Shown here: positions 1 to 64,000 of the stretch, piece after piece
Layout of the letters: the number at the start of each line of letters is the position of its first letter
Position numbering within the stretch: the first letter of the stretch is position 1
From: Tetradesmus obliquus
Lineage: Eukaryota; Chlorophyta; Chlorophyceae; Sphaeropleales; Scenedesmaceae
Direction: 5' to 3'
Assembly (NCBI GenBank): GCA_030272155.1
Contig: CP126198.1
Coordinates: 1,984,001 to 2,048,000, forward strand
Length of the DNA stretch: 64,000 nucleotides
The notes under the pieces: generated by a model
What the model was told of the DNA's origin: nothing
What the model saw: only the letters and a program-made list of their open reading frames with translations
Databases searched by the model: none
Program-made: the position numbers and the translations under genes

Positions 1-584
1 GCTGCACATCATTTGATGATGTAAATAGGACGATTCTAAGCATAGTAAAAGCATAACTGCGCACCTTCAAGCAAGGCTGGTCCAGAAGCCCCTGATGTCA
101 CCATGTATGTGCCTGATTGACCGTGCATGGCACGATGCCACTTGCCAGCACACTCCCTACACATTCCCAACACACACACGCGCATGCACTGCGCAAACCA
201 CACCCAGGACCACCATGTCAACAGCAGGCACACGCTGCAACATGGCATGCAGGAGCCGTGAAGATCTGTCTCGTACCAGCTAACCACAGAGAACCAAATT
301 CACAATGAAATACTCAATGATCAGCCAGTACACTGCCCGTGTCTTACGGACGCAATACCCGACAAGCATGTTTGGGCAGGGCATGACTCATCACGAGTCC
401 GAGTCGTGACGCAGCGCGGTCCCTGCTGCCGCAACTGCTGCAGCAAGGCAGCCTGCAAGCACTGGCGGCCCAGCTCCCACCATGCAGATGTAAAGCAACC
501 CTAGACCAAAGCATGATTCAAAAACTACAGCCATGCTGCTCGCAGCCAAAACTCAAAAAGAAACCTGGCAGTGCATGCATGGCC
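1..584. other. 3' flank of the malic enzyme fusion gene
   Basis: I see no coding region. The fusion gene stops at 585, so its 3' untranslated region must lie here. Near position 20 is the 21-bp word ATGTAAATAGGACGATTCTAA, which recurs at about 37868 in the same orientation and may mark a dispersed repeat. Confidence 0.5.
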
Positions 585-752
585 TTACATGCTGGTCCTC
601 AGCGCTAGGTCAGCCAGGGTGCGCTTGTACTGCACAATGTCTATGTCTGCCAGCCGCGCGACGCCTGTGGCTATTGCCGCCTCCACCACTGCCCCAGCCA
701 CCTCCGGCAGCAGCCGCTCATCAAAGGGCTTGGGGATGATGTAGCTGAAGGG

Positions 753-789
<37 letters not shown>

Positions 790-1518
790 GCGGCAGCAGC
801 AGAAGTGAGGGGGAGGTTATGCTACAGCAGCAGTGACGCAGCAGGAGCAGAGGCTGGTGACTCTGGCAACAAACTGCCGACAAGTAGCATAAGGCAAACA
901 GCAGCAGCCTTCGTCAGAGACCAACACCACAACACAACTAAGGACGTGAGCAGTGCGGCAAATGTGTGAGGCTGAACACAACAGCAGCTTGCACACTCAC
1001 TGCTTGCCGAACACCACTGGCGCGTTGCCGCCCTCGCCCTCCGCTGCTGTGTAGAAGCAGCCTTCCCCATACGACTTGCGCCGCGTGTGGTGCTGCTTGC
1101 CGCTGCCAGTGTGCCGGTGGTGCCCTTTGGGTGGCGACCCGCTCCTGCCTCCTGCTGCTGCTGGGGTGTCTGGTGGTGGATTCTGCTGGCTCGTGCCGCT
1201 GCTGGCTGTGCTGCTAGCTATGCCGCTGCTCTCAGCAGCAGCTGCCGACACATCTGTGCTGAGAGTACTGCTGGTAGTGCTGCCGTTTGCCGCAGCACCA
1301 GCTTGCTGCTCACTCTGCTGCTGCTGCTGCTGCTGTGGTGCTGCACCTGCTGCTGCTGTTGCTGCTGCTGCTGCTGTGGCGAGCTGGATGAGGTCTCCTG
1401 CTGATGGCGAGCGGCGCTTCATGACTGGCCGCTTTGCTAGTGCGGCGATGGCGTAGGTGGCTGCTCGCTTCATCTCCTCATTCACGGCACTGAGGGGCAG
1501 GGCATGTATGCACAGCAG

Positions 1519-1566
<48 letters not shown>

Positions 1567-2287
1567 CTGAGTCAGCAGGTGCAAGTCCAACAGGTGCAAG
1601 TAACATTGAGCTGAGTATGCCTTACGAGGCTGCTTGCTTCATCTCCTCGTTGACAGCGCTGAGGGGACAGAGCATGTATGCACAGCAGCACGCGCAGCAG
1701 CTAGCTGAGTCAGCAGGCACGGATTATGTGACATCTAAGGAGCATCAAGTGCGTAACAAACGACAACAAGCGGCAAATGACAAACAGCAAAAAATACCAG
1801 CCCCACCACTCACCGCGCCCTGCAGTCCAGCGCTCCCTTGAAGATGTAAGGGAAGGCGCACACATTGTTAAACCCAAACTACAACACACCAGCAGCAGCA
1901 CATACAACCGGGTCTTCAGACAAACATGAACTCACCGCGCCCTGCAGTCCAGCGCTCCCCTGAAGATGTAAGGGAAGGCACACACGTTGTTGATCTGGTT
2001 GGGGAAGTCGCTGCGCCCCGTGGCCATAATCACATCCGGCCGCGTGGCTGCTGCTATCTCAGGATCTATCTCAGGGATAGGGTTGGCGCAGGCAAACACC
2101 AGCGGGTCACGCGCCATGGACAGCAGCATCTCTGGCGTGAGCAGGTTGCCAGCCTGGCGGCAGCAGCAGCAGCAGCAGAAGCAGCAGCGGCAGGGTGGGC
2201 AGGTGTCATGAATGTAAAGCACAGGCAAAAGACTGGGCGGGTCTCGTGCCATAGATAGTAGCATCTCCGGCGTGATCAGGTTGCCGG

Positions 2288-2327
<40 letters not shown>

Positions 2328-2564
2328 GGAACAGGTGTCATGAGTACAAAGCGCAGGCAAAGACCAGCGGGTCTCGCGCCATGGACAGCAGCATGTCCGG
2401 CGTGAGCAGGTTGACGGCCTGGCAGAAGCAGCAGCAGCAGCAGCCGCGGCGGTGCGGCAGCGAGGACAGGTGTCATGAGGATGGAGCGCAGGCGAAGACC
2501 AGCGGATGACGTACCATGTACAGCAGCATCTTAGGAGTGAGCAGGTTGCCGGCCTGGCAGCAGC

Positions 2565-2598
<34 letters not shown>

Positions 2599-3999
2599 GG
2601 GACAGGTGTCATGAGTACAAAGCGCAGGCATTGCGCAAACACCAGCGAGTCATGCGCCATAGACAGCAGTATCTCTAACGTGAGCAGGTTGCCGGCCTGG
2701 CAGCAGCAGCAGCAGCAGCAGCAGCGGCAGTGAGGAAGGGTGACAGGGGTTGTATAGTCCTGCAGCCCATCAATCTGCTCTGCTGAGTCCAGCCTGCACC
2801 CTGCCCAGCCGCAAGGGCGCACTGTGGCAGTTCAAACAAGTTCAAGCACGCTTTCAAATAAAGTTCACGCTGGACTTCACACCCCAGCTCACCGAGAGCC
2901 CCAGGAACACGTCTGCTCCTGCCACTGCCTCCTTGAGTGTGCGCAGCGGCGTGTCAACTGCCACCTCGCTGAGGTAGTTGTCCGGCTCACTCAGGTCCTC
3001 GCGCCCCGTGTACACCACTCCCTGAAAGCAGCAGGCAGGCAGGCAGGCACGTGTACATACGCGTTGTCGATTGAAGATGGCAGCATATGTGTGCATTTGG
3101 AGCTGCCAACACAGCCTGAGCGCTTAGTGCATGCACTCAATTTGTCTGCACAGCACTTGACTGTCGCTTCCATAGACACGAACATGCACGTCAATACACC
3201 AACAGCTCACTGATTGGCGAACCCTGCGTCACAACCCCGCACCCTGCAACTGCACGCAAATCCTGGCCCACAACTACACCCACATCAACGTCAACCCACA
3301 GCGATCAGGTGCTGCTGCTGCACCCCCAGGCTCACAAAGCACCAAGCGCAGGTTCAACAAACATGAATTCCAACCCTGGACCGTGCAACCCTGAAACCAG
3401 GTAACCGGTTACAACACAGCAGCAGCGCTCACCTTGACATCCACCGCGATCAGGTTCTGCTGCTGCACCCCCAGGCTCACAAAGTACTTGGCGCACGTGA
3501 AGCCGGCAGCGCCGCAGCCACACACCACCACCCGGATGGAGGAGATGTCCTTGCCTGCAAGCAGCGGGTTACAATAAGTCGCAGCTTTGTAAGTGGTAGC
3601 GGGTTGCAGCTTGTCAGCGGTAGCAAATCAATCAAGCACAGCAGTGCGCCATGTGCGCAGCCATGTTTGTGTGGGGCAAGGGCCAACATGATAGCAACAC
3701 CTTGAGAATTGACATGAGCGCAGCCGCACTTGAACCTCACCGTGCACATGCATGGCAGGTGAACGCCTGTACACGCACACATTTCTGCAGCATGTGTGAT
3801 ACGCACTGATGCTCTCCCGCGCGTTATTCAGTCCTATTCCAGATATGATGGCGGTGCCGTGCACAACATGCATGGCAGGCGCATGCCCTTGCACATGCTC
3901 CTTGCACTTTTGACACAGTGTTTCAACATATCACATGCAATGCATGCAAACTGCCCGCTTACCAATGATCTCCAGCGCGTTGATCAGCCCCGCTCCTGC

Positions 4000-4038
<39 letters not shown>

Positions 4039-7000
4039 AATGCTCATGCGGCGCTGCGCCTCGCGCTCCACATAGAAGCACTCCGGCGCCTGCACATGGC
4101 GACAGCGTGATGTACACATGATGTTATTGTGCTGTCAACACGGGGATGCTCATGCGGCGCTGCGCCTCGCGCTCCACGTAGAAGCACTCCGGCGCCTGCG
4201 CAAGGTGGCAGAGTGATGTACACATAGTGTTATCGTGCTGTTAACATGATGCCCAGCAGATGTTGGTGAGGCTGACAAAGCTCTTAAGGCAGCCGCTGCA
4301 GTTGGCTGCAGCTGGCATGCAAGCCTGCGAGAGGCTGTCATCAACGCAATGAGCTGGGGTGAATGAAAGATGATCGTCGCACTTCCACCTACCTCCTGAC
4401 CAGGGCTATTGCACATTATACATCCCAACCACGGCCCCAGAAGCATGTACTGTATATACAATCATGTATCAAGCTTACAGCCGCACCTTGATGTCCTCCA
4501 GGTTGACCCCTCCAAAGGTAGGCTCCAGCGCCACCAGCAGATCCACCAGCTTGACAGGCTACCCCACCCAGCAGCGTCTTCAACACCACAAGCACACCCT
4601 TGAAGTTGCCCTCAAGGCTGACGCACCCCAAGGGCCGCATGCACATGCACGTGCCATCCCAGCTTTTCATAAGTGCACCAGCTTTCCAACTGTGCAGTTA
4701 CGCCTAAGCCCCCGGCCGAAGTCAGCCAAAGCGCACCGTAATATCCTCCAGGTTCACCCCTCCAAAGGCGGGCTCCAGAACCACCAGCAGATCCACCAGC
4801 TTGACATGCTACCCCGCCCATCAGCGTGTTTAACCACACCACAAGCACACCCTTAATGTCGCCCTCAAGGTTGACGGACCTCAAGGGCCGCATGCACATG
4901 CATGTGCCACCCCTGCTGTTGAGAAAACCGCAAGCGCTTCGACTGTGCAGTTACCTCCTGACCCCTGGCCTGAAGCCAGCCGCAGCGCACCTTGATATCC
5001 TCCAGGTTGACCCCTCCAAACGTCGGCTCCAGTGCCACCAGCAGATCCACCAGCTTGACAGGGTCGTCACAGTTGACCTGCAGCACACATGCAGCCAGGC
5101 CGCAAGAACCTGTAATACATTGAGGCAAAGCTGCTCAACACAGCTGTTCAAAGACAAGATGCAGGTGTTGAGGAAGGGTGTCAAGCCCTTGACAATCTCG
5201 TCATACCTGCAGGATGTGTGTGCAGAGGTCAAGTTTTGGAACAGGGTGTCAGAAATGACCAGTGCCACCAGCAGATCCACCAGCTTGACAGGGTCGTCGC
5301 AGTTGACCTGCAGCACACATGCAGCCAGGCCGCAAAACCTGTGATACACAGCAATGCTGCTCAACACAGCTATATCTGATCCGGATTCTGCTCCACCAGC
5401 TTGACCGGGTCGTCGCAGTTGACCTGCAGTCACATGGCCAACACAGCGACACACAGCTGGTTACTTGGGTCTATTGCCTAACACCTCCCTGTGACACACC
5501 AGCCATCTCTGCAAGTCAGCAAGCAGGCAGGCAAGCAGGAGGAATGCTATCGCATGCAGCGCCACCAGCAAATCCACCAGCTTGACAGGGTCGTCGCAGT
5601 TGACCTGGCATTGCGCAGCAGCAAATCAAGCGCAGCAGCAAAACATTGACCTCGTGGTTGTGAGGGCGTGACCTGTACATGCGCGTAGGCACCTGTCGAG
5701 GTATGGCTGCAGCACACTGCACATGTTGCATGCAGGAAATGGCATGCAAAACGCATGCGCCCTCTTCCAGGAAACGAACCCATCAACATGTCCCGGTCAG
5801 CGGCGTAGCATCGGCTCACCTCCAAATCAAACGCGTCCAGGTCTGCAAACTTCTTGAACAGCACCGCCTTGCCCTCCATCACAGGCTTGGCCGCCAGCGC
5901 CCCAATGTTGCCCAGCCCCAGCACCGCGGTGCCATTCGTGATGACACCGACCAGATGTCCCTGTGCAGAGCGGCAGCAAGAGACACAGAGACACAGAGAG
6001 ACAGAGAGACAGAGAGAAAGTTCAGTTTGATCAGCAGAAGCACCACGGTGTTGTTGGTGGTAACACCCACCAGGTGGCCTTAAGAAAGGGATGAAGATTG
6101 TGTGAAAAAAGCACACTGTGTTGCAGAGGCCCAGCAGAGGCGCTGAGAGAAGAACGTGTATGCGCCATTGGGATATGGACAGCAGATGGGCAGCAGATCA
6201 GCTGCACAGGACGTTCCAGCAGTCAACTTGCCGCGTTGTGATGCTGTCACGCAGCGTGCACAGCACAGCATCTGCTAGTACTAACAGCACACAGCACGAT
6301 GCACCCCACTCGAAGTTATGTTGAACACCAGCTTCCCGCCTTACCTTGGCCGTGTACTCATATGCGAACTTCTCGTTCTGCTGGATCGACAGGCACGGCT
6401 CAGCAACACCTGCAGCAGCAGCAGGTGCAGTAGCGGTGGTCATTCTGCTGCACTGCCCAACACAAGCCAGCTGGCATGCCAAGCAAGGGAACTAGCAAAT
6501 GCCAGCTTGCACGATTGGGTGCAAGTCGCCCCATCACCCCGCTGCCATACAAGCCCTACATGACGCTTCACCCAGGGAGTAGGTGACGCTGAGGCCTTTA
6601 TGCAAGTGAGCCCATGCAGCTCGTCCATCTATCAAAACCCAACCTAAGCAACCCGTAAAAACCCCAAACCGCCCTCACCCCGGGTTTAGGCCACGCTGAG
6701 GTCCTCCTTGGTGCCCATCAGCTCGCATGTGCACGGTGCATTGTGCTGTTGCAGCCCGCTTATCAAAACCTCAGTCACCGGTCACCCTAGGACTCTTATG
6801 GTAGGCCACGCTGACTCTGCAAGTGTGGTGCCGTTGGCAGTGTGCAGATTTCACACCACCAGCCACACCCAAACAAGACATATATGCATAAATGCAAGAT
6901 GAATATACTGTGCCTCACCCGGGGAGTAGGCCACGCTGAGGTCTTCCTTGGTGCCCATCAGCTTGGTGGGGACCACCTCCAGCTTGCCCGTGCTGTGGCA

Positions 7001-9273
7001 GCAGCAGCAGCAGCAGCAGCGCAGTGTTGTCAGTGGAGAGTCAGAGTCAAAGCGGCGCAGCCATCGCTAGTTATCAAGACCCACTGCACAGCGCTGGCAG
7101 CGAGATGAACGCAGCACAACACAGCGCCATGTTCTCCTCACTGCCCAATCATGTGGTACTTGAATGCCCACTGAACATCACAGAAGAGCAGCGCAGCACA
7201 GCACACCACAGCACACCACAGCGCCATGTTTTCCTCACCGGCCGGTATTTCAGCGCCCACCAAACAGCACAGCACAGCGCAGCACCCCAAAGCAAAGCAC
7301 ACCACAGCACACACCAGCACAGCACAGCACAATGCCAAACCGCAAACGCTCTCCTCACCGCCCGATCTTGTGGTACTTGAGCGCCCACTGGCGTGTGAGC
7401 CGCTTGCGGAAGGCCGCCCAGTCCCTGCTGGACAGCCGCATGCCCGCCTCACTCTGGCGCAGCGCATGTGTACAAACCCACCCTGCCTTCGGAACTGGAG
7501 CGCCCGCCAAATAGCAAAGCAGAGCAATACGGCACACACACCACAGCGCACCACAGCGCCATACTTCCCTCTCCGCCCAATCTTACGGTACTTGAGCGCC
7601 CACACAACAGCAAATCACACCGCAGCAACACAGCACAGGGATAGCAGAACAGCACAGCGAAGCCAGCACAGCGCAACACATCACATCACAGCAAAACAGC
7701 ACAGCACAGCACAGCACGGCCCATTGTCTTGCAACCACAAACGTACTCCTCACCGCCCAATTTTGTGGTACTTCAGTGCCCACTGGCGTGTGAGCCGCTT
7801 GCGGAAGGCCGCCCAGTCCCTGCTGGACAGCCGCATGCCCGCCTCGCTCTGGCGCGCTTGGCCAGCTAGAATGGCCTGCAGCCGGTCCTCCGTCTGCTGG
7901 AAGCGCTCCAGCTGTGGCCCACAAGACAGCAGTGATATAGTAGTGAGTGAGTGAGTGAGTGAGTGAGTTAGTGAGTTAGTGAGTGAGTGAGTGAGTGAGT
8001 GACCAGCCAGGATGGCCTGCAGGCGGTCCTCAGTCTGCTGGAAGCGCTCCAGCTGCAGCGCAAAACACTGCAGCACAAAACACAGCAACTCAAGACTGAG
8101 GAAGTGAATAAGTGAATTCTGGGTAGCATATGGCCTGCAGCCAGTCCTCTTTCTGCTGAAAGTTGGCAGAAACCTGACTGCTGCAGGCTGCTGTGGATGC
8201 TATAGACTCTTAGGACAGCTTGGAGAACTGCGCACCATGATGCGCCCCAGGCGCTGCACAATGGCTGTTGCCACTGGGTGTTGGTGGTACACCAGTGGAT
8301 GGAAGTCCCCGATGAACAAGCGCCATGTTCAAAGGTTTTTGGTGCCTGGAAAACTTTGGAAACCCCAACAATGCCCTTTAATTTACTGATCAACCAAATA
8401 TAAATAACACGACCTATAGATTGTATGTTTTACGCAGCATGTGCGCACCATGATGCGCCCCAAGCGCTGCACGATGGCTGTTGCTCCAGGATGTTGGTGG
8501 TATACCAGTGGATGGAAGTCGCCAATGAACAGCCGCAGCAGCCGCGCGTCTTCGCTGGTGACGGCTACTGCCGTGGTGAAGGTGTTGCTCTGCTCGCCGT
8601 CGTCCTGCTTGATGTCGCTGAACAGCGCAGCCTCACCCTGCAAGCACAACAGATGCAGACGATGTGTCAGGTTTGGAGGAATTGCGGCACTCTTCGTTGG
8701 TGTATGTGGAGCATTGGCTGGTGTGACAAGCTTTGCATGTAAAAGGACCTGATTGTCAGCAGTGTCACCGGTGTCGCCAGCACCACCATAGGCAGCTAGT
8801 GACCAGCCACTCACCACGAAGCTGCCCTCTGGCAGTGTGCCCAGGTTGATGCCATGCCTCCAGTGACCACTAGTTGTCACCAAGTGTCACTACTCATCAC
8901 TGTTGACCACTGTTGCTCCCCACTCACCACTCAGCTGCCCTCGGGCAGTGTGCCCAGCTCGACACTGCAGCGTCACCAGTAACTAGTGTAACCAGTGCCC
9001 CCAACGTCACCAGCGCCACTTCTTCCAACTAGTGCCCCCCCCCCCCACACACACACACTCACCACAAAGCTGCCCTCAGGCAGTGTGCCCAGGTTGATGC
9101 CGCCGCGCTGCAGCTGCACCTCACCCTCCATCAGGAAGAAGAAGTGGTCGCACTGCAGCAGCAGAGCAAAAACAGTGATGTTAGACTGTTGGAGGATGAT
9201 TGATTAAAATTAATCAAGCTGCACCTCGCCCTCCATCAGGAAGAAAAAGTGGTCGCACTGCGGGGCAGTACAC

Positions 9274-9370
<97 letters not shown>

Positions 9371-9471
9371 AACAACAGACATTAAGAGTCAGACTGGCTA
9401 CCTGTGAATGCCTAAGCTGCACCCCGCCCTCCATCAGGAAGAAGAAGTGGTCGCACTGCGGGGCAGTACAC

Positions 9472-9507
<36 letters not shown>

Positions 9508-10184
9508 GCAGCAAAATAACAGAGATTGAGAGTCAGACAAACTACATGTAAATGCCTAAGCTGCACCTTGCCCTCCATCAGGAAGAAGAAGTGGTCGCAC
9601 TGCAGCATGCAGGACAGAACACGTAATAAAACATGTCTGGTTGGTTGCTTAAAGCTGTGCAAGCTGCACCTCGCTTATGCAGTACAGGCCGCCACAATCA
9701 CAGCTAACAATTGCAACACACAGCAAGCAGGCGCAGCTGAGGTGAGTGCGTGCTGTTTGCAAGTAGGCGCCACGGCAGGAAGCCAAGTAACGTAAGCTAT
9801 GGTGTGTACAACAGCCGCTGCGGCCGCCGCCGCCGCCGCCGCAGCAGCAGCAGCAGCAGCAGCAGTGCTGCCCCACCTTGTCATTTTCCTGGATGAGCAG
9901 CTGCCCCTGGCTGGCCGCCACGTCACTGCCCAGCAGCAGCAGCACCTCACGCTCAGCAGGCGACAGCGCGCGCAGCGCGGGAGCCTGCAGGAGGGACACA
10001 CGACACCACGGCAGGCAGGCAGGCAGACAAAGAAGCTTGAAAAAAGCAGGTCAAGCAAGGTCTTCAGCCCCCTTCCCTGTGTCATCAATCACACAGCCAC
10101 CCAAGCAGGCAGAAACAGCTAGCTCCAATGGAAGCCACGGCAGGCTGGGCATTTGCAGGCAACAGGAAAGGTGGCAGTGCGCGC

Positions 10185-10217
<33 letters not shown>

Positions 10218-10283
10218 GCACCTCACGCTCAGCAGGCGACAGCGCGCGCAGCGCCGGAGCCTGCAGGAGGCACGCCACACCAC

Positions 10284-10372
<89 letters not shown>

Positions 10373-11302
10373 AGAGATATGTTGGGCAGGGTAGCTGGCC
10401 TACACCAGCTACAAGGCTAACCACGCAGGCCGGCAGCCAGGCAGCAGGTCGAGCAAGGTCGAGCAAGGTCTTCAGTCCCGGAGCCTGCATGCAGCACGCC
10501 ACGTCAAGGCAGGCATAAATATAGGGCAAGCCAGGTCAGCAGCCCTTGTTAAGCATGAAGAACGATGCAGGCAGGTAGCCCAGCCAGGCAGAAAGCGCAG
10601 GACAAAGCACATGCAAGATACAGCAAAGGCCAGCTGCGAAGCAGGCAGCGAATGGGAGGTGGCTGTGTGCATGCACAAGCCAGCCGCACCTGCTTGTGCT
10701 GCGCGAACTTGTGTGGGTTGACGAAGATGGGGATGACGTCATATTCGTCCATATGGTGCGGAACTCCTCAAAAGGCAACACAAACCATGAAGGCAAGCAT
10801 GCTACCAGGCAGGAAATCGGGCCACCAGGCAGGCAGGCAGGGGGGGCAAAAGGCAATTGCCGCTCCTAGCAAAGCAACGGCTGGTTAGGCGACTTTAAGG
10901 CCGCATAACGCCAGCTGGCGCACCTGCTTGTGCTGCGCGAACTTGTGTGGGTTGACGAAGATGGGGATGACGTCATATTCGTCCATGATGGTGCGGAACT
11001 CCTCAAAAGGCAACACAAACCATGAAGGCAAGCATGCTACCAGGCAGGAAATTGGGCCACCAGGCAGGCAGGCAGGGGGGGCAAAAGGCAATTGCCGCTC
11101 CTAGCAAAGCAACGGCTGGTTAGGCGACTTTAAGGCCGCATAACGCCAGCTGGCGCACCTGCTTGTGCTGCGCGAACTTGTGCGGGTTGACGAAGATGGG
11201 GATGACGTCATATTCGTCCATGATGGTGCGGAACTCCTGGAAGGACAGCAGCAGCAGCCGCGGGTCGTTGCAGCCGCCACCCTCCTCGGGAAACACCTCC
11301 TG

Positions 11303-11352
<50 letters not shown>

Positions 11353-12633
11353 GCAGCAGCAGCAGCAGCGGCGGCAGCAGCATGTCAAACGTGTAACTAG
11401 ATCTGGCTTTTGACCACCCCTAGCAGTGCATAGAACTACTGTGATGGCTTGGCCGCCAGGTACCTTGTGTGGTTGGGCTATGTACAAGCATTGTGCATGC
11501 GCCAGCGGAGGAAGCATGCTGCAAGTCGCCAACCAGCCCCATCACACATCATGCTGCCTGGTGTGCTTCATGAAATTACCAACATCAAGCTGTGGTATAC
11601 CACACTGACTGCAAGATGTTTGCTGTGATGCCAGGCATGAAAAGTGTTCAACTGCACCTCATCCACGTAGACCTTGATCTCCTTGTATGTGGTGCGGTTC
11701 ACATCCTGCAGCAGCCGCTCAAAGTCCTGCAAGCAGCAGCAAGCAGCACGGCGGCCAGCACATTGCTGCAGTTGCACACAGTCCTGCCAGCAGGCACACT
11801 GACAAGCAGCAAGCAGCAAGAGGCCAGGCGCGTAGGCAGAATGCTGATGCTAGAGAGCGGTCAGCAAGCACGCAACCAAAAGGCGGTTCACATCCTGCAA
11901 CAGCCGCTCAAAGTCCTGCAGGCCAGCGCAAAGCCACAAGCAGCAAGCAGCAAAGCCAGGGCTGTTTGAGGGACATTGATGCTGAAGGCATTCGGCAAGC
12001 ACAAACACACAGGAAAGTGGTTCACATCTTGCAGCAGCGGCTCAAAGTCCTGCAAGCCAGGGCAAAGCCAACAAGCAGCAAGCAGCAAAGCCAAATCTGT
12101 TTGAGAAATGCTGATGAAAAACGCATTCGGCAAGCACACACGCAGGAAAGTAGGATATATCCTGCAGCAGCCGCTCAGAGTCCTGCAAGCCAGTGCACAG
12201 CCAACAAGCAGCAAGCAGCAAGCGGTAAGGCCAGGCGTGTTGGCGGGATGCTACAGGACATCATTGCAAGCATGCACGCAGCATGGCAGGCAGCAACTCC
12301 GCAAGCAACACCACCACACAAGTCCTGCTCATTAGCGCGTCAAGCACACAGCCACCAGCTGCTGGCGTGCTATAACTGCGTACATAACAGTTCAATCGGT
12401 ACCACCAGCAGCAGCAGCAGCGCACCTCCTTGTCCAGGAAGCCGTCCCTGTCCCGATCATACATGCGGAACCAGAAGCTCAGGATGTCATCTTTGTCACC
12501 CCGGTACAGCGTGCTCAGCGCGCATGCAAACTGGCTAAAAGAGATCCAGCCGCGGCTGCTGTCATCCATTGCTGCATACATGGCCTGCAGCAGGCGGGTG
12601 TCGCTGGTGCAGAAGGCTGCAGGACCGCAACAT

Positions 12634-12665
<32 letters not shown>

Positions 12666-14528
12666 CATGTGGTGAAGAGAGGTCACGCACAGGCAGGTTA
12701 CAGATGAAGCTGGAAAGAGCAGCGGTGAATACACCACGACGCTGCAGTTGCATGAGCAATACACAACACAGTGGACACACACAAGCTGGGGGGCCTATGC
12801 AGAGTCGAGCAGCTGCCATTCATTGATGCAGTAATACAGCTGGCAACCTAAGCTAGCCAGTGTATGCGGCCTCAAGCAGACGCTGAACATCCATGCTGCG
12901 GTACTAAAGCAGCGTTGCCGTGTCATGCAGTACACAGCAGCCGCCTGGCAGGAATCTGCTATATGCAAGTGCACTCCCTGTGTTTCAAGTGATATGCACA
13001 TGACTGTGCCTTCCAGACAGACACATACCCAGTGTGCATTGCAAGCTGCGAATTTGTGACACAAGCTGCCGCAGGGGGTTTCCCACCTGCACCCAGCGAC
13101 TTGAAGAAAGTCTCCTTGTCCACATGGTCATCTGAGGTCTGGTGCTCTGAGAAGTGGTGCAACAGCACCTGCAGGACACATCAACAGCAGCACATCGATA
13201 CATCTGCAGTTGTGAAGTGCTTGTCCGCAGTCTGTTGCTGCTAGCACAGACGCTGCTGCTGCTATTGCAGATGCTGCTGCTAGCACATGCTGCTGCTGCT
13301 AGCGTAAACACTGCTGCTAGCGTAAACACTCCTGCCAGCGCACACATGCTGCTTCCAAGCACACATGCTGCTTCCAAGCACACACTGCTGCCAGCGCACA
13401 CGCTGGTGCAAGTGCACATGCTGCTGCCAACGCCGCCGCTACCGCTGGCGCACTCTGCTGCTACCACGCATGCTGCCGACAGCGCACACACTGCTGCCGG
13501 GAACATGCTGCTGCTAGTGCCAGACCCCCTGCCAGTCCAACTGCTCCCTCAACTCTCCTGCACAGGTTGATGCTGCCTGCTGCACACCCCACACAGCCTT
13601 GCTGCTGATGAGTATACATACACAGCAAGCCAAGGCACACAGTTGCTGAGCTCAGAGCAATCGTGTGAAATGACGCTACTGAATTGTCGCTCAGCAGCTG
13701 TACAGCTATATGCTGCTGACCTGCAGCTCTGTTGATGAGAAGGCAGTTTCATCCTGCAGGTCAAGCAGGATCTTGCGCTGCCATGCTGCACCACGTGCCT
13801 GCTTGCCTGCAGTCGGCGCAGAGCCACAACAGCAGCAACAGCAGCAGCAGCAGCGGCGGCCACAGTAAGGATACTAAGACATGCGCAGAAGGTAGCTGGT
13901 GGTGAGTATGCTGCTGGGTGAGGGTGGCAGTGGCAGCGGAAGAGTTGCAGTTGCAGACACTGAAACGCGGTGCTGGCATGCACCTGCAGCCGTGCACAGC
14001 AGGCTTGCTGTTTTCCTGCAATTCCAGCACATGAATAAACCATCCCCGGGTGTGTTTCACTGCGTGCGGTCCCACACAGTCAGCTGCTACAGTAATGATG
14101 TGCCCAGTCAACGGCGTGATTTTGGCGCAATTGCAGCTCGCACCAACTACACAACAAAGAAGGCCAGCGTAGCTGCTGAGAAACTATATACTAAAAAACC
14201 AAGCAGCAGCACTGCACGGCCGAAGGGCAGCACTTCTGCACAGCAGTCACATGGTATCCTGCAAGCAGGACAGCACACAACATGACCCACCGCCACATCA
14301 CCCACCTGCTGCTTTGTTCATCAGCTCCTCGGCTGCTACACCTGTTGGACTCATCCCGAGTACATCCTCCTCTCCGGAGAACTTGACCTTTATCTTCCTG
14401 TGCTGCCCGATGCTAAGGGTCCTAGTCATGCCGCTACTGCTGCTGGTGGGGCTCTTGCCAGTCTCAGCTGCAGCAGGTATGCTGGTGCTGGCAGCTGCTG
14501 CCACGTCTATATCCGTCTTTTGATCCAT
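585..14528 (-). CDS. EF-hand / CNB-like / malic enzyme fusion protein, 20 exons, about 982 aa
   Basis: Predicted oxidative decarboxylation of malate to pyruvate and CO2 with NAD(P), with regulatory domains in front. Exons, 5' to 3': 14528-14306, 13806-13721, 13168-13087, 12616-12426, 11726-11658, 11299-11159, 9984-9877, 9152-9063, 8637-8449, 7911-7754, 6992-6919, 6409-6345, 5960-5820, 5077-4991, 4089-3963, 3554-3433, 3021-2893, 2153-1936, 1489-1001, 744-585. All junctions are GT-AG and in phase, 2949 nt in total including the TAA. Residues 1-103 are Ser/Thr-rich and then helical, 104-264 are EF-hand-like, 265-430 CNB-like, 440-982 malic enzyme. The start is the ATG of MDQKTD; an in-frame upstream ATG at 14579 is possible. 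I see no clear transit peptide. The exon 7911-7754 carries both the end of the CNB part and the start of the malic enzyme, so the fusion does not rest on joining two gene models. No transcript data support it here. Confidence 0.85.
1620..1860 (-). repeat. Extra copies of exon edges 18 (3') and 19 (5')
   Basis: At about 1632-1690 is a diverged copy of the acceptor side of exon 1489-1001 with its flanking intron. At about 1803-1860 is a close copy of the donor side of exon 2153-1936. Both are in the gene's own orientation and keep recognisable splice sites. Confidence 0.75.
2154..2745 (-). repeat. Tandem copies of the 5' edge of exon 18 with CAG runs
   Basis: Four further copies of the segment encoding [16 protein letters not shown] follow the real one (about 2240-2300, 2365-2425, 2500-2560, 2645-2705). 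Each is preceded, on the coding strand, by a CTG run ending in an AG acceptor. Spacing is about 130-145 bp. The copies differ by substitutions, so they are not a recent assembly stutter. Confidence 0.85.
3290..3360 (-). repeat. Copy of the 3' edge of exon 16
   Basis: About 60 bp matching the donor side of exon 3554-3433 (sequence for [13 protein letters not shown]) repeated once in the downstream intron. Confidence 0.7.
3820..4205 (-). repeat. Partial copies flanking exon 15
   Basis: A diverged copy of the 3' part of exon 4089-3963 lies at about 3825-3890. A nearly exact copy of its 5' part (for [18 protein letters not shown]) lies at about 4140-4200. The real exon sits between them. Confidence 0.75.
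4480..5620 (-). repeat. Tandem array of exon 14 copies
   Basis: Exon 5077-4991 (for [25 protein letters not shown]) is surrounded by partial copies at about 4485-4560, 4735-4810, 5255-5325, 5390-5430 and 5560-5612. Those below the exon keep the donor half, those above keep the acceptor half, several with intact splice signals. Confidence 0.8.
6565..6830 (-). repeat. Copies of the 3' edge of exon 11
   Basis: Segments resembling the donor side of exon 6992-6919 (for [12 protein letters not shown]) recur at about 6568-6600, 6676-6726 and 6795-6830 with increasing decay. Confidence 0.65.
7130..7615 (-). repeat. Copies of the 3' edge of exon 10 in an ACAGC-rich intron
   Basis: The donor side of exon 7911-7754 (for [12 protein letters not shown]) recurs at about 7135-7180, 7225-7255, 7350-7460 and 7560-7605. 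The copy at 7350-7460 covers about 100 bp almost unchanged. The intervening DNA is a degenerate ACAGC/CACAGC repeat. Confidence 0.8.
7942..8165 (-). repeat. GTGA microsatellite and copies of the 5' edge of exon 10
   Basis: A GTGA tetranucleotide run fills 7942-8004. Next to it, about 8005-8055, is a close copy of the acceptor side of exon 7911-7754, with a decayed one at about 8125-8165. Confidence 0.8.
8225..8330 (-). repeat. Copy of the 3' part of exon 9
   Basis: About 100 bp matching the donor-side half of exon 8637-8449 (for [20 protein letters not shown]), including the downstream GTGCGC donor, lies one repeat unit further along the intron. Confidence 0.75.
8805..9615 (-). repeat. Copies of both edges of exon 8 with long CAG runs
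   Basis: Exon 9152-9063 has donor-side copies at about 8812-8865 and 8925-8970, and acceptor-side copies (for [10 protein letters not shown]) at about 9210-9260, 9415-9460 and 9558-9606. A pure CAG run of about 95 bp (9274-9370) and a shorter one near 9473-9510 separate the acceptor-side copies. Confidence 0.85.
10190..10372 (-). repeat. Copy of the exon 7 acceptor edge and a GGCA tetranucleotide run
   Basis: About 10195-10275 repeats the 5' half of exon 9984-9877 (for [17 protein letters not shown]) with the same intron flank. A pure GGCA run follows at 10286-10371. Confidence 0.8.
10640..11112 (-). repeat. Two long tandem duplications of the 3' edge of exon 6
   Basis: The real exon 11299-11159 is followed on the coding strand by two copies with a period of about 235 bp (10905-11005 and 10690-10770). 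Each covers the sequence for [20 protein letters not shown], the donor and the following intron. The units at about 10879-11113 and 11114 onward are almost identical, so this duplication is young. Confidence 0.85.
11159..13168 (-). other. EF-hand region of the fusion protein
   Basis: Four exons (13168-13087, 12616-12426, 11726-11658, 11299-11159) read like a calcineurin-B or recoverin-type helical calcium module. One loop is canonical: [12 protein letters not shown] has Asp at positions 1, 3, 5, 9 and 12 and Gly at 6, and its last residue is supplied by the next exon across a phase-0 intron. The preceding loop ([12 protein letters not shown]) keeps Asp1 and Gly6 but has Gln at 12, so it probably binds calcium poorly or not at all. 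A third segment ([16 protein letters not shown]) is only EF-like. Inference: one good calcium site near residues 184-195, able to transmit a calcium signal to the CNB and enzyme parts. Confidence 0.75.
11870..12215 (-). repeat. Tandem copies of the exon 5 acceptor edge
   Basis: Three diverged copies of the acceptor side of exon 11726-11658 (for [10 protein letters not shown]) lie at about 11885-11920, 12018-12055 and 12155-12190, spaced about 135 bp, separated by AAGCAGC-rich intron. Confidence 0.75.
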
Positions 14529-17210
14529 GTCTATTGTTTGAAATACAGCGCGAAGAACGATCACAATGACCGAGCGCAAACAACGACACTAGGGCTGTGA
14601 TCGGGCTGTAACATTGACCAAGTGCAACATGCTTAACAGGAAGTTATTGATTTCGGCAGCAACGTATTGCTTGTGCTCTATAACGAGCACTGCAAGGCAA
14701 CACGTGTTACTCACTCGTAATCACACGATTTTGGTCCGTATGGCTGCGAAACACAGATACCGAAGCTGATCAAGTGCTTTCCAACCCTGTTTTACTTGTT
14801 TGTTCATAAAACGACTCATGATGACTTGAACACGCCGCCGATTGCGACTTGGTATGACTACTGTACGTGGTAAAACGGCCAACCTGCTGTCCTCTGACTG
14901 TCCTCACCAGCGTCAAGGCTGTTGGCTGTTACAGGGTTAATATAAATAAAGATTACATCACACTTATACCAGTATGCGGAGGAGCCGTGCAACTCTGCAG
15001 CTCGCTGTCACGTTTTGTCCAGTCCAGGTCACCAGAAGTTATGTTTGACTTTCTGTCTCTGTGTTCAAGCAATCAGCTGATCAACAGCCTGGATACATAA
15101 GCAACCTCCCCATAGACAGCAGGGCCGTGATAATCACATCGCTGCTCCAAATTAAAGGGTACAACATGGATTCTGGCCCCTTGTGTATGTCGCCAGCGCC
15201 GCGCAGTAGCGGCTACAGCCGACTGGGCTGCCACAGCTCATCGCAGACCTGCTGCGGCAGGCAGGTGCAACCAATTTGTGCGGAGGAGGCATTTTCGGTT
15301 AAATGGTTACCACGGCACGTATTACTGCACATACATCAGTGCATCGCAGCAGCACAGAGCAGGTGCTACCTCGCAGAGCTGTGCCCTTGCTTGTCCCTTC
15401 TGTTACACCTGCCACGAAGTATGCCACTTTGAGCACTGTCGATTACTGTCACAGTAGTGTGGCTTTATCACACAAGCTCTTCAGTTGTGCGCACTGCCTT
15501 TGTTGTGTGCAGGAGATGAGGTGTGCTGCAGCCTGGCAAAACAACTTGAAGAGCAACACTGCACACAGCCTGCAGCATGCTTGGAGCCTCTCCACAGCAT
15601 GCTGGCAGGCCAGCAAACATGTCTAGCGTGATAAGACACATATGATATTCCTTGAGCAATGTGAAACGTCACCGCACTGGCAATTTATATGTTAAAATCA
15701 ATGTCTTTGTGCACAAGCAGCCTCCTTCTGCCTCCAGCTGCTTGCAAATCAGCGCCAGCAAACAACAGCGGCCGACAAAGCACCCACGAAGCAGGCGTCA
15801 TGTCGCGCACACACGGCCAAATGTGATGTCATACAGCATGGCATTTCCTGTTGTACAATCTGCTAGTCAACGCTTCAAACGATAGTAGATGGTACCCACC
15901 CAACCCCCCACCAAAAACTGCATGCAGCAGCTGTTCAGGTGGCGGAAAAGACCAAAACGCCATCGGAGACGCTGAGAGCCGCCCCAAGAATCAAACTCCG
16001 CAGTGCGGACTCACCACCGGTGCGCAGAAACAGCACAGCATGTGCCAGCCACTGGCGGGTGTGCTCATGCGAGCCGCCCCCATCAGGCCTGTTGTCCTGG
16101 GTCATGTCCACCATGCATGCGGCTGCTGAGCCAAAAGTTGTGTTGTTTCGACCGCCACATACGCGCATATGACCCCCAACACCATGCTCTCACCACAACC
16201 TGCATGCCACAATCTGCTCAGGCGAGCCATGAGTGCATCATCTCTGCTCAGGCGAGCCACAAAAAGTAGGGACCACCGCCACATCTGCTCAGGCACGCCA
16301 CAAAGAGTCGGGCCCGACACATGCAACCCACAGCCAAATCAACAAAACTACGCAACAGGCACATGCCGTGTGACGTCAGCCATATAGCAACTGCTTTGTG
16401 GCATGCTGGTATGCTCTGCTGTTCCTGCAGCACCATGTGACGGGCCGCCACGGTCACGCATGCGCCAATCCACTGTGTTTGCACCCAAGCGCAACTTAGG
16501 ACTCTGCGGAGATGCGCCAGTTCTGCGCACACTCATACAGCAAGCTGCCACTGGCAGCAGACATGCCCCTGAGCAATGAAAATTCCAGACACGGCATCTC
16601 CACTGAACCCCGTGCAACCGAACCCAATAGCAGCAGTCTGAGGTGATGTGTTGCAGACTGTGCTAGTGCTGTGCCATGCAGTACAGCGTCTGCAGACAGC
16701 AGTATTATACCAAACAGAAAAGGCAGCCTCCACCCTAAAACAGTTGGTGGCTCCAGCAATAAACACAGGCAAAAGCAATGCACACACGCCCGTTTTCCAG
16801 CAGCACCTGCTGAATACACTCGAGCATGGTGCGCCAGCCCACACAAGTGATATGACAAGAAAGAACGTCACAATGCATGTGGGCAACCGTCGTCCTTCTG
16901 ACAGCCACCTTGCACAAACCGCCGGGTAATACTTTCAAGGCCAAAGCAGATCACGATGCCATGCAAGGCCAGTGTGTAAAAGCTTCGCACAGAATGCTCC
17001 ATGCTCCAAGTTTGTGCGACTGTTACGATGCAGCAGCGCAGCACAGCTTGCAAGTTGACAAGCCAACCACATGCACCAGATGCAACCCAGCAGCCGAGAG
17101 TCGCATGACCATACACATCTGCTGTTGATCTGTCATCCTTGACATGCCAGATCTAACGATCTGAGGACTGTATCAGAACCGCAGATCTAGAGCTTTCATA
17201 CTGCAGTGCT
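14529..17210. other. Intergenic: 5' region of the fusion gene and 3' flank of transporter A
   Basis: No convincing exon in either strand. About 14580-14960 is less CAG-rich and more AT-rich than its surroundings, as expected for a promoter region of the fusion gene, but I cannot point to a core element. Around 16200-16320 is a short imperfect triplication of a TCTGCTCAGGCGAGCCAC-like word. Confidence 0.5.
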
Positions 17211-20200
17211 TTAGATGCTGCCGCGCTGGTTGGTCAGCGGGTAGCACTTGATCAGCAGCAGGGAGCTGACAATGGAGATGAGTGCCATGCCAACCATCCA
17301 CAGGGCAGGGCCGATGAAGATGGACTTGGTGCCTGTCTGGATGGCAGTCATCGCCAGAGGGGTCAGGCCGCCGAAAATGGTCATGCCTGCAGAGCAGAAG
17401 AAATGAGGATGCACAGTAAGGTCAGAGGGAGCTGGTGGTGGCTGAGCAGCAGTGAGGCGATTGGAAGCAGGTGGAAGCTCATGACAGAGGCAGCTGCACA
17501 TGCACTCGGCGGCCCGCAGCAGTACACTGCAGCAACCAAACATTGCTCTTGCGCTGCTGCGGCTCCGAGTGGAACAAACGAAGCATGCATGCAACACACG
17601 CCCCATGCATCGTAGCCTAGGTTCAACCTATGAGGTTGAGATCCGCAAACATGCCAGGTGGCACCACACTGCTGCGCCTCACGGCTGTAAACACTTTGTC
17701 AGCACAACTGCTCACCGAGGTTGTAGCCCAGGTTGAACCCTGAGATGCGCACACCAGCAGGGTAGATCAGCGAGCAAATCTGAGGCAGGATGCCCATGGT
17801 ATAGGCCGTCATTGCTAGGCTGAATGCCTGTAGCAGCCAGCACGCCGCGAGATTGCGGGTCTGGAAGGCCAAAAACATTGGAACTGTCATAACAGCCGCG
17901 ATCGCGCAGATCGCGATGGTGGCGGTGACGCGCGGCTGGCCCTTATCGGACAGATAGCCAGCAACCGGCACCACGAAGGTGAAGAGCACCATGCTTGTGA
18001 GCACCATCCACAGGCTGGTCATGGTGGATATGCCCGCGTGAGCCACGAAGAAGCTGGGCAGCCAGGAGTAGCCCAGGTAGAAGGAGCCGCCGATCCCTGC
18101 AGCAACGTGAAGCAACAGCAGCGGCAGCAGCACATTAAGATGTTTTGAGACATCATTGATCATGTCTAAAAACCCAGCGCTAGCAAGACGGGGACCATCA
18201 CATATTGCACGATTCAGCAGCAGCAGCTCCAAGCACCTGGCCCAAAGACAGCAGCCCAACCAAAGCGCTGCGCATATACTCTAATCCTGAGTCGCCGCAC
18301 TGCAGCAGCAGCCTGGACCTGCGGTCCTATCCAGAACACACAGCAGCAGCTCCGAAACCCGCATACTATGCTCAAACACATACTCACATGCCTCGTAGCC
18401 GCACTGCAGGATGAGGCCAGACCAGTAACCCCTGAACAGCTCCATGATCGGCACGTAGTGCTTCTCCAGGCCCTCGCCAGCCTGGCTCTCCATGTCTGAT
18501 GTGCCTGCCTCGCTCTTGGCGGCATCCACGGTGACGACATCATCGGGGGCGCGGCTGCGGCTCATGGAGCGCTTGACGCCGCTTGCATTCTGCACGAGCA
18601 TGCGGAAAGCATGCAATGTTTTGAGGTGCCTGCCTCGCTCTTGGCGGCATCCACAGTGACGACGTCATCGGGGGAGCGGCCGCGGCTCATGGAGCGCTTG
18701 ATGCCGCTTGCATTCTGCATAAGCAGACACGGGAAAGGTGACATATGCATTGGTTCAGCTGCAGTGGCTGGCCTCCTTCACTGTGACGACGTCATCGGGG
18801 GAGCGGCCGCGGCTCATGGAGCGCTTGACGCCGCTCGCGTTCTGCATACAAGCAGATATGAAAAAGGTTACATATACATTGGTTCAGTTGCAATGGCTGG
18901 CCGCCTTCACTGTGACGACGTCATCGGGGTAGCGGCCGCGGCTCATGGAGCGCTTGGCGCCGCTCGCGTTCTGCATATAAGCAGATATGGAAAAGGTTAC
19001 ATATACATTGGTTCAGTTGCAATGGCTGGCCGCCTTCACAGTGTCGACATCATCGGGGAAGCGGCCGCGGCTCATGGAGCGCTTGACGCCGCTCGCGTTC
19101 TGTGTGAGTTTGCGGCAAGCATGGGAAGTTGAGAGATGCTTGGTTGCGATGACTGGCCGCCTTCACTGTGACGACGTCATTGGGGGAGCGGCCCCAGCTC
19201 ATGGAGCGCTTGACGCCGCTCGCGTTCTGCGGGGGATGAAAAGAGGAGAGAAAGGGATGCGTCATGAGTAGTAATGTGCGACGGGCAAGCGAGCAGGAGA
19301 GGCAGATGCTTGCAGAGCAGCAGGGGAGCGGCCACGGCTCATGGAGCGTTTGACGCCGCTCGCGTTCCGTGTGAATTTGCGGAAGCGGGAAGTCAGGAAC
19401 AGTCAGGATGGATTGATTAGTAGAGGTGGCTTGTGCCGCCAAGGCGACATCATCACGGGAGCGGCCACGGCTCACGGACGCATGACACCGCTGGCGGTGC
19501 GGAAGCAGCAAGGGGCCAGGAGCAAGACGCGCTTGCCTTATAGTCTGCAATTTTATTGCAGCGGCTGCACAGCATATGCAATGTACGAAGCATGAGGGGG
19601 GTAGTAGCAGGAGGAAGAGCTACAGAAGCAAGGCTGTGGTGTGGTGAACAGCACCAGGCACTTGGCCGCACCTGGGACCTGCTGCGCTTGAACTCCTTCA
19701 CACGCTGCTTGTACTCCTCGTCAATCTCCTCACGGCTGGTGGCAAACTCAACACTGCAGGCAATGCCCAGCAGCAGCAGCAGCGGCAGCAGCAGCAGTGT
19801 GTGTGTGTGCAGCAGCAGGGGCTCATAGCAAGTCACAAGCTGACATCAAGGCGGCATGAAGGTTGCGCGTGAAGGTTGCGATGGCATCAAAAAGGGCAGC
19901 ACAGGCCTGCTAATCCTGCTGCTGCACACATGCAGCTGACAGCAAACATTGCTGTTGGGGCATACATGCACATGAAATTATGTGCACAGCTGCTTCTCAC
20001 CTCTCAGGCATGTTATAACGCAGGACGACAGCGGCAATCAGCGTTGCAATGGCCATGAGGAAGGGCACACGCCAGCCCCACACCAGCAGCGCCTCTGTTG
20101 CAGCAGCAGCAGCGCATGCAGCAGCAGCAGCGCAAGCAGCAGGAAGATCAGCAGGAAGGTTGCAGACCGCAGACTACAGCAACCAAGAATCCGATATTGC

Positions 20201-22918
20201 TGCCCGCCACAACATGCTGCACACGGCTGCAAGCTGCTGTGCCCAGGTCAGCAGCAGTGCCTGTAGCATGGCATGTGTTATATGACAACAATGGTGTGTC
20301 ATATGACGCACCTCCCGGGATGAGTGAGATGACCATGACCACCACCAGGATGCCGATGACCACGCCCACGCCCAGGCTCACGTAGCCCAGGCTGCCAGTG
20401 ACGGCCTTGTAGCGCGCGTCAGCAATCTCGTGCAGGTACACCATGGCCTGACGAGTGTGCAGCCAGCAGAGCAGCAGCAGCAGCAGCATTAACACGCGTC
20501 ATCAATCTCGTGCAGGTACACCATGGCCTGCAGGCAGGGGCAGCGCAGGGGGTACCGTGACCAGCAGCAGGCAGAAGAGGGGGTGCGCATGTGAGTTTGC
20601 AGGCAGAAATAAGCAACAGCAGCACCCAAGCCGCGGTGCATGGGGTTTGGCAACGGATGCTTTGCATGCAGGCAGCATATGAAACCACACTGCTGCGAAC
20701 AGCCAGCCGCCCGAAGTGAAGTTAGCTTTGTACTTGAACGCCCAGCATATCCTCTGTACAACCTGCATGGTTTTGCTCAAGCCACTGTGGTTAAACCCCA
20801 AACTGCACGCGCAATCAGACATGCTCACTGCGCCAAACTCTCCTCCTTTGGCCAGCCCTTGTATGAGGCGCAGGATGCCCAGCAGGATAGGAGCAACACT
20901 CGCACAATGCAAGCTGGTCAACAGCTCAAACAACCGTGCATATTGCTAGATGGGGTGCTCACCGTGCCGAACTCTCCTCCCATGGCCAGTCCTTGTATGG
21001 GGCGCAGGATGGCCAGCACAAACCAACACAATGCAAACACCTGGCAGGTCTGCAAGGCCTGAGGTGTGGTTGAAGCGGCCAAGAGCTCTAGCAGCCCTGT
21101 CTGTGGCCGTGTCCAGATTATGTGCTCACCACGCCAAGCTCTCCTCATTTGAACGACCAAGAGGTCCTCCGTACAACCTGCATTTCCTGCTCAAGCCACT
21201 GTAGATCAACCCCAAACTGCGCGCGACAAATAATAACCAGATGTGCTTACCGCGCCAAACTCTCCTCCCATTGCCAGTCCCTGTATCAGGCGCAGGGTGG
21301 CCAGCAGAATAGGAGCAGCCATGCCGATGTGGTGGTAGCTGGGCAGGCATCCGATGAGCACTGTGGGGATGCCCATGACCAGCACGCTGATGAGCAGGCA
21401 GGTGCCGCGGCCCCGAGTGTCACCCAGGTGGCCAAACAGCACCGCGCCAGCGGGGCGCGAGATGTAGCCGACTGCGGGTGTGGTGCGGGTGACACAGGAG
21501 GAGGTGAGGAGGTTGGGTGACGCAGCAGCAGCAGCAGCAGCGTGGTGTGTTAGGAGCTGGGTGAAGGGAGATTCTGGCCAGCAGCTCTCCTTTCTCGTCA
21601 CCTGCATCAGCCTGCTTCGCTGACAAAGTTCTGAATGTATAGCATGTGTGCAGCATTTGTGATGTATACGTACGTGTCTGGTCCAACATCGCTCAAGTTG
21701 TAGCAAAGCATGCCCCCCTGACATACTCCGCCCGAGACACCCAGGTCATCTACAAAGCTGCTGCTGCCACTGTGTCACTCAAGGAGCACACACCGCTCGC
21801 GATGTAACTAGTGTAACTAGTTAGTGAGTGCCGGGTGTCACTCACTGAAGAAGACGCCCCAGAAGCTGAGTGCCTGCAGCGCAGGGTCATTGGAGGGGAA
21901 GAAGACCTTGCTCAGAGTCTTGCTCAGCTGGGTGTAGATCTGCAGCAGCAGCAGCAGCAGCAGCAGAAGCAGCAGCAGCAATTTGTCAGTAGTCGACCCA
22001 GCGGCAGGGTTGGTTTCTGCGACATGACACACACTACTTGCAAACTGCCGGTGTACCTGCTAGCTACCAGAGTGCAGGATAATCATTGTGGCGCATGTGC
22101 ACGCTGCTGCCAGCAGGCAGTGCCTTGGCACTGAAGCAGCATCTTGAGCTGCACATGAATTCAGAAGCACTTCGTTTCTGATCAGAGTCTGAACAAATGC
22201 TGAACATGTGGCCTTGACGTGTCTCCCAAAGCGAGTTTGGGAATTCTCACCGTAAAGTCATACTGTTGTACCGCAGAGCGCCGACCAGTCATCCACCATG
22301 TAGCAGCAGCAGCAGCAGCAGCAAAAGCAGCAGCAGCAAAGTCAAAAGGTGTTCAGGGCTCAGCACAGACTGGCATGGGCAGCAACACAGCTGCATGCTC
22401 GTGTCCTGCAGCTGCATCGTCTGCAGGAAGCACAACTGGCTGCCTGCTGCAGCACTGTTGTCAGCTGGCTGCATGTCTTGCTGCCAACATCCCCCATCTA
22501 AACAGCTATAGTACCAAAGTGCTGCAGTATTTTGCGCGTGGGAGCCAAAGCTTCTGTGTTTGGGGTGCTGTTGTTTCTCACCCTGCAGGACAGCGGCGGT
22601 TGCAGCAGACAGCAGCAGCAGAGGGCACAAAGGTCAGCTGCAGCCCGGTCGCCGTATCAGTGCTACTTTAAGGCTCTATTCTGATGCAATCGTGCCGGCT
22701 AGGGCCTGAGGCATGGTGTTCCCTTGTCACCTGAGCAGTACCAGACTGCCGAGTAACCAGGCTCTGAGAGAAGAACATGCAGCTGCATCTGCGGCCAGCA
22801 GCGCTCACCATTCAATGACAGTGCCGAAGCTGATGGCCAGTAGCGCCTTGATAAGCTTCTTGATCGGGATTGACGCGTCTGGCAGCTGGCTCACGCCAGA
22901 CATGTTGGACTTCGGCAT
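17211..22918 (-). CDS. MFS metabolite:H+ symporter-like transporter, paralogue A, about 502 aa
   Basis: Predicted multi-pass membrane symporter of the MHS branch (ProP, ShiA, KgtP, citrate carriers); the substrate cannot be told. Exons: 22918-22809, about 22262-22251, 21939-21846, 21471-21251, 20447-20312, 20094-20001, 19753-19672, 18589-18388, 18096-17716, 17386-17211. Family marks are GTVIEWYDFT in helix 1, [17 protein letters not shown] (motif A, with Thr where Arg/Lys is usual), [27 protein letters not shown] and MPESVEF at the central loop. Later come [15 protein letters not shown], the loop [26 protein letters not shown] and a final helix. The start is the ATG of MPKSNMSG, matched by paralogue B. 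Joining exon 1 to the 12-nt exon by the only GT and AG visible loses one base; all other junctions are in phase. Confidence 0.88.
18600..19500 (-). repeat. Array of about seven copies of one exon edge in transporter A
   Basis: The acceptor edge of exon 18589-18388 (for NASGVKRSMSRSRAPDDVVTV) is repeated at about 18668-18718, 18795-18846, 18925-18976, 19055-19102, 19180-19228, 19325-19370 and 19455-19498. Spacing is about 127-145 bp. Most copies keep the AG acceptor and several keep an open frame. Confidence 0.85.
20490..21140 (-). repeat. Extra exon-edge copies in transporter A, exons 4 and 5
   Basis: A copy of the acceptor edge of exon 20447-20312 (for AMVYLHEI) lies at about 20498-20530. 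Three copies of the donor edge of exon 21471-21251 (for [11 protein letters not shown]) lie at about 20825-20880, 20960-21015 and 21118-21140, in order of increasing decay. Confidence 0.75.
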
Positions 22919-24864
22919 GTTGAGGCTTGCCTTTCAGGAGCTGCGAGCAGATACAAAACGGCAACAAATGAAAGACAAAAATATACGATGAGCATGTAGC
23001 GGCAGCCTAAGTCAAACTGTTGCTGTTTCGTCGTCCAAAAGCTGAGCTGGCCAGATATGCTGGTGTGCATGCGCACGTGGGCCTGTACTGTGGCTATTGC
23101 AAGCATCAACTTCAGATCTGTCTGCAAAGAGCATGCAGGAGCGAAAGCCTCCTGCCTGTAGATCAGCTTTGGGCCCGACTATTGTGAAGAAGTGGCAAAG
23201 TACTCCAGGGCAGTTCTACGGCTGTCCATCGTTGAGCATGTTTCAAGCAAACCTATCGCTGTCTACTTACAGCTGTTGCAGCTTGTCCTTGACGATCTGG
23301 GCGACTTCTGCTTCTGAACCGACTGGTCAAGCACGGTGCTGAAAGAAGGGTCTGAGCAACAGCACCGCGAATGCACCGCAGCACGCCACCTGATCAGGAC
23401 TACAGCAACCTGCCGCAAGTATCGGAGCTGGTTGAACACGTATCGTTGTGACCATCCTACCACCCTACCATGAACCTCGTAAAATATCTGGTGACACGCG
23501 AAGCAAGGCTTCTTTAGCGGTATTAGCTTGAAGATTACATCATCAAGCACCTTTGATATTAATTTGACGCAGTGCAAGGCATGGAAGCCGTCGCATTGAC
23601 CTGCAGGGTCGAGCTAGGTCAGCATGTACCCTGGATGGCTTGCCAGGCCCACGTTGGGCGGCTTTTGCAATCACGCCCCAAGGCATTACTGGTGTTGATG
23701 CACTTTCACTGTATTTTCTGTCACCATAGAGCCATCAGCTGTTTTCTTGACAACTTACAGGCTCCAGAGCATAAATAAAAACTTGCAGCGGGCTTGGAGC
23801 GCACTGCGCGGACAGCCCACCTGGTGAGCCACCACACTGTGACAGCACAAGACTGTGCTGTTGACATATAGAGATCACATACATAGCTATTGATACAGTT
23901 ACATAGTAGTACAATGTGACGTGGTCCCTGCTGCTGCAAGCAGGTAAGCAGGAGCAACCCCCAGGGTGCCGTGCATGCAGGCGCACAACCATGCGGTCTG
24001 TTGCACCCAAAAGCTGGCTGGCCATTGTGCCCTGCAGCCATGCATCACATTGCTTGTGATGCACACTCAACCCTTAAACATACGTGCCCAGCTGAACATC
24101 ACGACCAACATGCACACCCTACGCTCAATTAACACGATTATGCAATGCACTCACGATGCAATGCACAGCAACGGTTGCCGCCAGCTGCTCACAACCACTC
24201 TTACTCCTGCTAGCTGCGCTGCAGCTCTCGCATGCTTGCCGGCAGCATGCACAGTGCTGATGCGTCCGACAATGCTGGTGCACATGCGGCATGTCCAGTC
24301 TCTACCGCTGCCCTGAATGCAGGCCCTGGCGACCCTAGCCTACTGAGTATGCATGCATGCACATGCTTCATCACCGTGCCTCCAACTCAATCAATGGGTG
24401 TAGCAGCGTAGCGATGGCAGCTCACAGCACTGCCACAAAGCAGCTGCTGCGATGTGTTGGGGGAACAAGGCGGCACCCTGTGGCGTGTGAAGCGCCAGAC
24501 AGATGAGGCCCACCCCTTGGGGAAACAAAGTTGAGTTGATCACTCACGTGCAGCGCAACTGTCAGGCCATCACGCAAAACCAAAAGGACATGCGTCCGTG
24601 AAGGCAGGCGCCGCACACCTCACTCAACATCCAACCAAATCAATAACACAGCCGCAGGCGCTTGTAGTATGTTGGAACAGTAGTAGGTTGTTGATTGCCA
24701 ACTGCCTGTTTGGTGAAGTGAGCAAACCAGTTTGAATGGTGTGGTGTGCGACAGCCTCCAATACCTGTCCACCAGTGAATCCGCTGCTTCAGCAGCTCTG
24801 CTGTATCTCTGCTGTTTCCTATTCTCTGCGAACAGCAGCACGTCGTGCTGCTGCAGCAGCCTGC
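22919..24864. other. Intergenic between the two transporter paralogues
   Basis: No exon recognised. It should hold the promoter of transporter A and the 3' untranslated region of paralogue B. Confidence 0.5.
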
Positions 24865-25079
24865 TTAGAAGCTGCCGCGCTGGTTGGTCAGTGGGTAGCA
24901 CTTGATGAGCAGCAGGGAGCTGACAATGGAGATGAGCGCCATGCCAACCATCCACAAAGCAGGGCCAATGAAGATGCTGCCAGTGCCAGTCTGGATGGCA
25001 GTCATTGCCAGAGGGGTCAGGCCGCCGAAAATGGTCATGCCTGCAAGCGCAGGGGCGGCAGGGGCGGCCAGTTAAATGT

Positions 25080-25143
<64 letters not shown>

Positions 25144-26545
25144 GCTAGCAGTGCTGCAAGGCTCAACAGGTCCACAGGCCCACCTCTGGGCATGGCATCT
25201 ACGCCCAGAAGTCTGCAGAAGCGCATATTTTGTCACAGCAACTGTGCAGCAACACGGCAAACAGCCGCATCGCAGGGGCGTCATTGTCAAAGGTGCAGGC
25301 TAACAGGCCAGCCGCCTTTCTATGGCTGTGATTACTGCTGCTACACCTACCCACCGAGGTTGTAGCCCAGATTGAAACCTGAGATGCGCACGCCAGCAGG
25401 GTAGATCAGCGAGCAGATTGCCGGCAAAATGCCCATGGTATATGCCGTCATTGCCAGACCAAACGCCTGCAGCAGCCAGCACGCTGCCAAGCTGCCTGTT
25501 TTGAACGCAAGGAACATTGGAACTGTCATCGCAGCCGCGATCGCGCAGATCGCGATGGTGGCTGTCACGCGCGGCTGTCCCTTGTCGGACAGATAGCCAG
25601 CGATGGGCACCACGAAGGTGAAGAGCACCATGCTTGTGAGCACCATCCACAGGCTGGTCATGGTGGATATGCCCGCGTGAGCCACGAAGAAGCTGGGCAG
25701 CCAGGAGTAGCCCAGGTAGAAGGAGCCGCCGATCCCTGCGGGCAGCAGCAATGACCAAGGCCAACTTGTTGTACAGTTGAAGTGTACACAGAGAGCAGCA
25801 GCAGCAGCAGCGGCAGCAGCACGGCTGACTTGCAGCACCTGGAAGCACTGTGCCGAGTGCGGTTGCGCACTTGCATGCCTCACAGCCGTACTGCAGCAGC
25901 AGCAGCAGCAGCACCAGCGTAGTCGCAATCAAGTCCACGACAAGCACACAGCTGCAGGCTGTGCACACCAGACGAGCACACACTCACATGCCTCGTAGCC
26001 GCACTGCAGGATGAGGCCACTCCAGTAGCCCCTGAACAGCTCAACCAGTGGCACGTAGTGCTTCTCCATGCCCTGTGACTCCACATCTGCAATGGACACG
26101 CGGCCATCAATGCTGCTGGCCTGCTCCTCGGCCTCAGTGGACTGGCCTCGGGCAGGGCTGTTGTCGCCGGAGCCGGCCTGGACAGTTTGTTTGCAGTAGC
26201 AATGCAGGGTGAGGAGGGATGGTAGGCGATGATGAGGCACAGCCTGTACTAGCAAGGCGTACTTGATTGGTGATAGGGTGTGGGCATACTGCATAGAAGG
26301 CATGTTATGCTTGCCTGGGGTGATTTTTGCAATCACTGCTGTCCGCGCTGCTGCGGCACAGGTGTAGTCGCAAGCTGTGCCACATGCAGTGCTGGACATG
26401 TGCTGCATAAGTGTAGACGCCGCTTGCATGCATATACGCTATTGTGAAAGCACATGGCTCACCTTGACCTTCTGCTGCAGGCGGCGCTTGTACTCCTCCT
26501 CGATCTCCTCACGGCTGGTGGCAAACTCGGCACTGCAGGAATGAT

Positions 26546-26578
<33 letters not shown>

Positions 26579-28130
26579 GCAGCAGAATGTGCAGCAGCAG
26601 TGCCCCAGTGAGTGGGCAGGTCACTGGCTAGACTAGAGTTGAAAATCTGCATACAATTGCAACGTGTGTGAATGATGCTGCGGAACATCTCTCCCTCCAA
26701 CCACAACTGCATGCTCACTCCTAGTTAAAACTTGCATCAAACCAGCAGCCCCGCTCCGCACGTCTTGGGCATGTTGTAGCGCTGAACAGCATTTTAAGCT
26801 CATCCCACAAGGTTGTGTTTACCAACTAAGATAACATCTGCAAGAACTCTCTGTGCTGGCCCTCACCTCTCAGGCATGTTGTAACGCATGATGATGGCGA
26901 CAGCCAGCGTGGCAACAGACATGAGGAAGGGCACACGCCAGCCCCACACCAGCAGCGCCTCTGCAGCAGCAGCAGTAGCAGCAGCAACAGCAGCAGCAAC
27001 AGCAGCAGCACATGCCCTTGGGGTTACAATCCACCACGCATTGACCGAGTGCTAGAGCCACCACCTTTTTGAAGCACATCACCTCGCCTGGCATCAGCGG
27101 CATGATGATCCTGGCGACTATGCTACCACCTTTCAGCAAAAGCACGCCAAGTAGCGAGTGGCATGTTAGTAACATGTTATAAAACGCACCTCCCGGGATG
27201 AGTGAGATGACCATGACCACCACCAGGATGCCGATGACCACGCCCACGCCCAGGCTCACGTAGCCCAGGCTGCCAGTGACGGCCTTGTAGCGCGCGTCAG
27301 CAATCTCGTGCAGGTACACCATGGCCTGCGCGGAATTGAATCATATCTGAAAATTTTAGTGAGTTTTAGGGTGCAGTGCTTACGTGCAGATACACCATGG
27401 CCTACACGCGGAAGCAAGCAGCAAATGCCACAGCAGGAGGTCACTTGCTGCAGCTGCAGAGCAGGATTTATTATCAAACAGGCCAGCACTGATTGCAGCC
27501 GAACAAGAGTGCAGGGCATTTGCTGTATTTCAGCACAACTCCAACCTGGCTGCACAATTACACCAGGCCACCACCCATATGGTCCATCCACGCACCGCTC
27601 CAAACTCCCCGCCCATCGCCAGTCCCTGCACCAGCCTCAAAACCGCCAGCAGAATCGGTGCCGCCATTCCAATCTGGTGATACGTAGGCAGGCAGCCGAT
27701 GAGCACTGTGGGGATGCCCATGACCAGCACGCTGATGAGCAGGCAGGTGCCGCGGCCCCGCGTGTCACCCAGGTGGCCAAACAGCACCGCGCCAGCGGGG
27801 CGCGAGATGTAGCCGACTGCACAGTGAACAAAAGATAGGCAGGCGGTTGTGTGTGTTACTGTTGCAGGTGGAGGTGGAGTTGCTGGACAGCAGCAGGAGA
27901 AGCAGCAGAAGTGTGTTTGTTATTGCAGTCATGTTGTGCATAAAGTGCGTTCTGTGAAAAAAAAACAGCTGGTGCTGCAGTCGCGGTGTCACCAGACTGC
28001 AGTTGCACAGCATAGTGTAACTAGTGACACCTACCAAAGAAGACGCCCCAGAAGCTGAGCGCCTCCAGCGCTGCGTTGTTTGAAGGGAAGAAGACCTTGC
28101 TGAGGGTCTTGCTCAGCTGGGTGTAGATCT

Positions 28131-28170
<40 letters not shown>

Positions 28171-28820
28171 CAAGGCGCCAGTGAGTCCCAGTGAGCGCAA
28201 CACCGTTGGTTGCACACATACAGTACTTGCACAGGGTTTACGATATGAACTTGGAAAGCAGCGGCATGTTCTTGCGCACTACAGAGACACATGATATGGC
28301 TCACTGTAACTGTATGTCAAGTATATCAAATGCAAGCAGTTTGCTAGGGCTTGCCATGTGTGGGCATGGTTGTATACATGCGGCATCAACTGGCAGGCAG
28401 GGCAGGCCGAGTGTTCTGCACTCACCGTAAAGTCATACTGCAATGTGATGACCAAGGCAGGGGTAGTGATGCAAACAAGGCAGCAGCAGCAGCAGCAGGG
28501 TCAGTATGCAGCCTCAGCTACCAATCTCGCAGGTGAACTGTGCTCTACACGCAGTAGCTAAGCAGTGCTGGTGTGCAAGCAACAGTCAGTAAAGATGCTG
28601 AATGCATGTGGCACTCTTTGGCACTTCCAGCTGTCCAGCGCATTGCGTGGATCGCTGCTGTCGAAACTGCTGCAATGGTTGCTGCAGCAGCACGCCCTCT
28701 GCTTGCCAGGCGTGCCGTGTCAATTGATCACGCTGGCTGCAGGATGCACACTGCTACTGCCGCAGCTGCAGCAATAGCCTGGGCACTTCAAACTAACAGC
28801 CTCACCCTGCAGCAACAGTA

Positions 28821-28851
<31 letters not shown>

Positions 28852-29324
28852 AGAGGTGCTTCGGTACAAGGTTGGTAGTTACAACAGCTGGAGGGCCAAG
28901 TAACACGTGTTACCAGGCCAACCGCAAGCGCTGTTGCATTGCAGTGTGAAGTTCCCAGCCTGGCTTGACTAAAGCGGCGAATGAAAATGAATTACTTACC
29001 GTCCCTAAAGCATTTTAATCAACGCCTTTTGATATGCATATTTTTAGAGGTTGCTGCACTCGCAGCCGCTGCATATGTGGCTGATGTGCGCGCACCGCCT
29101 ATCATGTCATGCCAGCCGGTGTGTGCAGCTGCAATAATGCAACTGCAGGGCTGCAGCCTGGCACGCAGCAGAGCTAGCAGAACTGACTACCTTCATATTC
29201 GCCTAGGCGCTCACCATTCAATGACTGTGCCCAAGCTGATTGCCAGAAGGGCTTTGATCAGCTTCTTGAGCGGTATGGCACTGTCTGAGACAGACATGAC
29301 GCCAGACATGCCTGATTTGGCCAT
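24865..29324 (-). CDS. MFS metabolite:H+ symporter-like transporter, paralogue B
   Basis: Tandem paralogue of the gene at 17211-22918, same strand and same exon plan. Approximate exons: 29324-29215, 28442-28431, 28132-28036, 27820-27592, 27328-27189, 26966-26876, 26534-26463, 26178-25988, 25736-25355, 25042-24865. It begins [21 protein letters not shown], shares [37 protein letters not shown] and ends QRGSF. Membrane segments are nearly identical to paralogue A. The cytosolic loop between the two six-helix halves differs: A has KRSMSRSRAPDD, B has an acidic stretch with STEAEEQ. This suggests different regulation, or only relaxed constraint. The 12-nt microexon and its frame problem are conserved. 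Confidence 0.88.
25081..25142. repeat. CAG run in the last intron of transporter B
   Basis: About 20 uninterrupted CAG units. On the coding strand it reads CTG and lies in the intron after exon 9. Confidence 0.95.
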
Positions 29325-30139
29325 GGTGCCCTGTCAAAAAGGATCCAAGACAGTGCTTAGGGACAAAATCAGCTGATGCAAGTTCAATGGCTTGTGGAAC
29401 AAGGGTGCTTTCACTTTCTGCTAATGGGCTGAGGTTGTCAAGCATGTGGGCTGGACCTCTTCGCTCTAAACAAAGTTGTGACTGATGATATAGTAAATGG
29501 ATGCAAAAGAAACAGAATGCGCTGCTTTTGCCTGCTAGCGCACGCTTCGACGCAGAGTTTGACTGGCAACGACTAATCAGCTTGCGTCGCCAGACCGACT
29601 CTGCAGCTTTGGTGGCATGTGAATTGGTTGAATAGACTAAAAAATCGGAATGGCTCACTTGAGCTCTGTTGGTCACGGAGGGTGAGCTGCACAGCTAGCC
29701 TTCCTTCCTTCTCTGCGGTTGCTTGCGCCCTTGAACCAAAAGGAGAACTCGACGATCCGCGGTTGCCGCGCAAGTAGCAATATGGGGTCTCTCAACAAAC
29801 ATGCAGGGTCTTCGATGGCATTTGAGGTCCGACGGGCATTTGCCGTTTGTGCACTCCTACAATGGCACAGTAGGCTCCAATGTAATCGTGGTTGCAGTTA
29901 CAACCAGCCACGGCCTGCAACGCATGAACCGTCCATGTACCAGTAAGTGAACAACATTTATGCTGAACAGGCCGTGCATGCACGCCATCAGCCTCTGCGG
30001 TGCAGCCACTACAGCAGCATAAGCATGCTGCAAGTCCATTACAGGACATTCTGAGCAATGCTGTTGCAATACATGCAGCTTCTTTTAACAGACCTAATCA
30101 CATGTAACGGATCCCCACGCACCATGCAAAGGCGCAGTG
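29325..30139. other. Intergenic: promoter region of transporter B
   Basis: No exon recognised. It is flanked by the transporter ATG and the stop codon of the dephospho-CoA kinase gene, both on the minus strand. Confidence 0.5.
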
Positions 30140-32149
30140 CTAGCGCACAGGCCGCCAAGCTGCACGCCCCAGCAGCACGACGCCAAGCAGTGCAGCAGCA
30201 ACGCCTGCAGGAGACAGCAACCAATGCCTCATCCGTTGGCTCTTCTTCTGCAATGTGGCCACAAGCTCAAGCACCTGCAGAAGCAGAAGCATCATGTCAG
30301 CGGCAGCAACGGCAGCAGCAGCGGGCAAATATGTCAGTACGCCAGCATGCTGCTTGGCACCTAAGGCCTGCACGCAACATCTTCTGCAACATCATTGTGA
30401 AACCGCACATCTTATGGCAGTGCAGCAATTTTGCATCAGGCATCACTGCTAGTTGAGCACGCCATACCTGCTCCTGCAGTTGCTCCAAGCTGCTGTCATT
30501 TTCCAGAACGACATCTGCCAGCTGCATCTTTCGTTCCAGCGGCATCTGTGCAGCGATGCGTGCCTTCGCATCTGCAGTGCTGCAGCTGTCGCGCAGCATC
30601 ACCCGCTGCAACTGCGATGATGCAAGGTGCAGCAGCAAGCGACAGCAGCGGAAAGCAGCAGCAACAGTGAGTTCGGGCGCAGCAGCAACACAACATTGGT
30701 AATGGGGCTGATGTTCAACACTCTGCAAGCAGCTGCCACGCACAACACCATTACAAATGGAGGTTGAAGACGCATACACCGCAAGCGCCGCTCAATAAGC
30801 TGCAAAGTGCCAAACACACCTGCAGCTCTGGCCTGCATGCCACCACCACATTGCTGCTGGTCAGCTTGTATGTGCCAGTCTCAAACAGCAGCGGCATGTC
30901 AATCACCTGCAATGCAACAGCACACAAAGCACTCAGATGCATTTCAGATGTGCTACGCACGAATGTATGGCTGCGTGCAGATAGCTTGGTCCGACAACAG
31001 GCGTGAGTCCCAGCTGTGCCTCTGCTAGGTGCTGCACTGCAGTTGATATGCGTGGGGCGCTGCTGCAGCCGCCTTCTTGATCATGATGTGCTGCTGCACA
31101 CACAGCTGTGCGGGAACCTTGAAGTGCATGCACCAGGGCTGTGATGCTGCTGCAGCCATGGCTGCCTTGCAATAGTGCCGACTTGATGTACTGTTCCCAC
31201 ACCAGTTGTCTGCTGCTGCCGCCACTGCTGCTGCTGCTGCTCCTACTGCGCAGCAATTGCTCTGCTGCTTGCTCACCACTGCCCGCCTGAAGCGCAGCCA
31301 GTGCCCCAGCAGCTGCCGCAGCAGCTCCACTGCAACAGGTGCATGTGTGGCTGTGTTGAGGCGCCTGCGCGCTGCTGCCTCTGCAAACACCAACTGCCCC
31401 AGGCGGGCCCTGTCTATATCCCCTGGGAGCGCACAGCGGCAGTGGGAGCATAACGCAACAGCAGCAGCGTAAGGCAGTATCAGGAGCATGAGGAAGCGCG
31501 CCTTGCGAGCTGTGCAGGCATGGCAACACAGTGGTGTGGTAGCGTTCTAGAGTGTCAGCACAACAGAGCAGCTACCCAGCAGCAGAGAGCTGCTTGCTGC
31601 TACACTGCAGTGTGCTGTTGAGTCCATTCCAACCATGCGCATGCAGCCGGCTGAGCACCCGATGGTAGAAGGTAGCAGCGTCATGTTAAGCTGCAGATGA
31701 CTGGGGTATCTTGAACAGCCAGGACCACCCACAGCAGCAGCAGCAGCACTGCACCTCACCTGTTTCAGTCAGTATCCCTGGCCCAAATGCGGCCACAATG
31801 CGCCTGTAGCCCCAGGCTCCCTGCAGCAGCAAGCAGTGCGCATATCACATCCATGCTGCATGGGTGCAGACTGCAGAGCAAGCAAGGGCTGATGTCACGA
31901 CGTTGCTGCTGCTGACACAGCAACAGCAGCAGTAGCTCCAGCACACAGCAGCCACACCTTGCAGGCTGTGTCGTGGGCTATCCTGTCGCAGTCGATCACT
32001 GGAACGCCTAGGCCGATTAGGTGCCGGGTCACGGTGCTCTTGCCAGCTGCTATCCCTCCGGAAAGGCCTACCACTAGCATGTTTGTTGCTGCTGATTTTG
32101 AAAGCTGATGCAGCGCCAATTCTTTCATCAGTCTGAATGCGTTAATCAA
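30140..32149 (-). CDS. COAE: Dephospho-CoA kinase with C-terminal membrane anchor, 253 aa
   Basis: Last step of coenzyme A synthesis: ATP-dependent phosphorylation of the 3'-OH of dephospho-CoA. Six exons: 32149-31958, 31820-31760, 31422-31277, 30906-30820, 30611-30471, 30274-30140, all GT-AG and in phase. The P-loop is GLSGGIAAGKST (residues 29-40), followed by LGVPVIDCDRIAHD (Asp of the CoA-binding lid), AAFGPGIL, DRARLGQLVF, LNTATH, VIDMPLLFETG and IAAQMPLERKMQLADVVLEND. The tail has a basic patch and one hydrophobic helix (LSPAGVAAALLGVVLLG) before the stop, like plant enzymes that are tail-anchored to an organelle. The start could also be the internal Met before LVVGLSGG. Confidence 0.92.
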
Positions 32150-33754
32150 ATCAAAAATATGAGTTCACCCTTTGCACCGACCATAGCCGGCCAGGCGTTC
32201 TCTGCTCAAGTAGGGTTTCAAGGGACACTGGACAGACGTTCACGACTCGGGAGGCGTGCTTGATCATGCTAGCGCACTAAATGCGTGATAGATGAACCAT
32301 TATACCTGTTGTAGCTGTGAAAGAGGCAACGGATTGGTAATGGCACTACTGCTACAGCAGGTCTGCTCAACGGGAGTGCCATCTCAGGGGCAGCAAACTT
32401 CACATCTGACCAGCCAGATCGGCGCATGACTGCTGCACCACTACGCTTTTCGTACTGTGCTGCAATACGTCAAGATAACACCTGAACAAACTTTCAACTT
32501 CAATTTTCAACATTTCAAACCTGGACCCACGCTGAGACCAGCCTGGACCCACCAGGCCGTCCTTTAGGACATCTGGCATCAATCCTCTTATCAAGATCAA
32601 CAGTAACCTGCCATGAGCCAGCCTTTAAAAAACAGAGCCGTCACCTCTGGACTGCACGGAGCACAGCCACAGTGGTACACCAACAACTCAGTGTACGATG
32701 GCTCAACGCCAGCACAAGCGTGTCAACAAGGCATGCCAACCCTACGCAACATGCCAAGCTGTTGATGCACCATGATGACCACTGCTGGCATCAGGTGAAA
32801 AGCCGTTTTGTAATACAAATAAACACCACGAGCAATGTTCTCACATTACTAGCTGCAACACACAGAAACACGGCACAGGCAGGAGTGTGACACAAGCGTA
32901 AGTCAACATGCCACGGTCGTAGTATACTGTTCAAATGCCGGCCGTCAAGCCTTGATTTCAAACAAGTAGCTTTCTCGGGACTGCCAGGCGCACTCAGCAG
33001 TAGTGCAGCGACATCGTTTTGTAGGGTGACCCATCACACATTACGTAGGCAGTACTGCAGCTGTCAGAACACCATGGTACCAGCGGTGGCCACTGCACTG
33101 CACTTACAACTGCTTTCCCTAACCATTCCCTAACCATTCCCTAAGGCTTCCCTATATCGTGGTTAGGGAACCGTTAGGGAATCCCTATTAGGGACAAATG
33201 GCGTCCCTAATAGGGATTCCCTAACCTGATAGGGATTCCCTATTTCTTCTGTATCGCGAAACAGCTGTAAAGCGGCATTTTACACGCATAAAACATGATC
33301 GGAACCATTGTCATACACACGGGTCACTACTGGAGCAGCTCCGTGACTCGGTGCGCCGACCTCGGTGGCCTCGCAGTGCCATGCATATGCAGCATATGGG
33401 GCATGCCTGAGCAGCAACGTGATGCTGCCGCCAACAGCATCAAACGCACCATACATATGCTATACAGTAAAACATACACTGGCACAGAGTGTTGGTCTTT
33501 GATCCACATGATGAAGGCACAGCAGCTGCAACCTTGCTGTTCTGCAACCATGGCACGTAGCTACGTGCCACAGCAAGTTAACATGTTGCAGCGTCTGATG
33601 TCAATGATTAGGTACCCAGCAAAACATGTCATCTTCTCCTGCATCAATCAAGTAGCTTCAAAGGTCCAAAATCCCACGCATCACGCCTCGACACCACCAC
33701 CAGCAGCGCCAGCAGTGGCACTGCGTGTGCTGCGGCGCAGCTGCTGCCCCGTCG
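32150..33754. other. Intergenic with a TAGGGAA-type repeat
   Basis: 5' flank of the kinase gene and 3' flank of the MYND gene. Apart from the repeat at 33115-33245 I see no coding signal. Confidence 0.5.
33115..33245. repeat. 11-bp TAGGGAATGGT-like array with a perfect hairpin
   Basis: Period-11 copies of CCCTAACCATT are followed by the same motif in inverted orientation. Within it, 33173-33194 and 33204-33225 are perfect 22-bp inverted arms around a 9-nt loop. It resembles telomeric TTAGGG but has a period of 11, not 6-8. Confidence 0.85.
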
Positions 33755-35522
33755 TCACAGTTGGGTCCGCGCACTTGATGAAAGCCACTCTCGCTCGTCA
33801 TCTGAGGATATTGTGCCAGCAGACCCCTCACTACCAGCTCGCTTGCGCTTCCTGTGCTGCTGCTTGCCCGGCTGCTTGCCCTGCTGCTGGCCGAGCGCCT
33901 GCTTGGTCCCAGACAGCTTGCGCGGCTTTGTCGTAGCTGCTGCTGAGGGCGCTGAGGCCTTGCCAGGCACACGGCCTGCGGCCCTTGCTGCCCTGTTTGC
34001 TGGCAGCAGCGGCTTGACGAGCTGGCAGCAAGGCAGAGACCACACAGAGAACGAGCCACAGTCGGTTCATCATGCTGACGTACAACATCCATGTGCAGCA
34101 GAACCAGACAGCAGCTACTGCTGGACCTTATCCCAACACACCTCTTCCGCTGCCTTGCATGCAAGCTCCTGCAAGTGCATGCGACAGATCCTGCCCATCA
34201 AGTCATGATATATGCACATAGGCCGCCTGCAAGAATGAAGAACTGCAGTTGGAACCCACCTGCTGCAGCGCTGATGCAACAGGATCTGCGACCTGCGATC
34301 CTGTTGGCAAGCCCTGCTGCTCCTGCGGAGACTCCTCCTGCAGCTCTGAGCCCTGCTCCTGCAGCTGTGGGTCATGCTGCTGCTGCTGCTGCTGCTCCTG
34401 CAGCTGTGGGTCATGCTGCTGCTGCTGCTGCAGCTGTGGGGCCTGCTGTTGCACCTGCGGTGGAGCGATACCTGCGAAGGGGTTGAGCGGTGTGGAGACA
34501 GCTGGCACCTGAGCTGCTAGTCCTGTAATCGTGCTCTGCAGCTGTCTCCGGCTGTCCCGCCTGCTGGCCCTCTGCATACACCATTCTCATTGAGTGCGCC
34601 AGCAGCCTGCATGGTCGACGAGCGCAGGCAGGCAACAGCGCAGAGCATATGGGTGTTTGAGTTGTTGCAACAGGAAGCTGTTTGCAACGCCTGAACTGCT
34701 CAACACGGCTTGCCGTGCCATGCTACCTCTGCCCATCTGCCATGCCTTGCTGGCTCTGCAGATGTGGTGATGATTATTTAGGCGCAGAAACATGTCGCCC
34801 ACACAGCAAGTGTAGCTGCTGCTGAGCCGCAGAACCTGTCAGGGCCTGCAGAGGGTATGCTTCATGTTGTTAACATCAGCGCCCACAGCAGCATAGTCAG
34901 ACCCTCTGGTGCATTCAGCAGCGGCATGCTGTGCAATGCTGCAGCACTGCGCCCCAGCAGAAAAGGCGCCAGCAGGCAGCAGTGCTGTACAACATCGCTG
35001 CTCAACAGCTGGCAGCGTCGCGCAGTGCAGGCTGTCCAACTGCTGCTGTGGGGTATGCCGCACCTGCGTCTGGCACTCCCTGCTGCAGTACGCAGCCCGG
35101 CCGCAGCCTGCGCACTTGTTGGCGCGCTCCTTGCTGCACACCTGCACGGCGGCAGCAGCGCACCTGGCACTGTTAGCATGCTGACATGTGTGAAATTGAC
35201 TGACAAAGCAGCAGCTGCCAGGGCTTGCAGCACCAAGAACCAGGGGTGGATACAGCAACCAGAAAAGCGCACGTGGCTGACGCCAATTGCCAGGTTGTAC
35301 AAGCTATATCACAGACAGCGGCAGCAGTAGCAGCAGCAGGCAGCACCAGCAACACAAAAGGATCAGCAGCAGCAGGCGCTGCAGCCACCCCCCGCACCTT
35401 GCACAGTGTGTGCAGCTTCACGTCAGCAGGCAGCGGCCGCAGCGGCAGCAGGAAGCTGGCCCGGGACTCGCTGCCACGCCTGAAGCCCTCTTGCGCTGAC
35501 ACGCAGTCGGCCGGCAGCAGCT
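33755..35522 (-). CDS. MYND zinc-finger protein (incomplete gene model)
   Basis: Exon 35522-35398 (for LLPADCVSAQEGFRRGSE... ending LHTLCK) joins in phase 0 to exon 35141-35064 (VCSKERANKCAGCGRAAYC...). Across the junction this gives C-x2-C-x7-C-x2-C-x4-YC-x3-C, the first two thirds of a MYND finger. I could not find the expected H-x3-C end with certainty. Downstream are a Gln-rich exon (about 34546-34260, PLNPFAGIAPP then QQ runs) and a terminal exon 34021-33755. The latter has a basic tract KQQHRKRKRAG, a likely nuclear localisation signal, followed by an acidic SSDDERE. MYND fingers bind proline-rich partners, often in transcription complexes. Upstream exons are unclear: possible ones lie near 35760-35810 and 36520-36570 (MSGGYGGCHPWTDPLR). 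Confidence 0.55.
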
Positions 35523-38500
35523 CTGCATGCATGCGTGCATGGCGGCAGCGCGGGCGGCATGTGCAGTGAGTGGTGCCGGCATCCACCGCATGCGAGGGTT
35601 GCTTGCACAGCTGCCAGTGCGCAACAGATAACAGCGGCCGGTGCTTCATGCAGAACGACGGGTAGCAGCAGCAGCAACAACAGCTATGTTCACCAACAAT
35701 GCAGCTGCAGCTCAACTCATGTTTGTGCTGTGCTGACATGATCTTACTTGTGTCACTGTCCCTGCAAGCACTTGCAGCAGTGAGGCAGCACCGCGAGAAC
35801 GGTAGAGCAGCAGCCGCCTGAGGCAGGCGTGCATCCTGTGTTGTATCATTGCTGGTAGACAAAGTTCTGCACATAACAACATCAGGCAAACAAAGCCAGG
35901 TGGCACATACATAAAGGCGCACACCCAAGCAGTTGTGCAGTGCCTGTCAGGCCATTGCGCACACAGACAGCGTTGAATCCGTGACAGCCCTACAAACTGT
36001 AATAGACTGCCAATCATTGCTGCAGCGTGCATAGCTGCGTGCATACGTAACAAGTGCAGGGCTGCATGGTCAGCCGTCTCAAAAGCAGGTAACCCTTCTC
36101 ACCTCTACTGTTCCACGAGCGTGACAGTGATTACGCAACTGCAAGGCAGCATTGTCCCATATGACAGCGCTCTGTTTGTGCGCCGCACAGTGTTGTGTGC
36201 CCACGTATCACAGGAGGCATATGGTGTGCCCACGTATCACAGGAGGCATTTGGCTGAGCAGTTCTACATGGCTACATAGCTGTAAACAGCATGCTGCTCC
36301 TGGTGCTGCAGCAGGCAGCGCTGCTGCCTCCTCCACATGCTGCTGGCACAAAGCAGTATAGCTACTATACACGAGCATTTTATACGCAGATGATGCACTT
36401 TAGAACCCCTGGAGGAGGCACTGCATCAGCCACTTTGCAAAGGCAGCAACAGCTCCTGCCCCTGGCACTGTGAAGCACCATTGCTGCACCAACCTCAGCG
36501 GATCAGTCCAGGGATGACAGCCACCGTAGCCACCTGACATCTGCAGGATATGGGCTGCGCGATCGATGATGATTGAGCAAGACAACGCCCATTGCTGCAA
36601 CCACCGAGTGCACTAAAGGTCAACCACCACTGATCCGATCCATGCAGCGCCCGATGAGACCTCTTGCCGGCCCAGTAGCTATTTGTGATGTATGAGTCAT
36701 CTCAATCGCTGTCGAGGCCCGGCCAATCGATGCTTTAGACCGAACGTGTGAGTGCTTCAGGAGCAGCAGGTTGCTACGGGAGCGTCAAATCGCAAGATGA
36801 AGTAATAAATGCACGAGGGTGTCGTTTTGTGATTTGAAGGCGGCAAGTTGCGCGTATGGAGCTTCCAACTGTTTCGGCCCCAGTCAAATGTCTTGGCATA
36901 ACACCTGTGACAGAGCTATGTTTGACGGCACTGCTGAGCTTGCATTATATCACGTACAAGAGTGTGCTTTGTATTTGATTTCAACATCTCACCGAGCACC
37001 ATCACTTGGTGAGCGTGATTTTGCTCGTGGCACTAGTGGAGCTGCTGCATCTGCTGCAGCTCAGTGCCGCAGGCAGGTCCACTCGAAGTGTGCAGAAGTG
37101 CAGCACAAGTTGCGCTGATACACGCAGAAGCACATTGATCGTAATCATAATGTCCTTCATCCAACGGCAAAGATGCACAACACGCAGCACCTTCAGCAGC
37201 ACTGGTAGCAGCAGCAGCAGCAGTCAGCAGGACCCACTGCAGGAGCAGGCACAGCAATGGTGAGGGTCGCCTACCCGGCTGCCAGCTTCAACATAAGTAC
37301 AAGTAGACAATATAATATATATTACAGTGCGTTTAACACTCTACAGGCTCTGTATATGGGAGAAACAGCTGCTGCAACTTTTAGGGAATGGCTAGGGAAG
37401 GGTTAGGGAACTGTTAGGGAACGGTTAGGGAACGAGTCCTGACCAGAGTGCTGCCTGACAGCCGGTGACAGGTGTGAGCAATTCAACCACGTCTTGCCAT
37501 GATCAACTGGCATTCTAGCTGCACATCACAAGCATTTCAAACCAATCATCAAAACACAATGTGTCAGTCACCAAAACCACATAAAAACATTGTTCATTTC
37601 TAGCATCCGGTCTCCAGCCGCAATGCCCAAAGCCCGCGCCAAAGCAATCATCATGTTGAGTCGACACGCATCACTTTTATCATTTAAAAAACAAAGCAGT
37701 CAAGTTGTCCATTGTGAACACAATGCCACAACACTGCTAGTTCTGGCTGCGATACACGTAAGCATTATGCAATCTAGCCTCTGGATCAAAAGCACATGAG
37801 CTAAGCACGTAGTGCTGCTTGACATAACAATGTGGCAACCACCTCAATTTGAGAATTCACGCAGCAATGTAAATAGGACGATTCTAACGTATCTGGGCAC
37901 AAAGTTCACGCTGGGACAACATACAGGTCGCAATGTTCAGGCTGGAAAAACAACTGGGCCGCACAGCTCAGGCTGGGAAAGCACACAGTCATCAAGCTGG
38001 CTGGCTGGGTGGCAGGTTTTTGCCGTCAGAACCGCCGTCACGTCGCCCATAGGAAGTGCAGCACAAAGGGTGACCTCTCATGCCAAAAAGGGTTGGTTGT
38101 ATCCATATGAATGCATCAGCTGACTGCTGGTTAGCCCTGTCAGCATGCTACATGTAGTTGCTGTACATAGTTGATGTACAGCAACTGCCCGGCAGGAAAA
38201 ATACACGTGATCAATGTACAATCAAAGCAGCTACAGCAGAGTATGTGCTGCCCTATTCCACATGCACACCTAACTGCCAACATTGATAATGCACTGCTAC
38301 AACATGCCGCAGTATACGCAGCGTCATGCAGGGACACTGTAGGTTAGCTTGGCACATACCCCGCACTGGTTTTGAGACCTAGGCATGTTGCCTGCAACCA
38401 ATAGCTGCCAAGCGAATTTCAAGATGACAGGGCGCTGCCAAGGCCACTGCCGTCACAGAAAAGTGCTTGCTACAAAGGTGCCACAGAAGCCACAAAGGTG

Positions 38501-38690
38501 CCACAGAGGGCTTGCCACAAAGAGGACTTGCCACACAGCCGCTGCTGCACAGAAGAGGGCTTGCCACAATAAAGCCTGGCTGATATCTGACAACACAGCG
38601 TACTGCACGCTACCAGCAGTTTCACATGCCAAGTCTACCAGCAACCGTTTCAGCACGGCAGCATGCACAGCTAACCACACAGCAAAATGC
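35523..38690. other. Upstream part of the MYND gene and intergenic DNA
   Basis: Exon-like pieces at 35760-35810 and 36520-36570 (minus strand) have plausible splice signals but uncertain frame. From about 36660 I see no coding region. A second TAGGGAA array lies at 37378-37434, and the 21-bp word of the window start recurs at about 37868. Confidence 0.35.
37378..37434. repeat. Second 11-bp TAGGGAA array
   Basis: Five units of about 11 bp (TAGGGAACGGT and variants). The motif is inverted relative to the main strand of the array at 33115. Confidence 0.85.
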
Positions 38691-38699
38691 AAATCATGC

Positions 38700-40036
38700 A
38701 GTTGCCTGCCAGGCAGAATGCGCGGGGACCAGCTAGCCGACCCTGTGATTGCCTTGCACTGAAAACAGCCGCTCTTGCCATTCGGCTTGAAGCAGGTGCA
38801 AGCCGTTTTGCCGTCACTCCAATCTGCGGTGCAGCGCCCCTGTTTAGGCCCTCCTGATGGTGCGCAGCCACTTGGCGTTTTGACTGACCCCTGCCGTTCC
38901 TTCTCCCTCTCCCCCTCCCTCCTGCCCCTGCTCCCCATCTGCCTGTGCCTGGGTAGCCTGTGCCGGGTCGGCCTGTGCCTGGTTGACCTGTGCCGTGTCG
39001 GCCTGTGCCGTGTCGGCCTGTGCCGGGTCGGCCTGTGTCTGATCCTGCTGAAGCGTTCGTGCCATGCTCGAAGGCAGCATGCCTGTTGGTGCGTGCATGG
39101 GTGGTGTCGCAGACGGGGGCGAAGCAGCAAAGGGCGGCCAGCGAAGAACCAGCGCATTGTGGTCAGATAATAGGAGCAACAGGTGAGTTGGCTAGTTGAC
39201 AGGTGTGTAGGTGGAGGGTGCCTGTGTGGAGCAGACAGCTTCTGCAGTTCTGCAGGTCCACCGTGGTCTGCAGACACAGATGCGCTGGTGCTGATTTGAA
39301 GCAGCAACAACTATCCAAAGTCGTCTCTTCGTTGCACAGCACAACAACGCTAAAGGAACCATTCATTTCAAATGCAACTACTTGGAACTGAACTCTGAGC
39401 TTTGCCAAAGCTCACCTGACATTACAAAGTCATCAATGCCAGCCGCATTGGTTGTGGGCTTGGTGATGTCTGCAGCAGATCTGCAGCATAATCCAAGGGG
39501 CAGTCATGGTAGGGGAAGGATTCGTGAATTGTGTTGGCACATGGAGAGCCATATACTTCAAGGCTTCTCATATGCTTTGGATATCAGCAAGAAGCAGCAG
39601 CAGCTTTGCAAGCTGAGCACCAGGCTGTCGTCCGACGCCATGCATGTTTGCTGAGGTTGTACTGGCCATTGCCATGGCATTTGGCCTCAAGCTGCAACGC
39701 ATGCTGTGTGCCATTCATGCAAAGTCGACTCACTATCTTCTTTGCGCATGATCAGGGCAGTGGTGCTTGCAGTCATATCATTACATGCCGTTTGACCAGT
39801 GCTGCTGCTGCAGGTTTATTAAATGTTTGCATAGTATGCATGGCATCGGCACAAGCAATGCCATCAAATCCTTTAACCATGCACTGAGTTCAACGGTTGT
39901 GCATCTATGTTTTAAAACAGCTGCTGGTTCTCAACGATAAGCACTCACCCAGCAGGAGTAGTCCTTGCTGCAGCGATGCAGCCAATGAACAGCAGCCAAA
40001 GGCTGCCAGCACGGCCTGGCGAGTGTAGAAGGCCAT
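38700..40036 (-). CDS. Small secreted protein, paralogue 1 (possibly damaged)
   Basis: The first exon, 40036 to about 39950, starts MAFYTRQAVLAAF and is homologous to the first exons at 42851 and 50979. Compared with 42851 it lacks one base after GCCTTTG, which changes the rest of the signal peptide (GCCSLAASLQQ instead of VLLFIGCIAAA). A possible second exon is 39475-39411 (for DITKPTTNAAGIDDFVMS). Further down, about 38845-38765, is a Cys-rich stretch CTADWSDGKTACTCF and KSGCFQC. The intervening exons are unresolved; a repeat of about 15 bp around 38940-39030 is open in two frames. Function unknown; the Cys pattern suggests an extracellular disulfide-bonded domain. Confidence 0.4.
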
Positions 40037-40297
40037 CTTGAGAGGAGGAACTTAATTAAGCAAAATGTATGAAGGATGGGGGCGTCTTTGGCGAGCGGCT
40101 CGGTTTGCCGGCAAAGCAAAGGCGCTTGGCTGGTTCACGACTGACTGCTGCTGAAGACGACAGAAATGTTTGCTCCAAACGCTGCATGCCCTGTATAACC
40201 CGACATCGTGCATTTAGCGTCGGCGGCGTGGTAAAAGACGGAGAAACGCTCGGCGCATAACATGACAGATGGTGGTAATCTTGGGACACGCCGGGCC

Positions 40298-40303
40298 GGG
40301 CCC
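40298..40303 (-). promoter_or_regulatory. GGGCCC element 262 bp upstream of paralogue 1
   Basis: Embedded in a GC-rich palindromic patch (about 40290-40312). The same hexamer lies at 262 and 256 bp from the ATG of the two paralogues. Confidence 0.4.
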
Positions 40304-40309
40304 GGCGAG

Positions 40310-42168
40310 CCGGAGCGCGCGCTCAGTTTGGCCCAAAGCCCGTCATCGTTTTCTAGGTGCTGGATACTGCGTGTTTGCTACTACAGCAACAAGAAACGAA
40401 TAACAATCGGGCGTTTTGTGGTGGCACGCATGCTGGGAGTGCATGCCTGGCTGATGAGTGCTTTGCCAGCCCAAAACTGCCGACCCTACTAACTCGGTGA
40501 CTGGGGCAGTGTCACGCACCCATTGCACAGCCTCACATACTTGCTGCCACTGCAGCCGTCGGTGCCACTGATGATGCCGTGCTTTCCTCTGCTGGTGCTT
40601 TTCAATGGTATTGTATGTGCGGGCAGCTGAGGGAACCTTACGTCTGCTGCTGCTGCCGCCTCCATGCCGCTGTGCTGCTGTGTCTGATTGTGGCCGCTGT
40701 CCTGGGCCGAGCCATGTTGAGCAAAATCACTACTGTGGTAGTGCCATTCATGCCATGAAGGACGCAGTGCACCTCTGTGCTGTCACATCAGGATTCCAGA
40801 AGTTGGACGGGCTATTTATTGTTGGTTACCAACACGGGCAATGTTGGTGTCTATTCAACCCACTCTGTGCTGCTAGGAAGTAAACATCCTCAGCATCATG
40901 CTGCGATAAGAATGCTTGTGATTAGAATGCTTGTTACATCAGTTGTAAAGCAAAGGCATATGCAAAGTGAAAAGTACAGCCACCACAAATATAGAGGATG
41001 TCTAGCAATTTGAATCATCACAGCGCCTGGATTCCCGACACGATGCACCTGACGGATGGCTCTGTGCTGTGTGTGTTACAAGCTGGCAGGAGTGAGGCCT
41101 CCTGGGAACATCAATCTCATTGTATCATGCTCATTCAATTGGTGGTCAGGCATCGGCACATGTGGCATGTCTGCTTGCCAGCGCATCCTGTGTGCTGACT
41201 TGGCTGCATCACAATCAATGTATGCACACCAAACCTGCAACGTGTGTAGCTCTGCTAGCACACTCACAATATTTTCTTTCTTGTCAGGCAATGTAAACAG
41301 CAGTACATTGCCAACAAGCTGTGCAGCAAGAAGCCTCAGGGGACTATCCCACTCCAATCCTTGCCACCTGTTTTGTCCGTCACACAACCTGTCAAAGCAA
41401 CCAATAGATGGCTGTAGCATAACTGTTGGCAATGTGCGGCAACATCAACACGGACACTCTTGACCCCCTGTTACGCCATGACCTTTCTCATTTGATCCAT
41501 CTGATCAGGCCTGCAACCTATACACCAATTTCAATGACATCAGTCATGCTCACAGGGTGATGGAGAGATAGACCACTGGCAACAGCAATGCCAGGCGTCA
41601 CGCCAATAGTATTGCCGTACAGGGCACCCTAGGTCTCTATCAATGAGTGCAGTAAACGTAACGAACTCCACATCAAGGCAGACAATGAACGTCAATCGTC
41701 ACATCATATGTGAGTCGCGTCATCACCGGCAGCAGCACAAGCACCATCACTGCCGCCACGCCTTGGTGCTTTGAATTCAGTGCTGCGGCACAGCAGTTGC
41801 AGCTGGCTTGCGAAGCAACGTGCTGCTTGGCCCTTCGTCGCAAGAGTGATATCAAGGATAGGCAAGAATTTGGCGGTGGCGGCGGCTGACCAATCACAGC
41901 AGATGCATGCATGCCGAATACATGGGATAGTCATGACCCCTAAAGATTGCACCATTTGGGTGCTCGATGAACACATAATTCGCCCTGACAATGCATAGCA
42001 ATCCATCATTTCCTAGTGCAGCTGACAGCAATGCACCAAATGCTAACACATGCCTTGCAGCAACCTGTCTCGATGGGCAGCTAGCCTGAAGCCAGCCTGC
42101 TGGGGGCTGTTTGGAACAGCATATCCTCTACTTCCCTGCTGCACCCCCTGGCACCGAGCTGAGGTTCA
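40310..42168. other. No gene recognised
   Basis: Several open frames of 60-130 codons on both strands, none with a family match, splice continuity or codon pattern I trust. Confidence 0.4.
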
Positions 42169-42851
42169 GGGGCAGCATGCCGGCTGAATCCCCAGCTTGT
42201 CATTCTGCTGGCACTGGGGAACAGCTGATCCAGAATACTGGCAGGTGGCAGGGTTGGTGCCGCAGCATGCCCCTCGGGGTCCGCCTGCCATGTTGAGGCA
42301 GGAGAACGATGGGTCAAAGTTGGTGAAGACATAGCACTCGTCTTTCAGTACCAGGAGGTGCCTGTTATGGGGCAAGGAGTCAGGGGACTGAGTCTTCATG
42401 AGAATGGGCACAGCATCAGGCCTGCATACAGCACGCAGCCAAGCATCGATGTTGAACCATCGACAAATATTTGTGGCTTAATCGGTGTCATGCCGCTGAT
42501 GATGGCAGGTATACACCGTTTCAAGCAAGCATGCATGCTGTAAAGCTCTACAGCAGCTCCACCCGTGCTCACGCGGCAATCAATCACATGCGGTACAGTA
42601 CCAGTGCTGTCGCTGCAGATGCATGCATGCATATGCATGCCCTACAGGTCAATGACAGAACATCAGGCCATGCCCATATGTATGCAATGTATGCAATAAG
42701 ATCAGCGCTGCTCACGTTTCGTTGCTGGGAGGCATAGAAATCGCCCCATGATGAGCACTCACCCAGCAGGATTGGTCCTTGCTGCAGCAATGCAGCCGAT
42801 GAACAGCAGCACAAAGGCTGCCAGCACGGCCTGACGAGCATAGAAGGCCAT
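42169..42851 (-). CDS. Small secreted Cys-rich protein, paralogue 2
   Basis: The first exon starts MAFYARQAVLAAFVLLFIGC and ends at a GTGAGT donor near 42764: a textbook signal peptide with cleavage likely after the IAAA segment. A terminal exon at about 42370-42169 encodes DECYVFTNFDPSFSCLNMAG and then GACCGTNPATCQYSGSAVPQ, ending CQQNDKLGIQPACCP and a stop: eight cysteines in about 60 residues. Exons between are not resolved. I do not recognise the family. Being secreted with a dense Cys core, it could be a wall, adhesion or defence-type protein, but nothing in the sequence decides this. Confidence 0.5.
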
Positions 42852-43112
42852 CTTGAGCGGCAGGAACACAAAGACGCGGAGTTCTTGCAGTTTAGATGGA
42901 TGCTGCTGACGAGGGGTTGCGTTGCTGGGGAAGCAAGGGCACCTTGGGCCGATTGACGGCTGAGTGCTGTTCAGAGAATATGCAAGTGATGGGAGTGTTC
43001 CGCGCTCTGAGCTTCTCTCATTTCATACAATTGAGCCGAGCTTAAGCGACGTGCAAGCGTCAAGGGGCCTGCTTGTCAAAAGACACGTTTGGCGTGGACA
43101 CGTGATGTGTTT

Positions 43113-43118
43113 GGGCCC
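43113..43118 (-). promoter_or_regulatory. GGGCCC element 262 bp upstream of paralogue 2
   Basis: Part of a GC-rich patch of alternating GGCC and CCGG words (about 43112-43135), the same distance from the ATG as in paralogue 1. Confidence 0.4.
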
Positions 43119-43283
43119 GGCCCCGGCCCGGCCAATACCGGCGAACAGTCCAGTCGGACCAGAAGCTGGGCATCGTCGTGTCGCATTTCAAGTGAAGATA
43201 CGTTTTCACGTGGCACTGTATGTGCTCATGAAGCGTCCCTTTCAAAGGCTACGTGCAGACACCGCAGCAGCTGTTCCAGCAGC

Positions 43284-43410
43284 GACAACAGCAGCAGCTC
43301 CAGCACACAACAGCCACACCTTGCAGGCTGTATCATGAGATATCTGCCACAGTCGATCACTTGAATCCCGAGGCTGATCAGCTGCCGAGTCACGGTGCTG
43401 TTGCCAACTG
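43284..43410 (-). pseudogene. Fragment of the dephospho-CoA kinase gene (exon 1 and intron edge)
   Basis: About 125 bp match the kinase gene at about 31930-32050. They cover the end of exon 1 (TVTR, LIS LG, VIDC) and continue through the exon-intron junction into intron 1. Substitutions have changed RIAHDTACK to RYLMIQPAR. Because intron sequence is included, this came from DNA duplication and not from a processed transcript. No P-loop start and no other exons are nearby. Confidence 0.8.
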
Positions 43411-43419
43411 GAATTCAAC

Positions 43420-45370
43420 GTAAGCTGCGGGAGCTGTTGTGTCGCAGTTGAGCCTGATAAAGGTGTAAGGTTTGACCCATACGGGCTGCAGTTTGCTGGT
43501 GTTTGGTCTGCTGTAAGTTTGCGGTTTGCGCCTTACTGCCTTGAAATGCATTGTGGTGCGCACCATTGGATTCCTGCTTTTAAAGCAGAAGTGAAGTTCA
43601 GCAACGTGCCTTTGCTCTTTGTCTTCCATTACACGGAGTCGCATAGCCACTAGAACAACTGTTCAAACAATCAACTTATCAACTTTTCAACTTTTGTAAA
43701 GCCAGGAGAACTGCTCAAAATCCACAACAACCATTCAAGCATTCAGCCTGTCAACTTGCCAGCTTTACCACACACGGTGAAGAGCCAGCCAACTCAGTGA
43801 AACATATCAGGTTAAACTGCGCAACACGCAACGAATGTAAAATCAAATTTCGACACTTCCTGACAGCACTGTCTTGCTGACACTTCCTGACAGCACTGTC
43901 ATTGCGCTAGCGCAAGAAGCATGCCATGAGTGTGAGGGAGCCTTATGCTTTTTTAGTAAAATGTTCAGGACAGTGTCCGACCAAAGACCAAGCAAAGCAG
44001 CACAGTAGTACAGCGCTGGCTCACCAAATAGTGGCCATCACACATTAAGTGTCGCAACAGTGATGATTCACAAAGCTCAAGACCCGTTGCCTGCCACCCA
44101 CAGTAGAAATGCTGCATGCATGCACATGCTTGTGGCACAAGCCACGTTTGTAAGACAAGTGCGCACAACTTAAGCTTATGTGACAGTGCCAGCATGCACT
44201 TACTCCCATGTGTTTGTTGCCTGACAAGTTGAATGCAGAAGGTTCGTCAAAGATCAGCCAAACTACCATGCAATGGGTTGCAATGGGCAGGCCAAGGCTG
44301 CCATCGCCACAGCAACATTCTTGCCACAGCCAAGCCGTCGGTGCCTGTTCATGCACCGCACTGCATGCGATAAGGCAGTTTTTAGCATAGTAAATGCATG
44401 CACGCATGCATTGGCTGGTTTCAGACACCAGGTTGGTGAAATGAGTGTGGGGAGCTCCATAGCTCGAGCGTTGAGCTCCAGCTCGAGCGTCGAGCAACAC
44501 GCATCATTCGCATGATGTTCTGATCTTAGGCAGGCCTGCCCGCCGCAATGCGGCACGCACAGCAGAGACCAGCTGAGCTGCCATGTGATGAGCTGCATTA
44601 TAATCACCCCCAAGAGGCACCCTGTGCCAACAGCAATGCCACAGGTGCAGACATGTTCACCATCACTCATATCTTTGTGCACAGTGATGATCCTGGGCAG
44701 CCTCCTGCATCAGGAGCTGGTTCAAACTCCGCCATATCCTCCCCTACAGCCCGCCTCCCCTGCCCCCCCTTCCCCCAGCCCTTCCCCTGCCCGCGCCGCG
44801 TCCTCCCGCTGCTAGCATGCTGCGGCGAAACGGCGGTGCCACGGTCCCAAGAGGCACGCCTGCAGGTGCATTGGCGGCGTCAACAGGTGAGAATGCAGCA
44901 CTGCCGAGCAGGCCACGAAAAAAGTGACAAGGACAGCGCACGGTCGCGTTATGGGTGCAGACCATGTTTCTGTAGAGTACACCACCTCTGCAATTGAACT
45001 GCTGTGGCCCGCACAAGAGCTGCGCTGGTGCTGGTGTGAAGCTGCAGCAATGACACAGCGGGGTTCTATGGAGATCTGCACTTGAAATGCCCCAGGTACG
45101 TCGCACAGTGTTCCGTCTTTTTTATAGGTAAAGAGCGGCATTTTTTTGGGAAAGGTCATAACTTGGGCGTCCGAAGGCCACTTGGCACACCGAAACTTGA
45201 GCCGAAAACCTTGCACCATGTACTATCATTTCAGGCAGCTTAGGGCAGTTCCATAACGTATAAAACGTTTGTTATGGCCCTCCAAAGACGTGGTTGGCGG
45301 AGTGAGACCGGGCAATGCACTACGAGCGCGCATTGCATCCATAGCTCGACGTTTCACTGGCTGAGCTTGA
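43420..45370. other. No gene recognised
   Basis: A Pro-rich frame at 44700-44815 (plus strand) and a frame at 45060-45219 (minus strand, KKMPLFTYKKDGTLCD) are the only hints. The latter resembles the sequence just outside the 144-bp satellite at about 45540-45590 (KQMPLFKCGKWTGCL), so it may be an old relic of the same repeat family. Confidence 0.35.
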
Positions 45371-45374
45371 TATA

Positions 45375-47190
45375 GTAAACGTTATCATATCATTTGAAGT
45401 GTTTAGTGTACGTTTGAAACATCAAGAGCGCACGGACGAAGTGTTTTCCCACCTATTTTCACACCCACGTTCAGAGCGTGAATGCACACGTGTGTTGGCA
45501 TCACCATCACCCAATCACATTGGCATGATTGTTGATCCAAAGCAAATGCCGTTGTTCAAATGTGGAAAATGGACTGGGTGTCTCGTAAGAGGGTGCTTTC
45601 CCACATGTGCACCGTCGAAGCGCGATTGCAGCCGTGTTTTGCCATCCCCAGCAAGCCACCACATTCGCACGTGTGTCAATACAGCATAAACAATAACGGG
45701 GCAAGGTGGAAAGTGGATCGCGTGACTGTTCTGAAGGTGAATCCTCACCTGTGCACCTTCGGAGCGAGATTGCACCCGTGTTTTGCCATCCCCAGCACGC
45801 TCTTACATTCGCAAGTGTGTCTCAACATCACAAAGAATAACGTTTGAAGGTGAATAGTGGATCGCGTGTCTCTTCTGAAGGTAAATCCTCACCTGTGCAC
45901 CTTCGGAGCGAGATTGCAGCCGTGTTTTGGCATCCCCAGCAAGCTCCCACATTCGCAAGTATATATAAACATCATCAAAAGTAACGTGTGAAGGTGGAAA
46001 GTGGATCGCGTGTCTGTTTTGAAGGTCAATCCTCACCTGTGCACCTTCGGAGCGAGATTGCAGCCGTGTTTTGGCATCTCCAGCAAGCTCTTACATTCGC
46101 AAGTGTGTCTCAACATCACAAAGAATAACGTTTGAAGGTGAATAGTGGATCGCGTGTCTCTTCTGAAGGTAAATCCTCACCTGTGCACCTTCGGAGCGAG
46201 ATTGCAGCCGTGTTTTGGCATCCTCAGCAAGCTCCCACATTCGCATATATGTTTGAACGTCATAAACAATAACATGTGAAGGTGGAAAGAGGATCGCGTG
46301 TCTGTTCTGAAGGTGAACTTTCACATGTGCACCTTCCGGGCGAGATTGCACCCGTGTTTTGGCATCCCCAGTAAGCCACCACAATTGATTGAGTATTTCA
46401 ATAGCATGAAGAATAACTTGCTAAGGTGGAAAGCGGATCAAGGGTCTGTTCTGAGGAGCGAACATTCAAATTTGTAACAACAGACACGCCATCAGCACAG
46501 CGACGTTCAGTATTTAGCTCATTCAAGAAACATCTTTCATCGATAAAAAACATACTTTAGCATGCCTTTGCCTGCTGTAGGTGCCTAAGTACTTGTGCAA
46601 TCGCGCTCGGAAGGGGAACAGGTGAGGATTCACCTTCAAAACAGGTACGCGATCCACTTTCCACCTTCAGACGTTACTTTTGATGATGTTAACATATACT
46701 TGCGAATGTGGGAGCTTGCTGGGGATGCCAAAACACGGCTGCCATCTCGCTCCGAAGGTGCACAGGTGAGGATTGACCTTCAAAACAGGCACACGATCCA
46801 CTTTCCACCTTCAACCGTTATTCTTTGTGATGTTGAGACACACTTGCGAATGTATGAGCTTGCTGGGGATGCCAAAACACGGGTGCAATCTCGCTCCGAA
46901 GGTGCACAGGTGAGGATTCACCTTCAAAACAGACACGCGATCCACTTTCCACCTTCACACGTTACTTTTGATGATGTTTACATATACTTGCGAATGTGGG
47001 AGCTTGCTGGGGATGCCAAAACACGGCTGCAATCTCGCTCCGAAGGTGCACAGGTGAGGATTTACCTTCAGAAGAGACACGCGATCCACTATTCACCTTC
47101 AAACGTTATTCTTTGTGATGTTGAGACACACTTGCGAATGTAAGAGCTTGCTGGAGATGCCAAAACACGGGTGCAGTCACGCTCCGAAGC
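45375..47190. repeat. Inverted array of a 144-bp satellite with coding potential
   Basis: A phase marker (CATTCGCA, or TGCGAATG in the other orientation) occurs at 45518 (as CATTGGCA), 45662 (as CATTCGCA with a flanking change), 45806, 45950, 46094 and 46238, then at 46701, 46845, 46989 and 47133, always 144 bp apart within an arm. The left arm reads on the minus strand and the right arm on the plus strand, so both run outward from a unique centre (about 46440-46590). The unit is 48 codons: MWELAGDAKTRLQSRSEGAQ followed by VRIHLQNRHAIHFPPS and a variable part. Two unit types alternate (VTFDDVYIYLRMW and VILCDVETHLRM then stop), a 288-bp higher-order repeat. About 160 bp at 46064-46224 is the exact reverse complement of 47011-47170. 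Confidence 0.9.
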
Positions 47191-47385
47191 TTCGAAGATG
47201 CATGGGCTCAACAGGCCGGCCGGCCGGCGTTGTGCTAGCACAACTCGCACCTAGGTGAGCACAACTCGCAGAACGGACACACGGTCCGCTTGTAACATTC
47301 AGCAAATGATAGATACGCTGTCTCGATATATTTTTGGGTATCTTTGCTGCTAGTGATGCCGTCCTAAGCCTTCAAACACGCCCAC

Positions 47386-49097
47386 CACTATGGTCACCGA
47401 GATGTCCAGCTGCATGTCCAGGCATGTCCAGTTGCATGGTGTGCAACTGGACATGCCATGTGGCATGTCCAGTGTGAGACTGGACATGGCCATGTCCAGC
47501 ATGCTGCTGGACATCGAGTAGGTGACTGGACACGATACTGGACACGGCAATTGGACTTTCATAAACTGCCTATTACCGTTATATCAAACGTATTTGATGC
47601 AGTAAACAAGTGTTCGCGGCAGGACAGCAATGTCGAGGTGCTTGGGTTGGCGCCCTCGACCCCCTGGTACCAAGTCACTGCAGCTGCAACTGCCAAGTGG
47701 GCAAGTGACCCATGGGCTGTAACACAATCAGCATGTAGCTGCTGCAATACAAACAGAATCTGGCAGCTGCTGCAATCACAACAACATCAACAGCACGCAG
47801 CTGCTGCATGACAGTAAAGGCACCCAGCTGCTGCAATCACAACATAAGCAGTGAGGACACCACGCGGAACAGCTGCCAAGAACTGCATTGACAAGATTGC
47901 GTCTCTACCACTTGTACAGATGATGCCTATGCCAACTGCATTCACTGTGCATCCTGTTGCAGGCAGCGCCAGCACAGCAATGCACCAGCTGCCACTACCG
48001 CTGCATGCCACCATCTGCCAACAAAAACATACAAGTTCCAGCAGCTGCTGATCGCGCACTGGTGTCTGCGTAGCCGGCATCAACTGCGAGTTGGCAGGCT
48101 GCCACCGCCTGCAGTCATCACAAGTGTAGCGGTTGTTTCAAATAACACCCCTGCAGCAGTGCAGCAGAAACAGAGCAGCTGCACTTACATTTGCATGCTG
48201 CAGCGTAGGATGTGGCACTTGTTGAGGTTGGCGTTATCTCAATCAAGGTCTGGGCCAACCGGCGTTTGCGCGTTGATTGGCGCCCGCCATGCACCACTAC
48301 ATGCAATACTACAGAGCAGCAGCATATGCGCCAACATAATCGCTGCCACTGAATCGCACATATGAGGCAGACTGCTTGCAATGCCACACCGCTCAAGCTC
48401 ACCAGGAAGTGCATCAGCCATGCCACGCTGCCGGAAAGTCGGCCCCTGTGTCTCTATAGGGAAGGTCTGCGCACCAACAGAGGTCTCATGTCAATATATC
48501 ACAATGGTGGTCTCCAAGCAGGCGTCTGCTGCTGCATCAGATACAGTGGCGCCATGCTGACTGCAATCAAGTAGGACCCATGCACGCAGGAAGTAAAAGC
48601 TGGATGGGTGGCGCGCACACCACATGGAGGGCATTGCGAGCAAGTATGGCGTGTGTGAAGTGCGTCGCAAGCACGTTCCACATTATGCAACTGCTGGCCT
48701 GCTGGGCATGCTGTCTGCTGCGTGCGTATGTTCATGCACGCGTTGCCAAGAATGATCACGACAAGCCCTGCAGCAAGCGGCATGCTCTTGATTGGGAGAG
48801 CTGTCACTTTACAGCAGCAGCAGCAGTAGCAGCAGCTGTAACCTGCTACCTGTTAGGTTCTAACGTTTTTGTTATTCTGACCTACCTGTGATGCTGGGAG
48901 ACGGGCAGCTGACAGGAGCCTGCACACAGCAGCAGCAGCAACGCAGGTGACACACAACTGCACCTGTGGACAACCTGCATGCACCCAGCCTCTACAGCTG
49001 ACATAGCACGGCTGATGCTGCTGTACCTGAAACTGATCTTGATCTGGTGATGGTGTGATCATTCCTGCGACAGTACTGCTGCACTGCTGCAACTGTA

Positions 49098-49132
<35 letters not shown>

Positions 49133-50124
49133 GAGCTGGGCGCCCTAGCAGCTGCAGGGCTGGGTGCTGTCGTTTCAGCCGCTGCTGATCTGGGTAAGAG
49201 TCGCTCACCATGTCATCAAAGTATCAAGATAAGCAGTAGCAGCTCCATGCGCTTTCTACAGCATTGAAATCCTGCAGGATCAACCTTGCAGCTGCATAGT
49301 GCTTCAAGGACTGCTGCTGCTCAATGAGCAGGCGTCTGCAGCCTCACAAACGCCCAATAACCGCATTGATCTGTTGTCGTTCATTAACGCTTTCAGCGAT
49401 GGTCTCTGCCAGTGGACACGAGCTTGCAGTCTGTTTCAGCCCCGTGCACCATATGCAACGCAGCAGCAGTGCGCGACACAGGTGCGATCACTGTAATGCT
49501 TCAGCAGTAGTCATATTGATCATCGTTTGCAGCTGTTTGCTTACCAGTAGACGAACAGTTCACGAGCGTATGCCATCTGACCATTTTGTATTTTAACAAG
49601 TGACACACCTTGCAGCAGCGCGCAATGGGGCTATACGGGCCACTAAACTTACTATAATAGAACTAAACGATGTGTCTGGAAAGGCTGCTGCTTCGGCAGC
49701 GGGGGAAAGTCGTGCAATGCTGTAGTGACATGCTGATCTTCGCCTTGAGGCGCTGTCCTGCCATAAGACACCATAAATGCTGCTTTATATGATTATTCCT
49801 TGCTCTATCGCACGCTTAGGCGTGAATATCAAGCCGGTGTTGACGTGATATCGACAAACCCTACAGCAAGCCCATGGGCTGGCCAGCTGACGTGCTGGCT
49901 GTTCAGCGACACAGTATAAGCGGCATACATGCAACAACACCTACTTGCGGCGTTTCAGCCGGGTATCGTGCCGTACAACGCATCAGCAGCAGCACATGTC
50001 CAGTTGCAGGCAGACTGCCAGTCCAGTGGACCTGCAACTGGACATGCAAACCCACCAACTGGACACGATTTGGTGCCACTGGACATGCCTGGACATGCAG
50101 CTGGACATCTCGGTGACCATAGTG
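47386..50124. mobile_element. CACTA-like DNA transposon, apparently non-autonomous, 2.74 kb
   Basis: Perfect 47-bp terminal inverted repeats begin CACTATGGTCACCGAG and end in its complement CCATAGTG. The flanks are CAC at 47383-47385 and CAC at 50125-50127, a 3-bp target duplication as in the CACTA (EnSpm/CMC) superfamily. Subterminal regions (47395-47560 and 49990-50110) are packed with ATGTCCAG/CTGGACAT words in both orientations, the typical subterminal transposase-binding repeats. Inside I see no long transposase frame, only short frames in CAG-rich sequence. The identical inverted repeats suggest recent movement, presumably by a transposase encoded elsewhere. Confidence 0.8.
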
Positions 50125-50378
50125 CACAAGGTACCGCACCGGTGCTTTGCAGGCCTTGGAAGCTCACGTCGGCATCTCGTGCAGATAGAATACAACTACA
50201 ACCAAAACATAGCATATCTAACATTATATAGACATTCTGAGAACACCACGGCGCGATTTGCAAAAACTGCCAAAATTCCGACGCAACACTGTGCGACGTA
50301 CCCCCAGCACAACACTGGATGGTATGGTGCATGCTGTGTATGAGCTCTGATCACTGCGTACCTGACATTGCAACGCCA

Positions 50379-50979
50379 TCATGGTGGGCAGGAATGGTGG
50401 CAGCAGAGGATCTGCAGCAGTGGCCAGGTGACAGTCATACCATGGCGGGGTGAGAGGTTCATGAATGTGTTGCGCATGACACGTGCTGCAGTAAGGCAGT
50501 TTCCATGCTTAGGCACCAGCAGAGAGAGCAGCATTTTGATGGACTCTGAGACCAACATTGGACATGCTGCCATGACCGCCGAAGTTACTGTTACACTACA
50601 TGTGCCGGCAATGGGCATCGTTGTAACATAGCCCAAACTGGCTGTCTCAGCTGCACATGGAACAAAGCTTTTCTGCAGCGCCCCGTTACATGCAGTACAA
50701 TGCTGTTGCAACACCAGCGCTGCTGCTGCTGCTGCTGCTGCTGCTGCAGATGCATGCAATGGCACATGCCAGCGTTGAACAGTTCCTGCGCATATGGGTA
50801 GCGCCTGCATGTGACGACCAGTTGCTGCAGGCATGCTCAGATCCCCAATGAATCATTGATGGGCCCATTACCTTGACAAGCACTCACCCAGAGGGATTGA
50901 TCCTGACTCCAGAGATGGAGCCGATGCAGAGCAGCACAAAGGCCACGATGGCCAGCACAGCCTGAGTGAAGAAGGACAT
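50379..50979 (-). CDS. Small secreted protein, paralogue 3
   Basis: The first exon starts at the ATG at 50979 (MSFFTQAVLAIVAFVLLCIG, ending RINPSG) with a GTGAGT donor near 50890. It is aligned along its length with the first exon of paralogue 2. A likely downstream exon spans about 50722-50440 (HCTACNGALQKSFVPC, then ETASLGYVTTMPIAGTCSVT), again with several cysteines, but its frame and end are not proven. Function unknown; secretion is inferred from the signal peptide. Confidence 0.45.
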
Positions 50980-51234
50980 CTTGAAATCGCAGTGCTGAAG
51001 TCTCGAGACCTGGAGAGAGGTTGCTGATGATGCCTAGAAGTTTTCGTTGCTTGGCTTGCTGAGGGTTGAGCGGTGAGTGTGATGATGAAGACGATGATCG
51101 TTCACGAAGCTTGTGTGCAATGTATAGCTTGTCCGAGCATGTCGAGACACGGCAGTTTGACGACGTGCACATGACATTTCCAGGCGGAGGCTCGACCGTT
51201 CGACGACGTGCAAATGACAAGCAGTGGTACCCTT

Positions 51235-51240
51235 GGGCCC
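51235..51240 (-). promoter_or_regulatory. GGGCCC element 256 bp upstream of paralogue 3
   Basis: Lies in a GC-richer patch (CTTGGGCCCGCCGCACC) between AT-richer flanks, at nearly the same distance from the ATG as in the other two paralogues. Confidence 0.4.
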
Positions 51241-51589
51241 GCCGCACCTGCCCGGCTCACAGTTGCGCTGCATGTTCACGGCTAAGAGAATACCAAATTT
51301 GTTTATTCTTACGAGAAACTTCATCGTCCACCTCCAAGGCCAACTGGGCCTAGGCCAGTTGCCAGTTGACGGTGTTGCGCAAACACCACGATACACCGGT
51401 GTACACCGGTGCGGTACCGCACGAGGACTCAGTTGCACGGCATTCTACAGTTCCAAGGTGTTTCACAACAATGTGGCATACGGTGTGGGGAAAAGTTGCA
51501 GGTAACACACTTGACAAAAGCACAATGCACCAGTTTGGCATATCTACGGCTTTAGCAAGGTGGCCATTGCCTTGGAATGTCATGAACGC

Positions 51590-52345
51590 AGGCTGCTGAT
51601 GCCACGAAGCTACAACGTCTTGCTGCGCTTGCTGCCATAGCGCCCCGCCATGCTGCCTTTGTTAATCGGGTTAGAGCCCTGGATGCCCTGCCGATGGCAG
51701 TCAGCCTGCCTGCAGTGCAGTCGGTGTTGTCTCGTTGCTGGCAGGTACGGGTGGCTAACATGTACAAGGAAGCGGCGTGGCGCTTGGCTTTGGATGCATT
51801 CCCTACTGCTCAACGTATGCAGACTAGTGCTGCGTGTGCAGCGTGTTCTGCTGCAGGGCCTGGGGTGGAGCATCATTTTTGGACATGTCCTGTTGCTGTG
51901 GCGGTGCGGCGTGAGGTGGGAAGTCAACTAATGGCGTTCAACTTGTTGCCGGCAGGTGCTGTACTGCCGTGCCGAGCTATATGGTTTGCGTGTTCCCCCC
52001 ATAACGCGGTACATCGCATGGTGTGGGACATGGTCTGTCTTGCAGCAGTGCATGCTTTTGACTACATCGGTTGGTGTGGGACATGGTCTGTCTTGCAGCA
52101 GTGCATGCTTTTGAGAAAGGCCGCAGGGCAGCGTGGGCTGTATCCGGTGACCTTGGGGTACCCCAGCTGGTGGAACAAGTGGCTGTGAGAGCAGCAGTAG
52201 GTGCTTTTTGGGATGCGCTTGCGGACTTTGCTGCTACGGCTAGGGTGCCGTCACGGTATAGAAATCGGCTGCTCACACACCAGCCTTTTATTGCCTGGCA
52301 TACTGTGTTGCTTGGCAATGGTTTGTGTGTGGTGCGGCGGTGATG
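51590..52345 (+). mobile_element. 3' end of a probable non-LTR retrotransposon (LINE)
   Basis: The plus-strand frame from about 51591 encodes VLSRCWQVRVANMYKEAAWR and then CAACSAAGPGVEHHFWTCPV. The C-x2-C-x8-HH-x3-C arrangement followed by CPVAVAVRREV is the zf-RVT type motif found after the reverse transcriptase of LINEs. A direct duplication with a 53-bp offset (about 52021-52073 and 52074-52126) shifts the frame; after it the protein continues FEKGRRAAWAV to NGLCVVRR and a stop at 52343. No reverse transcriptase core lies upstream, so this is a 5'-truncated copy, as is common for LINEs. It could instead be a domesticated fragment. Confidence 0.5.
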
Positions 52346-54432
52346 GCCTTCTTCTCACTGCATGTACTTGCTTTCTCTGTGAGCTTCTGACACGCCAGAG
52401 CTAGCCGTCTTGCTTTGCAGGAGCTGTGAGTTGCCGTATTGCTGCTGCAACATGTAGTTGTGCGGCCCTTGCAGCAGCTGGCTTGTTCTCTGCTCTCTCT
52501 TCCCAGTTTGTCGCCTCAGGCCACCGCCTGTCAGGCTGTGTTTCTGCTGGTGGGTGTTGCTCTGGGGATTCAGCCCGCCCGCTGCACTGCATAAAGTGCA
52601 GCTTGCGGTCACTGACACTGTTTACACTAGTCCTCCCGTTGTTTAGCATCAACACTGCGTGTGCTGTGGCTGACGGCTTTGCCTGCAAGGCCATATGTCA
52701 AGTTACACACACATAGACTTTCTGGGGTGAGTCTCCTTGAGTGACAGCCTGTTTTGCTGAGTCATCCGCGGCGTTCCAGATTTTCGGGTGTTCGTTGCAA
52801 CGTAGTTGCCTGTGCACACCGTGTAACCCCTCTTCTTCTTCTCTATGTCATGAACGTACGAGAACTGGATGTTGCAACAGGCATGTTCACCCCTCTATCT
52901 GGAGGAATTGGTCACCACAGCCTGCGGCGGATGGTTGCAGCAAATGTTACAGACTGCAAGCGTGCACTTGGCACGCCTGCACAAAGTACAGCATGCTGCC
53001 GTGTTCATAGAATGGTTCAAATGGTGCATACCGCGCCAAGAGCATGCTGCTTTGTGTGCTGTGAGCGGCTGTTGAGTCAGCTGCTGACTGCAAAGTCCAT
53101 CCACTGCTGACTCGCCAATACACCAGGTAACTAGACATTCTGGTGCATTGACACAGCGGTGTGCATGACACCACATCCTGCCCCATGACAAAGCACGTAG
53201 CAGCATGGCACACAGTGCAACCCGCTGCAGCAGCCGCTGCATCATCATGAAATTGCATGCAGTACAGTGCCTCAATAGGCAGCACACACAGGATCTGTGC
53301 ACCAGGACCAGCGCACCAGGAGCTACCCATGTGCGAGCCAGTTGTTGATCTGCAGCATGCTTGCTCATATAGATTTGCGCCCACTGATGATACGGTGTGT
53401 CAATGGATACACCGTATCATCACGGCGAAAGAAAAACAACCAGCACTACACAAACACACATAAAGCAAGATGCCACGCAGCAACAAAGGCATGTGCACTG
53501 ACAAGCAACAAGAACAAAGCGCTACAACACAGTCGACATGACAACCAAGTCCTTGCAGTGAACAGCAGTCCACAGGAGTGTGGTGCCTGCCGGCCCAGTG
53601 CATAACAACCTTCAAGTGTTTGTAACCTGGCCTAGCAACAAGGTGACAGTGACACTCAACACAGTAGCAGATAGACGAGGCTTCCATGCTATGCAATGAA
53701 TTCCTTGCACAGCATGTCAGCCAGCGCTGCTCAAACATCCAACAACAGCATCATCATCAACAGCATGTCACCCGCACTACAAGAAAGGAAGGGCAGTTAA
53801 ATGGAGTGCCTGAGTATGTGTGCCAGCACCTGATATAGGTGCAACATGGCCACAACAGGTCACTAACACGCTGCTATCCATGTCTCACGTGCATTCTTCA
53901 AAGAATCCAAGGTAACAACATGCCGGCTGTTGTGTTTGTGTGTAAACAGACCTACACAACCAGTGTCTTCTTACAAGACCATCCCTCCACACCTGGCACC
54001 TGATGAAAGCAGCAGCTGCTTTCCTTGACTGGTAGCATATGCGTGCATACATGAAAAAATAATGCACCCATAATCAGTATGCACCGCTGCAGCATGCAGC
54101 AGCCTGCACACCTCAAACACAGCCGCTCTGCCCAGGCCAGTGCCTGAGGCGTCATAAGCAACACCGCACACCGCCACTGCCTCTTGCAGCCTCGCAGCTG
54201 CTATATCCAAGCCGCTCGTGCCACGTTACGGCATTTCTGCCACAGCGCTAACGCGCTCTCCGCTCCGCAATCAAGCTCCATCACTCAGCGTCCAGTCCAA
54301 TGAGCAATATGCTGCTGCTGACCACTTCACTGGCTGTGATTCCACCGCCCGCACGCGCACTCCCTAACGCTCAGTCAGCCAAGAAGCTGAACAGAACGAA
54401 GCCGTACAACAACTAAGCTTGCTGTCAGCAGC
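52346..54432. other. Intergenic, with one perfect hairpin
   Basis: No convincing exon. A 14-bp perfect inverted repeat at 53385-53398 and 53409-53422 encloses a 10-nt loop. The right end is the 3' flank of the desaturase gene. Confidence 0.45.
53385..53422. repeat. Short perfect hairpin
   Basis: Arms TGATGATACGGTGT and its exact complement, 10-nt loop. It has no T-run after it and no gene ends beside it, so a terminator role is not supported. Confidence 0.8.
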
Positions 54433-54555
54433 CTAGGCCTTCTGGTAGTACACGATGTTTCCCTCGTCAGCCACAAACTGGTCCTCAGTCAGGCTGCGCT
54501 TCAGCGGCTCAATCAGGTGCACCGGCAGCGGCCCAGCACTCTTCACAGGCTCCCT

Positions 54556-54590
<35 letters not shown>

Positions 54591-56168
54591 GATGACGGTG
54601 TGTTTGTGATAAGGGATGCCTTTTGCCCCAAACGCTTTGCAGGAGAGCAGCCGCCGCCTGCAACTGGGTGTCAGCATAAGAATATCCAGATACACATGCT
54701 TCCCATGTGCCAGCGCAGTAAAGCGGGGTTCGAGGATTCAAAACAGCAACATGCACGCCTGCCTGCCGGTGTAGCATCACACGGTGCTGCTGCGAAAGAA
54801 GGCACACAAAACTGTGCCGCACCTGTAGTAAGGGCCCATGACCTTCTTGGCTGCCTCCGTGGCCTCCACCAGGTTGTAGTGCGGGATCTGGGGGAACTGC
54901 AGGCGCAAGAAGGGCAGACAGACAGAGAAGTAATGAGCTATGCAACTAATGTCAGGCCACGAACACGCGGTCCAGCAATCACACAGCTCCATACTGCAGG
55001 TACGTGCAAGCTATGCAAGAGCTTTGAAGGCTGTGTGCAAGGGTGACAACCTTGCAAAAAAAAAAATAGGGCAGTTCGCCCAGCACCGCTGCTGCTGCCG
55101 CGTCTCACCAGGTGGTGCACCACGTGCGTCTCGATGTTGTGGTGGATCTTGTTGAAGATGCCATAGTCCCTGTCCAGCGTGGTGAGGCCGCCGCGCAGGT
55201 AGCTCCACTCCTCGCCGCGGTACCATGGCATCTTCATGCCCGCATCCTCGGGGCCGTGGTGGTGCAGGTAGGTCACGGTGTCGAGCCAGACCACAAACAC
55301 CCAGTCTGCGCAGTAGCAGCAGCAACAGCAGAAGGAGCGGTGTCAGAAGAATGCATGCCGGCTACAACAACACAGCAGTAATGACGAAAGGAAACTGCTG
55401 CATGAAAACCCTGTTGACAACTTCCTATACTGCTACAATGCTTCTTCACACTCAGCACGCACTAATGTCCATGCCTGTTGCAGGCTAGCACCTAGCACTG
55501 CTGCCAGCACTGCGCACGACATCGCCAGAAAAAAACCACTGCTGCGCGGCAGATATCTGCTGCCGTTGCTGCCCCTGTCACCACCTCACAGCTGCACACT
55601 GGGCAGCTTGCGCTCAAGCCATGAACTTCGCACTCACAAGGCACGAAGTACAGGTTGAACATGGCTACCACGCCCAGCTTGGCGGTGCAGGCTGCCAGCA
55701 GGCCCAGCATGCCAATCATGAAGGCGTCGCTGGTCAGCACCATGTTCTTCTCACTGGGCTGGAACAGGTCGCAATCGGGGTCATAGTGGCTGCCCTCCTT
55801 GCCTGCAGGGCAACGAGCAGTTTGGTTTAGAAGGGGCCGAGGTAGTGCACTACGCATGACCTCCCTGCCCAACAGACAAAGCTGCCGCTGAACAACGCAC
55901 ACTTGCTGTCTGGTCCGGTGGCACACTACGACTGGTGGCACACTCGGCAATCTAGTGGCAGACTCCGTCAGACTTTCATCCGACCAAACCACTACACGGT
56001 CACGCTACGACACCATCACAGCAGACAACAACAGTGCTGTGCTGCCGCGCTGCTGTGCTGTCAAAAAAGCCTCACCTGGCGAGCGCTTCCACAGGTAGAA
56101 GGGGTATGCGAAGAGGCTCCAGGGGAAGCTGAGCCGGCCCAGCTTGGTCCACTTCTCCTGCAGGACAG

Positions 56169-56205
<37 letters not shown>

Positions 56206-58219
56206 GGCACACGATTTGTTGAGCGATATGGTGAGCGACACAACGCAAAAAATTCATAGGAGCTGAGCGCCATGTATGCAGAAGGTGGAGGGTGCTTGCC
56301 GCTACGCATGACATTATATAGCAGGTGATGCGCTGCCGCTGCTGCAGTTGCTGGGTCGCTGGGGTCTGGCTCGGCAATCTTCTACCCTGAAATATGCAAG
56401 TTGCAGCCCGGACCTCTGCACCCTCAACCCTGCTCACCAGCTTGTCGAACATGCTCTTGGTCACTGGGTGCCAGCTCTCGTCGTTCTCCACGTGGCCGTG
56501 GTTGCCGTGGTGTGTGCGGTGGCTGATGCGCCAGCCGTGGTATGGCACCAGGATGCTGGAGTGCGTGATGTTGCCGACCTGAGCATGACAAAACGACGAG
56601 GTTGTCAGACGAAGCACACTGCATGATGTTCTCCTGCAAGCTGATGTAACAGAGGTGCCCAGGCAGCTGCAGCACAGATGCAAGCACTGTCATCCATAGC
56701 TGACACACTGGATTCAACGTGCGCACAGCGTCCCTGTGCATGTTGCACGCGCATGAGTGGCAAATGCTGCACACGCAGCACTTATGTTCCAGCACAGCAC
56801 CAGCAAGCAGCAGCACACACACGCACCAGGTCGTTGAGGTGCCTGTTGTTGCTGAAGCTCTGGTGACCGCTGCTCGCAGGAAACACACAACATAGGGCAG
56901 GGCAGAGCAGCACAAAGCATTCAGACTTGCGAATGTGCGCAACAAGCAAGCGCTGCTTTTGAGCCGATATGCTTACGCACACGCAGCTGATGTTGCCATG
57001 CCGAGTACGTTGCAGATGTGCCTTGCCTGTTCTACTGCCAAGTCAGCAGTGGATGTAAGGCGAAAGCATAGCATGCTGCAGTTAAGACTTCTGTATCCAG
57101 CTGTGCTGCAGTGGGCATGCTCACCAGTCGTGGCCAACCACAAACAGCGCCCAGAACATGGTTCCCTGGGCAACCCAGTACAGGGGCCACGCCCACCACT
57201 GCAAAAGCAAGCAGGGCAGATGAAAGGTAAGCGAATGACAAGCCAACACACCTAAACACAATACAAAGCCAGCACTGTGCATGTTGAACGCCTCTGACCA
57301 AAACAATGACTGCTGTGACAGCTGTCACAGCAACTGCTGTACGCTGTTGCCTGCTGCGCTCAAGTGTCATACGCAAAACACAGCTGCACACCGCACCAGG
57401 CACAATGGCGGCAAGCTGCTGCTGTAGAAGCATGTCGCATCAGGCACATTTGCATGACCTCTGCAGCTCAACCTACCTGGTTGAGTGCAAAGGCGCCAGC
57501 TGCCAGGCCAGTCACAATCGCAACATCAGCTGCCAGGTATGCCATTGACTTGAAGCCGTTCTTCTCCCAGCATTGCTTGGGGATGGCCTCACGGATGTCG
57601 CTCAGGCCAAAGGGAGGGGGAGCAGACAGGTCGTAACTGCCGTCCTGCAAGCAAGAAATAGGCGATGCGCAACATGCGGGTCAGAGTCTGCAGCAGGAGA
57701 GATGAGGGGATCTCTGATGAATGCTGAACAAGCATGCTGACAACCAGAGCTGCTCATGCGGCCATGCTGTCAGGTGTGGCTTGATAAGCAGCAGCCACTG
57801 CTGTAAGGCATGCCACATGGCAGGCATGCACACATTGCTGCAAGCAACTGCGAAGTAAACCATATATACATATTGCACAGCATTTGAAGCTGCTACACTG
57901 GCCCATGCTGCGGAACAAAAAGTGTGGTGCGACCTGATGACAGTGGCTACCACACAGTTGTAAGCGCAACGCATGAACGCTTCATGCACCCTCTGCTGCA
58001 ACACAATCATTTTATGAATAGGGTATGCCGATTACTGACCTCCTTCAGCACAAAGCCGCGCTCGTCCTTGCGCACTGGAGCTGAGCTTGTGCTTGCCGGG
58101 CCGCTGATTGGCGCGGCCACCGCAGCACGCACGGACCTCCTTGCCGCGTTCAGCGGCAGGATGCTCCTCTGAGAACGCATAGTGCTGCAAGGCAGCCCGG
58201 TCTTTTGAAGCAGGGCCAT
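54433..58219 (-). CDS. FAD7: Omega-3 fatty acid desaturase, plastid type, about 414 aa
   Basis: Membrane di-iron enzyme that introduces the omega-3 (delta-15) double bond into plastid glycerolipid acyl chains, with ferredoxin as the usual electron donor. Ten exons: 58219-58040, 57644-57477, 57198-57125, 56869-56827, 56578-56438, 56157-56076, 55802-55638, 55305-55109, 54896-54823, 54553-54433, all GT-AG and in phase. The three His boxes are HDCGH (split by an intron inside the Cys codon), [19 protein letters not shown] and HVVHH. Other family marks are [56 protein letters not shown] and [15 protein letters not shown]. The N-terminus is rich in Ala, Arg and Ser, a chloroplast transit peptide. 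The start may be 58219 (MALLQKTG) or 58180 (MRSQRSIL, 401 aa); both fit a transit peptide. Confidence 0.95.
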
Positions 58220-59517
58220 GATGCAGCAGCGATCAAAGCGCAGCACAGGACTGCAGTGGTTATGGGCAATTGCGAAGAATGCCCTGACCTAAAGGTGGCT
58301 AGCCTGGGAGCAGGGCGCGCCTATGATGCAGGTGCGCAAGGGAGCTTGAACGCCTCTAACACCTTCTAACACTCGCACTCCTGGCATGGGTGACACCCGT
58401 TGGTAGCGATCTGTACCTTTGTGAATCATCACTTTCTATTGTAACTCGTCTTCGTCGTAGCACCAGGCTGTCACGCTGTACCTGCCGTCGCACATGTCAG
58501 ATGCATGTGTGCGCCACATCATGCACATGCTCAGCAGGGCCAGGCAAACACGCATTCAGGCTGTTGACCAAGGAATGGATGGCAGGCACTTGAGAAGCTC
58601 TCTGTTACTCTCTACACGCTGATAACTCTGGCCACTGTCAAAATCTGCAAGCCTTGAAGGTCTGGCGCTGCAAGCCAGTTACCAGGTAAATGCTCAGTGC
58701 ACAATTTCAGTGCTGCCAGTGCAACAATCAAGAGCAACCAGAGTGCCATTGTTTTGTAAGGAATATGCAAGATTGGTCACGTAATTGCAGGTCACGAGTC
58801 ATGCAGCAGATGTGTGAACCAGCAGATGAAAGACCAGGCTGAGCTGCGCACCGCCCGCGCTAGACAACAGCGCGCTGAAAACACCCCGCATCCCTGCAGG
58901 CTGCATGCTTCATGCATAGCTAGGCCATGTGCTTTGCAGCACATGCAGCCAGCAGACCAGTTTGCAAAGACACAGCAGCTGCTTGCAAGCCAGCAACCTG
59001 CCAAGCCTGCTGCGTGGCTGTGAATGCTGATCAGGGTGAGCAGGCATGCAATAGCACACAAACACGAGCCTGCACATCATCGCGCACCACCATCAACAAT
59101 GGCCAACTTGCTGAAGTACTGCTTGACGTCAAACAATCAAATGGACTTTGGTCAAATGGACGGAGGTCTGGGGTGCAGCACCTGGACTGTCTGCTGGTAC
59201 AAATTTCTGGGCAGGCATGCCAGGTTGGTAGCATGGCACACTTTTATAGCAACACAGGGCTGCAATATGCCCAGCTGCAACCCCCAGACCAGCATGGCAC
59301 CGTCAGGACTCTGCAGCCAGAGCATGCATGCATGCTTGCATCCAAGGTGGCCTGTTGTGCTGCAAAGCTGCGTTCTGCCCTTCCATGCTAACACCATGCG
59401 CCGCAGCCGCCAAAACTAGAATACGCCTGCTGTCAAGCACATAGTGCCAGACAAATGTCCGAGGCAAGCTGCACAACTAAATTCACAGAGTAAACTGCAT
59501 TCACAGCAGCGACATAC
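58220..59517. other. Intergenic: 5' flank of the desaturase gene
   Basis: No exon recognised on either strand. Confidence 0.45.
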
Positions 59518-59661
59518 CTGATCATGGTCACATTGCGCAGCGTCATGCTCATGTCAGCAGCAGCGGTGCGCCCCTCCACCACTTTCTTGCACTTGCAGTG
59601 ACTCTTTGGCTGGCAAAACAGCCACTGGCGTCCGCCAACCCGCCAGTTGCCACTCCATGCA
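59518..59661 (-). CDS. Isolated exon-like segment with Cys residues
   Basis: It is bounded by a CTGCAG acceptor and a GTATGT donor and is open throughout: AWSGNWRVGGRQWLFCQPKS, then HCKCKKVVEGRTAAADMSMT and LRNVTMIR. I found no partner exons with confidence. The W-S-x-n-C-x-C layout vaguely recalls the Cys-rich exon near 38800. It may belong to a small secreted-protein gene between 59.0 and 59.9 kb. Confidence 0.3.
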
Positions 59662-59890
59662 CTGCAGGCTTCACCCAACACACACAATGATCTTCAGCTG
59701 TGACCAGGTGCCACCAATGGGCTCCAGCTAGCCAGGCACGCGGTCAATGTAGCTGTGTATGCACATGCTACACAAGAGACAGCACTGCAGCTGGGGCTAG
59801 CGCAGGCATGCAGCCCTCCGCAAGCCGCAACCCAAGTAAACCGCCCCTCATCACATCCACGGCAAGGCCCAGCACTCAGCGCTGTCATGA

Positions 59891-62800
59891 TCAGAAGTAC
59901 ATGCCAGAGCCGATCGAGCCAGGCGGCGCCGGCGCAAAGCCAGCCGTGTCCTTCCAGTAGCCCATCACATTGTCCAGGATAAACTTCTGGATGGTGATGG
60001 CGCCATTGGATGTGCTGAAGCCCGGCAGCACGCCCAGCGTGTGCACAGCCCGGATGTAATTGTCCCTGTCATACATCGGCGCGCCGCTCTGGCCCACGTA
60101 GCTGTCGCACGTGTGGTTGGTGATGCTCACCGCGCACGAGAAGTTCACGGTGCAGGTGTCGTAGAAGCAGCCGCCCTGCCAGCCGCCAGGAATCGGATAC
60201 TCCGGATCATCTCCAGGATATCCTGCCAGCGTCAGGTTCAGCGCCGTTGACTTGCAGGGGCTCGTGTCTGCTCGGATTCCCAGAAAGCCGAGCGTGCGGC
60301 CCACCGCGCGCTTGAGCGTTATGACGCTGATGTCATACGCCAGGCCCTCGCCGTCCGGATCATTCACGTACGCCTCAAACAGCGTGACATAATCCCAGTC
60401 CACCTGCCCCAGCGGTGCAGTAATCTTGCCATCCTTCTTCCACTGCGCCGGACTGAATGACAAGTCCTGGAAGGGCCCCTGGCTGCCTCTGTCATCCCAC
60501 ACGCAGTGCCCAGCCGTCAGCACGCGGTCCTCGCCGATCAAGCCGCCGGAGCACACAAAGCCGCCGTCCGTGGCTTTAGCGCTGATCTGGCCCAGGGTTT
60601 TGTAAGGGTACGTCAGCAGCGGGCACGGCTGGCGGCTGTCTGGCGAGATGACGCTCAGCATGCGGTGGATGCCATCCAGCCCTGCGCCAGCAGCCACAGC
60701 AGCAACCGGCGACCTGCGCTGGCCACTCCCACCGCTACTGCTGCTGCTGGTGTCGTCAGCTGCTGCTTCTGCTTCAACTGGCAGCTGGCGGCGCCGCCAG
60801 AGTTCCTGCAGCCGCCGCCGCCGCAGCTCCTGCAGCCGCCTGCTCTCCGGCGAGACGCTGCTGATTTCAGCCAGACGCCGCCCGCTTGTGCTGCTGCTGT
60901 TGACAGCAAGGATGCTGCTGCTGTTGGCACTGATGCTGCTGCTGCTGCTGTTGCTGCTGTTGCTGCTGGCTGCAGCTGCAGGCGCAGGTGCTGCTGCTGA
61001 CGCAGTGACGTTGGTGTTGCACTTGCAGGCATTCTCGCCCCACACAAACTGCAGCTGCTTGAGCACGCCTGGGTAAACTCCTGGCGGCTTATCCTTGGTG
61101 GCAGCTGCATAGCACAAACAGCAGGCAGCAGGTGGTGCCTCAGTTGGCAACTGGCATGCATGTATTGCCACAGCAGCCCCGCTGTGTTTCAGTGCTGGCA
61201 AGCTGTGGATTAAGCAGCATCCCAGCAGCTCTCCCAGCATAGCAGAAGCTGCGATACGCCTACCAATCGGCTGACCAGCTCAATGTCCGCCCACACTGGC
61301 AGGTTGTGAAACACTTTGGAATCACCAACAGTCGGCTTTTCCAAGCCTGCGCCCACCTTTGTACGTCGCCTTGTCCTGGAAGCCCCGAATGGCCACAAGC
61401 ATGCCGTCTGGCCTGTTGCGCTGCGGCGTATACAGCTCAGCGCCCAAGTCTGCCTTGCCCACCAGCACGCTGTTGTTCTTGCTGGTGAACAGCTTCACGT
61501 GCTGCACACACCTGCAGTGAGACGCAGCAGTGTTGTAAACAGCGGCAGCAACAGCATTGCAGCAGCAGCACACAGAACTCACCCGTCAAGTGTCTTCTAC
61601 AAACAGTAGTTGTTGCTACAGCTGTCGCAAATCTGAGCATGCAGACCCTGTGTCTCACGCACTGCTACGGTCAAGCTACCAATCGCACCCTTCTGCAAGA
61701 ATTGCCGCACAGACATGGTGTGACTGCCAACCGCTACCAACCGCTGCCATCCCCATCCTGATCCTGCTGGCACTCACTTGGGCGCGTACACCTCTGCCTT
61801 GATGATGGCCTCCTGCAGTCCCAGCCGCAGCGACTTGACCACCACGTTGGGGCTGCTGCTGGTGGCGGAGCCCAGCAGCACGCTCGTGAAGAAGCTGGCC
61901 GGGTGGCTCACGTGGTTGTAGGTCAGCTGCAGCACAAGATCAATTTGCGGCAATATATTCAGTTGGTCAGACACAGGACATGGTAGTCAGCAGGCACAAC
62001 AATACGGAAGTGCCTAGCTCGACAAGAGCATGTAGGCATGCAGTATGCCTGTTGCATGCACGCTGACTAGGGCTGCCTGCTGGTGCTGCTGCTCACGTTC
62101 CATGTAACAAACCCATCACCATCAGTTGTGATTCAAGTGTGAGCAGCAGACCTGAACAGTGCCCGTTCCCACAGCACTGCCTAGCTCGACAAGAGCATGC
62201 GGGCTTGCAATGTGCAGATTGCATGCCTGCTGATCAGGGCTGATTGCTGATGCTGCTGCTCACGCCTCATGCAACTAAACCCATCACCATCATCGTGGCT
62301 GCAAATGCGAGCAGCAGGCCTGACCCATGTCCTGCCAATAGTGCCCATTCCCCAGTATGCATCTCACAGCATCACACCGGCCCTTTGTCGACTCACCTGC
62401 ATGCCTCTCAGGCAGCCGCTGCTCTTGTTGTAGTACATCGTGACAGCACTGATGCGGCCCTTGCCCACCATAGGCACCTGGTCCATGTACTTGCTCATGA
62501 GCGTCTTGGTGCCAAAGTAACGCGACATGCTGGTCACTTTGTCGCTGCACGTCATCTCAGCCGCGCTGCAGTTGAGCGCCTCTGGAGCCTGATCCAGCTG
62601 GAGAGGTGTGCTGACAGCAGCAGTACTGCTGTTTGTGCTGTGCGTGGCGCTTGTGTTGTTGGCCACCTGCTGTGTGGGCTGCTGCTGCGGCTGCTGCTGT
62701 GGCGGCGCTGGCACCGTCTGCTGCTCAGGTGCCGGGGATGGCTGCTGCGGCACAGGCGACAGCTGAACCGCTGGGACTGGCTGCGGCGAGGGCTGCGGGG

Positions 62801-63206
62801 ACGAGGGGGTTGCTGCTGCTGCTTGTTGCTGCTGCTGTGGTGGCTGCTGCACAACCGGCTGCGTCACTGCCGGTTGCTGCACCACTGGCTGCTGCACCAA
62901 TGGCTGCTGTACTGCTGGCTGCTGTACCTCTGCCTGCTGTAGCTGCTGCTGCTGTTGCTGCTGCTGGAAAAACTGCTGCTCTTGTGCCAGCCGCTGCTGC
63001 TGCTGCAACAGCTCGTGCACAGACTCCTGCAGCTGCTGCTCCTCCTGCTCGTCTTGTGGACCCAGCGTATCATCAGCACCAGCAGCGGGCGGGAAACTTG
63101 CTGTTGTCACCCCACCGCCTGGCTGGCCAGGGGCAAGATCAGATGTGATCACTGGCAGCACAGGAGTGGGCGAAGAGGGTGCAAGAGGCTTGGCTGCCGC
63201 TGCATT

Positions 63207-63249
<43 letters not shown>

Positions 63250-64000
63250 TTGCTGCTGCTGCCAGGCAGAGCGGGCTTTGGGCTGGGGCTGGGAAGTGGG
63301 GTCGTGCCTGAGCTGGGCACCTGCTGCTGCTGCTGGGGTACTTGTGTGGTCCCTGTCGAGTTGCCAGGTGAGGCGCTGCCATTGCTGCTGCTGCCCGTGG
63401 TGTTGCTGCTGCCCGTGGTGTTGCTGCTGAGGCTGCTGCCGCTGGTGCTATTGCCTGGTGCCGGCAGCAGCTTCCCAGTGGCTGCATCAAGCAGTTCCTG
63501 CTGCTGCTGGGTGGTACTGCCGCTGCCGCTGTCTGCATAGCTTCCCATCTCCGGCTTCAGCACCTCTCCGCTGCTGCTGCTGCTGCCCTTGGCCCAATCC
63601 ACCATGCCAAAGAAGTCTGGCTGTGGTGAAGCTGGCGCTGCAGCAGGTGGCAGCAGCAGGGGTGAGCTAGGCGGCCCCAAAGGCCGGTCAACCATGCTGA
63701 AGTAGTCAGCACCAGCTGCTGCGGGGCTTGCAGGAGAGCCAGAGCTCACACCTCCTGCGCTGCCCCCAGCATCACCACCATTGCTGCTGCTGCTGCTGCT
63801 GTCATCCGGCAGCCACTCGGCAAACTGGCTGCCGCTCTTGCTGCTGCTGCTGCTGCTGCTGCCGCTGCTGTTGGCTGGTGAGCTGGGAGCCCTGCCTGGC
63901 GGTGCTGGTGCTGGCACTGGTGATGCAGCGGGCTTTGCAGCTGGCGCAGGTGCAGGGGCTGGTATTGCCGGTTTGGCAGCTGGCTGTGCAGGTGCTGCTG
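59891..64000 (-). CDS. Extracellular trypsin-fold serine protease with long Pro/Gln/Ser-rich N-terminal region (5' end beyond window)
   Basis: Exons in the window: 62397 to beyond 64000, 61926-61778, 61511-61357, 61104-59891, all in phase. The protease domain is at the C-terminus. His is in RVLTAGHCVWDD, Asp in LAYDISVITLKR and Ser in SYVGQSGAPMYD, so the triad is complete, with GQSGAP in place of GDSGGP, as in V8/glutamyl-endopeptidase-like S1 proteins. The middle part reads GRISAVTMYYNKSSGCLRGM, then PDGMLVAIRGFQDKATYK and GVLKQLQFVWG, which could be a jacalin-like beta-prism. The N-terminal part is low complexity (Ser/Gly/Asn, Pro, and a tract of about 30 Gln with VQQP repeats). A 150-residue Ser/Asn/Arg-rich linker precedes the protease. 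Secretion is likely but the signal peptide lies outside. It may act on the cell wall or in a sporangin-like role; this is a guess. Confidence 0.8.

Follow-up and report, generated by a model that had tools for sequence, protein, structure and literature searches.

A predicted green-algal gene joining an EF-hand module, a CNB-like domain and a class II malic enzyme

In MaeB, according to the excerpts of PMC7902834 used here, an N-terminal extension lies over the dimer interface, Y52 is carried on a swapped helix, and a hook acts as an allosteric element. Also, an EF-hand-fused isocitrate dehydrogenase, PtIDH1, is described from Phaeodactylum (PMC7460673). In the available sections of that paper, deletion of the EF-hand abolished both activity and the dimer, mutants of the Ca2+ ligands had approximately normal activity with only calcium tolerance lowered, and this type of fusion is reported only from a few stramenopile algae. 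In the sections of a plant malic-enzyme survey available to us (PMC5958461), the class II examples that are named are prokaryotic, and class II stands outside the trees except for a MaeB outgroup. Finding an enzyme of this class in a green alga is notable in itself. Here, we describe such an enzyme from Tetradesmus obliquus, predicted in a window of 64,000 nucleotides (the whole stretch of DNA analyzed) as the C-terminal part of a protein that also holds an EF-hand module and a CNB-like domain. This combination probably represents a real and new domain architecture.

Gene model and reading frame

The predicted gene lies on the minus strand (14528..585; Table 1). Rebuilding the spliced model gave 20 exons and 2,949 nt including the stop codon, that is, 982 residues and a single polypeptide of 106 kDa, with GT-AG borders at 19/19 introns. 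The initial annotation had read the same 20 exons in frame into 982 codons, and this reading was borne out. The open frame of exon 1 is preceded by a stop just upstream of 14588.

Table 1. Exons of the predicted gene and two intronic partial copies of exon 10 (positions in the window).
Feature	Position	Strand	Residues and content
Exon 1	14306..14528	-	1-74; start Met, low-complexity N-tail, RTLS at 36
Exon 2	13721..13806	-	75-103; NCS-like EF-hand module begins, best PDB matches from about residue 88
Exon 3	13087..13168	-	104-130; degenerate EF-hand 1 (our reading)
Exon 4	12426..12616	-	131-194; degenerate EF-hand 2 (our reading), then D184-E194, the larger part of the canonical loop
Exon 5	11658..11726	-	195-217; loop position 12 is Asp195
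Exon 6	11159..11299	-	218-264; EF-hand module ends, calcineurin-B-type matches to about 250
Exon 7	9877..9984	-	265-300; CNB-like domain begins
Exon 8	9063..9152	-	301-330; CNB beta-roll
Exon 9	8449..8637	-	331-393; phosphate-binding-cassette region and following part; GE kept, Arg replaced by Gln341 (consensus as excerpted from PMC10354285)
Exon 10	7754..7911	-	394-445; CNB tail and malic-enzyme head, internal Met419
Exon 11	6919..6992	-	446-470; Tyr468 of YSPG (residue role as excerpted from PMC7902834)
Exon 12	6345..6409	-	471-492; malic enzyme
Exon 13	5820..5960	-	493-539; malic enzyme, VMEGK at 519
Exon 14	4991..5077	-	540-568; malic enzyme, VNLEDI at 562
Exon 15	3963..4089	-	569-610; malic enzyme, HDDQHG at 589
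Exon 16	3433..3554	-	611-651; dinucleotide-binding GCGAAG at 623
Exon 17	2893..3021	-	652-694; malic enzyme
Exon 18	1936..2153	-	695-766; malic enzyme
Exon 19	1001..1489	-	767-929; low-complexity insertion of 131 aa (790-920) where MaeB has its hook (as excerpted from PMC7902834), RRKS at 903
Exon 20	585..744	-	930-982 and stop codon, overlapped by a TGTAA motif
Partial copy of exon 10 (nt 57-158)	7359..7460	-	carries the internal Met and a GT donor; could serve as the first exon if an enzyme-only transcript is made
Partial copy of exon 10 (nt 1-53)	8000..8052	-	AG acceptor

The model looks to be more than a product of chance. GC3 was 0.80 for the EF part, 0.80 for the CNB part and 0.81 for the malic-enzyme (ME) part, against an intron GC of 0.56. 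The EF and CNB parts together and the ME part correlated in codon usage (r 0.88), whereas shifting the ME frame gave 0.72 and -0.16. Copies of exons within the introns provided a further test of the frame. At 111 differences between copies and exons, 76 fell on codon position 3 and 75 were silent, where 24% silent would be expected, a count made with no correction for overlap between copies or for transition bias. Silent and non-silent differences numbered 3 vs 1 in EF exons 5-6, 16 vs 3 in CNB exons 7-9, 12 vs 2 in exon 10, and 44 vs 30 in the ME exons. As the copies differ mostly at silent sites, the frame is supported through the CNB part, the junction and the enzyme. Mutually exclusive exons were also considered and rejected, because none of the 28 intronic copies is full length (0/28).

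The join between the CNB-like domain and the enzyme lies inside one exon (exon 10, 7754-7911), as the initial annotation had proposed: this exon encodes residues 394-445, and the best solved bacterial enzymes align from residue 435 onward. The join between the EF and CNB parts (exon 6/7) is a matter of predicted splicing alone, the two exons meeting at the domain border. The whole would be expressed as a single transcript.

Domain content of the predicted protein

A Pfam search of the 982-residue model placed four domains over their cut-offs, namely EF-hand_6 at 179-201 (28.0 bits, cut-off 25), cNMP_binding at 289-373 (38.7 bits, cut-off 27.5), malic at 448-542 (88.5 bits, cut-off 23.1) and Malic_M at 594-792 (60.3 bits, cut-off 23.5). 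Thus, an EF-hand, a CNB-like domain and an apparently complete bacterial-type malic enzyme do stand together in one model, as first suggested.

Among solved structures, the enzyme part comes nearest to bacterial NADP-dependent malic enzymes (9m2i, 483 bits without the insert and 470 with it) and shares 50-57% identity with the best 80 prokaryotic enzymes. It retained 101 of the 102 columns in which at least 98% of these 80 carry one residue, the sole change being H494 for N. The NCBIfam model PRK12861, "NADP-dependent malic enzyme", matched residues 433-787 with 521.9 bits, under a cut-off of 1178 set for a 764-residue profile. The active-site and cofactor motifs are present (Tyr468, VMEGK, VNLEDI, HDDQHG, GCGAAG), and the protein may well be an active, NADP-preferring and presumably cytosolic enzyme. 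It corresponds to a MaeB-type malic enzyme in its catalytic half only and lacks the phosphotransacetylase (PTA) domain: Pfam gave no match to a C-terminal phosphotransacetylase-like domain, and the protein ends at 982, just past the enzyme C-terminus. The earlier contrast with MaeB-type enzymes, which were said to carry a C-terminal regulator of this kind, is right for the hybrid enzymes, but 12 of the best 80 prokaryotic loci likewise stop after the catalytic half. The 131-aa low-complexity insertion falls in the regulatory hook, model residues 787-927 corresponding to MaeB 369-386.

Among PDB sequences, the EF module is closest to KChIP, NCS-1, recoverin and calcineurin B (KChIP2, E 2e-12 over residues 88-203). 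These matches span several EF hands and lie within residues 77-269. Five further EF-type models (EF-hand_1, _5, _7, _8 and EFCAB10_C) were listed in Pfam, each under its own cut-off; the paired EF-hand model scored 27.9, below its cut-off of 30. Calcium sensors of the NCS/calcineurin-B type usually have at least two canonical Ca2+ loops. Here, one of about four loops is canonical, the sole match to PS00018 (PROSITE; 13 residues, at 184). This loop (D184-D195) has Asp at positions 1, 3, 5 and 9, Gly6, and Asp195 at position 12, and could bind Ca2+. The initial annotation had the enzyme gated directly by calcium; this idea keeps a footing in the one loop that fits the PROSITE pattern, and is weakened by position 12 and by the other loops, none of which fits.

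The nearest solved relatives of the CNB-like domain are cGMP-dependent protein kinases and the R subunits of PKA. The ribose-binding Glu is retained as E332. However, compared with the consensus in the available part of PMC10354285 and in the alignment to 3of1, the invariant Arg of the phosphate-binding cassette is replaced by Gln341, followed by DD, and residues 333-361 contain no Arg. Given the absence of the phosphate-binding Arg, gating by cAMP or cGMP is not predicted.

Occurrence and origin of the fusion

The same domain order was not present at any of the best 80 prokaryotic loci with the enzyme part, where the open stretch upstream reached at most 147 codons from the preceding stop (2/80 were cut by the contig start). 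At the eight IMG/VR loci with this part, the upstream stretch was at most 45 codons in all, four being cut by the contig start. Among the openly licensed PMC papers listed in our searches, we found neither a malic enzyme fused with both an EF-hand and a cyclic nucleotide-binding domain nor a malic enzyme joined to a cyclic nucleotide-binding domain. The initial annotation knew of no description of this architecture, and these searches agree with it.

In its own genome, the 982-aa model without the low-complexity stretch matched its own locus alone (29 rows, within C8:1984588-1998528). The Malic_M matches listed (24 rows) include seven other malic-enzyme places, and no CNB place stands beside a paired-EF place among the matches listed (14 CNB rows, 26 paired-EF rows). 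The gene described here is itself absent from the Malic_M, CNB and paired-EF lists, which indicates that the exon-wise search is insensitive and those negatives weak. In a tree of 81 rows, no other end branch is as long as that of the alga, which sits next to the Pseudomonadota side at a support value below the starred level; thus, we name no donor for the enzyme.

Possible function and comparison with known systems

We tentatively favor the reading that one gene encodes one polypeptide, made of an EF module, a CNB-like domain devoid of its nucleotide site and a PTA-less class II malic enzyme, with the enzyme steered by Ca2+ through the EF module. Binding of Ca2+, or Mg2+/Ca2+ exchange, at the canonical loop would change the EF module, and the CNB-like domain, its canonical cyclic-nucleotide site lost, could serve as a rigid relay or a protein-contact surface for this change. 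Malate decarboxylation would in this way respond to Ca2+ signals rather than to acetyl-CoA. If the protein does work like this, a second messenger reaches a central-carbon enzyme within one chain, without a kinase or calmodulin in between, and does so through an N-terminal sensor that is not related to the acetyl-CoA sensor at the C-terminus of the bacterial relatives. It would also offer a testable model in which algal NADPH and pyruvate supply, e.g., for lipid synthesis, is tied to calcium signals.

It is possible, though we hold it less probable, that the fusion is real but that the EF and CNB parts form a degenerate scaffold for oligomer state, location or stability, the activity being insensitive to calcium. 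The degeneration of the CNB cassette and of every EF loop but one fits this idea, as does PtIDH1, whose EF-hand domain mainly supports the dimer in the excerpts of PMC7460673. Against it, one loop keeps its Asp residues and Gly6, and exons 7-10, from the CNB part to the junction, show signs of constraint (28 silent vs 5 non-silent differences).

An unlikely extension of the calcium-steered reading adds a kinase input. A class II malic enzyme, which lost its PTA domain or never had one, would have gained a eukaryotic signalling front end; the EF module would act through the nucleotide-free CNB relay on the domain-swapped N-terminal segment, a phosphorylatable insertion (RRKS at 903) would take the place of the allosteric hook, and calcium and kinase signals together would set the NADPH and pyruvate supply.

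That the locus yields an EF-CNB protein and, as a second product, a malic enzyme of its own starting at Met419 or from a transcript beginning in 7359-7460, appears quite improbable. Met419 stands 16 residues ahead of the alignment start to solved enzymes, the copy at 7359-7460 keeps the Met, an open frame and a GT donor with silent differences only (5/5), and exon 6 read beyond its own donor meets a stop after 12 codons. However, the first 53 nt of exon 10, which precede Met419, seem to be under constraint in the same frame: one copy differs at silent sites only (5/5), and a second, shorter copy of the exon start shows 2 silent and 2 non-silent differences. Moreover, no TGTAA occurs on the gene's strand between 4480 and 12701 (exon 4 to exon 14), where 5.3 would be expected in an interval whose limits were set after the sites were seen; one TGTAA lies at the stop codon in exon 20. 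According to the excerpt of PMC1868727, however, the motif is missing from about 40% of 3' ends in chlorophytes. Finally, control of the enzyme by cAMP or cGMP acting at the CNB domain, calcium being a second input, is close to the nucleotide gating first thought of and very hard to credit: the cNMP_binding score, the nearest solved relatives and E332 would suit it, but Gln341 and the acidic residues after it contradict it.

The single calcium-steered polypeptide that we favor resembles several described systems in part. It shares the CNB signature and the cassette GE with the CNB domains of PKG and PKA-R, from which it differs by the missing phosphate-binding Arg, the acidic residues that follow and the absence of a kinase. 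Over residues 88-250 it is similar to NCS proteins, KChIP and calcineurin B, and we read the layout as having its canonical loop in third place. Unlike them, the module is part of an enzyme, the model has no N-terminal Gly for myristoylation, position 12 of EF3 is Asp, and the remaining loops are degenerate. PtIDH1 is likewise an algal fusion of an EF-hand domain with a decarboxylating dehydrogenase of central metabolism, but there the EF-hand is C-terminal, the enzyme family is another one, and the excerpts of PMC7460673 mention no CNB domain. With MaeB-type enzymes (9m2i and 6zn4), the alga has in common the whole catalytic half, the YSPG tyrosine and the NLEDI and HDDQHG motifs, whereas it adds the N-terminal EF-hand and CNB-like modules and the 131-aa hook insertion and has no PTA domain. 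Judged by its chain length, 6zn4 is probably the Bdellovibrio MaeB that PMC7902834 describes. In the bacterial hybrid malic enzymes (ME-PTA), as in the alga, a malic enzyme is joined to a sensor domain from another protein; their own sensor is C-terminal and binds acetyl-CoA (excerpts of PMC7902834), whereas the sensor-like part of the alga is N-terminal and of eukaryotic type.

Gene model and domain content

Rebuilding the fusion gene from the sequence gave exons which join in frame into 982 codons, and the 20 exons and 982 codons of the initial annotation were thus matched. All 19 introns are GT-AG, with 12 of the 19 donors starting GTGAG or GTGCGC and every acceptor (19/19) ending in CAG. 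The initial annotation had also placed an EF-hand region, a cyclic-nucleotide-binding-like (CNB) domain and a malic enzyme in one frame, which is confirmed at the DNA level by the rebuilt model and its Pfam domains (Table). The remaining EF-type Pfam models listed for the fusion protein were all below their own cut-offs. The assembly searched comprised 104.7 Mb in 17 contigs, the window being C8:1984001-2048000. The enzyme part shows 50–57% identity to 80 prokaryotic loci that match it, among the matches listed, and keeps 101 of the 102 columns in which at least 98% of these enzymes share one residue. Codon usage agrees between the two halves of the fusion protein (r 0.88).

A TGTAA motif overlaps the stop codon. 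According to PMC1868727, most chlorophytes probably use TGTAA as their poly(A) signal, and it lies near ~60% of 3′ ends. On the gene strand, none was found between 4480 and 12701 (exon 4 to exon 14, limits set post hoc) against 5.3 expected from 20 genome samples, and the whole gene holds 4 against 9.0 expected. An upstream same-strand neighbour has a likeness to Major Facilitator transporters just below the cut-off (32.4 bits vs 33.4).

Coordinates of the fusion gene, its domains and the associated features
Feature	Position	Strand	Remark
Fusion gene	window 14528..585	minus	20 exons
EF-hand_6	residues 179-201		Pfam, above curated cut-off
cNMP_binding	residues 289-373		Pfam, above curated cut-off
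malic	residues 448-542		Pfam, above curated cut-off
Malic_M	residues 594-792		Pfam, above curated cut-off
KChIP, NCS-1, recoverin, calcineurin B likeness	residues 88-250		sequence likeness
Likeness to CNB domains of cGMP-dependent protein kinases and PKA regulatory subunits	residues 268-339		sequence comparison
Catalytic half of MaeB-type malic enzymes	residues 435-982		sequence comparison
EF-hand-pattern loop	residues 184-195
MaeB hook equivalent	residues 787-927		6zn4 alignment
Inserted stretch	residues 790-920		131 residues
Basic Ser site RRKS	residue 903
Exon copies	window 1617-12182	minus
Exon 10 copy, enzyme head	window 7359-7460
Exon 6 end repeats	window 10685-11221
Transporter-like neighbour	window 17699-18280	minus
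L109, COX1-like	G000:C6:76024-76742
L110, COX1-like	G000:C13:2010572-2010844

Exon copies in introns and constraint on the reading frame

Neighbouring introns contain 28 partial same-strand copies of 12 of the 20 exons, with identities of ~80–99%. An exon end is present in 21 of the 28, the AG or GT being kept in all 21, and the copies look like repeated local duplication spanning exon-intron borders. Three of them (of exons 11, 16 and 19) carry a stop-making change, therefore at least some copies are dead. The 111 exon-copy differences are distributed as 16, 19 and 76 over codon positions 1, 2 and 3; 75 are silent and 36 non-silent, for an expected silent share of 24%, and nominal P values are too small as overlapping copies and transition bias are ignored. 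The silent excess is separately present in CNB exons 7–9 (16 silent, 3 non-silent), exon 10 (12 and 2) and the malic enzyme exons (44 and 30), and EF exons 5–6 show only 4 differences (3 and 1).

Exon 10 provides the key evidence for a single coding unit. Its nt 1–53 (CNB tail) differ from one copy at 5 positions, all silent, and the 102 nt at its end, which encode the enzyme head, differ from a second copy (Table) at 5 positions, again all silent; therefore, CNB tail and enzyme head both look constrained, in one frame and one exon. A third, shorter copy, again of the first part (nt 9–41), shows 2 silent and 2 non-silent differences. For the EF-CNB join, splicing is the sole support because this join sits at an intron. 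Judging from the sequence, the fusion gene very probably encodes one single protein. The enzyme-head copy keeps the Met, an open frame and the GT donor, and might serve as an alternative first exon from which the enzyme part would be made by itself.

The exon 6 end with its donor occurs in three near-identical copies spaced by 234–235 bp, one being exon 6 itself. Local direct repeats (non-overlapping, ≤2 kb apart, ≥40 bp, ≥80% identical, low-complexity pairs dropped) were present in 13 of the 20 segments of 10 kb sampled from the same assembly (L111–L130) and in 2 of 6 stretches of window 1-60000, where 1-10000 held the most pairs (16). The local repeat-forming process seems genome-wide yet patchy.

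Three mitochondrial COX1-like stretches in the same assembly carry 6, 2 and 3 in-frame TAG, and one also a TGA. For the best one (L109), reading TAG as Leu scores top (166.5 bits vs 160.4–161.8 for Gln, Ala and Ser); a second (L110) had no hit at 1e-5 when tested in this way. Both lie on nuclear-sized contigs and have in-frame TAG. Scenedesmus-type mitochondria read TAG as Leu, so that the host is probably a sphaeroplealean green alga. L109 and L110 probably derive from a mitochondrial gene with this code that was copied into the nucleus.

Prokaryotic relatives and putative control of the enzyme

Among the matches listed, the 80 prokaryotic loci comprise 67 that continue C-terminally for 320–357 codons, hybrid-enzyme-like by length, 12 that stop where the catalytic half is complete and 1 that is cut by its contig. 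Between the match and the first stop upstream of it, none of the 80 exceeds 147 codons, two being cut by the contig start. In the tree, the branch of the algal enzyme is very long and its position insecure, which gives no indication of a recent acquisition from any of the sampled bacteria.

According to PMC7902834, the dimer interface of MaeB is overlain by an N-terminal extension, a swapped helix supplies the partner with the catalytic Y52, and the shape of a hook (369–386) changes together with the phosphotransacetylase-like sensor. In the fusion protein, the N-terminal sensor would be joined to the enzyme region nearest the partner's active site, and we therefore favour control by the EF-hand module with the CNB-like domain as a relay. 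By alignment to 6zn4, taken here as the MaeB structure of that study (its chain length agrees, as does Y52 once numbering is shifted by 11), Y52 corresponds to Tyr468 and the hook to a region containing the inserted stretch. In the alignment count, the latter appears as two insertions (83 and 40 residues) separated by a few aligned residues, and RRKS lies inside it.

The initial annotation had proposed gating by calcium and perhaps a nucleotide, of which the first part stands as plausible and the second as unlikely. Only one loop matches the EF-hand pattern, which speaks for calcium; an Asp at loop position 12 and three other loops, degenerate by our reading, speak against strong calcium sensing. 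Calcium control of the malic enzyme is plausible, and we propose it tentatively. The consensus of the phosphate-binding cassette is FGE-[LIV]-A-L-[LIMV]-x3-[PV]-R (PMC10354285). Control by cyclic nucleotides appears very unlikely because Gln replaces the invariant Arg of this consensus in the 12-residue cassette stretch.

Comparison with known systems

No malic enzyme with an EF-hand or CNB domain was found in a limited literature search. Among precedents, PtIDH1, an isocitrate dehydrogenase of a diatom, comes closest. As described, its EF-hand is C-terminal and supports the dimer and calcium tolerance; EF-hand deletion abolished activity, and calcium-ligand mutations left it near normal. The fusion protein shares with known systems the combination of a malic enzyme with a sensor, and that of a metabolic dehydrogenase with an EF-hand; its EF-CNB-malic enzyme architecture is probably a new form within these kinds already known.
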